From Rhizobium sp. (GTDB lineage Bacteria > Pseudomonadota > Gammaproteobacteria > Burkholderiales > Thiobacillaceae), in contig JAIBEL010000048.1 in the NCBI GenBank assembly GCA_019459285.1, positions 62,001 through 126,000 of the forward strand: a stretch of 64,000 bases of DNA, read 5' to 3'. Both the position numbers and the translations under genes were made by a program. The notes under the pieces were generated by a model that was given only the letters and a program-made list of their open reading frames with translations, had not been told where the DNA came from and searched no databases. Positions 1-64,000 of this stretch are shown piece after piece (position 1 is the first letter of the stretch; every line of letters starts with the position of its first letter).

Positions 1-484
1 CCTCAAGCTGCATGGCGCGCCCCCGCCGGTCCGCATCGTCCAGCAGCTGATCGGCCCGATCCAGCGCCGCGCGCATCTTTTCCGGTGCCGCACTGTCGAT
101 ATGCAGGATGATGCGATTGGGATCGGCTTCGCGTGCGAGGCTGACCGTCCGATACCCATCCGGAACCGCGGCAGGCTGTGTGACGCCTGCCTGCCACGCC
201 AGTCCCCGCAAAGCCCAGCCACTGCTCAAGCCAACGAGCAGAACGAGGCAGCCGAATGCGCAGCGTTGCATCAACTGCCGGCGATGAACGGGCGGCCGGG
301 CGTCGATGACCGGCGGCTCGGCGTACGCCAGCTTGACCATGCTGCGCAGGCTGCGCAACGCACAAATGCGTTGCGCCAACACCTGGTCTTGTTGCATCCG
401 CGCGATCAGGGTTTCGCTTTCGGCCACATCGAGTTCGCCATCGATGAACGCATGCAGAATCTCATCCGAAACAGCGGATTTCAT
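1..484 (-). CDS. Anti-sigma factor with membrane anchor and DsrE-like periplasmic part (partial, runs off left edge)
   Basis: The frame is open from an ATG at 484 to base 1, giving 161 residues and no stop. The ATG overlaps the stop of the sigma gene (ATGA), the usual sigma/anti-sigma coupling. Residues 1-55 look like a cytoplasmic anti-sigma domain (motif LHAFIDGELD), but without the Cys/His zinc ligands of ZAS proteins. Residues about 75-94 form one hydrophobic helix. From about residue 124 the sequence (RIILHID, then an amphipathic helix) resembles the start of the DsrE-like fold of the exported protein at 1176-1628 (KVVYHIN, same spacing). I infer a cytoplasmic sigma-binding domain, a membrane segment and a periplasmic sulfur-relay-like sensor. 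The C-terminus is not visible, so the DsrE assignment rests on one strand and one helix. Confidence 0.75.
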   Translation of the reverse strand, partial: MKSAVSDEILHAFIDGELDVAESETLIARMQQDQVLAQRICALRSLRSMVKLAYAEPPVIDARPPVHRRQLMQRCAFGCLVLLVGLSSGWALRGLAWQAGVTQPAAVPDGYRTVSLAREADPNRIILHIDSAAPEKMRAALDRADQLLDDADRRGRAMQLE

Positions 485-1035
485 TTGACCCTCCTCAACT
501 GTGGCTGGGCCGCCGATTGTTGCATCGCAGGCCCCAGCAGACTTTTCAGGGATGCGCGCGCGCGCGACAGGCGGCTCATCACCGTACCGACCGGGATGTC
601 CAGGATCCCGGCCACTTCGGCATAACTGAATTCTTCCAGGTCGACCAGCGTCAGAACCTGACGCTGCCCCAGCGGCAGGCGTTCCACGGCCTTGCGTACG
701 CAGGCGATCACCTGCTCGCGATCGCAACAGGCATCGGGCGTGTCTGCCGTGGATTCCAGTTCGTCCTGCCAGTCCTCGACATCGTCGAAGTCGCGCCGGC
801 TGCGCAAGTGATCGAGCCAGCAGTGATTCATGATCGACACCATCCATGCCTTCAGGGACGACTCGTCGCGCAACTGAGCACGCCGCGTCCAGCCCTTGGA
901 GAGGGCTTCCTGAACCAGATCGTCCGCCAGCGTGGCGTCATGGCACCAGGCAAAGGCAATTCGGTAGAGCACCGGGCGCAAGGCTTCGATACCGGGGCGA
1001 GGCGGACCAAAAAAAAGACGGCTGAGCATGATCAT
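481..1035 (-). CDS. ECF-type RNA polymerase sigma factor
   Basis: This 184-residue protein has the two-domain ECF layout. Region 2 is at about residues 16-80 (LADDLVQEAL, then SSLKAWMVSIMNHCWLDHLR). Region 4 is at about 115-165 (LPLGQRQVLTLVDLEEFSYA, then GILDIPVGTVMSRLSRAR), the helix-turn-helix that reads the -35 element. It would direct RNA polymerase to a small regulon, held inactive by the overlapping anti-sigma gene. A GGAATA-N16-CGTC promoter lies directly upstream, so the gene probably activates itself. The predicted transcript start falls almost on the ATG, so the mRNA may be leaderless. A second in-frame ATG lies two codons in. The stimulus is unknown; the DsrE-like partners hint at sulfur or redox chemistry. 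Confidence 0.9.
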   Translation of the reverse strand: MIMLSRLFFGPPRPGIEALRPVLYRIAFAWCHDATLADDLVQEALSKGWTRRAQLRDESSLKAWMVSIMNHCWLDHLRSRRDFDDVEDWQDELESTADTPDACCDREQVIACVRKAVERLPLGQRQVLTLVDLEEFSYAEVAGILDIPVGTVMSRLSRARASLKSLLGPAMQQSAAQPQLRRVK

Positions 1036-1043
1036 GTCCGGTT

Positions 1044-1069
1044 GACGGGAAAGATAGTCCTTTTATTCC
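1044..1069 (-). promoter_or_regulatory. ECF-type promoter of the sigma/anti-sigma operon
   Basis: Read on the minus strand, GGAATA (1069-1064) is followed by exactly 16 bases and then CGTC (1047-1044), the classic layout of ECF promoters. It matches the divergent promoter at 1092-1117 in both elements and spacing, which supports autoregulation. A start site 6-8 bases beyond the -10 would fall at about 1035-1037, on the annotated ATG. Confidence 0.7.
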
Positions 1070-1091
1070 AGAAAAAAGCGCGCTCCGGAAT

Positions 1092-1120
1092 GGAATAAGC
1101 GTTCCAGTAGGTCCGTCCTA
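1092..1120 (+). promoter_or_regulatory. ECF-type promoter of the exported DsrE-like gene
   Basis: GGAATA (1092-1097), a 16-base spacer and CGTC (1114-1117) form an ECF-type promoter identical in elements and spacing to the one driving the divergent sigma gene. The predicted start near 1124 leaves a leader of about 50 bases before the ATG at 1176. Confidence 0.7.
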
Positions 1121-1175
1121 CCTACAGGCTTGCCCGATAAAGCCGGTTTATTCATATCAAATCAGGAGACCTCTA

Positions 1176-1628
1176 ATGACCCGCACTCTCACCCCGCTGC
1201 TTGCCGCTCTGTTTCTGGCTTGCGCTCCGATGGCTCACGCCGCTCCCCCGGCTGAAGCCGCCGCCCCAGCCGCCTCCGACGAGGCAAAAGTCGTCTACCA
1301 CATCAATGATGCCTCCGTCGCCCGTGCCGCCATGAACAATATCAACAACGAGCTCAACGCCAGCCCGACCGACAAGATCGTCGTGGTGGCTCACGGCAAG
1401 GGTATCGATTTCCTGCTCAACGACGCCAAGGATGACAAGGGTGCTTTTGAATCCCAAGTTGCCGCACTGAAGAATCGCGGCGTCGATTTCCGCGTCTGCA
1501 ACAACACCCTCATGTCCCGCAAACTGGGCCCTGACGCGGTCATCATGGAAGCCAAGGTGGTACCGTCCGGCGTGGCTGAGCTTGCCCGTTTGCAGGCCAA
1601 GGAAGGTTACGTCTACATCAAGCCCTGA
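1176..1628 (+). CDS. Exported DsrE-like family protein
   Basis: This 150-residue protein starts with a signal peptide (about residues 1-22, ending AHA) and a short Ala/Pro-rich linker. The mature part fits the DsrE/DsrF-like alpha/beta fold: strand KVVYHIN (38-44), helix, strand KIVVVAHG (67-74), then VDFRVCNNTL with a single cysteine, C108, at the position where DsrE-like proteins carry a reactive cysteine. DsrE relatives bind or relay sulfane sulfur or act as small-molecule sensors; the substrate here is unknown. AGGAGA precedes the ATG at good spacing. It diverges from the sigma/anti-sigma pair and shares its promoter type. FLAC in the signal peptide is a poor lipobox, so a soluble periplasmic protein is more likely than a lipoprotein. 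Confidence 0.85.
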   Translation: MTRTLTPLLAALFLACAPMAHAAPPAEAAAPAASDEAKVVYHINDASVARAAMNNINNELNASPTDKIVVVAHGKGIDFLLNDAKDDKGAFESQVAALKNRGVDFRVCNNTLMSRKLGPDAVIMEAKVVPSGVAELARLQAKEGYVYIKP

Positions 1629-1721
1629 TCCTTGCCCGGAACCGCCGGTTACGGCGGTCCATCCAGGATGCCAGCCGATTTCGAGAATAATTCCACGAGA
1701 TTCACGGTTGTCTCCTCCTGC

Positions 1722-1745
1722 AGCGGCCGGCCAGCCGCTTTTTTT
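1722..1745 (+). terminator. Rho-independent terminator after the DsrE-like gene
   Basis: AGCGGC (1722-1727), a 6-base loop and GCCGCT (1734-1739) form a hairpin running into an uninterrupted T tract. It lies between the plus-strand DsrE-like gene and the convergent orn gene and points rightward. A second hairpin without T tract (ACCGCCG/CGGCGGT, 1641-1658) lies closer to the stop. Confidence 0.7.
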
Positions 1746-2292
1746 ATTCCGCGCGGATGAAGTGCTCGCGGTAGTACTTCATCTCGTCGATGGATTCATA
1801 GATGTCGGCCAGTGCTTCGTGCCTGTTGGACTTCTTGAATGCTTCGGACAGGCCTGGCCGCCAGCGCTTGGCCAGTTCCTTCAAGGTGCTGACGTCCAGG
1901 TTGCGGTAGTGGAAGAACGCCTCCAGTTGCGGCATGTAACGCGCCATGAAGCGGCGGTCCTGGCAAATCGAGTTGCCGCACATCGGCGAGGTTCGGGCCG
2001 GCACGTGCTGCTTCACGAACTCCAGCATCTGCGCTTCGACTTCGGCCTCGTTCAGCTGCGAGGCCTTGACGCGGTCGATCAGCCCCGATTTTCCATGCGT
2101 GCCCTTGTTCCAGCTGTCCATGGCATCCATCACCTCGTCGGGTTGATGCACGACCAGCACCGGGCCTTCGGCCACGGTATTGAGGTCGGCATCGGTCACG
2201 ACGATGGCAAGTTCGATGATGCGATCGGTATCGGGCGACAGGCCGGTCATTTCCATGTCGAGCCAGAGCAGATGCGTGGGGTTCAGGGCCAT
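1744..2292 (-). CDS. orn: Oligoribonuclease
   Basis: A 182-residue DEDDh 3'-to-5' exonuclease that degrades 2-5 nt RNAs and pGpG, finishing mRNA decay and cyclic-di-GMP turnover in the cytoplasm. The acidic residues are visible: D12 and E14 (LDMEMTGL), D112 (QDRRFM), and H158 with D163 (HEALADI). The length equals the family norm. The ATG at 2292 follows AAGGAA at good spacing. The frame stays open upstream, but that extension is not conserved in character and was rejected. Confidence 0.96.
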
Positions 2293-2402
2293 ATCAACGT
2301 TCCTTCGAAAAACAGGCTGCCATTTTCGCACACGATGCATTCGGCGCTGGCGCAATTGCAGGCCAGTGACGATAATGGTCAGACAAGCAAGAGGAGATTC
2401 CC

Positions 2403-2711
2403 ATGAAAATCGTGACCGCATTCATCTGTGGCGCCCTGCTGACCGGCGGCGTCCATGCCGCGCCTTTTGCCAAGGGCGACCCCAAGATCGGCAAGGCCCT
2501 GCACGACAAGGCCTGCACCAGTTGCCATGTCAGCATGTACGGCGGCGACGGCAGCAAGATCTACACGCGCGCCGACCGCAAGGTCAAAACCCCGCAGCAA
2601 CTCGCCGCCCGTATTTCCGGTTGCAATGCCAACACCGGTGCCGGCTGGTTCCCGGAGGACGAGGCGCACGTCGGCGCCTACCTCAATCAGCAATATTACA
2701 AATTCAAGTAA
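2403..2711 (+). CDS. Small exported c-type cytochrome
   Basis: A 102-residue protein with a signal peptide (about 1-19, VHAA) and one heme-attachment motif C38-T-S-C41-H42, so a periplasmic monoheme electron carrier. The only methionine in the mature chain besides the start region is M45, just three residues after the heme histidine. The usual distal Met is therefore absent from the C-terminal half; H89 is a candidate alternative ligand. A third cysteine, C74, lies in SGCNAN. It precedes phhB by 11 bases and is divergent from orn. Its redox partner is not evident. Confidence 0.85.
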
Positions 2712-2722
2712 GGATGCCTGTC

Positions 2723-3064
2723 ATGACCACCATTGTCGAAGAACTTGTCCGCAAGAAATGCGCGCCCTGCGAAGGCGGGGTCGCGCCGCTGACCGACGCG
2801 CAGATTGCGCCCTTGTTGAAAGGCCTCGCCGGCTGGCAGCGGGACGGCATCAAGATCGCCAAGGAATACACGTTCAAGAATCACTACCATGCCCAGGCTT
2901 TCACCAATGCCGTGATGTGGGTATCGCACCGCGAAGACCATCATCCCTACCTGCTCGTCGGCTACAACACCGTCAAGGTCGAATTCTGGACCCATGCCAT
3001 CGGCGGTCTTTCCGAGAACGATTTCATCTGCGCGGCCAAGGTCGACAGCCTGCTGGAAATGTGA
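2723..3064 (+). CDS. phhB: Pterin-4a-carbinolamine dehydratase
   Basis: A 113-residue protein of the PCD/DCoH family, which dehydrates 4a-hydroxytetrahydropterin and so recycles the cofactor of aromatic amino acid hydroxylases. The family signature appears as REDHHPYL, then VKVEFWTH and GGLSENDF. The ATG at 2723 has AAGG nine bases upstream; the in-frame ATG at 2714 sits too close to that site. It follows the cytochrome gene directly and is probably cotranscribed with it. No aromatic hydroxylase gene is in the window. Confidence 0.9.
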
Positions 3065-3131
3065 GCATCAAGATGTGCGCGTTTTCATCCGCTTAGCCTT
3101 CCAGCTTGTCCAACGGGGAATCGACGCAATC

Positions 3132-3224
3132 ATGAACCGGATGAAAATCATCGGCGCCCCTCTCATGCTGATCGGCCTGTCCGCTCAGCTCAAGGCGGCC
3201 AGCAACGGGATCTCCCCATTCTGA
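3132..3224 (+). CDS. Short leader-like ORF ending inside the rsgA start region
   Basis: A 30-codon ORF between phhB and rsgA. It encodes a mildly hydrophobic peptide (MKIIGAPLMLIGLSAQLKAA). Its TGA (3222-3224) overlaps the point where the rsgA reading frame must begin, so it could couple translation into rsgA. No family is recognised and no strong ribosome-binding site precedes it. It may be non-coding. Confidence 0.25.
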   Translation: MNRMKIIGAPLMLIGLSAQLKAASNGISPF

Positions 3225-4099
3225 ACACTCTGACCGGCCAGGTCACCGCCGCATTCAGCCGCCGTTTCATCGTCGCGACCCCGGACGGCGACCTGCCCTG
3301 CCAGGTTAAAGGCCGCCACCTGCGCGTGGTCTGCGGCGACCGCGTCGACGTCCGGCGCGATGGCGATGCAGGCGTGATCGAGGCGGTGCATCCGCGTGCC
3401 AGCCTCCTGTATCGTTCCGACGCCTTCAAGTCCAAGGCCATCGCCGCCAACGTCACGCAGCTGGCCGTGGTGGTTGCAGCACGCCCGAGCTTCTCGATGG
3501 AACTGGTGCAGCGCTGCATCCTGGCCGCCGAAGACCAGGGCATCGCCAGCCTGCTGATTCTCAATAAGGCAGACCTGCCGGAAACGCCGACCGCGCGCGA
3601 ACGCCTGACGCTGCTCACCTGCATCGGCTACCCGCTGGTCACATTATCGGCGCTGACCGATGTCGCACCGCTACGACCGGCTTTGCAAGGCCATACCACC
3701 CTGCTGATCGGTCAGTCCGGGATGGGCAAATCGACCCTGATCAATGCGCTCTTTCCCGATGCCGCGGCGGTCACCGCCGAGTATTCCGAAGCGCTCGACA
3801 GCGGGCGCCACACGACCACCCATACCCGTCTGCACCGTCTGGACGCCGATTCGGCCGTGGTCGATTCGCCTGGCCTGCAGGAGTTTGCCCTGCAACATCT
3901 GGACGCCAACGCCCTGGCGCACGCCTTCCTCGAGTTCCGTCCATTTTTGGGGCTATGCCGGTTCCGCGACTGCAAGCACGAGTCCGAGCCGGGTTGTCGC
4001 CTCCTGGAAGCGGCGGCGGCGGGCGAAATCGATCCGGCGCGGCTCAAGCTGTTCCAGACGCTCCGGCGCCTGCAGCAAAACGCCGCTCAGCGCCTATAA
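3218..4099 (+). CDS. rsgA: Ribosome small-subunit-dependent GTPase A
   Basis: A circularly permuted GTPase that assists late 30S maturation. Visible in order are an N-terminal OB-fold (GQVTAAFSRRFIVATPDGD), G4 (LNKADL), G1 (GQSGMGKST), G3 (DSPG) and a C-terminal zinc region (CRFRDCKHESEPGC). The start is a problem: the frame has no ATG, GTG or TTG between the phhB stop and a GTG at 3326, which would cut away the OB-fold. I place the start tentatively at ATT 3218, with GGGA seven bases upstream. CTG 3221 or 3230 are alternatives. The identity is certain, the start is not. Confidence 0.9.
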   Translation: MLNTLTGQVTAAFSRRFIVATPDGDLPCQVKGRHLRVVCGDRVDVRRDGDAGVIEAVHPRASLLYRSDAFKSKAIAANVTQLAVVVAARPSFSMELVQRCILAAEDQGIASLLILNKADLPETPTARERLTLLTCIGYPLVTLSALTDVAPLRPALQGHTTLLIGQSGMGKSTLINALFPDAAAVTAEYSEALDSGRHTTTHTRLHRLDADSAVVDSPGLQEFALQHLDANALAHAFLEFRPFLGLCRFRDCKHESEPGCRLLEAAAAGEIDPARLKLFQTLRRLQQNAAQRL

Positions 4100-4132
4100 A
4101 ACAAGCTCCTCCACCCGGCAAGGAGAGCGACC

Positions 4133-4642
4133 ATGAAATCGCTTCTGATGGGGTTGGCAAGCCTGTTCCTGGGTCTGTCCACCTCGGTGCTTGCTGCGGG
4201 AACGTGGGTGGCCACGCCCTATGCGCCCGCCAAGGTCGTGTTCGAGTTCTATCTGGACCACCCGCAGAAAATCGGCAGTGCGCTCTATTGGGTGCGTTCG
4301 CTGATGAACCCCTTGCTGGAGGCGCCTTACAACTATTCGCCCGAAGATCTGAGCCTCGTCGTCGTGATCCACGGCAACGAGATCGTGACCGTGGCGAAAA
4401 AGAACGAGGCGAAGTACCAGGATGCGGTGGATCGCATGCGCTACTACGCCGGACTCGGGGTGAAGTTCAAGGTGTGCGGACAGGCGGCCGCGGATTTCGG
4501 CTACAAGGTGGAGGATTTCCAGGACTTCATCGAAGTCGTGCCCAATGCCATCACCGAGCTGGCACACTGGCAACAGCAAGGCTATGCGCTGATCGTGCCC
4601 AAGGTCATGGAAAAGACGATCGACATCGAGTCGATCCGCTAG
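4133..4642 (+). CDS. Exported DsrE-like family protein (second paralogue)
   Basis: A 169-residue protein with a signal peptide (about 1-22, VLAAG). The mature part has a DsrE-like arrangement: strand KVVFEFYL, strand LSLVVVIHGNEI, and VKFKVCGQAAADFGY with C115 at the same place as C108 of the protein at 1176. It is longer, with an insertion around residues 50-70 and a different tail. AAGGAGAG precedes the ATG. It lies 33 bases after rsgA, ahead of a convergent CBS protein. No GGAATA-N16-CGTC promoter lies upstream, so it is probably not in the ECF regulon. The function is unknown beyond a likely periplasmic sulfur or redox role. Confidence 0.75.
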   Translation: MKSLLMGLASLFLGLSTSVLAAGTWVATPYAPAKVVFEFYLDHPQKIGSALYWVRSLMNPLLEAPYNYSPEDLSLVVVIHGNEIVTVAKKNEAKYQDAVDRMRYYAGLGVKFKVCGQAAADFGYKVEDFQDFIEVVPNAITELAHWQQQGYALIVPKVMEKTIDIESIR

Positions 4643-4660
4643 CCGGCCTGGATTGGCCGC

Positions 4661-5095
4661 TTACTCCGGCCAGTGCTTGATGTAGCGTTTCAACAGGCTG
4701 TTCTCGAAATTGGCTTCCTTGAGGCAGGCGCGCGCCACGTCGTGAAAGGAAATGATGCCGAGCAGTTTGTTACCGTCGAGAATCGGCAGGTGTCCGATAT
4801 GCGACTTGGTCATCACATCGCGCGCATAGTCGACCGAGTCCTCGGCGTTGGCCACCACCGGTTCGGTCACCATGATGGTGCTGACCTCCGCGTCCTTGAG
4901 ATTGCAGCCCTGCTTGACCATCCCCTGCACCACATCGCGTTCGGTCACGAGCCCCACCATCTCGCCGTTCTTGAGCACGACCAGCGAACCGACTCCCAGG
5001 CCCACCAGCTTGTCGACGGCGCTTGCGACTGAATCTGTAGGTGCGATGCTGTAGATGGTGTCACTTTTGAGGGTGAGAATTTCGCGAATCTGCAT
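4661..5095 (-). CDS. Tandem CBS-domain protein
   Basis: A 144-residue protein made of two CBS motifs only: about residues 8-60 (SVASAVDKLVGLGVGSLVV, then GLVTERDVV) and 73-125 (VTEPVVANAEDSVDYARDVM, then GIISFHDVAR). Such stand-alone CBS pairs bind adenine nucleotides and regulate partners. No catalytic domain or signal peptide is present. It follows yajL on the same strand and converges with the DsrE-like gene. Its partner is unknown. Confidence 0.9.
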   Translation of the reverse strand: MQIREILTLKSDTIYSIAPTDSVASAVDKLVGLGVGSLVVLKNGEMVGLVTERDVVQGMVKQGCNLKDAEVSTIMVTEPVVANAEDSVDYARDVMTKSHIGHLPILDGNKLLGIISFHDVARACLKEANFENSLLKRYIKHWPE

Positions 5096-5164
5096 GGCGG
5101 TCTCCGGTTCGACTGGGTATTTGGTATAGGTTTATCAATAATAGCAACGACGGCACATGGCGGG

Positions 5165-5710
5165 CTATGACCTGACCAGGGCAGCCTCGACCTGCTGGCG
5201 TTTGTCGGCCCCCGCCAGCGTCTCGATCAGCGCCAGCGCGAAATCCATCGCCGTGCCGGGCCCGCGCGAGGTCAGCACCTTGCCGTCCTGCACCACGGCC
5301 GCCGCGCTGACCGTGACGCCGTGCAACCCGTCGAGAAAACCGGGGTAGCTGGTGGCCTGCCTGCCCTCAAGCACGCCCGCTTCGGCGAGCACCATCGGCG
5401 CAGCACAAATGGCGGCGGTATATTTTCCCGCTGCCGCCATATCCTTCAGCAACCGGAGAATGCGCGGGTCCGACTTCAGATGGGCCGCGCCGGGCATACC
5501 GCCTGGCAGCACCACCATGTCGTAATCGTCCTGCAGGGCGCTATCCAGCGTCATATCGGGCACCAACTGCACGCCGCGGCTGGCCTTGACGACGCCGGGC
5601 TTGAGGCCGGCGCTCACCACTTCGATGCCGGCACGGCGCAACAGATCAATAATGGTGACGGCCTCGAGCTCTTCGCAGCCGTCCGCCAGGGGAACCAGAA
5701 CCTTGGCCAT
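5165..5710 (-). CDS. yajL: DJ-1/PfpI family protein, YajL-type
   Basis: A 181-residue DJ-1 superfamily protein, the size of E. coli YajL. The nucleophile elbow AAICAAP places the reactive cysteine at C102. The acidic partner lies in GCEELEAVT near the N-terminus, and VVLPGGMPGA matches the family. The family is linked to protection of cysteine-rich proteins under oxidative or carbonyl stress; the exact activity is debated. The ATG at 5710 has AGGAGG six bases upstream. It lies directly downstream of yajQ. Confidence 0.92.
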   Translation of the reverse strand: MAKVLVPLADGCEELEAVTIIDLLRRAGIEVVSAGLKPGVVKASRGVQLVPDMTLDSALQDDYDMVVLPGGMPGAAHLKSDPRILRLLKDMAAAGKYTAAICAAPMVLAEAGVLEGRQATSYPGFLDGLHGVTVSAAAVVQDGKVLTSRGPGTAMDFALALIETLAGADKRQQVEAALVRS

Positions 5711-5726
5711 ATGCGCCTCCTGTTCG

Positions 5727-6212
5727 TCAGTCGCGGAAATTCTGGTACTGCAGCGGGAAGTCGGTGATGCTCTTCCGCACCAGCGCGATGGTGTCCTGCA
5801 GGATGTCGCGCTTGGCACCCGACACGCGCACGGTGTCGCCCTGGATGCTGGCCTGTACCTTCAGCTTGCTGTCCTTGATGCATTTGACGATCTTCTTCGC
5901 CAGTTCGGTCTCGACGCCCGTCTTCACCGTCACGCTGCGCTTGACCTTGTTGCCCGACACTTTTTCGACGCTGCCGATGTCCAGGCATTTCACGTCGACG
6001 CTGCGCTTGGCGAGCTTCTGCGACAGGATGTCCTGCACCTGGTCGAGCTGGAATTCGGTATCGGCGTAGACCGTCAGCACATAGTCCGCCTGCTCGACGC
6101 GGGCATCCGAGCCCTTGAAGTCGAAACGCGTGGACACTTCCTTGTTGACCTGGTCGACCGCGTTGCGCACTTCCTGTTTGTCGACCTCGGACACGATGTC
6201 AAAACTCGGCAT
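5727..6212 (-). CDS. yajQ: YajQ family nucleotide-binding protein
   Basis: A 161-residue protein of the YajQ family (opening [20 protein letters not shown]; later [11 protein letters not shown], and [15 protein letters not shown] near the C-terminus). YajQ proteins bind nucleotides and in some species cyclic-di-GMP. The ribosome-binding site GAGGAG lies inside the last codons of the upstream protease gene, so the two are probably translationally coupled. The length is normal for the family. Confidence 0.95.
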
Positions 6213-6214
6213 GT

Positions 6215-6790
6215 TTACTCCTCAACGTCCATCACAAACGACTGCACCGGCAGACCCGACTCGTCGTGGAATTCGGCCGCCGCCATCACACCCAGCCGTG
6301 CCACCGCCTCGGCATCGAGCGAAGGCGCGCGGTAGGCCGCGTACATCGCACCCAGGGCATACGGACTGCCGCTGCCGTAGGCATAGAATTTCGAGAATTC
6401 CTGCACCGTGCGATGCGCCGCCACGCCGAAGATGCCGCGCGGATTGGCGATCAGCACGTCCATGCGGCTGGACTCCAGGTCCTCTTCCTTGTCCTCGCCG
6501 GTCTGCAGATAGTAGTGCTCCTTGAGCACGCCATGCAGGACATTCCACACGCTGAAGATGTCCTCTACCGAATTCAGTGACGGCGGCGCATCCAGTCCGG
6601 AAAAATAATCCGCCAGGATCAGCTTGAAGGTCGCCGATCCGGTGATCGCCACGAAACTATCGCCGACGCGAATGATCTTCTCGTGATTCGCCACATAGGC
6701 GGCGGATTCCTTGCCGCCCCCCCATTTCGTCAACGTGTCTGCCGCAATCGCGATGCGGCCGCCTTTTCTGACGACGGTGACAGTAGTCAT
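6215..6790 (-). CDS. Betaproteobacterial proteasome homologue (BPH), Ntn-hydrolase
   Basis: This 191-residue protein has the proteasome beta/HslV fold: MTTVTVV at the start, AADTLTK, then HEKIIRV and FVAITGSA. Threonine T2 directly follows Met, with D18 and K38 as probable partners, as in HslV. It is longer than HslV, and no HslU ATPase gene is nearby. The family known as BPH, studied from Thiobacillus denitrificans, forms double rings of uncertain substrate; assignment here is from sequence features. The start is ATG 6790 with only a weak AATAGG site, and that site touches the end of a repeat element. It is followed by yajQ with a 2-base gap. Confidence 0.85.
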
Positions 6791-6795
6791 GGCCT

Positions 6796-6938
6796 ATTGC
6801 GCGTGAAGCAAGCGTAGCGAGCGGCCCGAGGGCAAGGCGGGCGGCGCACAGCGACGAGACAGTACACGAAGTACGGCGAGGAGCGAGCACCGCCCAACGC
6901 TGCAATCGGGACGCGCAGTAGCTTGATTCATGCGCAAT
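6796..6938. repeat. Intergenic repeat-like element with imperfect terminal inverted repeats
   Basis: The 143 bases between BPH and ppnP begin ATTGCGCGTGAAGCAAGC. Read from the other end they begin ATTGCGCATGAATCAAGC, 16 of 18 matching. The interior is G/A-rich and non-coding (cagtacacgaagtacggcg). The left end stops six bases before the BPH start codon and the right end overlaps the first base of the ppnP stop. This looks like a short non-autonomous mobile or palindromic repeat. No second copy was noticed in the window. Confidence 0.6.
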
Positions 6939-7252
6939 CAGCCGAAGTGGCAGACGTAGTGATACGGCTCGCCCGCCACCTCGATGTCGAAACTGGAATT
7001 GCCCGGGACCTTGAACGACTGGCCAGCGCCATAGGTTTTCCACTCGCTCTCGCCGGCCAGCTTGATGCGGCAGGCGCCCGCCACCGTCTCCATGATTTCC
7101 GGCGCGCCGGTATTGAAGCTGAGCGTGGACGGCAGGATCACGCCGACCGACTTCTTCGTGCCGTCTGCCAGCGTGATGCTGTGCGACACGCACTTGCCGT
7201 CGAAATAGACGTTGGCCTTGGATACAACCGAGACATTGTCGAACTGGGACAT
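6938..7252 (-). CDS. ppnP: Pyrimidine/purine nucleoside phosphorylase (PpnP/YaiE)
   Basis: A 104-residue single-domain cupin of the PpnP (formerly DUF1255/YaiE) family, which phosphorolyses several nucleosides to base and ribose-1-phosphate. The family patterns are present: [33 protein letters not shown] and [12 protein letters not shown]. The length fits exactly. It lies 2 bases after argG on the same strand and is probably the last gene of the arginine run. Confidence 0.93.
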
Positions 7253-7254
7253 GC

Positions 7255-8484
<1,230 letters not shown>

Positions 8485-8495
8485 GGTGTGGGTAT

Positions 8496-8735
8496 TCAGT
8501 GGGTGGAACCGGATGTGTTCTTGTCGATGATCTCGACCTGACCGGGGAAGCCGCCGATTTTCAGGATGTCGAGGTTGGTGGCGAGGCTCGCCTTCTCGAT
8601 CTCGATGCCGACCACGCGGCCGTCTTCCGATAGGTTGAGCACGATGCCTTCGTGCGCTTCCCAGGCCTGAGCGGGGTTTTCAGGACTGATCTCGACATAA
8701 AGCGAATCCATGTCCTTGAAGTACGCAATGTTCAT
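8496..8735 (-). CDS. DUF2283 family protein
   Basis: A 79-residue protein with the DUF2283 pattern: [16 protein letters not shown], then [20 protein letters not shown]. The family has no established function; small DUF2283 proteins often occur singly or near toxin-antitoxin genes. Here it sits in the arginine operon, 2 bases after argF and 11 bases before argG, with no toxin partner. The ATG at 8735 was chosen because the domain begins there; the open frame upstream is a shadow of argF. Confidence 0.8.
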
Positions 8736-8737
8736 AT

Positions 8738-9655
8738 TCAGCTTTCCACTTTTCCAAGTAAGAGATATTCCATCAGGGCTTTCTGCACGTGCAGGCGATT
8801 CTCCGCCTCGTCCCACACCACCGACTGCGCGCCGTCGATCACCTCGGCGGTGACTTCCTCGCCGCGATGCGCAGGCAGGCAATGCATGAAGAGTGCGGTG
8901 GATTTCGCCACCGCCATCATGTCGGCATCGACCTGCCAATCGGCAAACGCCTTCAGCCGTTCGTCGTTTTCGGCTTCCCAGCCCATGCTGGTCCACACAT
9001 CGGTGGTCACCAGGTCAGCACCGCGGCAGGCGTCCATCGGATCAGCAAAACTTTCGTAATTGTCCGTGCCGTACAGATTGGCGCGCTCGGGCTCGACTTC
9101 ATAACCGGGAGGCGTCGACACATGCACGTTGAAATCGAGCACTTCGGCAGCCTGTAGCCAGGTGTTGCACATGTTGTTGGAGTCGCCGACCCATGCCACC
9201 GTCTTGCCCTGGATCGAACCGCGATGCTCGATGAAGGTAAAGATGTCGGCGAGGATCTGGCACGGATGATATTCGTTGGTCAGTCCGTTGATCACCGGCA
9301 CGCGCGAATGCGCGGCGAAGCGCTCGATGATCTCCTGCTCGAAAGTGCGGATCATCACGATGTCGACCATGCGCGAGATGACCTCGCCTGCGTCCTCCAC
9401 CGGCTCGCCGCGTCCCAACTGGGTGTCGCGCGTGTTGAGGTAGATCGCCGAACCGCCAAGCTGGTGCATGCCGGCCTCGAACGAAAGCCGGGTGCGGGTC
9501 GAGCTTTTCTCGAAGATCATCGCCAGTGTCCGGTCGACCAGCGGGTGATACGGCTGGTAGCGCTTGAAACGCGACTTGATCAGCCGCGCGCGTTCGAACA
9601 GATAGTTCAGTTCGTCGCGCGACAGGTCCTTGAATTGCAGGAAATGTTTCAGCAT
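8738..9655 (-). CDS. argF: Ornithine carbamoyltransferase
   Basis: A 305-residue enzyme that converts ornithine and carbamoyl phosphate to citrulline. The carbamoyl-phosphate loop STRTR, the HPCQ motif and the ornithine-site HCLPAH are all present. The ATG at 9655 shares one base with the argD stop (TGATG), so the two are translationally coupled. The length is typical of the anabolic enzyme. Confidence 0.97.
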   Translation of the reverse strand: MLKHFLQFKDLSRDELNYLFERARLIKSRFKRYQPYHPLVDRTLAMIFEKSSTRTRLSFEAGMHQLGGSAIYLNTRDTQLGRGEPVEDAGEVISRMVDIVMIRTFEQEIIERFAAHSRVPVINGLTNEYHPCQILADIFTFIEHRGSIQGKTVAWVGDSNNMCNTWLQAAEVLDFNVHVSTPPGYEVEPERANLYGTDNYESFADPMDACRGADLVTTDVWTSMGWEAENDERLKAFADWQVDADMMAVAKSTALFMHCLPAHRGEEVTAEVIDGAQSVVWDEAENRLHVQKALMEYLLLGKVES

Positions 9656-10836
9656 CACGCTGCCTGCTGCAGATAGTTTCTGACGATTCCGGACACCGCC
9701 GCGACCAGCGCGTCGACTTCGGCTGCACCGTAGATCAACGGCGGCACCAGACGAATGACCGTGTCGGCGGTGACGTTGATCAGCACGCCGGCGTCGCGCG
9801 CCACCGCCACCAGCTCGCCGCACGGACGATCGAGTTCGAGACCGATCATCATGCCTTCGCCGCGGATGTCGACCACGCCGTGCACGCCGACGAGCGCTGC
9901 GCGCAGGCCACTGCGAATGGCTTCGCCGCGCACGCGTGCGTTGTCGAGCAGCTTCTCCTCTTCAATGGTCTGGAGCGTCGCCAATGCCGCGGCGCAAGCC
10001 AGCGGGTTGCCGCCAAAAGTGGAGCCGTGGCTGCCGGGCGTGAACACCTCGGCCGCTGCACCGCGTGCCAGACACGCACCGATCGGCATGCCCCCGCCCA
10101 GCCCCTTGGCCAGCGCCATCACGTCCGGCATCACGCTGGCATGCTGGAAGCCGAACCAGGTGCCGGTGCGGCCGATGCCGGTCTGGACCTCGTCCAGCAT
10201 CAGCAGCCAGCCGTGCGCGTCACAGATCTTGCGCAATTCGGCGAGATACTCCGACGGCAGCACATTGATGCCGCCTTCGCCCTGCACCGTTTCGATCAGC
10301 ACCGCGACCACGCTCTTGTTGTGTTCGGCGACATGGCGGATCGCTTCCAGATCGTTGAACGGCACCCGTGCGAAGCCGGACAGCAGGGGCTCGAACCCCG
10401 CCTGGATCTTGCGGCTGCCGGTCGCGGTCAATGTCGCCATGGTGCGACCGTGGAAGGCCTTCTCCATCACGATGATGGTCGGCACTTCGATGCCCTTGCC
10501 GTGGCCATACAGGCGCGCCAGCTTGATCGCCGCCTCGTTGGCCTCGCAGCCCGAGTTGCAGAAGAAGGCCTTGTCCATGCCCGACAATGCGCACAGTTTG
10601 TCGGCCAGTTCCTCCTGCCGCAGCACACGGTACAGGTTGGACGAATGGATCAGCGATGCCGCCTGTTCGCTGACGGCTTTCACCAGTTTGGGGTGGCCGT
10701 GCCCCAGCGCGTTCACCGCCACACCGGCGACCGCATCGAGATAGCGTTTGCCGGTTTCGTCCCACAGGTAGGCGCCCTCGCCGCGCACAAAGGCGACGGG
10801 CTGGCGGTTATAGGTATTCATCAAATGTGTTGTCAT
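9655..10836 (-). CDS. argD: Acetylornithine aminotransferase
   Basis: A class III PLP aminotransferase of 393 residues that makes N-acetylornithine in arginine synthesis. The PLP phosphate-loop region FCNSGCEANEAAIKLAR, the aspartate in LDEVQTGIGRTG and the lysine in ALAKGLGGGMPIGA are present. I chose ATG 10836, preceded by GGGGAC. A TTG four codons upstream and an ATG five codons downstream are alternatives. It is the first gene of argD-argF-DUF2283-argG. Confidence 0.96.
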   Translation of the reverse strand: MTTHLMNTYNRQPVAFVRGEGAYLWDETGKRYLDAVAGVAVNALGHGHPKLVKAVSEQAASLIHSSNLYRVLRQEELADKLCALSGMDKAFFCNSGCEANEAAIKLARLYGHGKGIEVPTIIVMEKAFHGRTMATLTATGSRKIQAGFEPLLSGFARVPFNDLEAIRHVAEHNKSVVAVLIETVQGEGGINVLPSEYLAELRKICDAHGWLLMLDEVQTGIGRTGTWFGFQHASVMPDVMALAKGLGGGMPIGACLARGAAAEVFTPGSHGSTFGGNPLACAAALATLQTIEEEKLLDNARVRGEAIRSGLRAALVGVHGVVDIRGEGMMIGLELDRPCGELVAVARDAGVLINVTADTVIRLVPPLIYGAAEVDALVAAVSGIVRNYLQQAA

Positions 10837-10887
10837 GGCAGTCCCCAACCAGGCTGTCCTGAAATAGCCGCGCTACTTGAATGAAAC

Positions 10888-10920
10888 AGCAAAATAGAAA
10901 ACGGCGGCCAAAGCCGCCGT
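10888..10920 (-). terminator. Rho-independent terminator after the PuuD-like gene
   Basis: ACGGCGGC and GCCGCCGT (10901-10908 and 10913-10920) form an 8-bp stem with a 4-base loop. On the minus strand it runs into TTTCTATTTT. It ends the PuuD-like transcript before argD. Confidence 0.85.
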
Positions 10921-10941
10921 GCTTGTCATGCAGCGCCTTGA

Positions 10942-11442
10942 TTATAGGCTGAAAAGCGCCCGGTGAGACCACCCGCCCGCCATGAAGAACAGCATCGGAA
11001 TCGACAGCATGGTATTGGTGCGGGATGCCAGGAAGGCCACTCGGCGCGCCTTGTTCTTCTCGCCGTCGGTCGCCGAAACCATGCCGAGGATTTTCTTCTG
11101 GTTCGGCCAGATCAGCACCCAGACGTTGAACAGCATGATGGTGCCCAGCCACGCACCGATGCCGATCCCGCCCATGCCGTTACGCAGCAGGAAGGCGTCG
11201 ACAAACAGCGGGCCCAGCAGGGCGGCGCCGGCGAGCCAGGTTACGACAGCCGCCCAGCGGAAGAACAGCAGGGCACGCGGCGCAACATGCTTGCTGATGC
11301 CGGCGGCCGTGCCATCGGCGGCGGCATTTTTCAACGCCGCCACCTGGACGAAATTGAAGTAGTACAGCAGGCCGATCCACATCACGCCTGCCATGAAATG
11401 GATCCAGCGGGCCAGGACTGCTACGATATTGATGTTCTCCAT
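10942..11442 (-). CDS. PuuD-like (urate hydroxylase membrane domain) four-helix membrane protein
   Basis: A 166-residue integral membrane protein with about four hydrophobic segments (roughly residues 5-30, 60-82, 95-115 and 140-162). Conserved patterns match the membrane domain of the PuuD/DUF989 family (RWIHFMAGVMWIGLLYYFNF, WPNQKKILG). The stand-alone domain lacks the cytochrome c part of true urate oxidases, so urate oxidation should not be assumed. Two histidines (H15 in WIHF and H46 in SKHV) could be heme ligands. A 31-residue membrane peptide precedes it by 14 bases, and a strong terminator follows. Confidence 0.75.
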   Translation of the reverse strand: MENINIVAVLARWIHFMAGVMWIGLLYYFNFVQVAALKNAAADGTAAGISKHVAPRALLFFRWAAVVTWLAGAALLGPLFVDAFLLRNGMGGIGIGAWLGTIMLFNVWVLIWPNQKKILGMVSATDGEKNKARRVAFLASRTNTMLSIPMLFFMAGGWSHRALFSL

Positions 11443-11456
11443 TGCCTATGCTCCCT

Positions 11457-11552
11457 TTAGCTCAGAAAGTTTCTGGCAAAGACATACAGCACGGCGGTCA
11501 GCACAAAGCCGGCGATGACCGTTCCCCACAGCGAATCGAGCGGATTTTTCAT
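11457..11552 (-). CDS. Small single-pass membrane protein (31 residues)
   Basis: An ATG at 11552 preceded by a near-perfect ribosome-binding site (AGGAGGAG) opens a 31-codon ORF. It holds a short polar N-terminus (MKNPLDSLW), one hydrophobic helix (GTVIAGFVLTAVLYVFA) and the tail RNFLS. The stop lies 14 bases before the PuuD-like gene, whose own site (AAAGGGAG) overlaps this stop. The strong site, the helix and the operon position argue for a real small subunit, perhaps stabilising the PuuD-like protein as CcoQ-type peptides do for oxidases. The homology is unknown. Confidence 0.7.
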   Translation of the reverse strand: MKNPLDSLWGTVIAGFVLTAVLYVFARNFLS

Positions 11553-11703
11553 GATTTTCTCCTCCTGATGAATTGTTGACGGTTTTTGTCAGGTACCTGC
11601 GCCAGTATCTTCAAAATGCCGCAAACGCGCAAGCGAGGCCGCCTCAGCGCCCCTCTCCCTGCATGCTAAAATCCGCCAATTCCTTCCACCGCCCACCCAC
11701 TCC

Positions 11704-11985
11704 ATGGATGACGCCACCGCCAACTCCCCCTTCATCATCCGCGGTCTCACCAGCAAGGGTTCGCGGTTTCGCCCAAGCGACTGGGCCGATCGCCTGGCAG
11801 GCGCCTTCGCTGTCATCGATCCCAACAACCGCACCAACTATTCGCCCTATGTACAGCCCACCACACTGGATGGCATCCGCTGCGTCGTCGTGGATAAAAA
11901 GCTCAAGGCGACCGATCCCAACGCCTACCGGTTTTTGCAGACCTTTGCCGAGAGCAACGAACTGCTCACCGAGAATAACGACTGA
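11704..11985 (+). CDS. DUF3579 family protein
   Basis: A 93-residue protein matching DUF3579, a family of unknown function found mainly in betaproteobacteria: FIIRGLTSKGSRFRPSDWAD, then YVQPTTLDGIRCVVVDKKL. It has no signal peptide or membrane segment. TAAAAT (11667-11672) could be its -10 element. A bidirectional terminator follows. It is convergent with rpsT. Confidence 0.85.
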   Translation: MDDATANSPFIIRGLTSKGSRFRPSDWADRLAGAFAVIDPNNRTNYSPYVQPTTLDGIRCVVVDKKLKATDPNAYRFLQTFAESNELLTENND

Positions 11986-12000
11986 GTGGAATCGGCAATA

Positions 12001-12030
12001 AAAAACGCCGCTGAGTGCGGCGTTTTTTAT
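12001..12030. terminator. Bidirectional rho-independent terminator between DUF3579 and rpsT
   Basis: AACGCCGC (12004-12011) and GCGGCGTT (12017-12024) form an 8-bp stem with a 5-base loop. It is flanked by an A tract on the left and a T tract on the right, so it can end transcripts from both convergent genes. Confidence 0.9.
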
Positions 12031-12066
12031 TTGGTGCGGGTTTTTACCCGCGGGAGCGTCTGACGC

Positions 12067-12330
12067 TCAGGCCATGCTCTTGACCGCCTGCGACAGACGG
12101 CTCTTGTGGCGTGCAGCCTTGTTCTTGTGAACGATCTGCTTGTCGGCGATGCTGTCGATCACGCTCATGGAAGCCTGGAACACCTGCTGCGCAGCGGCCT
12201 TGTCGCCGGCTTCGATGGCTTTACGCACCTTCTTGATCGCGGTGCGGAGTTCGGAACGCTGGCTCATGTTGCTGTCGCGCTGGGCGCTGGCTTGACGTGC
12301 GCGCTTGCGCGCCTGGGCGGAGTTCGCCAT
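12067..12330 (-). CDS. rpsT: 30S ribosomal protein S20
   Basis: An 87-residue, lysine/arginine-rich helical protein ([14 protein letters not shown], then [11 protein letters not shown]) that binds 16S rRNA early in 30S assembly. AGGAGC precedes the ATG. It is divergent from murJ, a common betaproteobacterial layout. Confidence 0.98.
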
Positions 12331-12423
12331 ATATTTCTGCTCCTGTGAACCCCGCGCCTCGCGCAGGGCGATTAATCTAGTAGGCGCCTCGTCTGAAACG
12401 GGGCTGATTCACCAAAGCCCGCG

Positions 12424-12453
12424 ATTGTACGGGACAACCCGACAAAAAATCAA
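12424..12453 (-). promoter_or_regulatory. Candidate sigma-70 promoter of rpsT
   Basis: On the minus strand TTGATT (12453-12448), an 18-base spacer and TACAAT (12429-12424) give a plausible housekeeping promoter, with about 90 bases of leader before rpsT. It abuts a 17-bp tandem repeat. Confidence 0.5.
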
Positions 12454-12484
12454 GTGCTCAGCGAATGCAAGTGTTCAGCGAATG
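12451..12484. repeat. 17-bp tandem direct repeat upstream of rpsT/murJ
   Basis: CAAGTGCTCAGCGAATG (12451-12467) is followed at once by CAAGTGTTCAGCGAATG (12468-12484), 16 of 17 identical. It lies in the divergent rpsT-murJ region at the upstream edge of the candidate rpsT promoter. It could be an operator or a slippage duplication. Confidence 0.8.
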
Positions 12485-12537
12485 GAGTTGCAGCGCGGCG
12501 CGGCGCCCCGCACAATGCGCGCAAAACCCGGTCCCCC

Positions 12538-14076
12538 ATGAATCTTCTCAAAGCCCTCGCTGCGGTCAGCAGCATGACCCTGCTCTCCCGCATTATGGGA
12601 TTCGTGCGCGATACCATCATCGCCCGCGTCTTCGGCGCCGGGATGCTCACCGACGCCTTCTTCGTCGCCTTCAAGATTCCCAATCTGCTGCGGCGGCTGT
12701 TTGCCGAAGGCGCGTTCTCGCAGGCCTTCGTACCCATCCTCGCCGAATACAAGAGCCGCAAGGGGCATGACGCCACCCATACCCTGGTCAACCAGGTCGG
12801 CACCGCGCTGACGCTGACGCTGGTCGTCGTCGCCCTGCTGGGCATCGTGGGGGCGCCATGGGTGGCCTACGTGTCGGCGCCGGGATTCCGGGCCGATCCG
12901 GAAAAATTCGCGCTGACGGTCACGCTGCTGCGCATCACCTTCCCCTACATCATCTTCATTTCGCTGGTGGCGCTGGCGGCCGGCGTGCTCAACACCTACA
13001 GCAAATTTTCGGTGCCGGCGTTCGCCCCGGTGCTGCTGAACGTGGCCATGATCAGCGCAGCGCTATGGCTGGCCCCCTATTTCGACCCGCCGGTGCTGGC
13101 GCTGGGCTGGGGCGTGGCGCTGGGCGGCGTGCTGCAGCTGGCATGGATGCTGCCGCACATGATGAGAATCGGCATGCTGCCGCGTCCCACGCGGCACATC
13201 AACGACCCCGGCGTACACCGAATCCTGAAGTTGATGGCGCCTGCCACGCTGGGGGTGTCGGTGGCGCAGATCAGTCTGCTCATCAACACCATCTTCGCGT
13301 CCTTCCTCGCCACCGGCAGCGTGTCGTGGCTGTATTACGCCGACCGCCTGATGGAATTCCCTACCGGCATGCTGGGGGTGGCGCTGGGTACTATCCTGCT
13401 GCCCAGCCTGGCCAAGCATTATGCCGACGATTCGCCGGCCGAATATTCCAAGCTGCTCGACTGGGGTCTGCGGCTCACCCTGCTGCTCGCGCTGCCCTCC
13501 GCGGCCGCGCTGGCGGTGCTCGCGGTACCGCTCATCACCACGCTGTTCCGCTATGGTGCGTTCGACGCGCATGACGTCGCCATGACCCAGCACGCGCTGG
13601 TGGCCTACAGCCTCGGGCTGGTCGGGCTGATCCTGGTCAAGGTACTGGCACCCGGGTTTTACGCGCGACAGAACATCCGTACGCCGGTCAAGGTCGCCAT
13701 CTTCACCCTCATCGCCACCCAGCTGATGAACCTCGTCTTCATCGGCCCGCTGGGCCACGCCGGGCTGGCGCTGTCGATCGGGCTGGCTGCCTGTCTCAAT
13801 GCCGGAATGCTGCTGCATCTGCTGAAAAAGCACGGGGTCTACCAGCCGCAACCGGGCTGGACCGCCTACTTCCTGCGCGTGCTGCTGGCAGTGTCGCTGA
13901 TGGCCGCCATGCTCTACTACGCCATGGGCGAGGAACAGTGGTGGCTGGCTGCCCGTTCCTACGAACGGCTGCTCCGGCTGTCGCTGCTGGTCGGCGGCGG
14001 CATCGCGCTGTATTTCGCCGCGCTCGGCCTGATGGGTTTCCGCCCGCGCCAGTTCGTCCGGCGCGCCGCGGAATAA
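12538..14076 (+). CDS. murJ: Lipid II flippase MurJ
   Basis: A 512-residue MOP-superfamily membrane protein that moves lipid II across the inner membrane for peptidoglycan synthesis. The N-terminus carries the MurJ signature ([19 protein letters not shown] and [20 protein letters not shown]). About 13-14 hydrophobic segments follow, with conserved acidic and basic residues ([20 protein letters not shown]). ATG 12538 begins the conserved region; no good Shine-Dalgarno is visible. Confidence 0.96.
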
Positions 14077-14122
14077 GGGTTCGAATCGGCTAGAATAAGC
14101 GCTTTTCGGCGCCTCGCCCGCA

Positions 14123-15052
14123 ATGCGCATCACCCACGGTTTTCGTCCACTCGGCACGCCCCACGCGGTCACCATCGGCAACTTCGACGGCCTGCACCTC
14201 GGGCACCAGGCCATGCTCGCCCGCTTGCAGGACGTGGCGCGGGTGCGCGGCCTGCCGAGTTGCGTTCTGAGCTTCGAGCCGCATCCGCGCGAATTCTTCG
14301 CGCCCGAGCAGGCGCCCGCGCGTCTGTCGAGCCTGCGCGAAAAGGCCGAATGCCTGCAACGGATGGGAATCGACCGCTTCCACATATTCCGCTTCGACCG
14401 CGCGTTTTCTTCACTGACCGCCGAGGCCTTCATCGAACAGGTGCTGGGGCGCACGTTGCAGGCGCATTACGTCCTGGTGGGCGACGATTTTCGGTACGGC
14501 GCCAAACGCGCCGGTGACTTTGCCCTGTTGAAGAAAGCGGGTGAGGCGCTCGGCTTCGATGCCGAATCTCTGCCTACGGTGGAAGTAACCGGCGAGCGCG
14601 CCTCGTCGACCGCGGTGCGCGCGGCGCTCGCCGCCGGCGAGCTTGAGCATGCCGCACGCCTGCTCGGCCGGCCATACAGCATCTCGGGCCGCGTGGTGCA
14701 CGGCGACAAGCTGGGGCGCGACATCGGCTTTCCCACCGCCAACATCCAGCTCAAGCACAACCGTCCGCCGCTAATGGGGATTTTCGCGGTCGAACTCTAC
14801 GGTCTCAACGGTGCGCCGTTGCCCGGCGTGGCGAGCCTGGGCAAACGCCCCACCGTCAAGGGCGCCGACGCCGTGCCCGTGCTCGAAGTGCATCTGTTCG
14901 ATTTCGACGCCGACATCTACGGCCGCCGCGTGCGCGTGGATTTTCTGCACAAGCTGCGCGACGAAGAAAAATATCCCGACCTCGACAGCCTCGTTGCGCA
15001 GATCCGCCGCGACGTCGACAACGCCAAACACTTCCTGGCCAAGCTTAAATAA
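14123..15052 (+). CDS. ribF: Bifunctional riboflavin kinase/FAD synthetase
   Basis: A 309-residue enzyme that makes FMN and then FAD. The N-terminal adenylyltransferase has [11 protein letters not shown] (about 18-28) and the nucleotide-site region RASSTAVR. The C-terminal flavokinase has [11 protein letters not shown] and the closing [17 protein letters not shown]. It follows murJ by 46 bases and precedes ileS by 11 bases. Confidence 0.97.
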
Positions 15053-15063
15053 ACCCAGACGCC

Positions 15064-17850
15064 ATGCCTGATTACAAAAACACGCTCAACCTGCCCGACA
15101 CCCCCTTCCCGATGCGCGGCGACCTCGCCAAGCGCGAACCCGGCTGGGTCAAAAGCTGGCAGGAGAAAAAGCGCTACGAAGCCATCCGCAGGGCGGCGGC
15201 CGGTCGGCCGAAATTCATCCTGCACGATGGCCCGCCCTACGCCAACGGCGACATCCACATCGGCCACGCGGTGAACAAGATACTCAAAGACATCATCGTC
15301 AAGGCCAAGACTTTGAGCGGCTTCGATGCGCCCTACGTGCCGGGCTGGGACTGCCACGGCCTGCCGATCGAACTGCAGGTCGAGAAGGCCCACGGCAAGG
15401 ACATACCCCCGTCGAAGTTCCGCGAACTGTGCCGCGCCTACGCCGCCGAACAGATCGAACGCCAGAAGGCTGACTTCATCCGCCTCGGCGTTCTGGGCGA
15501 CTGGGATCATCCCTACCGCACGATGGATTTCCAGTTCGAGGCCGATACCCTGCGCGTGCTGGGGCAGATCCAGCAGGCGGGTTACCTTTATCAGGGCGCG
15601 AAACCCGTGCACTGGTGCGTCGACTGCGGCTCGGCCCTGGCCGAGGCCGAGGTCGAGTACGAGGACAAGACGTCGCCGGCGATCGACGTCGGTTTTGCCG
15701 TGGCCGACCCCGCCGATCTCGCGCGCCGTTTCGACATTGCGTCGATCGCCGAACCGGTCCGGATCGTCATCTGGACCACCACGCCGTGGACGCTGCCGGC
15801 CAACCAGGCGGTCGCGCTGCACCCCGATTTTCAGTACGTGCTGGTGCGCACGGCCAAGGGTCTGCTGATCCTGGCCGACAGCCTGCGCGAAGCCGCGCTG
15901 ACGCGCTACGGCCTGGCTGACGGTGCCGAAGTCATCGCGCACACCACCGGCCAGGCGCTTGAGGGCGTGCTGCTGTGGCATCCGTTCCAGGAACGCCAGG
16001 TACCGGTGATCGTCGGCGACCACGTCACCGCCGATGCCGGTACCGGCGCCGTGCACACCGCGCCCGGCCATGGCCTCGACGACTACGTGGTGGGCAGCCG
16101 CTACGGCTTGAAGGTCGACAACCCGGTGGGCGACGATGGACGTTTCTACGCCAGCGTGCCGCTGGTCGGCGGCATGAGCATCTGGCAGGCGAATCCGCTC
16201 ATCGTCGAGACGCTCGAGGCCAGCGGCAACCTGCTGGCGCACGAGAAATTGCTGCACAGCTACCCGCATTGCTGGCGCCACAAGACGCCGATCATCTTCC
16301 GCGCGACGCGGCAGTGGTTCATCGGCATGGATGCTGGTGGGCAGGGAGCAGGGAGCGGAGAGCGGAGCAGCCTGCGCGACACGGCGATGGCCGCGGTCGA
16401 TGCGACGCAGTTCTTCCCGGCCTGGGGCCGCGCGCGGCTGGAGGCGATGATCCGGAACCGGCCCGACTGGTGCGTCTCGCGCCAGCGCAACTGGGGCGTG
16501 CCGATGCCCTTCTTCACCCATAAGGAAACCGGCGAACTGCACCCGCGTACCCTGGAACTGCTGGAGGTTGTGGCCAAGCGCGTGGAGGAAAAAGGCATCG
16601 AAGCCTGGTTCGCGCTCGATCCGGCCGAACTGCTGGGCGACGACGCCGCATACTACGACAAGACTGGCCACACGCTCGACGTCTGGTTCGATTCCGGCGT
16701 CACCCATGCCTGCGTGCTGAAGCGCCGTCCCGAACTCGCGTATCCCGCCGATCTCTATCTGGAAGGCTCGGACCAGCATCGCGGCTGGTTCCAGTCGAGC
16801 CTGCTCACCGGCTGCGCCACCGACGGCCGCGCGCCCTATCAGGCCCTGCTCACCCACGGTTTCGTGGTCGACGGCAAGGGCCACAAGATGAGCAAGTCGA
16901 AGGGCAACGTCGTCGCCCCGCAAAAAGTGATGGATCAATACGGTGCCGACATCCTGCGGCTGTGGGTAGCGACCACCGACTATTCCGGCGAGCTCACCAT
17001 CTCGGACGAGATCCTCAAGCGCGTGGTGGAAGGCTATCGGCGCATTCGCAACACGCTGAAATTCCTGCTCGCCAATCTGTCGGACTTCGATCCGCAGGCG
17101 CACGCGCTGCCGGTGACGGACTGGCTGGAGATCGACCGCTACGCGCTGGCGCTGACCCGACAATTACAGGGCGAACTACAGACGCATTACGACGCCTACG
17201 AGTTCCACTTCATCGTGCAGAAGCTGCAGTCCTTCTGCTCCGAAGACCTCGGCGGTTTCTACCTCGACATCCTCAAGGACCGGCTCTACACCAGCGGCGC
17301 CGACAGCCGTGCGCGTCGCGCCGCGCAGAACGCGCTGTATCACCTGACGCAGGCGCTGGCCCGCTGGATGGCGCCGATCCTGTCGTTCACCGGCGAAGAA
17401 GTGTGGACGCAACTTGCAGGCGAGGACGACTCGGTATTCCTGCATACCTGGCACGACCTGCCGGCACAGGCCGGCGAAGCCGACCTGCTCGAGCGCTGGA
17501 CCCGCATCCGCGCGACGCGCGCCGACGTGCAGAAGGAACTCGAAACGGTGCGCGTTGCCGGCGGCATCGGCTCCTCGCTGCAGGCCGAGGTCACGCTGCA
17601 TGCCAGCCCCGCCACCCAGGCCCTGCTGGCGCCGCTGGGCGACGACCTGCGCTTCGTCCTGATCACCTCACAGGCACGCCTGGTGGCCGCCGCCACCGAT
17701 CGCATCGAGGTCACCCCGAGTGCCGCGAAGAAATGCGAGCGCTGCTGGCATTACCGCGACGACGTCGATGCAGACCCCGGACATCCTGGCCTGTGCGGAC
17801 GCTGCGTCAGCAATCTGGCCGGCAGTGGCGAGGTGCGCGGCCATGCGTGA
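15064..17850 (+). CDS. ileS: Isoleucyl-tRNA synthetase
   Basis: A 928-residue class Ia synthetase. It carries HIGHA (near residue 69), the editing-domain patterns ([13 protein letters not shown]), KMSKSKGN and a C-terminal zinc finger (CERCWHY ... CGRCVSNL), all as expected for the bacterial type. Near residue 420 a Gly/Ser/Arg-rich stretch ([13 protein letters not shown]) encoded by purine-rich DNA replaces the shorter linker common at this point. The frame is kept and the surrounding motifs are intact, so the enzyme should be active. The lspA start overlaps its stop. Confidence 0.97.
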
Positions 17851-18340
17851 TCTGCTGAATCCGTCCATGCGCAAATGGCTGGGCATCGCCCTGGCAGTGA
17901 TCGTGCTCGACCACCTGACGAAGTTCTGGGTATCGTCCGCGCTCGATTATCAGGAGGCTATCCCTGTGCTGCCGTTTTTTTCGCTGGTACTGGTGCACAA
18001 CACCGGCGCGGCATTCAGCTTTCTGGCTGACGCAGGCGGCTGGCAGCGCTGGTTCTTCATTACGGTCGGTATCGTCGCGACCGTGGTCATCGTGCGCCTG
18101 CTGAAGCGCCACGCCCATGACGCGCATCTGGCATTCGCGCTGGCGCTGGTGCTCGGCGGGGCGCTCGGCAACGTGATCGACCGTGTGGTACTCGGCCATG
18201 TGGTGGACTTCCTGTATTTCCACTACAAGAGCTTCGCCTGGCCGGCGTTCAACGTGGCGGATTCCGCCATCACCGTCGGCGCCGCGCTGCTGATCTGGGA
18301 CAGCCTGCGCGGCAAGCAGGCCTCGGCCAGCAAGCCATGA
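17843..18340 (+). CDS. lspA: Lipoprotein signal peptidase (signal peptidase II)
   Basis: A 165-residue inner-membrane aspartyl protease that cleaves lipoprotein signal peptides after lipidation. It has four hydrophobic segments. The catalytic aspartates are D113 (GNVIDRV) and D140 (FNVADSAI). The ATG at 17843 lies 5 bases before the ileS stop, so translation is coupled. Confidence 0.96.
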
Positions 18341-18774
18341 ACGCACGTGCGGTTGTCGCCGGCGACACGTTCGAACTTCGCTATGCGCTACGCCCACGTG
18401 GCGGCAACGACATCGTCTCCAACTTCGACGACGCCGGCCCGGAGATCCTCACGCTCGGCGACGGCACCCTGGCGCCGATGCTGGAACAGTGGCTGATCGA
18501 TCTCGTTCCCGGCGAACGCCACGTATTCCTGCTCGACCCCTGGCAGGCCTTCGGCACCAGCCAGCCCGACCTGGTCCAGATGCTGCCCAAAACGGACCTG
18601 CCCACCGATATGGAATTCGCGGCCGACCAGCTGGTCGAATTCGCCATGCCCAACGGCCAGACGCTGGCCGGCCGCATCCTGGAAATCGGCGACGATGCGG
18701 TGAAGGTCGACTTCAACCACCTGCTCGCCGATCTGTCCGTCGAATTCGAAGTGGAAATCGTCCGCATCCTGTGA
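18337..18774 (+). CDS. fkpB: FKBP-type peptidyl-prolyl isomerase (SlpA-type)
   Basis: A 145-residue FKBP of the SlpA/FkpB subtype with the inserted chaperone flap: [32 protein letters not shown], and the flap around [13 protein letters not shown]. It isomerises Xaa-Pro bonds and has chaperone activity. The start overlaps the lspA stop (ATGA). The ileS-lspA-fkpB-ispH order is shared with many proteobacteria. Confidence 0.94.
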
Positions 18775-18787
18775 CCCTGGAACACCC

Positions 18788-19717
18788 ATGACCCCCACCA
18801 TTCTTCTCGCCAACCCGCGCGGCTTCTGTGCCGGCGTCGATCGCGCCATCGCCATCGTCGAGCGTGCGCTGGAAAAGTTCGGCGCACCGATCTACGTGCG
18901 TCACGAAGTCGTCCACAACACCTTCGTCGTCAACGACCTCAAGGCCAAGGGCGCCATCTTCGTCGAGGAACTTGCGGAAGTGCCCGCCGGGGCCACCGTC
19001 ATCTTCAGCGCCCACGGCGTGTCGCAGGCAGTGCGTGCCGAAGCCGAGGCACGCGGCCTCAACGTGTTCGACGCCACCTGCCCGCTGGTCACCAAGGTCC
19101 ACGTCGAAGTCAGCAAGATGCGCGAAAAGGGATTCGAGATCGTGATGATCGGCCATAGAGGCCATCCCGAAGTCGAGGGCACGCTGGGCCAGTCGAACGG
19201 CGGCATGTACCTGGTCGAAACGCCGGAGGATGTCGCCAGCCTGCAGGTCTGCGATCCCGACAAGCTCGCCTATGTCACCCAGACCACGCTATCGGTTGAT
19301 GATGCCGCGCGTGTAGTCGACGCCTTGCGTGCACGCTTCCCTAACATCACCGGACCGAAGAAGGACGACATCTGCTACGCCACGCAGAACCGTCAGGATG
19401 CGGTCAAGAAACTCGCCGCGGAAAGCGATGTGGTGATCGTGGTGGGGTCACCGAACAGTTCCAATTCGAACCGCTTGCGGGAAGTGGCAGAAAACCTCGG
19501 TGTGCCGGCCTACCTCGTGGATGGCGCAGCGGATATCGACCCCGCCTGGGTCGAAGGCAAGCAGCGCGTTGGCATTTCGGCCGGCGCCTCAGCCCCCGAA
19601 ATCCTCGTCGAAGCGGTGATCGATCGCCTGAAAAAGCTCGGGGCCACCGAAGTGGCCCCGCTGCAGGGTTTGCAGGAGAAAGTTAACTTCCCGCTGCCGA
19701 AAGAACTGCTCTCATAG
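18788..19717 (+). CDS. ispH: 4-hydroxy-3-methylbut-2-enyl diphosphate reductase
   Basis: A 309-residue iron-sulfur enzyme that makes IPP and DMAPP in the last step of the MEP isoprenoid pathway. The three cluster cysteines are C14 (RGFCAGV), C98 (DATCPLV) and C196 ([10 protein letters not shown]). The catalytic glutamate region [10 protein letters not shown] is present. It is the last gene of the core cluster and converges with the pilin gene across a 7-base gap. Confidence 0.97.
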
Positions 19718-19724
19718 CGGCCCG

Positions 19725-20204
19725 TCATTTCCAGCAGGTCTGGGCCGTGCCTGTCCCGCCGCTGATCCCCTGATTACCCAGTTGATCCAGCGTGAACGTT
19801 CCGCACTCTGCGTCATTAAGCTGTGATCCGGCCCGCGCAGCCTGAAGCGTATAGGTCGTTGCTGTCACTGCATTGATGCTCAGATCATAGTAGTGGTTGC
19901 TGGTATCGGGCACCGGTACGCTTGCGCCAGCCGGGTAGCCCAAGGCAGCAAGCGTTGTTCCATAGACATTGTTCGTGGTGAAGAACCGCTCCTGGCGGCT
20001 CGCCATGTCATGCAAGGCCGTCTTCGCCGCAGTGCGATGCGAGCGGAGGACGTATTGCGTATAGGATGGGTAGGCAATCGCGGCCAATATCGCGACGATG
20101 ACCACCGTTATCATCACCTCGATGAGCGTAACGCCCCGCTCGCGAGCATACGCGCGCCCATCGAGCGAAGCCCTACCCCTGGGATTTTTCGGTTTCTTGT
20201 TCAT
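19725..20204 (-). CDS. pilE: Type IV pilin-like protein (PilE-type)
   Basis: A 159-residue prepilin. It has a long basic leader, the cleavage motif RERG|VTLIEVMITVVIVAIL with glutamate at mature position 5, and then a C-terminal cysteine pair (AECGTF, TCWK) like the disulfide loop of pilins. ATG 20204 has GGAAGGA upstream. It is the last gene of the operon after pilY1. By position it resembles the minor pilin PilE of Pseudomonas rather than the major subunit. Confidence 0.88.
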   Translation of the reverse strand: MNKKPKNPRGRASLDGRAYARERGVTLIEVMITVVIVAILAAIAYPSYTQYVLRSHRTAAKTALHDMASRQERFFTTNNVYGTTLAALGYPAGASVPVPDTSNHYYDLSINAVTATTYTLQAARAGSQLNDAECGTFTLDQLGNQGISGGTGTAQTCWK

Positions 20205-20262
20205 GTAGTGCATTCCTTCCCAGGGCGCAGGGCCCTGATCCAATTACTCCGCTCGACCCGGA

Positions 20263-23200
20263 TCAACGCAGCTGCACCCAGGTAGCCCGCCCACCCACGC
20301 CGCCACCCGGCGGGTTGATGGGCGCAACCTTACCAGTGCCGCCTGCGGTCTGGTTGACCATGTAGGGTTGGCCGCCATAGGTCACAATACTGGGCGTACC
20401 CACTGCATTCTGGGCCATGCCGGATACAACCTGGCCATTGATGGTGACGAAATTCCCCGACGGATTCGCAAAGAACGACCCCTGCATCGCCCCGCCAGTC
20501 GCGGGATCCAGAGCCATGGTGAAACCCGAGCTCGGCTGACTTGAGCACGTCAGGTTCGAGACACTCGACGGGATGAAGGTGTTGACCAGGAATACCCCAA
20601 AGGCGATGGTCGGGTTAAAGACCACCTCCTCCCCCGTCACCGGCAAATCCAGATACCAGCCGTACTTGCTATTGGCCGTCGAGGGCGTGCAGCTCGTGCT
20701 GCCTTTCCAGCACACTGTATTGCTGCTCAGCGTACGGTAGCCCGTCCCGGTCCCGTTATAAGTATTGCCGGCTGCATCATAAGTCCCCGTAACGGTCTGC
20801 TGCTGCAGGGTCGAACGGGTAATGGCCTGTGCCCCGGTCAGGCCGGCATATTGGACATTCGACAGGGAATTCCAGTTCGCCATATCCCAATCCCACACGC
20901 CATAGAGCGTCTGGGTTGCCGGATTGGGCGTCTGGTCGGTGGGCTCCAGCATCTTGCCGGTGCCATATTCCAGCAGGACACGCGGCGGCCCTGAAGGCTG
21001 CGGAACCGCCACCACCTGAATCGCCGTGGTAATGGCCTGAGGGGTGCTGCTGGCATTCGTCGAACTGTACAAAGGCTGAGCCACTCCGCCGCCAAATTTT
21101 GACACGCTCCAAGTCGACGCGGTGTTGCTTGTGACATCAAAGCGCCAGACATTGCCGAACAGATCGCCCGCATACAAATAATCCACCACATGGTCGCCAT
21201 CCAGATCGGCAGAACTCACGTAGGCGATCCCGTCCGGCCGGTTCTGGCCAGTCGGATCATTTGAAGCGCCATACCCCGTATTCAGTTCATAAACGGTCCA
21301 GGCCCCGCTGGTCGCATCGATGCTCGCGATAAAGATGCCGGCCGTACCGTTCTGGCTGTTGTAGCCATTGCCCCAGATGACCGCCCAGTTGCCGTCATGC
21401 ATGCGGCGGATGATCGGCGTGCCATACACGTAGCCCATGTCATCGTAGCAATTCGTGACATTGCTGCACACCAGGGAACTAGCCGACAATTCCTTGATCA
21501 CCAGGCTGCTTGCATTGGTTTCGGAAAAGTTGGCCGGGTCGGTAATGTCCAGAACATACATCGCCTTGCCGCCGCCCCCCAGGCCGCCAGCCAGCCAGGT
21601 GTGCCATTGGTTGCCGTAGAAAAGATCGCTGGCGCCCGGTGTGGCGTCAACAAAGAACTGGTGGTTGTAATTCGGATCCGTGTACTGATTGATCTGAAGC
21701 AAGGCCTCGTTCGGTAGATAGGCCAGGACTTCCTGACCGTCATTGTTGGTGGACTGGTAGGTGCCGGTATTGTCATTCGCGCCGGCACGGAATCCATGCA
21801 GCAGCCCGTCGTTGGCGCCGACATACACAACATGGGTACGGGTCTCCTGCGCAGACATGAACGTGCCATAGGTCTGTGCACTGGCCGAATTTTCCGGGAG
21901 GGTCGCAGCGGTATAGAGCTGGTCGCTCCAGGTGTTGGGAAATGAGAGCGCGGGTGGCCCAACCCAGACCGGGCTGGAGTTGACGATGTCCCCCAGCACG
22001 CTCGAACGGGCACGCAGTAAGGGGGCGCTGGTCCCTTCATTACTGCGCCCGCCGCGCAGATAATCCAGACGGATCGCGCCCTGGCTGTCGCTGCCGTTCA
22101 GCAGGGTCTGCTGCGGACCGCTCAGGTTGGTCCACTGAAAGGGAATACCCTGACTACCGTCCCAGCTGAGGATGGCCCGGCTCGCAGGCCCCTGAACCGT
22201 CACACTCACGTTTGCGACCCCCTGGGCATTGGTGCCCATCGACGGACAGGCGCCGCCCGTCAACACGCAGGACGCGTTCCAGTTCGCCGTACTGCCGATC
22301 GTCAGTGCGCCGCTCCCGTTGACCACCAGCGGATCCGCCGCCAGTTCACCCCACCACCCGCTGGGGTGATAACTCGCCAGGTAGGCCTGGGTCCCCGATT
22401 TGACCTGGCCGGCTTGTTGGGTGTTGATCGAAACGGCACTGGAGGCCTGGGTGGCGTTTACGATGTTGGTCAGGGTGCTCGCCAGAGAATTGGCAAAGTC
22501 GACCGGATCGGATGCGCTCAGGTAGCCACCGTGTCCGTTGATACCGGCATGCCATAGATCATCGATCCGGTTCCCGACACTGGAGCTTGGATCTCCCCAC
22601 GACTTGGTACCTGTTTGCAGGGCACTAAGGTCCCCCGGGAAATTCAAGCTACCCTGCACCCCCAAGCCCACCGCAAACGTATTCATGTGCTGCCAGAAGC
22701 CCGGATCCTGGCCGTTGGTCGGCACATTGTTATCCATGCCTGTGCCAGTCTGGAGATCGTTCATCCAGTAGTACATCGCCACATCGGCCAAGGTATCGGA
22801 ATAGGTGTCTTTATACGGAGCCGCCTTAGTATATTGATAGCTCTGGCTGTTGGGCCCTGTAATCTGGGGGCCATCGTTACCGTCGGCATTGCCCACACTG
22901 GGACTCGGCGTAGTGCCACTGCCGCTTGACCAGTCGCCATCCGTCACGAACACGGTGTAATTCTGTCGACAGCTCAGATAGCTCGAGCCGCTGTTGACCG
23001 GAGCCGCCGCCTCGGCTGGCGTCATTCCCCAGGGGGCACTAGTGCTCGGGGCGTTTTTAAGCCATTTCCCGACGTTTCCCAAAGCACGACGCGAGGGTGT
23101 ACCCGAATTTGGAACGGGCTGCTCATACAAAGTCTTGAGAAACGTTTCCCGTTGATTCGTCCCGCCCGTACTGGTGTCAAAGTTATTGGTCGTCGTGTAA

Positions 23201-24339
23201 ATTGGTGTCCCGCTGTTATCGTTGAGTGTTGCAAAATTCACTCGGAAATCCGTCGGCAGTTTCATGAACGCCTGGGATGTACCCGCCAGCGCCATCAGGT
23301 TGTGCGAACGGTAATACTGATACCAGTTGGCGAAGTTCTGCATCTCCTTCGCATAGGTTCGCACGGTCTGGTTGCCGCTGGCATCAACGTAAACATAGTC
23401 CCCTGATGAATTCAGGTAGGTTGTGTTGTTTGCCGGCGTTGTGGGCAAAGTGGGGGGTGGGGTACAGCGATAATACGTCGTGCCTCCGGATGAAACCGTA
23501 CTATTGCTCGCGACGCCACTGGAGTTGCTTGTAGGCGATGCAGTGGGTGGGCAGATCTGGACGAACTGGTAAGAACCGATACTCCCATTCGAACCTCCCT
23601 GGTAGTTTGCATAGACCGCCGGCCAGAAGCCGTCCCGGGATTTGCTTCCAAAGGTGGTGGTGATTCCGGCGACATAACCGTTGTTGGCGGTGTTGTTCGA
23701 ACTGCTGGTGCCATCATTCCAGACATTGAGCGCACGCCATCCGGCACCTTGATTAGCCGGGTTGAGATAGGCCTGGTTGGGATTGGCATCGGACATAAGC
23801 CACAGATTGACATTGCTGTCCCAATGGCAGGAAATGCTTGCCGGATTACTCGAAAATGGGACGGTATAACCCGTCCCCGTGGAACTCTCGGGATAGGATC
23901 CCGCGCAAGCCCAGGGCGTGTAGGTGGTCGCCGGATTGTAATAGACAGGATTGATCGCAGCGGAACGATACTGCGCGGCATCGGGATCGCTCGACGAAAA
24001 CGGGAGAGTTGGAAACAGCGCCAATTCATTAACGCCTCCACTACTTGTATATTTATTGGAAAGATAGGGCTGTGAGCTACCGAGAGGATAACCATAGTAG
24101 TATTTTTCAACATTACCCTTTGTACCGATGAACTCGAACTGCATCGAGCCGGAATCGTCCAGCAGGTAGATGAGGTTGGGAGCGATATTCTGCGCCGCCG
24201 AAGTTGCCGGCGACTGCGCCAGGTTGAGATAGCTGACCGCTGCCCGAGCCGGCGACATGCCCAGGCAGGCCGCAAGCATGGCAAGTGCCTGCCACGTCAA
24301 AAGACCTGCAAAAACCGGTTTGAGTTTTTTCGCATTCAT
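20263..24339 (-). CDS. pilY1: Type IV pilus tip/assembly protein PilY1
   Basis: A 1358-residue exported protein. The signal peptide spans about residues 1-33. A von Willebrand A-type region begins at about 55, with the MIDAS motif D61-x-S63-x-S65 (LLDDSGSM). The C-terminal third is a PilC-type beta-propeller with a calcium-binding-like loop (DLDGDHVVDYLYAGD). PilY1 proteins act at the pilus tip in adhesion, retraction control and surface sensing. ATG 24339 has GGGAG upstream; the open frame beyond it overlaps pilX and is a shadow. Confidence 0.95.
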   Translation of the reverse strand: MNAKKLKPVFAGLLTWQALAMLAACLGMSPARAAVSYLNLAQSPATSAAQNIAPNLIYLLDDSGSMQFEFIGTKGNVEKYYYGYPLGSSQPYLSNKYTSSGGVNELALFPTLPFSSSDPDAAQYRSAAINPVYYNPATTYTPWACAGSYPESSTGTGYTVPFSSNPASISCHWDSNVNLWLMSDANPNQAYLNPANQGAGWRALNVWNDGTSSSNNTANNGYVAGITTTFGSKSRDGFWPAVYANYQGGSNGSIGSYQFVQICPPTASPTSNSSGVASNSTVSSGGTTYYRCTPPPTLPTTPANNTTYLNSSGDYVYVDASGNQTVRTYAKEMQNFANWYQYYRSHNLMALAGTSQAFMKLPTDFRVNFATLNDNSGTPIYTTTNNFDTSTGGTNQRETFLKTLYEQPVPNSGTPSRRALGNVGKWLKNAPSTSAPWGMTPAEAAAPVNSGSSYLSCRQNYTVFVTDGDWSSGSGTTPSPSVGNADGNDGPQITGPNSQSYQYTKAAPYKDTYSDTLADVAMYYWMNDLQTGTGMDNNVPTNGQDPGFWQHMNTFAVGLGVQGSLNFPGDLSALQTGTKSWGDPSSSVGNRIDDLWHAGINGHGGYLSASDPVDFANSLASTLTNIVNATQASSAVSINTQQAGQVKSGTQAYLASYHPSGWWGELAADPLVVNGSGALTIGSTANWNASCVLTGGACPSMGTNAQGVANVSVTVQGPASRAILSWDGSQGIPFQWTNLSGPQQTLLNGSDSQGAIRLDYLRGGRSNEGTSAPLLRARSSVLGDIVNSSPVWVGPPALSFPNTWSDQLYTAATLPENSASAQTYGTFMSAQETRTHVVYVGANDGLLHGFRAGANDNTGTYQSTNNDGQEVLAYLPNEALLQINQYTDPNYNHQFFVDATPGASDLFYGNQWHTWLAGGLGGGGKAMYVLDITDPANFSETNASSLVIKELSASSLVCSNVTNCYDDMGYVYGTPIIRRMHDGNWAVIWGNGYNSQNGTAGIFIASIDATSGAWTVYELNTGYGASNDPTGQNRPDGIAYVSSADLDGDHVVDYLYAGDLFGNVWRFDVTSNTASTWSVSKFGGGVAQPLYSSTNASSTPQAITTAIQVVAVPQPSGPPRVLLEYGTGKMLEPTDQTPNPATQTLYGVWDWDMANWNSLSNVQYAGLTGAQAITRSTLQQQTVTGTYDAAGNTYNGTGTGYRTLSSNTVCWKGSTSCTPSTANSKYGWYLDLPVTGEEVVFNPTIAFGVFLVNTFIPSSVSNLTCSSQPSSGFTMALDPATGGAMQGSFFANPSGNFVTINGQVVSGMAQNAVGTPSIVTYGGQPYMVNQTAGGTGKVAPINPPGGGVGGRATWVQLR

Positions 24340-24368
24340 TGCGGTACTCCCTAGATATGTCGAACGGC

Positions 24369-24974
24369 TTAAGGTCCGGTGAGGGGCTTGACGCCGGTAC
24401 TGATGATGTAGGTGCTTTGTAGGACGGCCACCGCGGCGGAGTTGCCACCCCAGCCAATTGCCGTGATGCGGTAGAGGGAGCCGGTGCCGCCGGATGCCAG
24501 GCCTAGGTACTGGATATAAAATTGCGGCGCCCGAAAGTAGGTCCCCACGCCTCCACCAGCATTGATAGCCATATACGCCGGGTTGGGGTTGTAGTTCACC
24601 CCCACCGCCCACGGGGTGACGGTCGTTGCGGTGGCGGGGATAGCTGTGTTGCACACGACAGGGGTGGTCGACGCCGCTGCGCAGGCCCCTGTCGCGACGC
24701 CGGTCGTGGCATTGGTGCCCTGCGTCAACCACCATTCCGCGTAGTTGATCGCAGCTTGCGCGGCATCCACGGCGCGCGTCTTTTCCCGCAGGTTGCCTGC
24801 CATGATTTCCTGCAGGCCGAAGCTGCGGAACATGCTGACCGCGAGGATCGTCAGCACGACCAGCAGGATCATACTGACGACCAGCACATAGCCAGCTTCC
24901 TTGCGTCGCGCTGCATGGGGGTCTGGCAAGCGCGCAAAGCCAGTCCGGGCAGAGGTAAATGCAGGCTTTTTCAT
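24369..24974 (-). CDS. pilX: Type IV pilus minor protein PilX
   Basis: A 201-residue prepilin-like protein. A basic leader is followed by EAGYVLVVSMILLVVLTILA, a hydrophobic helix, then GNLREKTRAVDAAQAAINYAEWWL, the PilX hallmark region. It belongs to the minor-pilin priming complex together with PilV, PilW, PilE and FimU. The start overlaps the pilW stop (ATGA). Confidence 0.92.
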   Translation of the reverse strand: MKKPAFTSARTGFARLPDPHAARRKEAGYVLVVSMILLVVLTILAVSMFRSFGLQEIMAGNLREKTRAVDAAQAAINYAEWWLTQGTNATTGVATGACAAASTTPVVCNTAIPATATTVTPWAVGVNYNPNPAYMAINAGGGVGTYFRAPQFYIQYLGLASGGTGSLYRITAIGWGGNSAAVAVLQSTYIISTGVKPLTGP

Positions 24975-25669
24975 ATCTTGTTCATCACCGGCACTATTTT
25001 TGTAAAGGTGAAAGGATTCGCCGCCTGCCCGGCCAACGGATTCTGGAAGGTCAAGGTGATGCGGACCGATTTCACGTTGTTCCAGTTGGGCACCAACGCC
25101 GCGGTAAAGTATTGAGTGGCCGAGCCCGAACCCGTGGTATCGACGCCATAGAGTACTTGCATGTCCGACACGCCGGTGACCAGAGGCTGGGGGTTGGCCC
25201 CGTTGACCGCGCACCGCAAGGTATTGCCACTAATGTCGAATACATTGTCTACGAGAACATTTGCGCCTGATGTATTGGCGCCCCCATTGCAGCTCCCTAT
25301 TCCGTCCCCTGAAGCCGTCACGAAGCGGGCCCTGACCGTGTCAGGCGCGGCACCGCCCTCCGTACCGCTCACCGCTTGCCCATTAAGAGGATAAGGATTA
25401 GCAGGATATGTTCCTGAGCCTGGAAGCGATGCGGCAGCCGTGGTGGTGAGCGGGTCGGGGAAGTAACCGCCTATCTGGATCACGTTGGTCAGCATGAACA
25501 TGGCCAGACGTTCGTTATCCTGCAGATTGGACAAGCCCTGCTGGTCCCCGTAAGTCGACCGAGTGGTGATGAAAATCGTCCCGATGCCGAGCAGCAGGAA
25601 CAAGGCGATCACCATGGACACCATGATTTCCACCAACCCGATACCGCTCTGGCGCTTGATGTTCATCAT
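24971..25669 (-). CDS. pilW: Type IV pilus minor pilin PilW
   Basis: A 232-residue prepilin: QSG|IGLVEIMVSMVIALFLLLG, with glutamate at mature position 5, followed by the PilW-type STYGDQQGLSNLQDNERLA and a large variable C-terminal domain. It is part of the minor-pilin initiation complex. It overlaps the stop of pilV and the start of pilX by ATGA junctions. Confidence 0.93.
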   Translation of the reverse strand: MMNIKRQSGIGLVEIMVSMVIALFLLLGIGTIFITTRSTYGDQQGLSNLQDNERLAMFMLTNVIQIGGYFPDPLTTTAAASLPGSGTYPANPYPLNGQAVSGTEGGAAPDTVRARFVTASGDGIGSCNGGANTSGANVLVDNVFDISGNTLRCAVNGANPQPLVTGVSDMQVLYGVDTTGSGSATQYFTAALVPNWNNVKSVRITLTFQNPLAGQAANPFTFTKIVPVMNKI

Positions 25670-26208
25670 GGCTGCACCACCATCGAATAGGTCTGCTGTT
25701 GGGCTGTCCCCGTAGCCAGCGCTCCAGCCTCGGTTCCGGTGGCGGCATTCAGTGCGACGTTCTTCTCCTGCCAGATCACGTTGATGGTGCAGGTGATGGG
25801 CGTGCCGACAACGTTGGTGCAGTTAATCACCCCATTCCCTCCGGGCAAGAGATTTTGCAGCGCCGTTCCCCACTGTTTCAGATCCCAGCTGGCCATTTGC
25901 ACAGGTGTACAGACCGCAGTCGAGCAATCGACAGCCTGTCCATTCAGGGTGGCGTCACCGAGCACGGCCCCGTTGACGGTCGTGGTCACCAGCGAACCAT
26001 TCGTCCAATAGGCTTCATTGGCCTGCATCGCCGAGGCCAGGCTGGCGGCCTGAAGGGCCGCCAGGCTCTGGACCCGGGCGATACTGGTGTTGTTGATCGC
26101 CAAAGCCTGCATGCCGGCAATCCCCAACAATCCGATGGAAATCACCAGCAGGGCAATCAACACCTCGAGCAGGGTGAAGCCCGCTTGGCGGGAAACATGG
26201 TTGATCAT
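25666..26208 (-). CDS. pilV: Type IV pilus minor pilin PilV
   Basis: A 180-residue prepilin: RQAG|FTLLEVLIALLVISIGLLG, with the PilV-type GMQALAINNTSIARVQSLAALQAASLA. ATG 26208 overlaps the stop of the upstream FimT gene. Cysteines C94 and C99 (DCSTAVC) and a later pair suggest disulfides. Confidence 0.93.
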   Translation of the reverse strand: MINHVSRQAGFTLLEVLIALLVISIGLLGIAGMQALAINNTSIARVQSLAALQAASLASAMQANEAYWTNGSLVTTTVNGAVLGDATLNGQAVDCSTAVCTPVQMASWDLKQWGTALQNLLPGGNGVINCTNVVGTPITCTINVIWQEKNVALNAATGTEAGALATGTAQQQTYSMVVQP

Positions 26209-26666
26209 GGGCACGCCCCCTGTTTGTTCAGCGTAAGCTGGCCCACCGCGGAGACTACGACGCACTTTCTGAACGCCACGTTATTGGCCTGATCGTGCAG
26301 CGTCAGCGTGGTAGCGTTGGCCGTAAACCCGTTGCGATCGTAGGTGATGACTCCCAAGCCCGCAATGAGGGTATCGCCGCCCTGGAACGCCTGCTGCTGC
26401 TTGAGTGTTCCATTTGCATCCGCCACTACCCACCCGCTTTCCCAGTTATTGCCGTTGTTGGAGGTGACCGTCACATTCTGGCCCTCTTTGACAGCCGTCG
26501 ACCTTGCATACTGCAAGTGGGTAACGAGCCCGTTGATCTCGGCGCTGATCCTGTTGGATGTCACCAGATTCTGATATGAAGGCACACCGATCGCGGCCAG
26601 GATGGCGATCAGTGCCATCACCACGAGCAATTCGATCAAGGTGAACCCGTCTGACAAGCGACGCAT
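26205..26666 (-). CDS. fimT: FimT/GspH-type minor pseudopilin
   Basis: A 153-residue protein: SDG|FTLIELLVVMALIAILA, then QNLVTSNRISAEINGLVTHLQYARSTAVKEG, the GspH/FimT pattern. It overlaps pilV by ATGA. ATG 26666 has GGGAC upstream, and the longer open frame does not fit a prepilin leader. It may correspond to FimU of Pseudomonas. FimT relatives can bind DNA during natural transformation, which cannot be judged here. Confidence 0.88.
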   Translation of the reverse strand: MRRLSDGFTLIELLVVMALIAILAAIGVPSYQNLVTSNRISAEINGLVTHLQYARSTAVKEGQNVTVTSNNGNNWESGWVVADANGTLKQQQAFQGGDTLIAGLGVITYDRNGFTANATTLTLHDQANNVAFRKCVVVSAVGQLTLNKQGACP

Positions 26667-26910
26667 GTCTGTCCCATTCCTAAAGATGCACTCGTACCCT
26701 ATCTGCCTCTCAACCCCCGCACCACCCTTTTCCGATTGGCGGCGCATTTTCGCGCATGAAAGGTTTCAGAAGCAGACCAGCACGTATTAGCGGTAAAGAT
26801 TGCGGGGACTTGAACGGGAGGGAGGAGTGGGGAATAGGCAATCAAACCGGAAGGCACGGCTACGCCATCCCCACCATGGAACTGACAGGACTTGAGACAA
26901 TTCCGAGAGG

Positions 26911-27435
26911 CTAACAACTTCCCCCTGCGAGACGTATGCGCCCCGTCATGCTCAAAATGACCTGGCGCTCCCTGTGTTCAAGGCACAGCCTGAACGTCCC
27001 GTTGCCCAGGTTGTTGGGGCCCTGGCTCATGCCGTTGGGCAAATAACTCACATAGTTGCTGAAGTTGGTGGTGGCAATACTGGGGCCATTCAACAAATGG
27101 GCCTGCTCGATGCGTAACAGTTCATCTTGCGGGTCCACTACGCCGCGTATCCCCTCATCCTTGAAGATCAGCCAGCCTTGATGCCAACCTGCCGTGAAAT
27201 CACAGGCGGGCATGGGGCCGGCTGGATTCGACGTCTTGCAAACCGTTATCCGAACCCCACGCTTGACCGCTTCGGATCGCGCCAGCTGCAAGCTTGTCAC
27301 CAGATCGTTGGTCACCGCCGCCAATCTATTGCTATTCACCAGAAATCCATAGCCTGGAACCGCAATCGCCAATAAAATCGACCCCACCGCCAGCACAATC
27401 AGCAGTTCCACCAGTGTGAATCCACGCCGTCCCAT
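26911..27435 (-). CDS. FimT/GspH-type minor pseudopilin (second copy)
   Basis: A 174-residue protein: GRRG|FTLVELLIVLAVGSILLAI, then RLAAVTNDLVTSLQLARSEAVKRGV, and a GspH-type C-terminal part with cysteines (KTSNPAGPMPACDF, FRLCLEH, GGSC). ATG 27435 follows GGGAGGGG. It is the first gene of the pilus operon, 244 bases before the next FimT copy. The two share the fold but differ widely in the C-terminal domain. Confidence 0.88.
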   Translation of the reverse strand: MGRRGFTLVELLIVLAVGSILLAIAVPGYGFLVNSNRLAAVTNDLVTSLQLARSEAVKRGVRITVCKTSNPAGPMPACDFTAGWHQGWLIFKDEGIRGVVDPQDELLRIEQAHLLNGPSIATTNFSNYVSYLPNGMSQGPNNLGNGTFRLCLEHRERQVILSMTGRIRLAGGSC

Positions 27436-27472
27436 TTCCCCCTCCCTCGCTTTTTTATATGGGAATGTCAGC

Positions 27473-27502
27473 TTGCCACGCTGTAGACGGCGCATCTATA
27501 CA
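27473..27502 (+). promoter_or_regulatory. Candidate sigma-70 promoter of thiO
   Basis: TTGCCA (27473-27478), an 18-base spacer and TATACA (27497-27502) lie 22 bases before the thiO start codon, in the divergent region shared with the pilus operon. Confidence 0.5.
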
Positions 27503-27524
27503 ACTTTAGTCGTAGGTCCAGCCC

Positions 27525-28628
27525 ATGCATGAACCAGGCAATGCGGGGCTGGGAACGTCAGTCATCGTCCTGGGCGCGGGGGTTTCCGGCCTCAGCGCAG
27601 CGCTGGCTTTATTAAAGCGCGGCCATGGCGTCACGCTGCTGGAACGCGGTGACGTGGGGGCCGAGTCGTCGTGGGCGGGCGGCGGGATTCTGTCGCCGCT
27701 GCTGCCGTGGGATTACACCGAAGCGCTCTCCACGCTGGCGCTGCGCTCGATGGCTGGCTATGCGGACTGGGTGGCTGACATCGAGGCATGCTGTGGACGC
27801 AGTGCCGAATACTGGCGCTGCGGGATGCAGGTGTCGGGCGAGACCCGGATCGACGAGGCACTTGTCTGGTGCGAAGCGCATGCTCTGACGGCGCAACACC
27901 GACTCACAGAGACAGGCGAAAGCCTCTGGCTGCCTGATATCGCCCAGGTACGCAATCCGCGCCTGGTCGCGGCCTTGCGCGAAACCGTGATACGTCTGGG
28001 TGGGATCATCCATGTACACAGCACGGTGGAAACGATCACGATCCGTGCAAGGCATATGGCGGCAGTCCACACGGCACAGGACACTTACATGGCGGATCGG
28101 TTCGTCCTGGCTACCGGGGCGTGGTCAGGCATTGCGCTACCCGACATGAAGGGTGTTCCCAACATCCGTCCGATCCGCGGCCAGATGCTGCTGTTCAAAC
28201 AGGAACCTGGCACGCTCGATACGATCCTGTACCGCAAGGGCCTGTATCTGATTCCACGCCGCGATGGCCATGTGCTGGTTGGGAGCACGCTGGAAGACGC
28301 CGGGTTCGACAAGACCACCGATGCATCCACACGCCAGCGCCTGCACGTTGAGGCGGTCGAATTACTGCCTTCCCTGGAAGGACTTCAACCCATCAGGCAT
28401 TGGGCCGGTCTGCGTCCCGGCTCACCCGACAATCTTCCGGTCATCGACCGCCATCCCGATTTCGACAATGTCTTCGTCAACGTAGGGCATTACCGCTATG
28501 GCGTCACGTTGGCGCCTGCGTCGGCAGAGCTCCTGACCGACCTGATGGAGAACACCATGCCAGCCGTCGACCCCGCACCCTATCGTTGGGAAGCTGCGCG
28601 CGAACGCAGGTGGACCGACGCGCTCTAG
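27525..28628 (+). CDS. thiO: FAD-dependent glycine oxidase-like protein (ThiO)
   Basis: A 367-residue DAO-family flavoenzyme. It has the Rossmann motif VIVLGAGVSGLSAALAL (about 13-29), then SSWAGGGILSPLLPW and the C-terminal GHYRYGVTLAPASAELL. Its closest family is ThiO, which oxidises glycine to the dehydroglycine used for the thiazole of thiamine. A broader D-amino acid oxidase role cannot be excluded, because no other thi genes are in the window. Its position beside fimT/pilV genes is common in proteobacteria. Confidence 0.85.
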   Translation: MHEPGNAGLGTSVIVLGAGVSGLSAALALLKRGHGVTLLERGDVGAESSWAGGGILSPLLPWDYTEALSTLALRSMAGYADWVADIEACCGRSAEYWRCGMQVSGETRIDEALVWCEAHALTAQHRLTETGESLWLPDIAQVRNPRLVAALRETVIRLGGIIHVHSTVETITIRARHMAAVHTAQDTYMADRFVLATGAWSGIALPDMKGVPNIRPIRGQMLLFKQEPGTLDTILYRKGLYLIPRRDGHVLVGSTLEDAGFDKTTDASTRQRLHVEAVELLPSLEGLQPIRHWAGLRPGSPDNLPVIDRHPDFDNVFVNVGHYRYGVTLAPASAELLTDLMENTMPAVDPAPYRWEAARERRWTDAL

Positions 28629-28785
28629 TACGGTGTTCCCATGCCCAAGCACTCGGCGCGCCCTGACAAGATGGTTTACACTTTGCGCCACTCAGGCCAC
28701 GCTGCTTCCGCCATGCGATGAAAACAATAATCGGTTCGTGCGACCCCATCTATACAAAGGCTGACAGGAATGACAAGGTTGTCCA

Positions 28786-29712
28786 TTGACTGAGGCAACC
28801 GGCAACCGCCCAACCCTGACGGTCTGGATCGTCAGCGACGGTAAACCGGGGCATGTCAATCAATCGTTGGGACTGGCCGAGGCACTGGCGCGCGCCACAC
28901 CAACTGAAACCCATAGGCTTCCTGCCTTGCCGGCTTGGCGCGCCTGGCTGGCGTTGCTACTGAAGCACATGCCGGGCAAGGCACTTCCTTCCCCTGATCT
29001 GATCGTGGGCGCAGGGCACGCCACACACATGACGCTACTGGCGGCACGACGTGCGCGTGGGGGACAGGTCGTCGTCCTGATGAAACCGAGCCTGCCGCGC
29101 GCCTGGTTCGACCTCTGCATTGTGCCCCAACACGACGGCATCGCAGCCGATACGCGAACACTCGTGACGGAAGGCGCCCTGAACCGGATGCAAGCTGCGG
29201 CCAACCGCGATACACACCATGGATTGCTTCTGATCGGCGGCCTCTCGCCGCATTTCGAATGGGACGACGACGCCATCCAGCTTCAGATCAAGAGCATCCT
29301 TGCACGTACACCCGACACGCAATGGACGCTCACCACCTCGCGCCGCACGCCGCCCGAATTTCTGGCGGAACTGCCACCCGCCTCCAACCTGACTGTGGTT
29401 CCGCATACCGCCACGTCGCCCGACTGGCTGCCGGCACAGTTTGCACGATGCGGCATCGTGTGGGTCACGCCCGACAGCGCCTCGATGGTGTTCGAAGCCC
29501 TGTCGGCAGGTGCCGATGTCGGTGTATTCGATCTGCTGGTCAAGCCGAAAAGCCGAGTCGGCCAGGCGATCGCCCGACTCGCCGATTCGCAACGCATTAC
29601 CCGTTTCGTGCGCTGGTGCGCGAGCGGCAAACTCCATCCCAACCTGCACCCGTTGGCCGAGGCCGACCGGTGTGCCGAATGGATTCTTGAATGGCTGAAG
29701 AAAAAAAACTGA
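28786..29712 (+). CDS. ELM1/GtrOC1-like putative nucleoside-diphosphate-sugar transferase
   Basis: A 308-residue protein of the ELM1 (mitochondrial fission ELM1-like, DUF1022) family, with two Rossmann-like halves: WIVSDGKPGHVNQSLGLAEAL at the start, LIVGAGHATHMTLLAAR, then LLIGGLSPHFEWDD and VTPDSASMVFEALSAGADVGVFDL. Bacterial members lie in LPS/glycan loci and are probably GT-B glycosyltransferases, though none of the sequence here proves this. The start is TTG with AAGG upstream. It overlaps the next gene by 22 bases. Confidence 0.8.
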   Translation: MTEATGNRPTLTVWIVSDGKPGHVNQSLGLAEALARATPTETHRLPALPAWRAWLALLLKHMPGKALPSPDLIVGAGHATHMTLLAARRARGGQVVVLMKPSLPRAWFDLCIVPQHDGIAADTRTLVTEGALNRMQAAANRDTHHGLLLIGGLSPHFEWDDDAIQLQIKSILARTPDTQWTLTTSRRTPPEFLAELPPASNLTVVPHTATSPDWLPAQFARCGIVWVTPDSASMVFEALSAGADVGVFDLLVKPKSRVGQAIARLADSQRITRFVRWCASGKLHPNLHPLAEADRCAEWILEWLKKKN

Positions 29713-30824
29713 CCGTCCTGCAACTACTGCCCGCCCTGCAATCCGGTGGCGTCGAACGCGGCACACTCGAAGTAGCACAGGCCTTGACGAAGCAAGGCCA
29801 CCGGGCCTTGGTGATATCGTCAGGCGGACGGCTGGTTGCCCCCCTGACGAAAACCGGCGCCGAACATTTCACCTGGCCGATCGGCAAGAAATCGCTCAAG
29901 ACGCTGCTGCTCATCGGCAAACTGCGAAAATTCCTGACGGAAGAGAAAGTGGACATCCTCCACGCACGTTCGCGCGTGCCCGCCTGGATCGCCTGGCTGG
30001 CCTGGCGCGGCATGAATCCGTCGACTCGACCGCGTTTCGTCACCACGGTGCATGGCCCCTATTCGGTGAGTGCCTACAGCGCAGTCATGACCAAGGGCGA
30101 ACGGGTCATCGCCATCTCAAAAATGATCATCAATTACATCGTCAGGAATTACCCGAAGGTGCCGCAGGAAAACGTGCGCCTGATCTATCGGGGCGTCGAC
30201 CCCGAGCAATTTCCGTCGGGTTACACGCCCCCTGACGACTGGATGCGCCAGTGGCAGCAGGAACATCCCGGTTTGGCAGGCAAGAAAATCCTGTTGCTGC
30301 CTGCCCGCCTGACCCGCTGGAAAGGCCAGACCGACTTTATCGACATGCTGGAACACGTTCTCAAGATTCGGCCCGATGTCCACGGCCTGATCGTGGGCGA
30401 AACCCATCCAAGGAAGCAGGCATTCATGGCCGAACTGGAAGCGCGCAGCAAACGTCTTGGCGTGTGTCAGCATCTGAGTTTCATCAGCCACCGCGCAGAC
30501 CTTCGGGAAATCATGGCCATCAGCGATATTGTGTATTCGCTCTCGCGCGAACCCGAAGCGTTTGGCCGGGTCAGCCTGGAAGCGCTCAGCCTCGGCAAAC
30601 CGCTGATTGCCTATGACCACGGGGGCGTGAAAGAGCAACTGGCGGCCATCCTGCCGGAAGGTGCGGTTCCCGTCGGCGACATCGGCCAGGCCGCCCGGAA
30701 AACCCTGCGGTGGCTGGATACCCCGCCTCGCGTACCCGAACAGAATCCTTTCACGCTGGACCGCATGCTGACAGCCACGCTCGACGTCTATACCGAACTC
30801 GCCCACGCGCCGCGCAGCAAATAA
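29691..30824 (+). CDS. GT4 family glycosyltransferase
   Basis: A 377-residue GT-B enzyme. The N-terminal domain has LPALQSGGVERGTLEVAQAL, and HARSRVPAWI as acceptor side. The C-terminal domain has LLPARLTRWKGQ and the donor-site EPEAFGRVSLEALSLGKP with the E-x7-E pattern. It resembles LPS-core glycosyltransferases. It overlaps the ELM1-like gene and converges on the glycan run. Confidence 0.9.
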   Translation: MAEEKKLTVLQLLPALQSGGVERGTLEVAQALTKQGHRALVISSGGRLVAPLTKTGAEHFTWPIGKKSLKTLLLIGKLRKFLTEEKVDILHARSRVPAWIAWLAWRGMNPSTRPRFVTTVHGPYSVSAYSAVMTKGERVIAISKMIINYIVRNYPKVPQENVRLIYRGVDPEQFPSGYTPPDDWMRQWQQEHPGLAGKKILLLPARLTRWKGQTDFIDMLEHVLKIRPDVHGLIVGETHPRKQAFMAELEARSKRLGVCQHLSFISHRADLREIMAISDIVYSLSREPEAFGRVSLEALSLGKPLIAYDHGGVKEQLAAILPEGAVPVGDIGQAARKTLRWLDTPPRVPEQNPFTLDRMLTATLDVYTELAHAPRSK

Positions 30825-30855
30825 AGCAGACGCTATCGATACAGATCCGCAGCGG

Positions 30856-31914
30856 TCAGGATTTTCCGCTGATCGCCCCGGGCAGATGGCGCAGCCGACC
30901 CCGGAGCTTGCCATACACGTCCCGAAACAGGGTGGCGGGGCTGGACATGCGCATGGCGCGGCGCGACAGAATTGCCGCCCCCGTTTCCGGTTTTGCGCCA
31001 TCGCGATGCAGGCGTGCAATTTCACGTGAGGCCACGGCAAACAGGTTGTATTCGAACATGACACGCCGCTTGGCCTCGACGATCGCCGGCAGGCGCTTGT
31101 CGAATTCACGGTTCGCGATCGCCTCGCGGATCACCGCGGCGGCTCCGGCCGCATCATGGAGGTCGATACGGATAAAACTTTCTTCCGGAAAATACGCCTC
31201 CAGATTGGGGCAGCCACAGTAGAAAGGCAGCGTCAACCCGAGAAAGGGATCGGCAATCTTTTCCGTCCAGTGATGCTCGCCGATATAGTTTTCGATCGCG
31301 ACGTGGTAACGATAGGCGCGCAGACAGTCGGCCTTGTCGTCGAGCGGCCGTGCGCTGTGGCGGCCGAACGTATCGAGTTCGGGCATCAACTCCACCAGTT
31401 CGCGCATGAAGCGCGCACGGTGATAGTGCAAGGTATGCCGCATCGCCTTGGGCGAATACACCATCGAGACATTGCAGGATTTGTCTTGCAGCGATTCGTC
31501 CAGGATGTCGTCGAACGGCACGGTCCGGTGCCGTCCCACCCCGTAGAACCAATGCAACGCCGACTGCGAATAAATCCGGTTGGGATGCCGCAACGCCCAC
31601 TCGGGCTGGCTGGTCAGCACCGCACCGAACTGTCGCGCGTAGTCATTGCCATAAATCTTGACGGACGAAGGCTCCATGGTCACCAGCAGCGTATGCTCAC
31701 GCGGGCAGGCCAGCGGCTCGCGGCTGACTTTCTTTGCCTCCCCCGGTCTCGCGGGCACGTCGTCGTAGACCAGCAACCAGTCGTAATCCCGCGCCTCACG
31801 CTCGAAGATGAATTCGCATTCGCCCCATACGGGCTCATTGTGGGGAAATTGGTGAAGCCAGGTCGACGTGGGCGTGGAACTGATCACTTTGACACGTAGC
31901 CGCGGCTTGTTCAT
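30856..31914 (-). CDS. GT10 (fucosyltransferase-type) glycosyltransferase-like protein
   Basis: A 352-residue protein. The C-terminal half carries the GT10-like acceptor/donor segment YRYHVAIENYIGEHHWTEKI, followed by DPFLGLTLPFYCGCPNLEAYFPEESFIRID, as in bacterial alpha-1,3-fucosyltransferases. I infer transfer of a deoxyhexose, or possibly another sugar, to a surface glycan. ATG 31914 starts 8 bases after the heptosyltransferase stop. It is the last gene of the long leftward run. Confidence 0.8.
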   Translation of the reverse strand: MNKPRLRVKVISSTPTSTWLHQFPHNEPVWGECEFIFEREARDYDWLLVYDDVPARPGEAKKVSREPLACPREHTLLVTMEPSSVKIYGNDYARQFGAVLTSQPEWALRHPNRIYSQSALHWFYGVGRHRTVPFDDILDESLQDKSCNVSMVYSPKAMRHTLHYHRARFMRELVELMPELDTFGRHSARPLDDKADCLRAYRYHVAIENYIGEHHWTEKIADPFLGLTLPFYCGCPNLEAYFPEESFIRIDLHDAAGAAAVIREAIANREFDKRLPAIVEAKRRVMFEYNLFAVASREIARLHRDGAKPETGAAILSRRAMRMSSPATLFRDVYGKLRGRLRHLPGAISGKS

Positions 31915-31922
31915 GGTCGGCC

Positions 31923-33014
31923 TCAGAAACTGCGCAAACTGCCGGGGAGGTCCTGTCCGGCCTTCAGGTCGCCGGCGATGAGGTTCGGCAATTGCGCCGC
32001 CAACCATTCCGGCGTAATCGCTTTCATGCAGGCATGGGTGTCCGGATTGCTGCAGGTTTTGGCATAGCAACTGATACACGGCAACACGGCCTGGATCGCG
32101 ACAACCCGCGGCCCGATCGGTTTGACCCGACGCGGGTCGGTCGGGCCGCACAGGACAAGCAAGGGCCTGTCGGCTATCGAAGCGAAATGTGCAGTGCCGG
32201 TGTCATTGCCGACGATTGCGGCAGCGCCTGCGCATAGCGGCGCAATATCCAGCAACTGGAGCTTGCCATTCAGATTGACCACCCATTCCCCGAGGGTCGC
32301 GATTTCAGCGCAGACATCCACCTCGTCCGCCCCGCCGATCAGGACGATCTTTTCCATACCCTGCTGGTGCAGCCGTTGCGCCAGTTCGGCAAAACGCTGC
32401 GTGCCCCAACGTTTCAGCGGATGTGCGGCAGCCGCCCCGGGCAGCAGCACGACGTAATCATTCTCGCCGAGGCCGTGTTCACGCCGCAACTGCGCGATGA
32501 ACGGTGCACGGTCCGGTGCGGGATACAGCACCGGATGCAAGGTGCGCGTGGGAATGCCGATCGCCTGCAATACCGACTGCATCATCGGAAACGCATGGGC
32601 TCGAGGATCGCGCAGCACCGGCTGATGCGTATAGGGAAGGCCGCCGCGGTTGCCGACGCGGATGCGCGGCGCACTGCCGGTAAGCCAGAGCAGCGTGAGC
32701 AGGAAACGGGAATGATCCGAGCGTTGCAGGTCGACGACCAGATCGTAATGCCCGGCACGTACTTTCTTCAGCCACTCGAGGCTATTGGCCCAACGCTGAG
32801 TCTTACTGCGCACGTCGATCGCCCACACCTCGGAAAAACGCGGGTCGTGCGCAAACAGGCCGCTGCAGTTGGGCTGCGTGTTGAGGTGGATCTCGGCGTG
32901 CGGCAAGGCACGCGCAATGTCTTCCATGAGTGCGCTGGCGGTCACCACGTCGCCCAACGCACTCCACTTGATGACCAGGACACGCCGGATCCTGTCGAGT
33001 TGTACCGCATTCAT
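31923..33014 (-). CDS. Heptosyltransferase-family (GT9) protein
   Basis: A 363-residue GT9 enzyme: VLVIKWSALGDVVTASALMEDI at the N-terminus, the donor-site LPGAAAAHPLKRWGTQRFAELA, and GNDTGTAHFASIADRPLLVLCGPTDPRRVKP near the C-terminus. The family adds heptose from ADP-heptose to LPS inner core; remote members use other sugars. The last 60 residues hold several cysteines (CISCYAKTCSNPDTHACM). The start overlaps the upstream stop (ATGA). Confidence 0.9.
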   Translation of the reverse strand: MNAVQLDRIRRVLVIKWSALGDVVTASALMEDIARALPHAEIHLNTQPNCSGLFAHDPRFSEVWAIDVRSKTQRWANSLEWLKKVRAGHYDLVVDLQRSDHSRFLLTLLWLTGSAPRIRVGNRGGLPYTHQPVLRDPRAHAFPMMQSVLQAIGIPTRTLHPVLYPAPDRAPFIAQLRREHGLGENDYVVLLPGAAAAHPLKRWGTQRFAELAQRLHQQGMEKIVLIGGADEVDVCAEIATLGEWVVNLNGKLQLLDIAPLCAGAAAIVGNDTGTAHFASIADRPLLVLCGPTDPRRVKPIGPRVVAIQAVLPCISCYAKTCSNPDTHACMKAITPEWLAAQLPNLIAGDLKAGQDLPGSLRSF

Positions 33015-34846
33015 GCCGGAGACGATTGGGGTTGATATTCCGGCACCCAGGTCTTCAATTGGCGTTTGACCGTCGCCTCATCGTAAGGGCCTGTGCAGGC
33101 AAGCCAGGCCAGGCATTCGGCATACCAGTCAGCATCTGCTCTGCGTGCTTTGGCCACCCGTAGCTTGGGATGCGGCGTCGGCAGGGTGGATTCGTCATCG
33201 GCAAGCAATTCCTCGTAAAGCTTTTCGCCGGGGCGGAGCCCGGTGTATTCGATGCGGATACGGTCCTCGTCCGCACCCGACAACCGAATCATGAGTCGGG
33301 CCAATTCGGCAATCCTGACCGGCTCGCCCATGTCGAGCACGAAAATCTCGCCGCCCTCACCCATCAACCCCGCCTGCAACACCAGCTGTGCCGCTTCGGG
33401 AATCGACATGAAATAGCGCATGATGTCGGGATGGGTCACCGTCACCGGTCCGCCCGCCTCGATCTGCTTCTGGAATTTTGGAATCACACTGCCGGACGAA
33501 CCGAGCACGTTGCCGAAGCGCACCGACACGAAGCGCGTGCCGCCCGGCTGCTGCATCGCCTGGCAGGCCATCTCGGCGAGTCGCTTGGTCGCCCCCATCA
33601 CATTGGTCGGGTTGACCGCCTTGTCGGTGGAAATCATCACGAACTTGTCGACACCCTGCGCCTGCGCCGCCGCTGCGACCACCTGCGTGCCGAGCACGTT
33701 GTTGCGCACGGCTTCCCAGGCATTGTCATTCTCCATCAACGGCACGTGCTTGTAGGCCGCGGCATGGAACACCACGGCCGGCCGATGCTCGGCCATCACC
33801 TGGCTCACCCACACAGCATTCTTCACGTCACCGATCACCGGCACAATTTTCAGTTGGGGAAAGTTCTGCGGTAACTCCTGCTCCATCGCATACAGCGCCA
33901 GTTCGGACTGCTCGAACAGCACCAGTTTTGCCGGTGCAAAACGTGCAATCTGGCGGCACAGTTCCGAACCGATTGAGCCGCCGGCACCGGTCACCATCAC
34001 CACCTGGCCGGTCAGCAACTGGTGCAGGCCACTGTCGTCGAGCTGCACCGGATCGCGCCCCAGCAGGTCGTCAAGCTCGACACGACGAAGGCTGGACACC
34101 GACACCCGGCCCGCCACCAGGTCCTCGAGCGACGGGATGGTCATCACGTTCAACCCGGCTTCGGTGCAGAGCTGGGTAATGCGCTTGCGCACGGCGTGCG
34201 CGGCCGACGGCAACGCCAGCACAATGTCGTCCACCTCCAATTTCTTCGCGCAGGCCGCGACATCGCCCAACGTACCCAGAACAGGAAGGCCCTGCACCAG
34301 TCGCCCCTGTTTGTCGCGATTGTCATCCAGCAGGCCGACCACGTGAAAACCCGCCGGATTCCGCGCCAGTTCGCGCAGCAGAAAATCCGCCGCCGAACCT
34401 GCGCCAGCCACCAATACCGGCTTGCTGTCCGGACGCAGTACGCTGGCAAGCCGGTGCTCCTTCCACGCCCGATAGGCCAGGCGGCTGCCTCCCATCACGA
34501 TCACCAACAGCAACGGATCGAGAATCAGGACCGAACGCGGGACCACTGCGTGGACACGGAACAGGATCAGCGTCACGGGAACCAGCAGCGCAGCCAGACC
34601 TACCGCCAGCACGATGCGCTTGAGATCGGGCAGGCTGGCGAAACGCCAGATGCCGCGATACAGACCGAAACGCCAGAACACCACGGCCTGCAACGGCACC
34701 ACCCAGGCGAGCGTGGATAGCGCCGCCGCCTGGAACTCGGCCGGCATCGCCAGATTGAAGCGCAGCCAGTAGGCACCCATCCAGGCAAAAGCCGCCACCA
34801 GGATGTCGTGCAGGATGATGATGGCGGTGCGGGGATTAAAGTTCAT
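33011..34846 (-). CDS. WbpM/CapD-type membrane NDP-sugar 4,6-dehydratase
   Basis: A 611-residue protein. It has about four N-terminal membrane helices, a Rossmann-like CoA-binding-type domain (residues about 140-260), then the SDR domain with VTGAGGSIGSELCRQIARF. The catalytic segment STDKAVNPTNVMGATKRLAE has Met in place of the usual Tyr of YxxxK, which is normal for the large WbpM/FlaA1 subfamily. It makes UDP-4-keto-6-deoxy-GlcNAc, a precursor of QuiNAc, FucNAc or bacillosamine-type sugars. It overlaps the initiating transferase gene by 11 bases. Confidence 0.92.
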   Translation of the reverse strand: MNFNPRTAIIILHDILVAAFAWMGAYWLRFNLAMPAEFQAAALSTLAWVVPLQAVVFWRFGLYRGIWRFASLPDLKRIVLAVGLAALLVPVTLILFRVHAVVPRSVLILDPLLLVIVMGGSRLAYRAWKEHRLASVLRPDSKPVLVAGAGSAADFLLRELARNPAGFHVVGLLDDNRDKQGRLVQGLPVLGTLGDVAACAKKLEVDDIVLALPSAAHAVRKRITQLCTEAGLNVMTIPSLEDLVAGRVSVSSLRRVELDDLLGRDPVQLDDSGLHQLLTGQVVMVTGAGGSIGSELCRQIARFAPAKLVLFEQSELALYAMEQELPQNFPQLKIVPVIGDVKNAVWVSQVMAEHRPAVVFHAAAYKHVPLMENDNAWEAVRNNVLGTQVVAAAAQAQGVDKFVMISTDKAVNPTNVMGATKRLAEMACQAMQQPGGTRFVSVRFGNVLGSSGSVIPKFQKQIEAGGPVTVTHPDIMRYFMSIPEAAQLVLQAGLMGEGGEIFVLDMGEPVRIAELARLMIRLSGADEDRIRIEYTGLRPGEKLYEELLADDESTLPTPHPKLRVAKARRADADWYAECLAWLACTGPYDEATVKRQLKTWVPEYQPQSSPA

Positions 34847-35810
34847 TACGGAATCGATGCCAGCGCCAGTCGATAGCGCGAAAAATCAGCAGATAGGTTG
34901 TCGCCGACAGTATAAGCACCCAAACGGTGCTCACCGGCAGAATCAGCAACACGAATGCCAGCGCGGCAACCGCCAGCATCAGGGCATAGGCTGCCAGGGC
35001 GAGTTGGCGGTGCGACGCCCCCAGCAATACCACGCGCTGATAATAATGCGAACGATGCGCCTGCCAGATCTTTTCACCCCGTAGTCCCCGCCGTGCGAGC
35101 GTCACGCTGGCATCGACGATGAAGGGCGAAAACACCAGCAGCGGAAACAACCAGGGCCATACGTTTTGTCGCGCCCCAAGGATGCCGAGCGCGGCCGCCA
35201 TGAATCCCAGCGGGATCGATCCGGCATCGCCCATGAACACCCGCGCGGGGGGAAAGTTGAAGCGCAGGAACGCCAGCACCGCCGCCGCAATTGCAGCGCA
35301 GAATACGGCCAGTCCATGAGCGTCACCCATCCACGCGGCCAGCGCCAGCGCACCGAAGCCGATGACCGCCATGCCGCCTGCCAGGCCGTCCGAGCCATCC
35401 ATAAAATTGTAGAGATTTGTCATCCATACCGTCGCCAGCGTGCCCACCAGCAGGGCCCAGCCGGTGAGCCCCAGCGCCAGCAGGCAGCCTGCCGCCGCGA
35501 GGAAATGTGCCGAGAAACGCACCCGCACCGACAACCCTCGCAGGTCGTCGAACAGCGATACGGTGGCCAGCGCGAACGCCCCCAGGCCAATCGGCAGCAA
35601 GGCGCCGTCGCTTCCCCACAGGCTCGCGACCCCCACCCCCGCCATGATGCCCAGTCCGCCAACGCGTGGCGTCGGCGTGGCATGCAGCGAACGGGCGTTG
35701 GGGTGGTCCATCGGCAGGCGTCCCCCACGCCGCAGCAGCCAGGCCAGCGTCAACCAGCACAGCAGGAAAGCGGCGAGCGGAGCTCCCCATGCGTCAACAC
35801 TTATCTGCAT
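34836..35810 (-). CDS. Initiating polyprenyl-phosphate sugar-1-phosphate transferase (WbpL/WecA family)
   Basis: A 324-residue multi-pass membrane protein of the MraY/WecA family that loads the first sugar phosphate onto undecaprenyl phosphate. Motifs are SLFDDLRGLSV (DD), NLYNFMDGSDGLAGG, FMGDAGSIPLGF and the cytoplasmic loop HRSHYYQR. Pairing with the WbpM-type dehydratase suggests a QuiNAc- or FucNAc-type first sugar, as in Pseudomonas O-antigen synthesis (inference). Confidence 0.92.
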   Translation of the reverse strand: MQISVDAWGAPLAAFLLCWLTLAWLLRRGGRLPMDHPNARSLHATPTPRVGGLGIMAGVGVASLWGSDGALLPIGLGAFALATVSLFDDLRGLSVRVRFSAHFLAAAGCLLALGLTGWALLVGTLATVWMTNLYNFMDGSDGLAGGMAVIGFGALALAAWMGDAHGLAVFCAAIAAAVLAFLRFNFPPARVFMGDAGSIPLGFMAAALGILGARQNVWPWLFPLLVFSPFIVDASVTLARRGLRGEKIWQAHRSHYYQRVVLLGASHRQLALAAYALMLAVAALAFVLLILPVSTVWVLILSATTYLLIFRAIDWRWHRFRNEL

Positions 35811-35860
35811 TTACTTGTGGCCTATCGCTATTTTTTGCGCCGGCACGTGTGCCGACCGCA

Positions 35861-37021
35861 TCACAGGAGTCGATATTGGCGAGCAAATCGTCGAATTGTA
35901 TCAATCTGCAGCGCCACGACCTTGTGCTCGTCGTAAAGCCGCAGGGCACGCTTGCGGCCGGCTTCGCCCATGGCATGCGCCACGGCCGGAGCTTGCAGCA
36001 GACGGGCGAAGGCCTGAGTGAGCGCTGACGCGTCGCGCGCGGGAACAAGCAGGCCGGTTTCGTTAGCCACTACTTCCTCGCGCGACCCGCGGATGTCGGT
36101 GGCCACCACCGGCAAGCCCGACATCATCGCTTCGATAATGGTGCGGGGCATTCCTTCACGGTAAGAAGGCAGGCAGAACACATCCATCGCCCCCATCAGG
36201 TCTGGAATGTCCTTCCGCATGCCGGGCAGAACCAGCCTTGCCCCCAAACTGCTGCTGGCAATCCTCAAGGCATCGTCCACCGGGTCGGCATGGTCGCTCG
36301 CCAGCCGTTCACCAATCAGCAAGAAATATACGTTTGGAAGGTCCTTCGCCAGCATTTCGGCCGCAGCCAGAAATTCGCGTACACCCTTTTCCCTGACCAA
36401 ACGTCCCACCATGCCGATCACTGGCACGTCTGTGGGCAGGCCCAGTTCCGCTCTCACCTCGCTGCGCGGTCGTCTTGTACCTGGATCGAAGCTGTCCGGA
36501 TCCACACCATTGCCTACGGCCAGAACCCGTTCTGGAGGCAGCAACTTTTCTTCGACAGCCGTTTGTGCATCCTCACTGCTCTGGGTAAACAGTAGATCGG
36601 TAAACCAGGCGCCTATCCTTTCCATTTCCACGAACAGCCGCCGCTTCCAGGCAGGCATCGCGTCGTGGAAATAAAACCCATGCGCGGTATAAACCACCAT
36701 CGGCACCCCTGCCAACCGTGCAGCCATACGTCCGATCAGCGCCGCCACCGGCGTATGCGCATGCAGCAGATCAAAGTGTTCCTGCCGGAACAAACGATAC
36801 AAACGCCAGAAAGGCAGCATCAGACGCAGCGGATTGAGACTGCGCGGAATGTTCACGGTCCTGATGGCATAGCCGCTCTGACGCAAGTGGGAAATAGCCG
36901 GTCCATCCGAACACACCGACACCACCTCCCAACCCACGGCTATCATGCCGTCCACCAACGGCAACAGGAACTTGTCTAGCGTAAAGTCCACCGCGCAGAG
37001 TTGGCAGACTTTCAATGCCAT
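35861..37021 (-). CDS. GT4 family glycosyltransferase
   Basis: A 386-residue GT-B enzyme: LDKFLLPLVDGMIAVGWEVV, DLLHAHTPVAALIGRMAARL, YTAHGFYFHD, then IGMVGRLVREKGVREFL and the donor motif SYREGMPRTIIEAMMSGLPV. It probably adds a sugar to the lipid-linked oligosaccharide. ATG 37021 lies within the last codons of asnB. Confidence 0.9.
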   Translation of the reverse strand: MALKVCQLCAVDFTLDKFLLPLVDGMIAVGWEVVSVCSDGPAISHLRQSGYAIRTVNIPRSLNPLRLMLPFWRLYRLFRQEHFDLLHAHTPVAALIGRMAARLAGVPMVVYTAHGFYFHDAMPAWKRRLFVEMERIGAWFTDLLFTQSSEDAQTAVEEKLLPPERVLAVGNGVDPDSFDPGTRRPRSEVRAELGLPTDVPVIGMVGRLVREKGVREFLAAAEMLAKDLPNVYFLLIGERLASDHADPVDDALRIASSSLGARLVLPGMRKDIPDLMGAMDVFCLPSYREGMPRTIIEAMMSGLPVVATDIRGSREEVVANETGLLVPARDASALTQAFARLLQAPAVAHAMGEAGRKRALRLYDEHKVVALQIDTIRRFARQYRLL

Positions 37022-38958
37022 TGCCGCCTCCACGCCTCGAACATCAATACATCCCACAGGTAGTACGACCAGTTGCGCCGCCCAGACAGATGTTCGTCCC
37101 ATTTCTCACGAATGAGGGAAGCCCGGAAATAACCGCTCGTCTCCAGACTGGATGCGTTCAACAGTTCCTCCGCCCAGTTCCTGAGCGGCCCCCGCAGCCA
37201 GACATCGAGCGGAATACCAAACCCCATCTTGGGACGCTCGATCATTTCCTGCGGAACATGGCGGTACAACACCTGCCGCAACAGCCATTTGCTCTGGCCG
37301 TCGCGCAGTTTCATCGTGAGCGGTAGTGTCCAGGCAAACTCCAGAACGCGGTGATCCAGCAAAGGCACACGCGTTTCGAGCGAGACCCCCATGGCGGCTC
37401 GATCCACCTTGGTCAGGATGTCGTCAGGCAGATAGCTCACCGTATCGAGAAACATCATGCGATGGGTCAGATCAGGAACATTCGCCCACTGGCTGGCGTC
37501 GGTCAAAACGGTGGGGGGCTCGGTTCCATCTTTTACTATCTGTGTAGGCTGCTTCCAGTGGGATACCAGCCCCCAATAGATTTCCTCCGGATTGCGCACG
37601 GCCAGGATCTCAGCCAGCTTGTGCAGCTTGTCGCCGGGATTGGCATAGCGCAGATTCGCGGGAAGCATCCGTTCAAATTTCCTGAACACCGAATTCCAGG
37701 TGGTCGGTGGCAAGGTCGTCAGCACTCCAGCCACCGCTGCGCGAAGAGATTGCGGTAGCCAGCCCAGTCGCCGCCAGATATTTTGGACCCAGAAATAGCG
37801 GTTGTAGCCGCCAAACAGTTCGTCGCCGCCGTCGCCGGACAAACTCACTGTCACATGCTCGCGCGCTAGGCGCGACACCAAATAGGTAGGAATCTGCGAG
37901 GAATCCGCGAACGGTTCGTCGTAAAGCCCCGGCAGCAGCGGAATCACCGCCTGCGCCTCTTCCGGCTTCACATAAAGTTCAGTGTGCTCGGTGCCCAGAT
38001 GACGTGCCACCGCGTGGGCATGCTCCGCCTCGTTGTAGCCTGTTTCATTGAATCCGAGGGTGAAGGTTTTCACCGGACGCTTCGACTGCGCCTGCATCAG
38101 CGCAACCACGGTACTTGAATCGATCCCTCCAGAAAGAAACGCCCCCAACGGCACATCCGCCAGCATCTGGCCCCGGATGCTCTGCCCGAGCACAGCCTCC
38201 AGAGCTTCGCACGCCTCGTTATCGCTGCCTGGGAACAGGTTTGCCTGGCCGATCTCCGCCACTTCGCGTACCGACCAATAGCTGACCGGATGAACCCCAG
38301 TCGAGCTTGCCAAGGCGGCACTCGCATTGACCTGCAAGAAAGTCCCAGGCGGTAGCTTGTTGATTCCGCGGTAGATGGAATAAGGCACGGGCACATAGTT
38401 GTGCCGCAAAAACAGCGTCAGCGCGTCACGGTTGATCACACCCTGGAAAGCCGGATGGGCCCGCAATGCCTTGAGTTCCGAACCGAACAGCAGTACGCCA
38501 TTCTGCCAGCCATAATAAAGCGGTTTTTCTCCTAATCGGTCACGTCCCAACGTAAGCGTGCGGCTTTCGCGATCCCACAGCGCAATGGCGAACATCCCCA
38601 CGCTCTTTTTGAGCGACGCCTCCACTCCCCAGCACTCAAAAGCCGCCAGTAGCGTCTCGGTATCGGAGTGTCCCCGCCACTTCCCATCTGGCAATGCTTC
38701 TCGCAATTCCAAGTGGTTGTATATCTCGCCATTGAAAACGATTACATAACGACCTGATGGCGACACCATGGGCTGGTGGCCGGCAGGAGACAGGTCTAGG
38801 ATAGACAGGCGGCGATGCGCCAGTGCCACTCCTGCTGGTTCATCCACCCAGACACCAGAATCATCGGGGCCACGGTGATAAAGGGCCGATGCCATCCGAT
38901 CGGCAACAACAGCTGAGCCACTTGAAGAAGTCCCCAAAAAGCCAGTAATACCACACAT
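37012..38958 (-). CDS. asnB: Asparagine synthetase (glutamine-hydrolysing) family amidotransferase
   Basis: A 648-residue protein. The N-terminal class II glutaminase starts MCGITGF, so Cys2 is the nucleophile, with RRLSILDLSPAGHQPM and FNGEIYNHLELR. The C-terminal synthetase has the PP-loop AFLSGGIDSSTVVAL. In polysaccharide loci such enzymes often amidate uronic acids in the glycan rather than make free asparagine; position favours that here but does not prove it. Confidence 0.92.
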   Translation of the reverse strand: MCGITGFLGTSSSGSAVVADRMASALYHRGPDDSGVWVDEPAGVALAHRRLSILDLSPAGHQPMVSPSGRYVIVFNGEIYNHLELREALPDGKWRGHSDTETLLAAFECWGVEASLKKSVGMFAIALWDRESRTLTLGRDRLGEKPLYYGWQNGVLLFGSELKALRAHPAFQGVINRDALTLFLRHNYVPVPYSIYRGINKLPPGTFLQVNASAALASSTGVHPVSYWSVREVAEIGQANLFPGSDNEACEALEAVLGQSIRGQMLADVPLGAFLSGGIDSSTVVALMQAQSKRPVKTFTLGFNETGYNEAEHAHAVARHLGTEHTELYVKPEEAQAVIPLLPGLYDEPFADSSQIPTYLVSRLAREHVTVSLSGDGGDELFGGYNRYFWVQNIWRRLGWLPQSLRAAVAGVLTTLPPTTWNSVFRKFERMLPANLRYANPGDKLHKLAEILAVRNPEEIYWGLVSHWKQPTQIVKDGTEPPTVLTDASQWANVPDLTHRMMFLDTVSYLPDDILTKVDRAAMGVSLETRVPLLDHRVLEFAWTLPLTMKLRDGQSKWLLRQVLYRHVPQEMIERPKMGFGIPLDVWLRGPLRNWAEELLNASSLETSGYFRASLIREKWDEHLSGRRNWSYYLWDVLMFEAWRRQWH

Positions 38959-39038
38959 CCATCAATCCTTCTTTAGCCCGTGGGCAAACAGATTTCTCGT
39001 TTCTAGAACAGTGGCCAATTACAGGATCCAGTGGCAAT

Positions 39039-39068
39039 GCGTGGTGGTATCCCAGATTGGCACCACGC
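39039..39068. promoter_or_regulatory. Inverted repeat upstream of asnB
   Basis: GCGTGGTG (39039-39046) and CACCACGC (39061-39068) form perfect 8-base arms around a 14-base loop in the 157-base gap before asnB. On the minus strand TATATA lies just upstream of it. It lacks a T tract, so it is a possible operator or weak hairpin. Confidence 0.35.
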
Positions 39069-39115
39069 TGTATATAAATTGGAATTTGCGTTCTATCTTG
39101 TGTAAATCATGGAGA

Positions 39116-40204
39116 TCACCCAAGACCTGATCTGCTGGCTGCAGCACGTATGAGCGACAGTAATCTTGGCGAAGCCAGTTCCAGACTAAATTCTGCCTCC
39201 ACCCTGGCACGCCCTTTCTTTCCCATTTCCGTACGCAGCAATGGATCTTCGATCAAACGTAATAAATAGCCCACCCACTCTTCCTCGTCTCCAGCAAGAA
39301 AGCCGTTGATACCGTGCTCGACGATTTTCTGGTTAACCCCTACCGGGGAGGCTACAACCGGTTTTCCACAAGCCATGTACTGAATCAACTTGTAGCCACA
39401 CTTGCCGCGTTCCCACGGACTGTCAGGCAAAGGCATGATGCCCACATCAAAAGACTGGATCATGCCGACCTCGCCCGCTTCGCTCCACTCCATGTTCACA
39501 ATGGGTAGATTGGCTTGCACTGGCAGCTTGCCGCCCACCACAACCAGTCGAATTGACTTGCCCATCTGGCACAATTGGGACATGGCACCAAGAACGATAT
39601 CCAGATAACGCTGTGTTGATGGGGAACCAATCCAACCGATGGTAACAACACCCGATTGTGTATTGTATTGGGGCTGGTAGCGGGTAGCATCCACCACGGT
39701 TGGCAAAATCTCCACTCGTTTCGCGCCTGTGCCCCACGCCCGCTCGGCCAGATATTGATTACCGGCAATGACTAACTGTGAATCTGCCATGATCCGGTCG
39801 ATTTTCCCACCGAGCAGGGAGCGCACCCACCGATTGCGGTGCAGATCATAGCGATGGAAGATGGCGTCATCGTAGTCCACAATATAAGGAACCCCACCCA
39901 AACCCAATACCATTTCCAGCCAGGCCGGCAACCAGGGAAAAGCCTCGTATTCCAGCCAAACCAGATCGTATTTCCTCGAACGCCACAAAGCAGAAATACG
40001 TTTCAGGTAGGCCATGGTCACCCCTGGCCAATCAGGTCCAGAACCCGCGTACAAACGCGTCAAATAATCATCGTCAAAGAGAGGGGCACTATCGACTTGG
40101 AGGCCGTGAGCCTCAAGGTAATAGAGAAACTGGTAGAAGCGGAGTCGGCTGCTAGCACCGAGATTGGTGTAGCGGGCCAGAACAAGAACTTTTAAGCGCG
40201 GCAT
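39116..40204 (-). CDS. GT4 family glycosyltransferase
   Basis: A 362-residue GT-B-like protein: LVLARYTNLGASSRLRFYQF at the N-terminus, PYIVDYDDAIFHRYD, VTIGWIGSPSTQRYLDIV, and the C-terminal donor region PWERGKCGYKLIQYMACGKP. The E-x7-E element is altered (ERGKCGYK), a variation seen in this subgroup. The acceptor is unknown. Confidence 0.85.
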   Translation of the reverse strand: MPRLKVLVLARYTNLGASSRLRFYQFLYYLEAHGLQVDSAPLFDDDYLTRLYAGSGPDWPGVTMAYLKRISALWRSRKYDLVWLEYEAFPWLPAWLEMVLGLGGVPYIVDYDDAIFHRYDLHRNRWVRSLLGGKIDRIMADSQLVIAGNQYLAERAWGTGAKRVEILPTVVDATRYQPQYNTQSGVVTIGWIGSPSTQRYLDIVLGAMSQLCQMGKSIRLVVVGGKLPVQANLPIVNMEWSEAGEVGMIQSFDVGIMPLPDSPWERGKCGYKLIQYMACGKPVVASPVGVNQKIVEHGINGFLAGDEEEWVGYLLRLIEDPLLRTEMGKKGRARVEAEFSLELASPRLLSLIRAAASRSGLG

Positions 40205-40212
40205 CGAACGGG

Positions 40213-40824
40213 CTATTTTTTCCTGAGCCGGTACCTGACTTCATAACAGGGAACAATATGGCTCAGATTTTCCTCGTAGAACTCTTGCATGTAGCCAACG
40301 CTGTTGAAAATAAGTCCAAATAATTTCTTGACTCCATGCCTAATAAAAAATGGGCGGGTTGATTTAAACACGAGATCGACAGAGATCAAATCAAATTGGA
40401 TAGTGTGCTGGTACGTTGGCACCTTACGACTGAACAAAGATTCGCTTGCGTAATAACAAAATGTATACAAGCCAAAGAAGGTTCTATGAGTTGGATCAGA
40501 GTAAAAATAAGGATTTGAAAAATGGGGGACCACTACTTCAAGATCGCCGCCGGGTCTCATGACCCGAGCTATATGGCTAAGCAGCTCTTGAAAATTGGCT
40601 ATATGTTCAAAGAAGTGGAATGAGTGAACTGAATCCACTGATTTTTCTGGAAACTTTTCCAGAACTTCGAAAATATCGCCAACTATATCCACACCCTCGT
40701 AATTAATGGCATCAATCCCTATGGCGCTCATCAGTTTTTTGTTAGGACCACATCCTAACTCCAGCACGACCTTATCGAGTTGATCCAGTCGGTTCAAGAA
40801 ATCATTTTTATCCAGCATTTTCAA
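40213..40824 (-). CDS. Class I SAM-dependent methyltransferase
   Basis: A 203-residue Methyltransf_11-type protein: motif I LELGCGPNKKL (about 21-31), HSFHFFEHIANFQELLSHIARVMRPGGDLEVVVPHFSNP. It is probably a sugar or lipid-carrier methyltransferase of the glycan locus. ATG 40824 is used; ATG 40818 is also possible. This gene and the next are visibly richer in A+T than their neighbours, suggesting recent acquisition. Confidence 0.82.
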   Translation of the reverse strand: MKMLDKNDFLNRLDQLDKVVLELGCGPNKKLMSAIGIDAINYEGVDIVGDIFEVLEKFPEKSVDSVHSFHFFEHIANFQELLSHIARVMRPGGDLEVVVPHFSNPYFYSDPTHRTFFGLYTFCYYASESLFSRKVPTYQHTIQFDLISVDLVFKSTRPFFIRHGVKKLFGLIFNSVGYMQEFYEENLSHIVPCYEVRYRLRKK

Positions 40825-40830
40825 TGCGTA

Positions 40831-41682
40831 TTAAAGCCGAGGAAAATTTTTTATTAATCGCGCAATGAAAATCAATACTTGCAAAAACTTGTGTTTTTCC
40901 GTTTCCAATTGCACCTGAAACCCCTCACACAAACCCCGGGCGAGATTAGAGTTCGAAACCCCACCCGTAGCAAAGCGGCCCATGACAACATCTGATTCGA
41001 CACCCCGTAACCCTGAATAAAATAGCTTTTTAATGAACAATCCGTCAGCAGACAATGTGTAACGCGTGGAATAGGGGCCAAGCTGATCATGTACCTTGGT
41101 TCGAATCAGCATACCCACACTATGCCCATTAACCATGGCATGAGCCCCAAGCCATCCCTTACTTGGGTGCATCCCTTTCCTTAGCCTATTCCCTAGCCAC
41201 ATTGAAGCCACAACAAAATCAGCACCAGCGTGCCTCAACTGGGTATTTACAACTTGTTGTATTGCATCTTCAAATAGCTCATCGTCGCACCCGAGCACAA
41301 GGTAATAATCACCGGACACCCTGCTTATAGCCTTATTGAAAGCATCATAAATTCCACAATCTGGCTCACTCAGCCAATAATCAATTGTATTTTCATGTTT
41401 TTTGATTATGTCCAATGTGCCGTCGACAGAGGCACCATCGATGATGATGTATTCCACATTATCGTAGGTCTGCTTCGCTACACACTGAATGGTATTTTCC
41501 AATGTGGCCGCACCATTGAAGACAACCGTAATGACTGTGATCAGTGGCCTCCCAGGTTCGGATTTCTTATTCACTCCCTGGAGACGCGTACCGCCCTCCT
41601 GTTTCACGATCACGGAAGAACTGGCAGTCATATGGAGCGTTGGCATCTCGGAATTCAACTCTGCGCGGCCTACTATACGCAT
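40831..41682 (-). CDS. GT2 family glycosyltransferase
   Basis: A 283-residue GT-A enzyme. It has ITVITVVFNGAATLENTIQC, VEYIIIDGASVDGTLDII and the metal-binding CDDELFE, then SADGLFIKKLF. The start is uncertain: the conserved domain begins at about residue 47, and ATGs at 41646 or 41631 would also keep it whole. It is AT-rich like the following gene. Confidence 0.87.
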   Translation of the reverse strand: MRIVGRAELNSEMPTLHMTASSSVIVKQEGGTRLQGVNKKSEPGRPLITVITVVFNGAATLENTIQCVAKQTYDNVEYIIIDGASVDGTLDIIKKHENTIDYWLSEPDCGIYDAFNKAISRVSGDYYLVLGCDDELFEDAIQQVVNTQLRHAGADFVVASMWLGNRLRKGMHPSKGWLGAHAMVNGHSVGMLIRTKVHDQLGPYSTRYTLSADGLFIKKLFYSGLRGVESDVVMGRFATGGVSNSNLARGLCEGFQVQLETEKHKFLQVLIFIARLIKNFPRL

Positions 41683-41728
41683 GCTCGACGATGGGTTCCA
41701 GGGGGCGGCTCAAGAAGAATCGGCGCTG

Positions 41729-42676
41729 TTAAAGCGGGATCCTTGTCACCGGAAAGAGTTTTCGTATTTGCCCATAAGCAAAACGCGCTCGGGTTCTAAG
41801 TTTGCTTAATAACGTTCGTCTTTGCTGTGGCCGTATTTCGAATCCATTTTGCAGCAACATCTCGACGGCTTTTCGCAATTCGGCGACATAGCCCGCATAT
41901 ACGAAATTCAAGGTCACGCGTGGCAGCGTATAGGGGCCCAAAAATACCGCGAATGTTCTTCCTGAGTATTTTTCAATTCTTAAAGATTGAAAGTGCCACA
42001 CGATTCCATTGCCATAGGGGAATCTTGTGGCATTCCAAGGCGCGAGCGTCAACTCTTTGTTATTTAGGACATGGACAGCGTCTGGGAATCGCTCGGGCCA
42101 GTCATCCAAATATTTCTGGTCCCCAAACTTCCCGTCCTCAAATCGTGCATAACACCATTCAAGGCACCGCTCTTCCCACCACTTTCTGACCATCTCGCCA
42201 CCATCCCGTGTAAAGGTCATGAACTGCACACAATACTGTCCCGAAGTGGACGTTGCGTCGTTCTCCGGAGCATAAGCATGGTCAGTTATCAGCACGTGCT
42301 TACCGGACGCCTCGAACTCTCTGAAGATGGGCGCCGGGTGCTTCCGAAACCACAGGTCGGCATCCAGGTAGGTCACACGGGTAACGGTAGGATCGGTGTC
42401 GAAAACAAATCGAGGGGCGAATGGCGTCAATGTCCAACAATATTCGCCCTTGGTGCGAATGGGTTTAACATGCTTGAGTTCTTCAGTCTCAAGTTGGCTG
42501 AGTTTAAGCAGCCGCAGATTTGGCAGGCTCAGCTTGGTCAACATCTCATGCGTTTCATCATCCACGCACAATACCCATAGCGTGTAGTCCTTTACATGCC
42601 GCTCCATGGACATATACAGTGCCAGTCCCTGGGGCAGGAACAGACTATCGAACAGGGTGACGTAGTGCTCCATCAT
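41729..42676 (-). CDS. GT-A-fold putative glycosyltransferase (GT8-like)
   Basis: A 315-residue protein: YVTLFDSLFLPQGLALYMSM at the N-terminus, RVTYLDADLWFRKHPAPIF with the DxD metal site, then FMTFTRDGGEMVRKWWEER and YLDDWPERFPDAV. This resembles nucleotide-diphospho-sugar transferases related to GT8. The stop and start abut the aminotransferase gene with an overlap of 4 bases. Confidence 0.78.
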   Translation of the reverse strand: MMEHYVTLFDSLFLPQGLALYMSMERHVKDYTLWVLCVDDETHEMLTKLSLPNLRLLKLSQLETEELKHVKPIRTKGEYCWTLTPFAPRFVFDTDPTVTRVTYLDADLWFRKHPAPIFREFEASGKHVLITDHAYAPENDATSTSGQYCVQFMTFTRDGGEMVRKWWEERCLEWCYARFEDGKFGDQKYLDDWPERFPDAVHVLNNKELTLAPWNATRFPYGNGIVWHFQSLRIEKYSGRTFAVFLGPYTLPRVTLNFVYAGYVAELRKAVEMLLQNGFEIRPQQRRTLLSKLRTRARFAYGQIRKLFPVTRIPL

Positions 42677-43776
42677 CCGCCCCGGAACCCATTAACAGCG
42701 GCTACGACCTGGGCGACGTCGTCATCGGACATCTGCGGGTGACAGGGGAGCGACAAACAGGTGGCTGCATGCCTTTCACTGGCACCCAAGCCCATCGGGT
42801 CACGCTGGATCGTCCTGCACGGTTCTTGATGGTGAACCGGAATGGGGTAGTGAATGAACGACTGAACATGATGCTGCTGCAAGTGAGTTTGCAAGGCTTC
42901 ACGCTGCTCGCAGGTAATTGCAAAGAGATGATATACATGCGCTGCCTCCTCCTCAGGCGCAGCGAGTTGCTCAATGGCGGGATTCTGAATGCCGGAGAGA
43001 TAAGCTTTAGCGATCTGGCAACGACGCTCGGTAAACGCCGGTAACCACTTAAGTCGTTCTGCAAGCATGGCCGCGTGGATTTCATCTAGGCGGCTGTTCA
43101 GTCCCAGTTCGGGGTGATGGTAGCGCACGCTTTGTCCATAATTGCGCAATCGACAGGCGCGCTGGGCCAAGGCCTCGTTTCGGGTGACAACCATACCTGC
43201 ATCGCCAAGCGCACCCAGGTTCTTGGTGGGATAAAAGCTGTAGGCGCCGGCGGCGCCAAAGCTGCCTGCGACTTTGCCATTCCATGCAGCCAAATGCGCC
43301 TGAGCGCAGTCTTCAACCAGAGCGATCCCATGCTGACTACAAAAGCTTGCCCAAGCATTCATATCGCGCACCTGTCCATAGAGATGAACAAGCACAACCG
43401 CCTTGGTGCGCAGTGAAATGCATCGTGCAGCACTCCCCAGCGACAGCAATGCGGTATCGGGTTCTATATCTGCCAGAACCGGTGTAGCCCCTGCCCGGAG
43501 GATAGCCAAAACGGTAGCAAATGCGGTCATTGAGGTCGTTATTACTTCATCACCCGGGCCGATATTCAGCGCACGCAGAACGATTTCGATCGCATCCATA
43601 CCATTTCCGACACCCACCGCCCGCTGAACGCCACAAGCCAAGGCCCACTGCTTCTCGAAGGACTCAACTTCATTGCCCAACACATACCAACCAGACTCAA
43701 GCACACGCCGGGTTGCATTCAACATCGCCTCACGCAATTCGGGCGGCTCGGCCTTGAAATCGTTCATCAGGATCAT
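42673..43776 (-). CDS. DegT/DnrJ/EryC1 family PLP aminotransferase
   Basis: A 367-residue sugar aminotransferase: LESGWYVLGNEVESFEKQWA, GNGMDAIEIVLRAL, VEDCAQAHLAAW (PLP Asp) and the lysine site SFYPTKNLGALGDAGMV. It aminates a keto-sugar nucleotide such as a 3- or 4-keto-6-deoxyhexose. ATG 43776 overlaps the epimerase stop, and the WbpM-type gene in the locus could supply a keto-sugar. Confidence 0.9.
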   Translation of the reverse strand: MILMNDFKAEPPELREAMLNATRRVLESGWYVLGNEVESFEKQWALACGVQRAVGVGNGMDAIEIVLRALNIGPGDEVITTSMTAFATVLAILRAGATPVLADIEPDTALLSLGSAARCISLRTKAVVLVHLYGQVRDMNAWASFCSQHGIALVEDCAQAHLAAWNGKVAGSFGAAGAYSFYPTKNLGALGDAGMVVTRNEALAQRACRLRNYGQSVRYHHPELGLNSRLDEIHAAMLAERLKWLPAFTERRCQIAKAYLSGIQNPAIEQLAAPEEEAAHVYHLFAITCEQREALQTHLQQHHVQSFIHYPIPVHHQEPCRTIQRDPMGLGASERHAATCLSLPCHPQMSDDDVAQVVAAVNGFRGG

Positions 43777-44768
43777 GCGCCGGCCTCCCAGTAATGCGGC
43801 CAGTGCTCGTGGTAATACGCGACAGTGCGTGCTAGGCCCTCGGCCAGCGCGACCCGGGGCTTCCACCCCAGTTCGCGCTCGATCAGCGTGTAATCGCTGT
43901 AGTAGTCGCCGATGTCGATGGCCTTGCGGTCGGCGGGAAACGGCACCAGCTCGAAAGTGCTGCCGTCGGCCAGAGCGGTCATCATGACCGCCAAATCCTT
44001 GAGATTGATGACTTCGCGGCTGCCAAGATTGAAGACCTTGCCATTGGCAGCGTCATGGGCTCCGGCCAGCAGCAGCGCGTCGACGCAGTCATCGACATAG
44101 TTGAAATCGCGCAACTGCAGGCCGTCTCCAAAGACCTTGATCGGCTTGCCTTCGATCAACAGGCGCACCCAGATTCCAAGAAAAGTCTGGCGCGCGTCGC
44201 ACACCCGCATTCCCGGACCGTAGGTATTCGTCAGGCGCAGCGCGCAGGCACGGATGCCGTAAACGTTGTTGTAAAGCAGGTGATACCACTCGCCCGCAAG
44301 CTTGTTGATGCCGTTCACGTCGACCGGGCGAACCGGATGCCCCTCATCCACGGGCAGGTAATCCGGCTTGCCGTAGAGCTGGCGCGTGCTCGCGAACACG
44401 AGCTTGATGGCCGGGTTCGCCTTGCGGCACGACTCCAGAATCGAGAGCTGGGCCGAGGCATTGATGTCGAGGTCGGTCTGCGGATCGCTCATCGAATCCA
44501 GGTGGCTCGTCTGCCCCGCCAGATTGAACAGATAATCCTTGCCGCGCACCAGATACGCCATCGCGTAGGGGTCGCGCACGTCGCAGACGTTGACCGTCAC
44601 GCGGTCGGCAATGTCGGCAATGTTGAACAGGTTGCCGCCGTATTGCGGAATCAGGCTATCGACCAGCGTGACGTTCGCGCCCAGTCCGACCAGCCGCCTG
44701 GCCAGTGCCGACCCGATGAAGCCGAGGCCACCGGTGATGAGCACCTCACGGTTTAGGTAGTTGGTCAC
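43773..44768 (-). CDS. NAD-dependent epimerase/dehydratase (extended SDR) lacking the catalytic Tyr
   Basis: A 331-residue extended SDR with the NAD motif ITGGLGFIGSALARRL (about 11-26), SHLDSMSDPQTDLDINASAQ, FASTRQLYG, then VNGINKLAGEWYH, and GDGLQLRDFNYVDDCVDAL. At the YxxxK site Tyr is replaced by Asn (N152) while K156 is kept. Relatives I recall from O-antigen loci share NGINK, so this is probably a subfamily trait with altered chemistry. The usual label UDP-glucose 4-epimerase should not be used. It is coupled to the aminotransferase and a methyltransferase by overlaps. Confidence 0.85.
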   Translation of the reverse strand: MTNYLNREVLITGGLGFIGSALARRLVGLGANVTLVDSLIPQYGGNLFNIADIADRVTVNVCDVRDPYAMAYLVRGKDYLFNLAGQTSHLDSMSDPQTDLDINASAQLSILESCRKANPAIKLVFASTRQLYGKPDYLPVDEGHPVRPVDVNGINKLAGEWYHLLYNNVYGIRACALRLTNTYGPGMRVCDARQTFLGIWVRLLIEGKPIKVFGDGLQLRDFNYVDDCVDALLLAGAHDAANGKVFNLGSREVINLKDLAVMMTALADGSTFELVPFPADRKAIDIGDYYSDYTLIERELGWKPRVALAEGLARTVAYYHEHWPHYWEAGA

Positions 44769-45493
44769 GTTGGCTTCTCCGCTAGCAGCACATGGTCGAG
44801 GTAAAGATCGGGATTATCCGGCAACAGGCGGGCGCCCAACAGCCCCAGCATCGTCAGTGCCGCCATCACCGTGGCCGTGAACAGCAGGCTCGCGGGGCGG
44901 GGCCAGCGCTGGGTGAGCTTGAACAGATACGCATTGGCCAACTGAAACAGCACCGACACGTCTGCCCGCAGTTTGCGGTGGCTGACGATCCGGAAGCCCC
45001 GTTTTTCGAGCAGGGCCTTGAGGCCGAAGCTCGAATAGCGCGCGTAATCCCAGGGCTGCTCGTGCTCATCCCAGACAAATGGCACGGTCAGCAGCAATTT
45101 GCCGCCCGGCCGCAACACGCGCTCGATTTCGGCCAGGAACGCGTCCGGGTTGAACACATGCTCCAGCACCTGATTGCACAACACTGCGTCGAAGGACTCG
45201 GCATCGAACGGGAACGCCTGCCCCGAGTAAAACACATCGGCGACGCCCCGCTGCCGGGCCACCGGGCTATCGATGTCGAGTCCGACGTATTCCGTCACCT
45301 TGAACAGGCTGCGATAGGGTTTGGTGCCGCAGCCGACGTCGAGCAGCCGGCCACCAAGCGCAGGGGCACAGTCGCGCATCGCCTCATGTAAGGCAGACCG
45401 CGCCAGATAAAAGGGATTGACGAAAACCCCAAGCGGACCCGGGTAGAAAGCCTGCCTGCGGTAAAGCGCGCGTAATCGTGTCAGGCTTAACAT
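44765..45493 (-). CDS. Class I SAM-dependent methyltransferase with C-terminal membrane helix
   Basis: A 242-residue protein: GRLLDVGCGTKPYRSLF (motif I), FDAVLCNQVLEHVFNPDAFLAEIERVLRPGGKLLLTVPF. A hydrophobic stretch at about residues 203-223 (LLFTATVMAALTMLGLLGARL) suggests membrane association. It is probably a glycan methyltransferase. It overlaps both neighbours. Confidence 0.85.
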   Translation of the reverse strand: MLSLTRLRALYRRQAFYPGPLGVFVNPFYLARSALHEAMRDCAPALGGRLLDVGCGTKPYRSLFKVTEYVGLDIDSPVARQRGVADVFYSGQAFPFDAESFDAVLCNQVLEHVFNPDAFLAEIERVLRPGGKLLLTVPFVWDEHEQPWDYARYSSFGLKALLEKRGFRIVSHRKLRADVSVLFQLANAYLFKLTQRWPRPASLLFTATVMAALTMLGLLGARLLPDNPDLYLDHVLLAEKPT

Positions 45494-46308
45494 GCTTTCA
45501 GCAACAAGCCTTCAAATTTGAAAAACAATCCCTCGCGCGAGCGAACCTGCCCTTCAGGCCCCGCGTAGCGGCTGACTAAACGCCAGCATTGACCCAGATG
45601 CGCCAGCAGTTGCGAATCCGAGAAAACCCACATCGGATAGCTCGCTGGGTAGATCGAGGCCGGGACGTGCTGCACCAGCAGCCGGTTTTCCGGGAGGCTG
45701 GCTAAAGGAGTGCGATCGACCAGCATTACTGCAGCGCCGACACGGCCCAATTTGTCCAGCATCCCCAACGGGTCAGGCAAATATTGTAGGACGCTGGAGA
45801 GCAGCACCACATTCGGCGCCTGCTCGGCAAGGCAGGCCGCAATGTCGGAGTAGAACCGCAACGGGCCTTCCGCGATCAGTGCATTTCCTCGTTCAACGTA
45901 ATGCGCCTGCTCGACCACATTCCAGCTCACATCAGCGAGGCCTTCCAGAAACTGGCGGTTCTGGAAGTAGGTACTGCCCAATGCCCCGCCAAAATCCAGC
46001 ACATTCAGGCGGCCCTGATTGCAGGCGGCAGCCCACATCAGGCCTGCGAGCACTGGCCAAACGTATTCAATCTGGTCGAAAACGACTGAGTCGCGCTCAT
46101 ACATCGCTTCGCCACGCTTGACCTTGAGCGTAGCCTCCAGCACCTTCGCGAGGATCGCGTCGGTGTCATAACCAGTAGCATGCCGATTGGCTTCGACCCA
46201 GCTCGGATAATCCCCTTCAAATCGGACACCGCCCCTACCCAACTGTTGCAGCCGGCGAACAACAAGCGGTGGAATCCAATCTCGAATCAAAGCCTTGGCG
46301 GATGTCAT
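45487..46308 (-). CDS. TIGR04325-type putative methyltransferase
   Basis: A 273-residue protein. The N-terminal helix region has GDYPSWVEANRHATGYD, typical of the TIGR04325 family found in O-antigen loci. The SAM-fold region is LNVLDFGGALGSTYFQNRQFL, and LLSSVLQYLPDPLGMLDKL follows. The exact substrate is not known for the family. ATG 46308 overlaps the upstream glycosyltransferase stop. Confidence 0.82.
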   Translation of the reverse strand: MTSAKALIRDWIPPLVVRRLQQLGRGGVRFEGDYPSWVEANRHATGYDTDAILAKVLEATLKVKRGEAMYERDSVVFDQIEYVWPVLAGLMWAAACNQGRLNVLDFGGALGSTYFQNRQFLEGLADVSWNVVEQAHYVERGNALIAEGPLRFYSDIAACLAEQAPNVVLLSSVLQYLPDPLGMLDKLGRVGAAVMLVDRTPLASLPENRLLVQHVPASIYPASYPMWVFSDSQLLAHLGQCWRLVSRYAGPEGQVRSREGLFFKFEGLLLKAC

Positions 46309-47213
46309 GCGGCTCGCTCCGTAGTGAGTGAACCGAGTACTCGTCTGATCCAGCCTGCTATCCCGCGGCGTGACTGGCGCCTGAAAAAACGGATGAATTC
46401 CTCTCGAGCCGCAGTGCTGGACTCCACGGCGACTCCGTCGAGTCCGATCGGACGGTCGCTGAGCACCGTATCCATCGCGCTGTACTCGTCGCAATGGGTG
46501 CCGGACGCGTCATTGCCAATGTTGTGGACCAGCGAGCGCCCAGGATAAAGCGTCAGCTTGCTCTGCAGAAAGGCCGAGGCGTACCAGCGGATGGCCCAGG
46601 AATCGTTCATGCCCGCAATCTGGGCCTCGAGCATTTGGGTGTAGGGATAGCTTCCTTCGAAATCGAAAGCGCGTTCGAGTTTTCGCCGCTTCAGTTCACG
46701 CAGCAGTTGTGCGCCATCCGGATTGAAGCATGCCCACCCACGCCGCCAGGTCGCCCAGCCCCAGCAGTCGGCACCGGGCAGGAAAAATGCTTCGGGCAGC
46801 GCCCCCCTCACCGGATACACATAGCCATGAATACTGACGACACGGCTGTCGTCCGCAAAGCGCTCCAGCGCTTCGTTCATATAGGTCAGGAAGAACGGCG
46901 ACGTGACCATGTCATCTTCCAGCACGATGATCCGCTCGTACTGCTGGAGCATAGCGGTAACGCCTTCAACGATCGATCTGGCCAGCCCGAAGTTGTGTGG
47001 TCGGTGATGAATGGTAACGGAGCGAAAGCCCTCGATCGTCGTCAGGTAGGCGCGTACTTCGTCAACGGCTGCGCGATTCTCCGGCGTTCGCGCGGCATCC
47101 GAAAAGATGATCAGATCGGATTCGCCTGAAAGCTCGTTGCGCAGCAATGCTTCAACCGTGCGCCGGGTGTGCTCGGGGCGCGAGTAGACAAAGAGCGCAA
47201 TCGGGCTGGTCAT
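46305..47213 (-). CDS. GNT-I-like/GT2-type glycosyltransferase
   Basis: A 302-residue GT-A protein: IALFVYSRPEHTRRTVEALL, RPHNFGLARSIVEGVTAML, the metal-site IIVLEDDMVTSPFFLTYMN and GADCWGWATWRRGW. The LEDD segment and the WGWATW motif are typical of bacterial relatives of N-acetylglucosaminyltransferase I. The sugar added is not predictable. ATG 47213 follows the FkbM gene by 16 bases. Confidence 0.82.
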   Translation of the reverse strand: MTSPIALFVYSRPEHTRRTVEALLRNELSGESDLIIFSDAARTPENRAAVDEVRAYLTTIEGFRSVTIHHRPHNFGLARSIVEGVTAMLQQYERIIVLEDDMVTSPFFLTYMNEALERFADDSRVVSIHGYVYPVRGALPEAFFLPGADCWGWATWRRGWACFNPDGAQLLRELKRRKLERAFDFEGSYPYTQMLEAQIAGMNDSWAIRWYASAFLQSKLTLYPGRSLVHNIGNDASGTHCDEYSAMDTVLSDRPIGLDGVAVESSTAAREEFIRFFRRQSRRGIAGWIRRVLGSLTTERAA

Positions 47214-47229
47214 TGACGTACAACGCGCA

Positions 47230-47913
47230 TCATGCGATATCGCCGGACGCGAAAAAGGTGGTGTTGTAAGCCTTGGCCACGGGAATGTAACCGACACCGC
47301 CGAGCAGCTTTACAACGGGACATTCAGCCAGATGCAACATGTCGGTCCGCAGCGTCTCGGCCAGAATGTAGCGAGGCCGGAAACGCTGCCAGTCATTCGA
47401 CGCCAGCACTTCATAATCCTTGCCTTCGACATCGACCGTCATGAAGTCGATGCGCTGCCTAGGCGGCATGTATTGAGCCAGCAAATCATCGAGGCGCCGC
47501 ACGGGAACCTCCACCTGCTCGATGATCTTGAAGGGCGGCTTGTCCTTTAAACGTGCCTCGCCTTCATCGAAGGTATTGAGTGCCGGTTCATTGAAACGAA
47601 AATAGGGCATCAAGCCGCCGCGCCCGGCCACGCCGCACTCGACATTGATGTCACGGCGGCGGTGCTTCCTGAATAGGCGCATCGACCCGGGTTCGGCATC
47701 GATATTGATGCCACGCCATCCGCGGCGGTAGAACAGATAAGTATTGGAGAATCGCACCGGATGATGAGCGCCAACATCAACATAGAACCCCTCCGCCTGG
47801 TACTCGAGCAGGCGGTCCAGGATCAGGTCCTCGCCATCTTGACCGTAGCAGAGGTTGGGCTGCATGCCAGGATCCTGACGGAGCAGGCGTCGAAGGATGG
47901 ATTTAAGCTTCAT
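47230..47913 (-). CDS. FkbM family methyltransferase
   Basis: A 227-residue SAM enzyme: CYGQDGEDLILDRLL, GFYVDVGAHHPVRFSNTYLFY (motif I), GINIDAEPGSMRLFRKHR, and DFMTVDVEGKDYEVLASNDW. FkbM enzymes O-methylate sugars or secondary metabolites; in this locus a glycan hydroxyl is the likely target. It lies 11 bases after the ABC transporter gene. Confidence 0.88.
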   Translation of the reverse strand: MKLKSILRRLLRQDPGMQPNLCYGQDGEDLILDRLLEYQAEGFYVDVGAHHPVRFSNTYLFYRRGWRGINIDAEPGSMRLFRKHRRRDINVECGVAGRGGLMPYFRFNEPALNTFDEGEARLKDKPPFKIIEQVEVPVRRLDDLLAQYMPPRQRIDFMTVDVEGKDYEVLASNDWQRFRPRYILAETLRTDMLHLAECPVVKLLGGVGYIPVAKAYNTTFFASGDIA

Positions 47914-47924
47914 TTATCGGAGGT

Positions 47925-49655
47925 TCAAGCAAACTCGGACAGCCGTCCATCCACGATCTGGTAGACACGGTCGGCCTCAACCAGGCTCATATCGTGAGAC
48001 ACGATAAGAATCGAAGTCTGGCCTCTCAAATCGTGTATCTCATGCATCACTGCGCGCGCCGTCGCTATGTCCAGCGCACTGGTCACTTCATCCAGGATCA
48101 ATAATGCGGGTTCCCGGTAGAGCGCGCGAGCAATGCCCAGGCGCTGGCGCTGGCCACCGGACAAGCCAAGTCCACCTTCCCCGAGCCGAGTCTGCAAGCC
48201 ATCCGGCAAGCTCTCTACGAACTGCGCCAGGCAAGCACGTTCGACGGCTCGCTGCAGACGCACGGGATCGGGAGACTCTTCCAGTGCAATATTGAAGGCC
48301 ATGCTATCATCAATCAGGGCGATGGACTGCGGCACATAGCCCACGCGTGACGGGAAGTTCGTGCTGAGGAAGGGTGAAAATGCCATCCCGCCAAGGGTGA
48401 AAACGCCCGTGCTCGGTGGCTGTAGCCCGGCCAGCAAATCCAGAAGTGTGGATTTGCCTGCGCCCGAGGAGCCGACCACGGCAACGACTTCACCCTGACC
48501 GATACTGAGCGTGCAATCGCTGAGCACCTGCCTGTTTCCGTAGCTGAAGCATAAGCCTTCGGCACGGTATTCGCCGGGAAAATCCGCTGCCTGGGCCTGC
48601 CGCTGCTGAGGATAGCCGCCCAGGTCGCGCCGCATTTCCAGCAATGCTTCGACAAAAGGTAAAGAATAGCGAAACCCGCTATAGTTGGCTGCCAGTCTGG
48701 ATAGTGCCGGCGCCGAACGACCTGCAATCAATCCCAGGGTGGCAATGGTCGGTGCCATCTGATTCAAATCCCCGCCCTTCTGGGCGAACCAGATTGCGCC
48801 CGCGACAACGGCGCAGAAAAACACAACTTCCACCGCCATGCGTTGCACCATGCTGATCACGGAATACTCGGCAGCACACCTGGCATGCGTGGTGGCCAGG
48901 TCGCGATTCCGCCGGATAAAGGCCTTTTCCAGGCCCATAATTTTAATATCGCGGATGGCGTTTGCCATTGCATAGACAAATCGGTGCCGACCTAGATCCA
49001 GTTCCTGGGTGCGGCGGCCCAGCAAGGCGACCTTACGCGACAACGGCCGGAAGACGCCCACGCCTAATATAACCAACAATATGGCCAAACCCAGCAACGC
49101 CAGCGGACTGGCCACGACTAAGCCAAACAGAACCAAACCGAGCAGCGCTAACTCATTAAACGCCGCCGCGATAAACTGAAATAATAAGGCGACATGCATC
49201 GCTTGGGACGACGATATCCCGCCGATCTTGACAGGGCTGTGTTCGAGGAACAATTGGTAACGGGATGTCAGCGCGCGCGTGATCAACTGGTCGCTGATCT
49301 TGCTGTTGATATCGGCCGCCATGTTTGCCTGATAGTAAACGAGGCGGGTCGTGATCCAACTGCCCATCACGAAGACGGCCATCAGACCTACGCCCACTAT
49401 CACAACCGCGTGCTGATGACTTTTAAATGGTATAGCCAGGACGCCGTTGCCTAACAGTGACTCGAACCGACGCTGAATATCCGGGTCTGTTACAAACTTG
49501 AGGAAGGGAAAAATCAACGCCAACCCGAACAATTGGATCAGGGAAATCGCAAATCCAGACAGCAGCAAATTTATTATTCCACGCCAAGCCAATAGCTCCC
49601 GATACAAGTTCAGCAACGGACGCAATCGACGAATTATAGTTGTATAGGATGCCAC
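47925..49655 (-). CDS. ABC transporter, fused permease/ATPase (PglK/MsbA-like flippase)
   Basis: A 576-residue half-transporter. The membrane domain (about residues 20-330) has six hydrophobic segments. The ATPase domain has Walker A GSSGAGKST, the signature LSGGQRQRLGIARAL and Walker B LLILDEVTSAL. In a glycan cluster without a visible Wzx, it may flip the lipid-linked oligosaccharide, as PglK does. Export of another lipid is possible. Confidence 0.88.
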   Translation of the reverse strand: MASYTTIIRRLRPLLNLYRELLAWRGIINLLLSGFAISLIQLFGLALIFPFLKFVTDPDIQRRFESLLGNGVLAIPFKSHQHAVVIVGVGLMAVFVMGSWITTRLVYYQANMAADINSKISDQLITRALTSRYQLFLEHSPVKIGGISSSQAMHVALLFQFIAAAFNELALLGLVLFGLVVASPLALLGLAILLVILGVGVFRPLSRKVALLGRRTQELDLGRHRFVYAMANAIRDIKIMGLEKAFIRRNRDLATTHARCAAEYSVISMVQRMAVEVVFFCAVVAGAIWFAQKGGDLNQMAPTIATLGLIAGRSAPALSRLAANYSGFRYSLPFVEALLEMRRDLGGYPQQRQAQAADFPGEYRAEGLCFSYGNRQVLSDCTLSIGQGEVVAVVGSSGAGKSTLLDLLAGLQPPSTGVFTLGGMAFSPFLSTNFPSRVGYVPQSIALIDDSMAFNIALEESPDPVRLQRAVERACLAQFVESLPDGLQTRLGEGGLGLSGGQRQRLGIARALYREPALLILDEVTSALDIATARAVMHEIHDLRGQTSILIVSHDMSLVEADRVYQIVDGRLSEFA

Positions 49656-49715
49656 TTATATAAATATTTGATATTCGAGCAAAGGGTGGTTTTCCCTCGC
49701 CGTAATTATTACCGG

Positions 49716-50798
49716 TTACTTACCGTGAAAGTAACCTATACGCGATGGCGCATAGATCGGAGAAAAAATCAGCCTGAATTTGTCGTTGACCACCTTCCCC
49801 TTATGGAAACACCGGGTGTCGCCAAGGATGACCGTACCGCGCTTGCCGCATATTGTCTTTCTCCCTTGATGGCAGTATTTGTCAATTTCATGGTCATCGA
49901 TGCGTGCATAGTCACGGACGGTGAGCGGCTGTGGCTTTGAACCGGGCTTATGCGAGGCAGGTACGAATTCATGTGGCCCATTCTCGGCGCCCACATCCGT
50001 CAAATATACAAATACCTTCAGCCACCGCAAAGTATCGAGATCGTAGTGGAACAACTGTGCGACATTACCGCTTGCTTCCTTCGAAGGAAAACTGTACCAA
50101 AACTGAGCATCAATAGGCTGAACAGCCGTATTCATGTGTCTGGATGCCAGATGCACCAACCAGGGATCGTTGGAAAAACTTCTCAACAATGAACTAGATT
50201 CCAGATCGGCAGTATTGGCATACGCAATAACGCATTTGGGTGGTTTGAGCGGATCTATCTTCCTGTTATCCGTTTCTCGCTCGTCAGGGTCTATATTATA
50301 CAATTTGTAATGTAGTTTTCCGGCCTCCGACAGGAGAGCATCGACCCAATGCTCACCAAGGCGCTCCGGGAGAACCGCATAGCCTTGCTCGTCGAGTTCC
50401 GCGAGAATCGCATCAGTATCCTTTGCGGATACTTCCCCGAAAAATTCTGACTTTATCGATTTTCCCATATCGGTGTAGCTGGCGAATAGTATCTTGTGCA
50501 GCAATTCCTGCATCAGTCCAGAGGAGTTTTCATAGGCCTTAATCAGGGAAAGATGCGACACTTGCGGCGTAACTCCGGTATTCCTGTATGAAACAATCCC
50601 TGCCAGAATCTGCGCCAGATCCCTTTTAGAAATCCTGTTGAGCAGGTTGTCCTCTAATAGATCAGCAAATTCGGTCGCCCAATCGAGTACTTCCTGCCGC
50701 CCGCTAGGGGATGTCTGCATCATTTCGCAAAGCCGTCCGATCGCAACTGGGTTCTGCTTAATAAATCTGTTCCGCAGGGCAAACGATTTGCGGCGCAC
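49716..50798 (-). CDS. Phytanoyl-CoA dioxygenase (PhyH)-like Fe(II)/2-oxoglutarate oxygenase
   Basis: A 360-residue protein. The C-terminal half (about 135-350) fits the PhyH jelly roll with H251-x-D253 (FHYDLD), H332 (CFHKGK) and R342 (KFRLIF) as iron and 2-oxoglutarate ligands. The N-terminal 120 residues are helical and unassigned. It could hydroxylate a sugar or lipid of the glycan. It follows a methyltransferase, so hydroxylation followed by methylation is plausible. It lies in an AT-richer stretch. Confidence 0.75.
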   Translation of the reverse strand: MRRKSFALRNRFIKQNPVAIGRLCEMMQTSPSGRQEVLDWATEFADLLEDNLLNRISKRDLAQILAGIVSYRNTGVTPQVSHLSLIKAYENSSGLMQELLHKILFASYTDMGKSIKSEFFGEVSAKDTDAILAELDEQGYAVLPERLGEHWVDALLSEAGKLHYKLYNIDPDERETDNRKIDPLKPPKCVIAYANTADLESSSLLRSFSNDPWLVHLASRHMNTAVQPIDAQFWYSFPSKEASGNVAQLFHYDLDTLRWLKVFVYLTDVGAENGPHEFVPASHKPGSKPQPLTVRDYARIDDHEIDKYCHQGRKTICGKRGTVILGDTRCFHKGKVVNDKFRLIFSPIYAPSRIGYFHGK

Positions 50799-50822
50799 TC
50801 TATTCTCGTAGGGAAGCCATAA

Positions 50823-51407
50823 TCATGCCCCTTTCTTGAATATCATAGACTTATTGTGATTGCCTGAAATATCCGGGTCATTCAGGAAGACAGGCTTGAG
50901 GTTGACCATCTTTAAATACTCATCGACTTCATTGACCGTATTGATGCGGTTCTTGGACGGGTCGTTCAACTGGCTTTTCGGGAGCCACTCCCAGCCGATG
51001 GCAAGATAGCCATTTGGCTTCAGGACACGCTTGGCTTCATCCAGTGCAAGCTGCGGATTACCCGAATATGCAACAACCCATCCCATGACAACGGCGTCGA
51101 ATTCTGCATCTGCATACGCTAACGCGTGGCAATCACCAAGATCAATGTATGGACTGTAAGAGAACAGATCCACTCCTTTGCTATGCACAAATCCAAGCGC
51201 TTTAGCTAAATGGATGTCGTCTTCAGTTCGCGGCCCTACGATGAGAACATTGGCTGAACTTTTCTCTTGGATAAGTGCCGCAAGCGGATAGAGAATAATC
51301 GCCATCCGGTTGCCACATCCAAATGCCGCGTCGTGATGGAAAGCCGCAAGGTTGTACTCAATGACCTCCTGCTTAACTTCAGGGCTAAGGCTATTTAGTA
51401 ACTTCAT
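50823..51407 (-). CDS. Class I SAM-dependent methyltransferase-like protein
   Basis: A 194-residue protein: NVLIVGPRTEDDIHLAKALG (divergent motif I), DAEFDAVVMGWVVAYSGNPQLALDEAKRVLKPNGYLAIGWEWL. The G-x-G of motif I is changed to VGPRTED, so SAM binding is likely but not certain. ATG 51407 has AAGGC upstream; ATG 51422 is the alternative. It is paired with the PhyH-like gene 24 bases downstream. Confidence 0.72.
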   Translation of the reverse strand: MKLLNSLSPEVKQEVIEYNLAAFHHDAAFGCGNRMAIILYPLAALIQEKSSANVLIVGPRTEDDIHLAKALGFVHSKGVDLFSYSPYIDLGDCHALAYADAEFDAVVMGWVVAYSGNPQLALDEAKRVLKPNGYLAIGWEWLPKSQLNDPSKNRINTVNEVDEYLKMVNLKPVFLNDPDISGNHNKSMIFKKGA

Positions 51408-51565
51408 ATCGCCTTTTCGCATTTTCCAGCGGAATTTGCCGAACTTAGTTTGCAGTTTCGGAATAATTTCGGAATGATGAGCAGTTGGATGAGGAAGTTC
51501 TTAATGGATTTCATTCTTGCTTCCTAATGGCACAAAATGTCGGGCGACTAGGTGTTTTAAAGAGC

Positions 51566-53317
51566 TTACGCCTTGGAAATGGTTTCTTCTATCCGCAAAC
51601 GAAACCGATCATCCTGAGCATCGCAGATCGAATTCATGATCGATCTGTAGGCATACGCGATCATTTTCCATTCTGAAACCGCGTCTCCCGGTGGGTGCAT
51701 TGGGAACACCCCTATGTGGCTTTCTTTGTCATGGACGATCGCATAAGTTAGTTTGGCTGAGTTTCTCAACATACCTGGACGATTCTTTACTTCCGGGAAA
51801 TATCCTTTGATGCCGAGGATGCGGCGCACCTCCCGGCCCAGTCTGTGAAGCGCACGTATGCTGCGCTGCGGACTCGGCCGGATCGGCCTGTAACCGTCCG
51901 AAATGTCTATGCTTGTTTCCGTGTTGAGGTAGTTCAGCCAGCGGTATGCGGCGACCACGCGGGAGAACCTCCATCCTTCAATAGCCGCATTCGCGATCTT
52001 AGCCACATAGTCATCGACGGAAACCGGTTCGTCCTGCAAGGCGGTATCAAATGCGAAGACTTCATCTCCGACACCCAAGGCAGGTATGCCGAACAGCGCC
52101 CCTTCCAAACCGGCGGTCGAGGTGTTGTTCAGTAAAACATCTGTGATCTTAAATAGATCGTGTAGTGAAAGATTGTCTTCCGGCAGATTAATATGCAAGT
52201 TGGTAGGCTTATCGAGTCCTTCGAGAAATTTCAGGAATCGCAGTGCGTTCTGAGACGTCACCTGCTCACGCTTGTTTGGAAATTCGCGAGGGTGCACCCT
52301 GAAAATAATAACGTACTCGGGATGCCCTTTCGCGAAATCGGCTAGCCACGACAGCCAAGCATATTGATCCTCAAAAATCGGGGTGGCCTCGTAGTATCCG
52401 ATTCCTGCGAATGAAGCGGCTAAACGCTCGTCGTTTGAGCGCATCACTGCCAAAAGCACTTTCTGACCATCCTGTACGCCGAAGCGCTGAAGCAAGTCCG
52501 AGGACAAGCGCTTGTTACTCCTGATCGAATAGACCCAGGGTGAGGTTGCCTGCAGCAGCTCCCGAACATGTTCACTAACCATATCCACCTGCTCCGCGGA
52601 ACACGGACTCGAGCGATATTGCTCGAGAACCGGTTGCCGATTGACCAGTACTGCAGCACCTATGCCTTTGTAGATGGTCATCTGCTGCAGCCGGCGCTTG
52701 TGATGCCGTCCCGCATGCAGTGCGAAATGGGAAATCGACATTTGATCCGCAATGGCAGACGCCACCCGGTTGACGCTATACAGAGAATTATATGTGACCA
52801 GCCGATCTGGCTTTTGCTGCTGCAAGATACGGCGCATGCCGTAATAAACCAACAATGCATTCTCGAACATGGCTAGATATTCTAGCCACAGGTCTTCGGG
52901 GATTTCAGCTGAAGACAGTTTGTGATTAAGCCAAAATTCATAGAGCGCAAAACGGGCTATCGGAATTGTATCAACCTCGTACTGCAGAAAGGATTGGCGG
53001 TCGAGCCCTTGCGCGGCCTTCCGCGATAGGGTGCGCTCCTCATCGTTAAGATAGTCGTCTATTTTCAGGATGGCGGAAAACCCGTATTCACGGACAATCG
53101 CGCTGCTATTACGCTGACACGTAGCACAGATCTTTCGTTTGCGAGCCCAATTATTCATTTCGACGTGAGACATGGCCAGGCAATGCTTGTGCAGTAGGCC
53201 GCCGCAAGTGATTACAGTCACACTGTGACCGGCTTGCCTCAGGCTATCGGCCACCAATGCCTCTGGCAAGGCATGAGCTGTAAAGTAAGCGTGTGGGCTA
53301 AAAAATAAGACTTTCAT
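51566..53317 (-). CDS. Capsule-type polysaccharide biosynthesis glycosyltransferase-like protein
   Basis: A 583-residue protein: MKVLFFSPHAYFTAHALPEALVADSL at the N-terminus, a Cys-rich segment (KICATCQRN), VLLAVMRSNDERLAASF, then the Capsule_synth-like region VIIFRVHPREFPNKRE, FKITDVLLNNTSTAGLEGALFGIPALGVGD. This resembles KpsS/LipB-type and other GT-B transferases, though no other kps genes are near. ATG 53317 is chosen over an upstream TTG. The flanking 257 bases to the sulfotransferase are AT-rich with no gene seen. Confidence 0.72.
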   Translation of the reverse strand: MKVLFFSPHAYFTAHALPEALVADSLRQAGHSVTVITCGGLLHKHCLAMSHVEMNNWARKRKICATCQRNSSAIVREYGFSAILKIDDYLNDEERTLSRKAAQGLDRQSFLQYEVDTIPIARFALYEFWLNHKLSSAEIPEDLWLEYLAMFENALLVYYGMRRILQQQKPDRLVTYNSLYSVNRVASAIADQMSISHFALHAGRHHKRRLQQMTIYKGIGAAVLVNRQPVLEQYRSSPCSAEQVDMVSEHVRELLQATSPWVYSIRSNKRLSSDLLQRFGVQDGQKVLLAVMRSNDERLAASFAGIGYYEATPIFEDQYAWLSWLADFAKGHPEYVIIFRVHPREFPNKREQVTSQNALRFLKFLEGLDKPTNLHINLPEDNLSLHDLFKITDVLLNNTSTAGLEGALFGIPALGVGDEVFAFDTALQDEPVSVDDYVAKIANAAIEGWRFSRVVAAYRWLNYLNTETSIDISDGYRPIRPSPQRSIRALHRLGREVRRILGIKGYFPEVKNRPGMLRNSAKLTYAIVHDKESHIGVFPMHPPGDAVSEWKMIAYAYRSIMNSICDAQDDRFRLRIEETISKA

Positions 53318-53574
53318 CCGTGTCGGCAAAAAAAGGCTTAGAACCTAGAGGTCTGCCTTAAATATCTCGTAAATAATTTCTTGTTCTCGAAGAATTTGGC
53401 AGAAAGAAACGAGACAACAATGGCTAAAAAAAGCCGCGACAAAAGAGGCATCTGACAGATGTGAGAAGACCACATTGCCCCCAACATACTCTCAAATCAG
53501 GTGAAATTTGATTTCCGACCATTTATTTAAAATGATCAACTATTCTGTGGTATTCGGATGACGCCGACATAGTC

Positions 53575-54477
53575 CTATTCCGAGCGTTCTGAATACTCAA
53601 TAACTCTTTTTCGGAATTTATCGCTAATCAAGCCGATTATTCCGTCATCAAGTTTTTTTCCGGTCGCTTTGATCGTGTCAATGATGGATTCGGTTTTATC
53701 GCCGAACTCTACATCAAGAAATTCTGCCAGCTGGTGCGCCACATTTAGCGGTGCCCGTACCAAATCCGTATATTTCAGTACGAATTTTCTTTCCGCAGCT
53801 GCCATGCCTTCGTTCATGCGGATGTAGTAGTAGGCACATCGGTCTATTTCGTTCAGCTCTAGCCAAAGGGCTTCGTCACCCATCCTCACCCAGTATGGAA
53901 TCTTCTCGAAACCATTCAGACGGAACGGCCACGGCAACTCGGAGTTTGGATGTCCAGGAGTAAATACGTGTTTCTCCAGCAGAGAATGGATGGTTTCCAA
54001 GGCGCCACGCACCATCATAATCACAGACATACCTGGGTAACGAATCTGCAGTTCCGGAATATTGGACACTATATTAGGTATCTTGTAAGCGGCACGACTG
54101 TTCGCAGCGGCCTGACTCGCGGCCACCTTTGGCCATGAGCGCTTGAGACGATGCATGATCTCTTCCTCACTCTTGACGGCGAAAATCGAACTGTCGTCAG
54201 CCAGATTCGTGTTGATGGCACGGCCTGATACTGCATTTATCAGGAATTCTTCGTAGAGATAGGCTTGATAAAGAAAATCCCATTGCTGCCTGGGCAAGAT
54301 ATCCATTAGCGAAAATAGCGCAATGAGGGCGGGAGGTTCAAACACATACTCGATAGAGGCAAAGCTGTGAATTAGTTTCCCGACAATGGTGGTACCGCTT
54401 CGCGCACTCCCAGAAATCAGGATGGCCGAATTGGCACAATCACGGGTAACAGGGTGCAGTTCATACATGTTGGACAC
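53575..54477 (-). CDS. Sulfotransferase family protein
   Basis: A 300-residue protein with the PAPS-binding P-loop ILISGSARSGTTIVGKL (about 19-35), MVRGALETIHSLLEK as the 3'-phosphate region (the usual RDP is changed to RGA), and VLKYTDLVRAPLNVAHQLAEFLDV. It probably sulfates a sugar or lipid of the surface glycan. The start is GTG 54477 with AAGGA at good spacing; ATG 54468 is the alternative. Confidence 0.85.
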   Translation of the reverse strand: MSNMYELHPVTRDCANSAILISGSARSGTTIVGKLIHSFASIEYVFEPPALIALFSLMDILPRQQWDFLYQAYLYEEFLINAVSGRAINTNLADDSSIFAVKSEEEIMHRLKRSWPKVAASQAAANSRAAYKIPNIVSNIPELQIRYPGMSVIMMVRGALETIHSLLEKHVFTPGHPNSELPWPFRLNGFEKIPYWVRMGDEALWLELNEIDRCAYYYIRMNEGMAAAERKFVLKYTDLVRAPLNVAHQLAEFLDVEFGDKTESIIDTIKATGKKLDDGIIGLISDKFRKRVIEYSERSE

Positions 54478-54516
54478 CGAGTATCCTTACCATACATACC
54501 AGTTCATAAACATTGA

Positions 54517-55317
54517 TTACCAGGCACTCCAGCCGCCATCAACCATGATGACTTGGCCTGTCACATAGGCCGACAGATCGCTAGCTAGGAAGGCAATCGC
54601 CCCCTTGAAATCCTCTTCCGTCGCCATCCGCTTGAGCGGCGTGCGCGCGACATAGCGCTCGACGAAAAAATCGGATTGGTTGCGAAACACGCCGCCTAGG
54701 TTGAGACAGTTAACCCGCACCGCCGGGGCCAGCGTGGTGGCCATCCAGCGGCTGAGCTGGACCAGGCCGCCCTTACTCATCGCATAGGCCGCGGGATTGC
54801 CCATCCCAGTATCGCCGTAGAGGGAATAGTCCGGCCCCAGCACGCCATAGATCGAGCCGATGTTAATAATGCGTCCGCGCGTTTGCCGCAACGGGGCGGC
54901 CATGATCTGGGCAAGATGGAATCCACTGGTCAGATTAACCTCGATGCACCGGCGAATGACCTCGAGCCGCTGCTCCTCGAACGGGGCGACCCATCCCTCC
55001 AGCTTCTGCCTGGGATAAAACGCGGCGTTGTTGATCAGGATGTCTAGGCGCCCAAAGTGTTCCTCAATGAAGGCAGGCACCTTGCAGCGTTCGGCCTCGA
55101 TCTCAAGATCGACATGCAGTGGGACGACCTTGGTGCCCCATTGCGTCTGCAGCTCCGAGGCTACTTCGTCGACATTGCTCTCCGCCAGATCGAGGAGGCA
55201 GAGATTGCACCCCAGCTCGGCCAGGCCGGCGGCGGCAGTGCGACCGATATGACCCGCGCCGCCTGTGATCAGGGCCAGTTGTCCTTTCAGGTTTCCGAGT
55301 TCGGCAAGCGTTCTCAT
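54517..55317 (-). CDS. ptmA: SDR-family reductase, PtmA-like
   Basis: A 266-residue classical SDR: ALITGGAGHIGRTAAAGLAEL (NAD(P) site), ILINNAAF (NNAG-type), INIGSIYG (catalytic Ser) and YAMSKGG (YxxxK). It matches the PtmA-like reductases that lie beside legionaminic acid genes in Campylobacter and other bacteria. The precise step is unsettled. It is the last gene of the nonulosonate block, 15 bases after the activating-enzyme gene. Confidence 0.8.
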   Translation of the reverse strand: MRTLAELGNLKGQLALITGGAGHIGRTAAAGLAELGCNLCLLDLAESNVDEVASELQTQWGTKVVPLHVDLEIEAERCKVPAFIEEHFGRLDILINNAAFYPRQKLEGWVAPFEEQRLEVIRRCIEVNLTSGFHLAQIMAAPLRQTRGRIINIGSIYGVLGPDYSLYGDTGMGNPAAYAMSKGGLVQLSRWMATTLAPAVRVNCLNLGGVFRNQSDFFVERYVARTPLKRMATEEDFKGAIAFLASDLSAYVTGQVIMVDGGWSAW

Positions 55318-55332
55318 GATCTAATCAGTGTC

Positions 55333-56052
55333 CTATCGAGTCAGGTGGATGCCGGGATATGCCTTGGCGATGCATTCGGCGACGAAAAAGTCATGTGGCG
55401 TATCGATGTCCAGGGCTCGCTCCACCGGCACCTCGCGCATCCTAACGTTGCCACACCAGATATTGGCGGCATCGAGGATGAACTGGGGTCGGGCAACGTA
55501 GGCGACGGTGGTGATGTCGTAGACCTGCGGTGCATCCTGTCGCCGTACCAGTACCTTTTCCGGGGGGATAACGACGTGAACGTACCCCTTCTCATCCATG
55601 CTGACCATATTGAAATACGGACTGCGCTCCGCGCGCCTGCCGGTGATGACAATGCTCGTCTCCAGGTCGGCTTCGAGCATTTCGACGCAGGTGGTGACAT
55701 CGGTGACATTGCGGAAGGGTGACGTGGCCGGCAGGCTGACGAACGTGTCAAAGGGTCCCGAGGCCTCCTGTACGAAACGGATGGCATGGCGCCAGGCTTC
55801 CCATTCGCTCGCTGTGTCCGTTGCCAGTTCGGCAGGACGGGTGAACGGCACCGAGGCGCCGAATTCGCGTGCGACAGCAGCGATTTCGACGCTGTCGGTG
55901 GACACAACCACGTCGTCGAAACACTGGCAGGTCAGGGCCGTCTCGATTGCATAGCCGATCAGCGGTTTGCCGGCCAGCGGCCGAATATTCTTGTTGGGGA
56001 CGCCTTTCGACCCTCCCCTGGCGAAAACGAAGGCAACACGCCGACCCGTCAT
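55333..56052 (-). CDS. legF: CMP-nonulosonate cytidylyltransferase (LegF/NeuA family)
   Basis: A 239-residue enzyme that activates a nine-carbon sialic-like acid with CTP. The signature is FARGGSKGVPNKNIRPLAGKPL (about 10-31), then VVVSTDSVEIAAVA, LPATSPFRNVTDVTTC and ERALDIDTPHDFFVAE. Legionaminic rather than neuraminic specificity is inferred from the PtmE/LegG context. The start overlaps the oxidoreductase stop by 4 bases. Confidence 0.88.
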   Translation of the reverse strand: MTGRRVAFVFARGGSKGVPNKNIRPLAGKPLIGYAIETALTCQCFDDVVVSTDSVEIAAVAREFGASVPFTRPAELATDTASEWEAWRHAIRFVQEASGPFDTFVSLPATSPFRNVTDVTTCVEMLEADLETSIVITGRRAERSPYFNMVSMDEKGYVHVVIPPEKVLVRRQDAPQVYDITTVAYVARPQFILDAANIWCGNVRMREVPVERALDIDTPHDFFVAECIAKAYPGIHLTR

Positions 56053-57059
56053 GGACCACCCTCCCAGTCAATATCGATTCCCCGCCCGGATTGCATGGAA
56101 ACCCGGGCGGCATCGACGACCTGGAGCACCTGCCGCCCCTCCAGTCCGCCGCATTGCGGGCGCTTACCTGTTTCGATGCAGTCGACGAAAGTGGTCAGCT
56201 GGTCGATGTACATGACATTTTTGTCGGTCAGGCGCGGGACATCGACCTGGTGCCATTGCCTGTCCTGTACATGGAACTGCTCCAGCCGGTCGGCAATGCA
56301 ATCCCAGGCCAGTACGCCCTCGGTGCCGACGACGCGACATGTCCGGGTCGGGCTGCGTTGTAGCATGTCCAGATGGACACTGACGAGACGGCGCGGCCGC
56401 TCGTACTCCAAGAGCAGCTCCGCGAGGTCCTCCACATCCCATTCGAGGTCACTGAACTTTCCGCCGACCGCGGTCACCCGCGCCGGCAGGCCGAGTATCC
56501 AGAGCATGTAGTCGATGTCATGACTCAGTTCAAGGAGCACGCCACCGCCCAGTGCGGCACGAGCGCTGACGCCATTTCGAAAATCGGAACCTGGGCGCCA
56601 GTCCGGCAGGTATTGGCCAACCTCCGCACGCGCGGAGAGGACCTCGCCAATCGCGCCAGCCCTGACCAGCTCGCGCATCCGTATCAGACTGGGCATGAAG
56701 CGGAGGTTGTACCCCACCATCAATACGGCATGATGTTCATGGCAATGGCGAATCAGCTCGTCCACCCCGGAGGTGGATACCGAGAGGGGCTTCTCGACCA
56801 GCAGATGCACCCCCGCCCCGGCCAGGGCCATGGCAGCCTCTAGGTGGACGGAGGCCGGGCTGGCGATGATTGCCGCCTCGGGCGAGAACGCCAGCACCTC
56901 GTCCATCGACAGGCACAGCCAGTCCGTGCCAGCAGGTATGCTGTCCCCGGCGCTACCCTCCCGGCGCCAGACGGCGATTTCTGCGTCGGGGAAGGTCGCC
57001 CTAAGGTTTCGCAGATGGCGCTGGCCGATGCTGCCCAGGCTCATGATCACGAATCGCAT
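56049..57059 (-). CDS. Gfo/Idh/MocA family oxidoreductase
   Basis: A 336-residue NAD(P)-dependent dehydrogenase: FVIMSLGSIGQRHLRNLRATF (dinucleotide site), IIASPASVHLEAAMALAGAGVHLLVEKPLSVS (EKP motif), and GGGVLLELSHDIDYMLWILG. Similar oxidoreductases accompany nonulosonate genes in flagellin-glycosylation islands. Its substrate is unknown. It overlaps the LegF gene. Confidence 0.88.
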   Translation of the reverse strand: MRFVIMSLGSIGQRHLRNLRATFPDAEIAVWRREGSAGDSIPAGTDWLCLSMDEVLAFSPEAAIIASPASVHLEAAMALAGAGVHLLVEKPLSVSTSGVDELIRHCHEHHAVLMVGYNLRFMPSLIRMRELVRAGAIGEVLSARAEVGQYLPDWRPGSDFRNGVSARAALGGGVLLELSHDIDYMLWILGLPARVTAVGGKFSDLEWDVEDLAELLLEYERPRRLVSVHLDMLQRSPTRTCRVVGTEGVLAWDCIADRLEQFHVQDRQWHQVDVPRLTDKNVMYIDQLTTFVDCIETGKRPQCGGLEGRQVLQVVDAARVSMQSGRGIDIDWEGGP

Positions 57060-57077
57060 GATGAGTAGGACGCCCGT

Positions 57078-57854
57078 TTATTCGATGATGATGTAGGACT
57101 GGGTCGGACTGAACCGACTGTGACGCACCTTGTAGGTCGACAGGCCGAGTGTTTCCTTCAGCGCCAGGGTTTCGCCAGGGTAGGTCGCGTTGTTCAATTC
57201 ATCGAAGCCGATCACGCTGCCACGGGTCAGGCAGCCGCGGATCGCCTTGAGGCAATCCAGCGTCGGCTTGTAGATGTCGAAGTCGAAATAGGCCAGCGCG
57301 ACGATGGTCTCCGGATGCTGGCCGAGGTAGCGGGTGATCCCCTCGGACGCGTCACCCTTGACGATTTCGTACTTCTTGATGTGGGAAATCGGGCTTTCCT
57401 GCTCGTGGTAATCGAGGACATTAACCAGGTAGTCCACGTAATCCCGCGTCACGTTGTAGGCCCCTACGGCAATGATGTCGTCATCACCGTCCTTCTGATC
57501 CACCGACGGGAAGCCTTCGAAGGTATCGAAGCCAATAATTTTCCGGTTGTGGTTGAAGGGTTCGTAGATCCCGCGCAAGGATTCGTACAGGGCCAGGTTG
57601 CGACCCCAGCGCACGCCGAACTCCATGATCACGCCATGGACGTCGACGATGTGCTGGTAGATCTCGTGCACAAAAAGGATCTGCGAGAGATTTTGCCGGC
57701 TGAGAAACAGGGGCAAGTTCTGCAGGATCTCCCGGTCCGGAATCGGGCACTGGTGGAAATACTTGATGATGTCGCCGCGGATGCTTTCCTCATGGGCGGA
57801 GGAGTTCCACTTCGCCTTGATGGTCGAGCCCTGCTTATCGGTTTTTTTACTCAA
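57078..57854 (-). CDS. TylF/MycF-like methyltransferase
   Basis: A 258-residue protein: VHGVIMEFGVRWGRNLALYESL (SAM motif region), IIGFDTFEGFPSVDQKDGD, LAYFDFDIYKPTLDCLKAI and GSVIGFDELNNATYPGE, resembling the metal-dependent TylF macrocin O-methyltransferases. The start is a TTG at 57854 with TAGGAG nine bases upstream; no ATG precedes the conserved region. It may methylate a sugar in the glycan. Confidence 0.82.
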   Translation of the reverse strand: MSKKTDKQGSTIKAKWNSSAHEESIRGDIIKYFHQCPIPDREILQNLPLFLSRQNLSQILFVHEIYQHIVDVHGVIMEFGVRWGRNLALYESLRGIYEPFNHNRKIIGFDTFEGFPSVDQKDGDDDIIAVGAYNVTRDYVDYLVNVLDYHEQESPISHIKKYEIVKGDASEGITRYLGQHPETIVALAYFDFDIYKPTLDCLKAIRGCLTRGSVIGFDELNNATYPGETLALKETLGLSTYKVRHSRFSPTQSYIIIE

Positions 57855-57882
57855 TTGTAATGCTCCTAAAAATGTAATCGGG

Positions 57883-58578
57883 CTACTTCCGCGCGGTAAC
57901 CAGCCAGTGGAATATCCTGGTTTCGCCGCCTTTGTCGGTGCGCAATACGGAATCGATGCTGAGGCTGGTGAATCCGGCGAATAAGTCATCCAACTCCGCC
58001 TGGCTGAAGAAATGGGCGACCTCGTTGCCGGCGCAGGGGCCGCGATCCGGGTTTCTTCGCGTCCCGGGTTCGATTTCCATGCCGCTGTCGCTGCCGGTCG
58101 TCTGCTCGCCGAACAGCTTGCCGAAGAACAGCCCCCCGTGTTTCAGACTGCGGTGGATCTCGGCGATGGTGCGGCGAATTTCCGCAATTGGATTTGCATA
58201 GAGGGCGGCGACCTCGATTACTGCGTCGAAGGTTTCGTCAGGCCACGGCAGGGCGGCAAAATTGCCCACTCGCAAATCGAGATGCTCGGCATCCGTCGGC
58301 AGGGATTCGGCTTCCAGCCTTTCCCGCGCCATGCGCAGCGCGGTCGACGAGCAGTCGATGCCGGCGACGCGAAAGCCCTCGCGGGCGAGATACCAGAGGT
58401 TCGGTCCGGGTCCGCAGCCGATCTCGAGGATGCACAGGTCGTCACGATCCTGCGCGGCGAAGTTGCGCGCCATGAAGCGCACCAGTTCCTCCGGCGGATA
58501 GGCGCCCCACCCGCCTCGCGTGGTGAAAAGGGTTTCCCAGTAATTTTCTGCCGGATTGTCGATCGGCGGGGTTTCCAT
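57883..58578 (-). CDS. Class I SAM-dependent methyltransferase
   Basis: A 231-residue protein: YWETLFTTRGGWGAYPPEELVRFMARNF, CILEIGCGPGPNLWYLAREG (motif I), GIDCSSTALRMARERL, FDAVIEVAALYANPIAEIRR. It is a Methyltransf_11-type enzyme. Its ATG shares one base with the stop of the FemAB-like gene (TGATG), so the two are translationally coupled and perhaps act on the same product. Confidence 0.87.
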   Translation of the reverse strand: METPPIDNPAENYWETLFTTRGGWGAYPPEELVRFMARNFAAQDRDDLCILEIGCGPGPNLWYLAREGFRVAGIDCSSTALRMARERLEAESLPTDAEHLDLRVGNFAALPWPDETFDAVIEVAALYANPIAEIRRTIAEIHRSLKHGGLFFGKLFGEQTTGSDSGMEIEPGTRRNPDRGPCAGNEVAHFFSQAELDDLFAGFTSLSIDSVLRTDKGGETRIFHWLVTARK

Positions 58579-59633
58579 CAAATGTCGTAGAACTGGAATC
58601 GATTCATTGCCACGGGCAACCCGGCAGCCAGCATCTGCTGGCGAAGGGCGTCGTAGGCATCGGCATGCCATATGGTACCCCCGACCAGCGATGGATAGAC
58701 GCCCCCGGGTGCATAGGCTTTCTTGAAATTGAAGATGCCGTCATCAGGCGCCTGGCCACCGCCGAGCAGAAAATACTGGCATCCGCATGCCTTCATCTCC
58801 TTGCAGATCTCGAACTTGAGCATCGGGTTGGCCGCCAGCGGCAGCGCCTCCTTGCGTGTCCCGCCAAGGAACGAGTGCGAATAATCGCCGCAATGCAGGA
58901 CCAGCTCACAGGAAACGATTTTATCGCCCGATACGGCGTAGATGAAACTGAACATCCCGGGCAGGGCCTCGGGCAATCTGGCGAAGAATTCCTTCGGGAA
59001 ATAGTAGAACTCGCTCGCCGAGTTTCTCTCCATCGTCTGGTAGTAGATGTCGAGGAAGTCGGCGAGGTGGTCGCAATTCGATTCGGCAAAGCAGCTGACG
59101 CCATTGCGCCCGGCCTTGCGGATGTCCTTGCGCACCGACGACTTGAAGCTCGCCTCGATAGCCTCGACGGGGGGGCGCAGGTCGACCACGATGAAGCCGC
59201 CGACATCGCGCAGGCTCGAGTCTGGCGGGCTAAGCCGCTCGTTGCGGATCACAGGATGCAATCGATCGAAGCTGCAGAATACATGCTGGCTGCCCATGTA
59301 GGCGGCAAGCTCGCGATGGAAGGTGGCTAGGCCTTCGGCGCTCGCCTCACCCACCACCCCGCCGCGGCCGTACAGGCTGATCGTGTCGGCCAGCTCGTTC
59401 GCTGCCGGCAGGTCAACCAGCGTGCCCGTCCGGCGCAAGACGAAGGGATACAACAATATCCCTCCCGCATCGTCGGAATAGGCCGCGCAACGTACCGTAT
59501 GGACCGCATCGAGAGTCTCCTGGCACATGGCGGCAAAGCCAGGTGCATAAAACACGTCGCGTGCCGAACGCGGTAGTGCGGCGAACAATTCGCCCCAACG
59601 GCGATCACCGGGTTCAAGTACCTCCAATTTCAT
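58578..59633 (-). CDS. FemAB/GNAT-like acyltransferase
   Basis: A 351-residue protein with the FemAB-like/GNAT_6 pattern: ASFKSSVRKDIRKAGRNGVSC (about 162-182), MERNSASEFYYFPKEFFARL, YAVSGDKIVSCELVLHCGDYSHSFLGGT, ANPMLKFEICKEMKACGCQYFLLGGG. Such proteins transfer acyl or aminoacyl groups, and in glycan loci may N-acylate the nonulosonic acid or its precursor. That role is inferred from position between the NeuB and methyltransferase genes. Confidence 0.8.
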   Translation of the reverse strand: MKLEVLEPGDRRWGELFAALPRSARDVFYAPGFAAMCQETLDAVHTVRCAAYSDDAGGILLYPFVLRRTGTLVDLPAANELADTISLYGRGGVVGEASAEGLATFHRELAAYMGSQHVFCSFDRLHPVIRNERLSPPDSSLRDVGGFIVVDLRPPVEAIEASFKSSVRKDIRKAGRNGVSCFAESNCDHLADFLDIYYQTMERNSASEFYYFPKEFFARLPEALPGMFSFIYAVSGDKIVSCELVLHCGDYSHSFLGGTRKEALPLAANPMLKFEICKEMKACGCQYFLLGGGQAPDDGIFNFKKAYAPGGVYPSLVGGTIWHADAYDALRQQMLAAGLPVAMNRFQFYDI

Positions 59634-59672
59634 GGTATGGATCGGGCCTCAGGGCATGGGTTGGGGTGAGGG

Positions 59673-60719
59673 TCAGTCCGAGCCCACCATCGTCCAGTCG
59701 AGGGGGGTATCCGCCGCCACGTCCCTCGCCAGGCGCTTGCCGATCAGCATGTCGAGGTGCTTGGGGGCAATCCCGTCGACGACTTTCTTGAACACGAAAT
59801 CGGCCGCGGACAACTCGGTTCCGGCGGGCAGGTCGCGTGCCGAGACGAGGAAGCGCCTGAAGGCTTTTCGCGCGTCCATCTCGCAGGGCATGATGCGCTT
59901 CACCCCGTCGCCCAAGGCGCGATGCACGTTGCGCAGGGCGGCGCAGTATGCCGTCATCTGGCTTGGCTCGAGCGAGGCCTGGTGATCCGGACCGGGCATT
60001 GCGCGATCGAGGGTCAGGTGTTTCTCGAATATCCTGGCGCCAAGCGCGACGGCGGCGCATGCGGCCTCGACGCCCTCGGTGTGGTCGGAGAAGCCCACCG
60101 TGAAGCCGAACGTGGCGGCCAGGTTCGGGATGGTGGTCAGGTTCATCTGATCGAAGGGGGCAGGATAGGACGAGACGCAGTGTAGGATGACGACTTCCTT
60201 CGTGCTCGCCGAAATCGCCTCCACCCCTTCCGCCAACTCGGCCAGGGTGCATGCTCCGGTGGAGAAAATGATCGGCATGCCCATCGCCGAGAGCTGCCTC
60301 AGGAAAGGAAGATTTGTCACGTCCTGCGATGCGGTCTTCATCAGGCCGACGCCCAGGTCGAGGAGAAATTCGGCGCTGTCCGATTCGTCGGGGGTGGAGA
60401 AGAACAGGATGCCCCGTGCGTCGCAGTAGTCCTTGATCCGGCGGAAATCCGCGAACGACAATTCAAGCCGCTTGATCGTGTCGAATTCCGACTCGCTGGC
60501 ATCGGTTGCCCGTGCCTGGTATTCGGGTTTGACCGAGCGCGTGGTGCAGTAGACCTTCTCGGTGATCCAGGTCTGGAACTTGATGGCGTCGCAGCCGCAT
60601 TCGATGGCGGCGTCGACCAGGCGCAAGGCCGTCTCGACGTCGCCGTTATGATTGACCCCGGCCTCCGCGATGATGAATAGGCGGTCGTTGGCGTGGGCGA
60701 GCAGGTCGGTAAACTTCAT
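59673..60719 (-). CDS. legI: Nonulosonic acid synthase (LegI/NeuB family)
   Basis: A 348-residue enzyme that condenses a six-carbon N-acetyl sugar with phosphoenolpyruvate. The TIM barrel has IIAEAGVNHNGDVETALRLV, AIKFQTWITEKV, SQDVTNLPFLRQL, STGACTLAEL, LHCVSSYPAPFDQMNL, GFSDHTEGV and EKHLTLDR. The C-terminal SAF (antifreeze-like) domain spans about 285-345. The context (LegG, LegF, PtmE) favours legionaminate; neuraminate is possible. ATG 60719 has AGGA upstream. Confidence 0.9.
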   Translation of the reverse strand: MKFTDLLAHANDRLFIIAEAGVNHNGDVETALRLVDAAIECGCDAIKFQTWITEKVYCTTRSVKPEYQARATDASESEFDTIKRLELSFADFRRIKDYCDARGILFFSTPDESDSAEFLLDLGVGLMKTASQDVTNLPFLRQLSAMGMPIIFSTGACTLAELAEGVEAISASTKEVVILHCVSSYPAPFDQMNLTTIPNLAATFGFTVGFSDHTEGVEAACAAVALGARIFEKHLTLDRAMPGPDHQASLEPSQMTAYCAALRNVHRALGDGVKRIMPCEMDARKAFRRFLVSARDLPAGTELSAADFVFKKVVDGIAPKHLDMLIGKRLARDVAADTPLDWTMVGSD

Positions 60720-60735
60720 GATGTTGTAATTCCTG

Positions 60736-61860
60736 TTAGTGAATGCGGTGGAGCGCATCGATCAGCCGGGTCGCATCGTCGTCCGCCATGAACTCGCTGA
60801 CCGGCAGTAGCAGGTGATCGCGCAGGAAGGCCAGTTCGGCGGCGAAATGCAACTCGCGCTGGCGCGGAACGAAATCCCATTTGTCGACCAGGGTGGACGC
60901 CAGCACACCGTCCTCGAATAGCCTGCGCTGGACATCGTCGCGCCGCTGGTCGGCCACCGTCACCGGAATTCCGAACGGCACGACCCGGGCCGGCAGCACC
61001 GGCCACAGCGGGCGCACGAGGGGGTTTGCGGCGAGCGCCTGGGTCACCCGGGCACCATGTCGCCTGCGCATCCTGGCCGCCTCGGCGAAGGGAAAGCACG
61101 CCTCGATGCGGCGCGACTCGAGGCTCTGCCGGCGGGGCGCGAGATCGTCATTGATGAATTTGTAATAGTCCTCGTAGCTGGACGAGATCATGTCGAGGTA
61201 TTCCGCGGCGCGGTCCGGGGATGGCGCATCGAAGAGCCGTCGGCAGGCTTGCAGATGCTGCGCGTAGGCCTCGACCGTGGCGGCGGGCAGCTCCGGCAAA
61301 GCCGCTTCGTCGAGGGCGACGTCCACCCGGGGCGTCATGCTCAAGAGGATGGCACCGTCGCAAACCGGGATGAACTTGTTCAGGGAGTACAGCGCGACGT
61401 CGCCGATTTCGCCCAGCGGGATCCCGGCCTCGGTCCGTGTCAGCGGCGCGTGGGCGCAGTCGCTGACCACTAGGGCGCCGGCCTGGCGCAGCATGGCGAG
61501 CAAGGCGGGGGAGGCGGACGGATAGCCGAAATAGTGGATCAGCATGAACACGGCCGGCGCCGGGGCGTCGCGCAGCAGTTCGGCGACGTCGCCCTCGTCC
61601 GGTTGGAGATCGGCGCCCAGCCGGTAGAAGCGCAAGTCGAATCCGGCGGCGCGGAACGGCTGGATCACTCCCTCGGCGACATAGCAGGGTAGCAGGACCG
61701 TTTTTGGATGCCCGGCAGGCAGGCGGCTGATCAGGTGAAAAAGCGCGCTGCGCCCGGTGGCCAAGCGGCAGGCCGAACTCGCCCCGGCCGGCAGCAGGAT
61801 GCCGTCCGGCTCGCTGGCGCACTCGCCAAACTCGGTGGCCAGGCGAAGCAGCGTCAGCAC
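60736..61860 (-). CDS. Divergent DegT-like PLP-fold protein
   Basis: A 374-residue protein: GRSALFHLISRL, TVLLPCYVAEGVIQPFRAAGF, the PLP-binding aspartate in VVSDCAHAPLTRTEAG and the lysine site ALYSLNKFIPVCDGAIL. The overall order matches DegT/DnrJ aminotransferases, with lysine retained. The sequence around the sugar site is atypical, so it may be a special aminotransferase of this cluster. It overlaps the LegG gene by 7 bases and precedes legI. Confidence 0.72.
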   Translation of the reverse strand: MLTLLRLATEFGECASEPDGILLPAGASSACRLATGRSALFHLISRLPAGHPKTVLLPCYVAEGVIQPFRAAGFDLRFYRLGADLQPDEGDVAELLRDAPAPAVFMLIHYFGYPSASPALLAMLRQAGALVVSDCAHAPLTRTEAGIPLGEIGDVALYSLNKFIPVCDGAILLSMTPRVDVALDEAALPELPAATVEAYAQHLQACRRLFDAPSPDRAAEYLDMISSSYEDYYKFINDDLAPRRQSLESRRIEACFPFAEAARMRRRHGARVTQALAANPLVRPLWPVLPARVVPFGIPVTVADQRRDDVQRRLFEDGVLASTLVDKWDFVPRQRELHFAAELAFLRDHLLLPVSEFMADDDATRLIDALHRIH

Positions 61861-63023
61861 GAAGCCTTCTCGTCATGGAAATGCTTGAGGATCAGGGTGG
61901 GGAGATCCGCCACCTGGTCGATGGTCTCCATCATCAGCTTGGCGCAGTTGCCCCGCTGGTAGGGGTTGTCCACGGCCTGATGGCCGTAGGCCAATGCCAA
62001 CGTGATGGCCTGGTGGATATCATCGGCGAGGGGCGCGCAGTCGAAAACCGACGCCGCGCGCAGGCGTCCCTCCTGGCGCCTGCCAATATTCACGGTCGGG
62101 GTCCGCAGCGACGGCGCCTCGTAGAGGCCGCTCGAGGAATTGCCGATGACGACGTCCACCTGGGCCAGGGCGCCCAGGTAGCGGCGCTGGCCGAGGGAGG
62201 AGAAGACCTTGACGCCGGGCTTGCCCTCGCTGTACTGCCTCAGCCGTTCGATCAGGGCCCTCCCTTCAGTATCGGCGTTGGGCAGGGTGATCAGAACCCC
62301 TGTGTCGTCGCCGAACCGGTCCAGCGCCGAGAGCAGCGCCTCCAACTGGATCTGGGAGGGGACGGCATCGAGGGTCACCGGATGGAAGGTGACGAGGAAG
62401 TTGCGCGCGCGGAACTTGAACTCCAGTTCCGCCTCGAGCGTCGCCCGGTCTGGGAGTTCGCCGTGGAGGAGATGATCGAGGCCGGGACTGCCGACGTTGA
62501 AAATGCGTTCGGGATTCTCGCCCATCCTTGCCAAGCGCGCCGCGGCATCGGCATTGGTGACGAAATGCAGGTGCGACAACTTGCTGATGCTATGCCGTAT
62601 GGCTTCGTCGAAGGCACCGGCGGTGACGTCGCCGCCACCGATGTGAGCGACTGGAATGCGCAGGAACAGGGCGGCCTGGGCAGCGGCGAAAATTTCGAAG
62701 CGGTCACCCAACACCACCAGCAGGTCCGGTTTCAAGTTGTACAACGCATCGGCGAAACCGAGGACGCCGAGGCCGGTGGCCTTGGCCACGCCAACCGCCG
62801 TATCGCTCGAGAGGAGGGTTTCCACCCGTACGGAGATCGGAAAGCCGTCGCTTTCGATGACCCGGGCGGTCAGGCCGAACTCGGGCGAAAGGTGCATCCC
62901 GGTGATCGCGACCTGGAGTTCGTAGCGGGGGGTCCGCTGCAGCTCGCGCATCAGGAAGTAAAGCAGCCCGTAATCGGCCCGGCTGCCGGTGACGACACAG
63001 ACTTTTCGCGGTGCGCGTTGCAT
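61854..63023 (-). CDS. legG: Hydrolysing UDP-sugar 2-epimerase (LegG/NeuC family)
   Basis: A 389-residue GT-B-fold enzyme: VCVVTGSRADYGLLYFLMREL, LLVVLGDRFEIFAAAQAALFLRIP, HIGGGDVTAGAFDEAIRHSISKL, NPERIFNVGSPGLDHL, VIGNSSSGLYEAPSL. NeuC-type members release ManNAc from UDP-GlcNAc; LegG members act on UDP-diacetylbacillosamine and release 2,4-diacetamido-mannose. Which applies cannot be fixed from the sequence alone. It feeds the LegI/NeuB synthase. Confidence 0.9.
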   Translation of the reverse strand: MQRAPRKVCVVTGSRADYGLLYFLMRELQRTPRYELQVAITGMHLSPEFGLTARVIESDGFPISVRVETLLSSDTAVGVAKATGLGVLGFADALYNLKPDLLVVLGDRFEIFAAAQAALFLRIPVAHIGGGDVTAGAFDEAIRHSISKLSHLHFVTNADAAARLARMGENPERIFNVGSPGLDHLLHGELPDRATLEAELEFKFRARNFLVTFHPVTLDAVPSQIQLEALLSALDRFGDDTGVLITLPNADTEGRALIERLRQYSEGKPGVKVFSSLGQRRYLGALAQVDVVIGNSSSGLYEAPSLRTPTVNIGRRQEGRLRAASVFDCAPLADDIHQAITLALAYGHQAVDNPYQRGNCAKLMMETIDQVADLPTLILKHFHDEKASC

Positions 63024-64000
63024 CAGCTTTCTCCCGCGTCCTTGCCGCCACCGCGCTGGGCGCTGGCATAGTCGTCAGGGCGGCCGACATCCAGCCAGTA
63101 TTCGTGGATCGGGAACATCGATACCCGGTTGGAGCGGCCGATCATTTCCTCGATCAGGTCGGGCATGTCGAGGCGGCGGGGCGGATGGGTATGGCGGACG
63201 ACCTCCGGCGACACCACGTAGATGCCGGCATTGACAAAGAAACGATGGACGGGCTTCTCGACAATTTTCCTGACCGTCGTGTCCTCACCTTCGACGACAC
63301 CGAAGGGGACCTGCATTTCGTATTCTCGCACGCAAATCGTCATCGCCGACTGTTGCGCGAGATGGAAATCCATCAGCGCATTGAAATCCAGCTGCGTCAG
63401 CACGTCGCCGTTCATCACGATCACCGGCTCGACATCGACCTCGGGAAGCAGGCCGAGGGCACCGCCGGTTCCCAGCGGGGTGGCTTCCTCGACATAGCGG
63501 ATCGTCACGCCCCAGCGCGAGCCATCGCCGAAGTGGGTCTTGATCAGTTCGGACAGATAATGGACCGAGATGTAGAAGCGGCGGAAGCCGGCCGCGACGA
63601 AGCTCTCCAGGATCGACTGGAGGATAGGCTTCCCACCGACCGGCAGCATCGGCTTGGGGCAATCGTCGGTCAGCGGCCTGAGCCGGGTACCGAAGCCGCC
63701 GGCCATCAGAAATACCCAGTTGTCACGGACCGGCGAGGCGGTCAGATGATGGTAGGTTTCCAGGCCGACGATGCGGCCATCGTTATCGAGGATGGGCACG
63801 TGCAGCAGGGAGTGGTGTTCCATCTTTGCACGGATGGACTCGCGCGACTCGCCGACCTTGGCCGTGTGTGGATGACTGTTCATCACATCGGAGATCTTCG
63901 CGTCCAGGTCGACCCGGCGCAGCAGCGCGCGGCGAATATCCCCGTCGGTCACTACGCCGAGTAGGCGATCGGTGGCATCGGCGACCATGACCATGCGGAT
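63023..64000 (-). CDS. ptmE: CBS-domain nucleotidyltransferase, PtmE-like (partial, runs off right edge)
   Basis: The frame is open to base 64000, so the true start is outside; about 325 residues are visible. Two CBS motifs (LLGVVTDGDIRRALL; LLHVPILDNDGRIVGL) precede a nucleotidyltransferase with FLMAGGFGTRLRPLTDDCPKPMLPV, EEATPLGTGGALGLL and VIVMNGDVL. PtmE, which has this CBS-plus-transferase layout, makes GDP-glucosamine for the legionaminic acid route, and this is the main reason for favouring legionaminate. It shares one base with the LegG gene. Confidence 0.87.
   Translation of the reverse strand: MRMVMVADATDRLLGVVTDGDIRRALLRRVDLDAKISDVMNSHPHTAKVGESRESIRAKMEHHSLLHVPILDNDGRIVGLETYHHLTASPVRDNWVFLMAGGFGTRLRPLTDDCPKPMLPVGGKPILQSILESFVAAGFRRFYISVHYLSELIKTHFGDGSRWGVTIRYVEEATPLGTGGALGLLPEVDVEPVIVMNGDVLTQLDFNALMDFHLAQQSAMTICVREYEMQVPFGVVEGEDTTVRKIVEKPVHRFFVNAGIYVVSPEVVRHTHPPRRLDMPDLIEEMIGRSNRVSMFPIHEYWLDVGRPDDYASAQRGGGKDAGES

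Follow-up and report, generated by a model that had tools for sequence, protein, structure and literature searches.

The gene at the left edge of the window, by which the whole analysed stretch of 64,000 nucleotides is meant (G000:C29:62001-126000), encodes a membrane anti-sigma factor in which a zinc-free anti-sigma domain is followed by one membrane helix and a complete DsrE-like fold. Its gene and domain order are those of an ECF sigma factor with a membrane anti-sigma factor, and the novelty lies in the DsrE-like half outside the membrane. The fold, the single conserved cysteine, the gene order and the shared promoter sequences are computed results, and in the genomes sampled the fusion is confined to genomes with soxB or dsrA. 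With somewhat better than even confidence, these features are best explained by a sulfur-responsive pair of ECF sigma factor and transmembrane anti-sigma factor, which would use a DsrE-like sensor and control a sulfur-trafficking regulon.

Gene, domains and fold of the anti-sigma factor

The minus strand from base 484 to base 1 of the window holds the first two thirds of the anti-sigma gene, and its last 242 bases (L002:9759-10000) belong to the sequence left of base 1, designated locus L002 (Table 1). The end of the sigma gene overlaps the start codon of the anti-sigma gene. Past the anti-sigma gene, at a distance of about 1.8 kb, is a gene for a trypsin-plus-PDZ protease of the DegQ/DegS type; by eye, its neighbours are Rieske, cytochrome b and cytochrome c1 genes, an arrangement common in related bacteria, and the proximity may therefore be coincidental. 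Two features of class I ECF anti-sigma factors are present, namely a sigma-adjacent gene and an N-terminal helical domain followed by a membrane helix.

Table 1. Positions of the sigma/anti-sigma operon, its promoters and associated genes
Feature	Position	Strand	Basis
Anti-sigma factor with extracytoplasmic DsrE-like domain, 241 aa	window 1..484, start codon at 484; in full L002:9759-10484	-	fold, homology, conserved Cys
ECF sigma factor (Sigma70_r2, Sigma70_r4_2)	window 481..1035	-	Pfam
Predicted ECF promoter GGAATA-N16-CGTC, facing sigma/anti-sigma	window 1044..1069	-	motif search
Predicted ECF promoter GGAATA-N16-CGTC, facing exported DsrE	window 1092..1117	+	motif search
Exported DsrE-family protein (PF02635), divergent partner gene, conserved Cys108	window 1176..1628	+	Pfam, 47.3 bits
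Second exported DsrE-family protein (PF02635)	window 4133-4642	+	Pfam, 57 bits
DUF255/Thioredox_DsbH protein, gene start overlapping the anti-sigma stop codon	L002:7970-9775, left of window	-	Pfam
dsrA, first gene	G000:C27:46618-47871		
dsrA, second gene	G000:C59:26345-27598		

The fold was modelled with AlphaFold2 on a 98%-identical ortholog from Thiobacillus thioparus, from an alignment of 29 sequences (mean pLDDT 81.8, pTM 0.56). Block means of pLDDT were 89-96 at residues 121-240 and 47-81 at residues 41-120; modelled helices lie within residues 7-54, a long helix spans residues 68-97, and residues 112-240 form a five-strand alpha/beta fold. When this model was compared with the PDB by Foldseek, the first five ranks were all DsrE-like (1l1s, 8uja, 2pd2, 1jx7 and 3mc3; four of the five with E<=0.001), with E=9.5e-8 and a TM score of 0.89 on the target for 1l1s and a target TM of 0.85 for 2pd2. 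Residues 124-240 also match 1l1s by phmmer (E=5e-6) and by profile search (E=5e-10), and among solved structures the closest is MTH1491 (1l1s) rather than DsrE proper. In Pfam, the window's protein stays below the gathering score of the DsrE family and ortholog L125 (= G186) passes it with 26.7 bits (cut-off 22.7); other anti-sigma frames score 24.6 (G045) and 22.7, at the cut-off (G184), or fall short (G043, G178 and G227). An RseA_N match is missing from the window's protein at E<=1.

The preliminary description named a gene end soon after residue 161 as a refutation and a full DsrE fold with a conserved cysteine in the complete protein as support; the gene does continue, for another 242 bases to the left of base 1, and the fold and the cysteine were both found. 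Its statement that the zinc ligands of ZAS anti-sigma factors are absent extends to the family, in which the motif HxxxCxxC occurs in none of 102 full-length fusion proteins, and a zinc-binding anti-sigma factor was rejected on this count. The alignment that it had drawn with the exported DsrE-family protein 700 bases away was not reproduced by BLASTP, but the DsrE-like domain aligns profile to profile with the exported family (prob 98.2, E=6e-14). Given the phmmer, profile and Foldseek matches and the invariance of Cys198, chance similarity to DsrE was rejected. The second exported DsrE protein of the window aligns with the anti-sigma factor by BLASTP (E=2e-8). The two exported DsrE genes are the only PF02635 matches on contig C29, and a DsrE pair is located on C27.

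Family distribution and the conserved cysteine

A scan of named genomes yielded 41 loci, labelled Thiobacillus (26), Hydrogenophilales (8), Proteobacteria or Gammaproteobacteria only (5), Sulfuriferula (1) and Rhodocyclaceae (1). Alignment A1 comprises 35 of these loci and the window's protein, and alignment A2 has 29 rows; the close set (n=40) consists of 39 named loci and the window's own, with the partial L047 and the frameshifted L049 excluded. Of 369 genomes of the class Gammaproteobacteria in the GTDB sense, 85 were matched by the profile at E<=1e-5; the match is full-length in 66 genomes, from 41 families, and 62 proteins in 60 regions of 54 of these 66 make up the distant set. At the phylum level, 18 of 398 genomes match at E<=1e-10, three of them in full length, the window's own included. 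The hits in the other 15 are mainly C-terminal and were read as stand-alone DsrE proteins, not fusions; neither an anti-sigma half nor a nearby sigma gene was found in 18 stand-alone DsrE loci from 13 of those 15 genomes.

Cys198 is the sole cysteine beyond the membrane helix, and exactly one cysteine is found there in all 102 proteins (62 distant and 40 close), ten of the distant ones having a single cysteine in the whole protein. Although the distant proteins have a median pairwise identity of only 32% (minimum 21%), Cys198 and Trp236 are invariant in all 62, and His128 is kept in 60 and Asn165 in 57; Cys198 is likewise present in all 36 rows of alignment A1. It aligns with Cys108 of the exported DsrE partner and with cysteines of 1l1s and 2pd2, and 81 of 83 partner proteins contain one cysteine within their last 112 residues. 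Since Cys198 has no second cysteine to pair with on its side of the membrane, the outer part of the protein cannot form a disulfide within itself, and the chemistry plausible for Cys198 is formation of a sulfur adduct or bonding with a second protein. To our knowledge, sulfur carriage is not established for every DsrE-fold protein. In DsrEFH of A. vinosum, sulfur is bound specifically at DsrE-Cys78, which becomes persulfurated, according to the accessible part of PMC3397948, and archaeal DsrE3A treated with tetrathionate forms a Cys-S-thiosulfonate, as given in the available text of PMC4175335.

The fusion is distributed along with genes of sulfur oxidation. soxB was found in 64 of the 66 genomes with a full-length fusion and in 83 of the 303 without (61 and 82 if listed above-cut-off matches only are counted), dsrA in 52 and 65, and at least one of the two in all 66 compared with 95 of 303 (369 genomes, kinship uncorrected); because the genomes are related, Fisher values overstate the significance of these differences. 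The soxB set contains 147 genomes, of which 143 were above the cut-off among the matches listed and four (G042, G290, G131 and G099) were added by E-value, the match of G099 being a 342-aa frame marked below the cut-off; the dsrA set contains 117 genomes at E<=1e-60, 112 of them above the cut-off. The window's own genome carries two dsrA genes and gave no match for soxB or SoxY, and the absence of SoxY is weak because the SoxY control had no match in any genome.

Gene neighbourhood and shared promoters

The sigma gene lies directly upstream of the anti-sigma gene in 101 of 102 loci, L085 being the exception. An exported DsrE gene, either divergent from the sigma gene or directly downstream, is present in 38 of 40 close loci, and an adjacent one in 39 of 62 distant loci, or 42 if the downstream window is widened for overlapping genes. 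Control loci were 20 of 25 hits to the N-terminal part of the profile only, from 19 genomes, with two overlapping regions and several that end with the contig; a sigma gene accompanies all 20 and an exported DsrE gene none, within flanks of up to 5 kb (Fisher 2e-8 for distant fusion against control loci, a significance overstated by the relatedness of the genomes). A simple hydropathy test detected a hydrophobic leader in 80 of 83 partner DsrE proteins. Two fused anti-sigma genes occur in tandem at L094 and L102, about 1.6 kb from start to start, each with a sigma gene and a DsrE gene of its own. Five control anti-sigma factors (L154, L156, L157, L161 and L163) have in common another extracytoplasmic domain with HPVEV, FMY and FYW motifs, for which no Pfam family was found in the three scanned (L154, L156 and L157).

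The adjacency of the partner gene in most loci, often with a matching promoter, would also suit a mechanism in which the DsrE-like domain is a docking site. The exported DsrE protein would then associate with it in a hetero-oligomer and, like RseB on RseA, keep proteases away from the anti-sigma factor until a sulfur load titrates the partner off. DsrEFH of A. vinosum offers a precedent as a hetero-oligomer of DsrE-family proteins (accessible part of PMC3397948). However, an adjacent DsrE gene is missing from 20 of the 62 distant loci, and docking alone does not require the cysteine that all 62 proteins retain; this mechanism is therefore considered unlikely.

The DUF255 thioredoxin-like gene, directly downstream of the anti-sigma gene in this genome, is found near 34 of 40 close loci but 0 of 62 distant loci, and was for this reason rejected as a core component. 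The same counts bear on the proposal that the protein is a periplasmic thiol-redox sensor, in which oxidizing conditions would lead Cys198 into a mixed disulfide with the partner cysteine or a small thiol and sulfane sulfur would play no part. The one cysteine beyond the membrane helix of the anti-sigma factor and the one in the last 112 residues of nearly all partners would permit such a bond, and a thioredoxin-like neighbour would be in keeping with it, but that neighbour is missing from the whole distant set and the distribution of the fusion tracks soxB and dsrA, which makes a pure redox sensor decidedly improbable.

A porin-like gene comes next on the divergent side in half of the distant set (31 of 62 entries, representing 29 separate genes), mostly 20-160 bp behind the DsrE gene; the one porin-like protein scanned just passed Porin_O_P with 21.0 bits (cut-off 20.9). 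An example of this family is L091:8445-10058, behind an exported DsrE gene, and no porin-like gene was found next to the DsrE gene of this window. In G156 and G267, which belong to the same genus, and in G167, soxB is situated 2.1-2.5 kb from the sigma/anti-sigma operon.

Promoters were counted in 38 close and 32 distant loci in which the sigma gene and a divergent DsrE gene are both present. GGAATA-N16-CGTC faces the sigma gene in 38 of the close and 18 of the distant loci, and the exported DsrE gene in 37 and 11, respectively; mononucleotide shuffles of the distant set contain it in 0.01 loci on average. When the distant loci were searched for spaced words without a seed, GGAA-N18-CGTC and its shifted forms came out on top, in 18 of 32 loci, compared with at most five in 30 shuffled sets. 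Eleven of the 32 distant loci are without a canonical promoter in either direction (spacing 15 or 16), and nine of these contain AATA-N16-CATC, a pattern spotted post hoc.

In the window's own genome, GGAATAA-N15-CGTC occurs exactly five times, twice at the home locus and once inside an ORF; the remaining two copies precede exported DsrE genes, by 53 bp on C6 and by about 250 bp on C46. A looser pattern gave 27 hits compared with 7 for a reversed-pattern control, and 38 compared with 33 when one mismatch was allowed. In these own-genome searches, no motif was found before the second exported DsrE gene of the window, and soxB was not found as a promoter target in this genome. Eighteen other genomes, chosen for a motif at the home locus, yielded 62 hits, 26 at home and 36 off-home, compared with 42 for the reversed control, so that most off-home hits are attributable to chance and only the identity of a gene speaks for it as a target. 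The contexts, which covered 35 of the 36 off-home hits, place the motif before soxB in two genomes (at 112 bp, and at about 147 bp to the likely start) and before one exported DsrE gene, one Sulf_transp gene and one DUF302 gene. Other genes behind off-home hits, for example an rpoD-like gene in G194, were taken as chance, and a soxY gene beside the motif in L192 was set aside because the motif is oriented away from it. In four genomes from two families, related TPR proteins, with no function assigned and a leader recognized by eye, follow the motif at about 100 bp or less (L188:2045-2848 and its counterparts in L191, L193 and L197). The DsrE partner gene, the promoters held in common and the association with soxB and dsrA lend independent support to the link to sulfur, for which the preliminary description had only the fold to go on.

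Proposed sulfur-responsive switch and its relation to known systems

In the favoured sulfur-responsive model, the zinc-free anti-sigma domain would bind the sigma factor and hold it at the membrane, and the extracytoplasmic DsrE-like domain would serve as the sensor, with Cys198 as a sulfur carrier that may be loaded as a persulfide or thiosulfonate. The sulfur could originate from a periplasmic sulfur compound or be transferred from the exported DsrE partner. Sulfur on Cys198 may then expose the anti-sigma factor to stepwise proteolysis, or loosen its grip otherwise, and the sigma factor would be freed; for the assumption of proteolysis, RseA serves as the analogy (accessible part of PMC8103513). 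Transcription by the freed sigma factor would start at both divergent promoters: from one the sigma/anti-sigma operon would be read, and from the other the exported DsrE gene, in many relatives along with a Porin_O_P-like porin gene. Further exported DsrE genes may be under its control as well, as may soxB and a gene for sulfur transport in certain lineages. By handing sulfur on, the exported DsrE protein would close a feedback loop. It is very unlikely that the DsrE-like domain is instead a sensor-dead module that places a protease site in an RseA-type envelope-stress switch with DsrE genes incidentally among its targets, for although control anti-sigma factors resemble the protein in its N-terminal half, with RseA_N passed by three of ten scanned, and the DegQ/DegS-type protease gene is near, the conservation of Cys198, Trp236, His128 and Asn165 at such low identity and the presence of soxB and/or dsrA in all 66 fusion genomes speak against it.

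The proposed sulfur-responsive pair resembles the class I systems of RseA, RskA and RsiW in its sigma/anti-sigma operon, zinc-free helical N-terminus, one membrane helix and predicted autoregulation; what sets it apart from them is the DsrE-like fold, with its one invariant cysteine, on the outer side of the membrane. DsrE is absent from the main text, as far as accessible, of a survey of class I anti-sigma factors (PMC7406223). The DsrE fold with a conserved cysteine is shared with the sulfurtransferases DsrEFH and TusBCD; these consist of three adjacent cytoplasmic subunits, whereas the fold described here follows a membrane helix, is thus membrane-tethered and predicted to lie outside the cytoplasm, and is fused to an anti-sigma domain. 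RpoE1 and RpoE4 of Sinorhizobium meliloti (ECF26) likewise work with COG5662-type anti-sigma factors and control sulfur oxidation genes, but there the signal is sulfite, the genes and the host are others, and no DsrE domain is described in the accessible part of PMC3511301. Sulfur-responsive control of sulfur oxidation genes is also exerted by the ArsR-type sulfane-sulfur repressors SoxR and sHdrR; according to the available text of PMC10451225, these are repressors, SoxR having cysteines that form a sulfur bridge, whereas one extracytoplasmic cysteine and a sigma factor are found here. The same text states that thiosulfate oxidation begins in the periplasm.

No description of a DsrE-bearing anti-sigma factor was found in the literature searched, which leaves out most subscription journals and does not prove absence from print, and none is given in the accessible parts of PMC10512742, PMC7406223, PMC3511301, PMC8103513, PMC5744179, PMC4949241 and PMC7787665; nor was an experiment on any member of the fusion family found in the literature searched.

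For the wider biology of these bacteria, our judgement is evenly balanced on whether sulfur-lithotrophic Gammaproteobacteria (GTDB sense) possess a widespread, undescribed class of anti-sigma factors that senses periplasmic sulfane sulfur through persulfidation of a single cysteine in a sulfur-carrier domain tethered to the membrane, possibly loaded by a soluble carrier under the control of the same sigma factor, such that sulfur traffic would be the signal that sets the expression of periplasmic sulfur oxidation. The combination of one cysteine with a defined promoter makes the idea directly testable in culturable Thiobacillus. An outer sulfur-handling fold with an unchanging cysteine suggests that genes may be switched directly by sulfur beyond the cell membrane, and a transmembrane anti-sigma factor with an outer sulfur-carrier fold, in 41 families of the class sampled, would allow periplasmic sulfur to be sensed.
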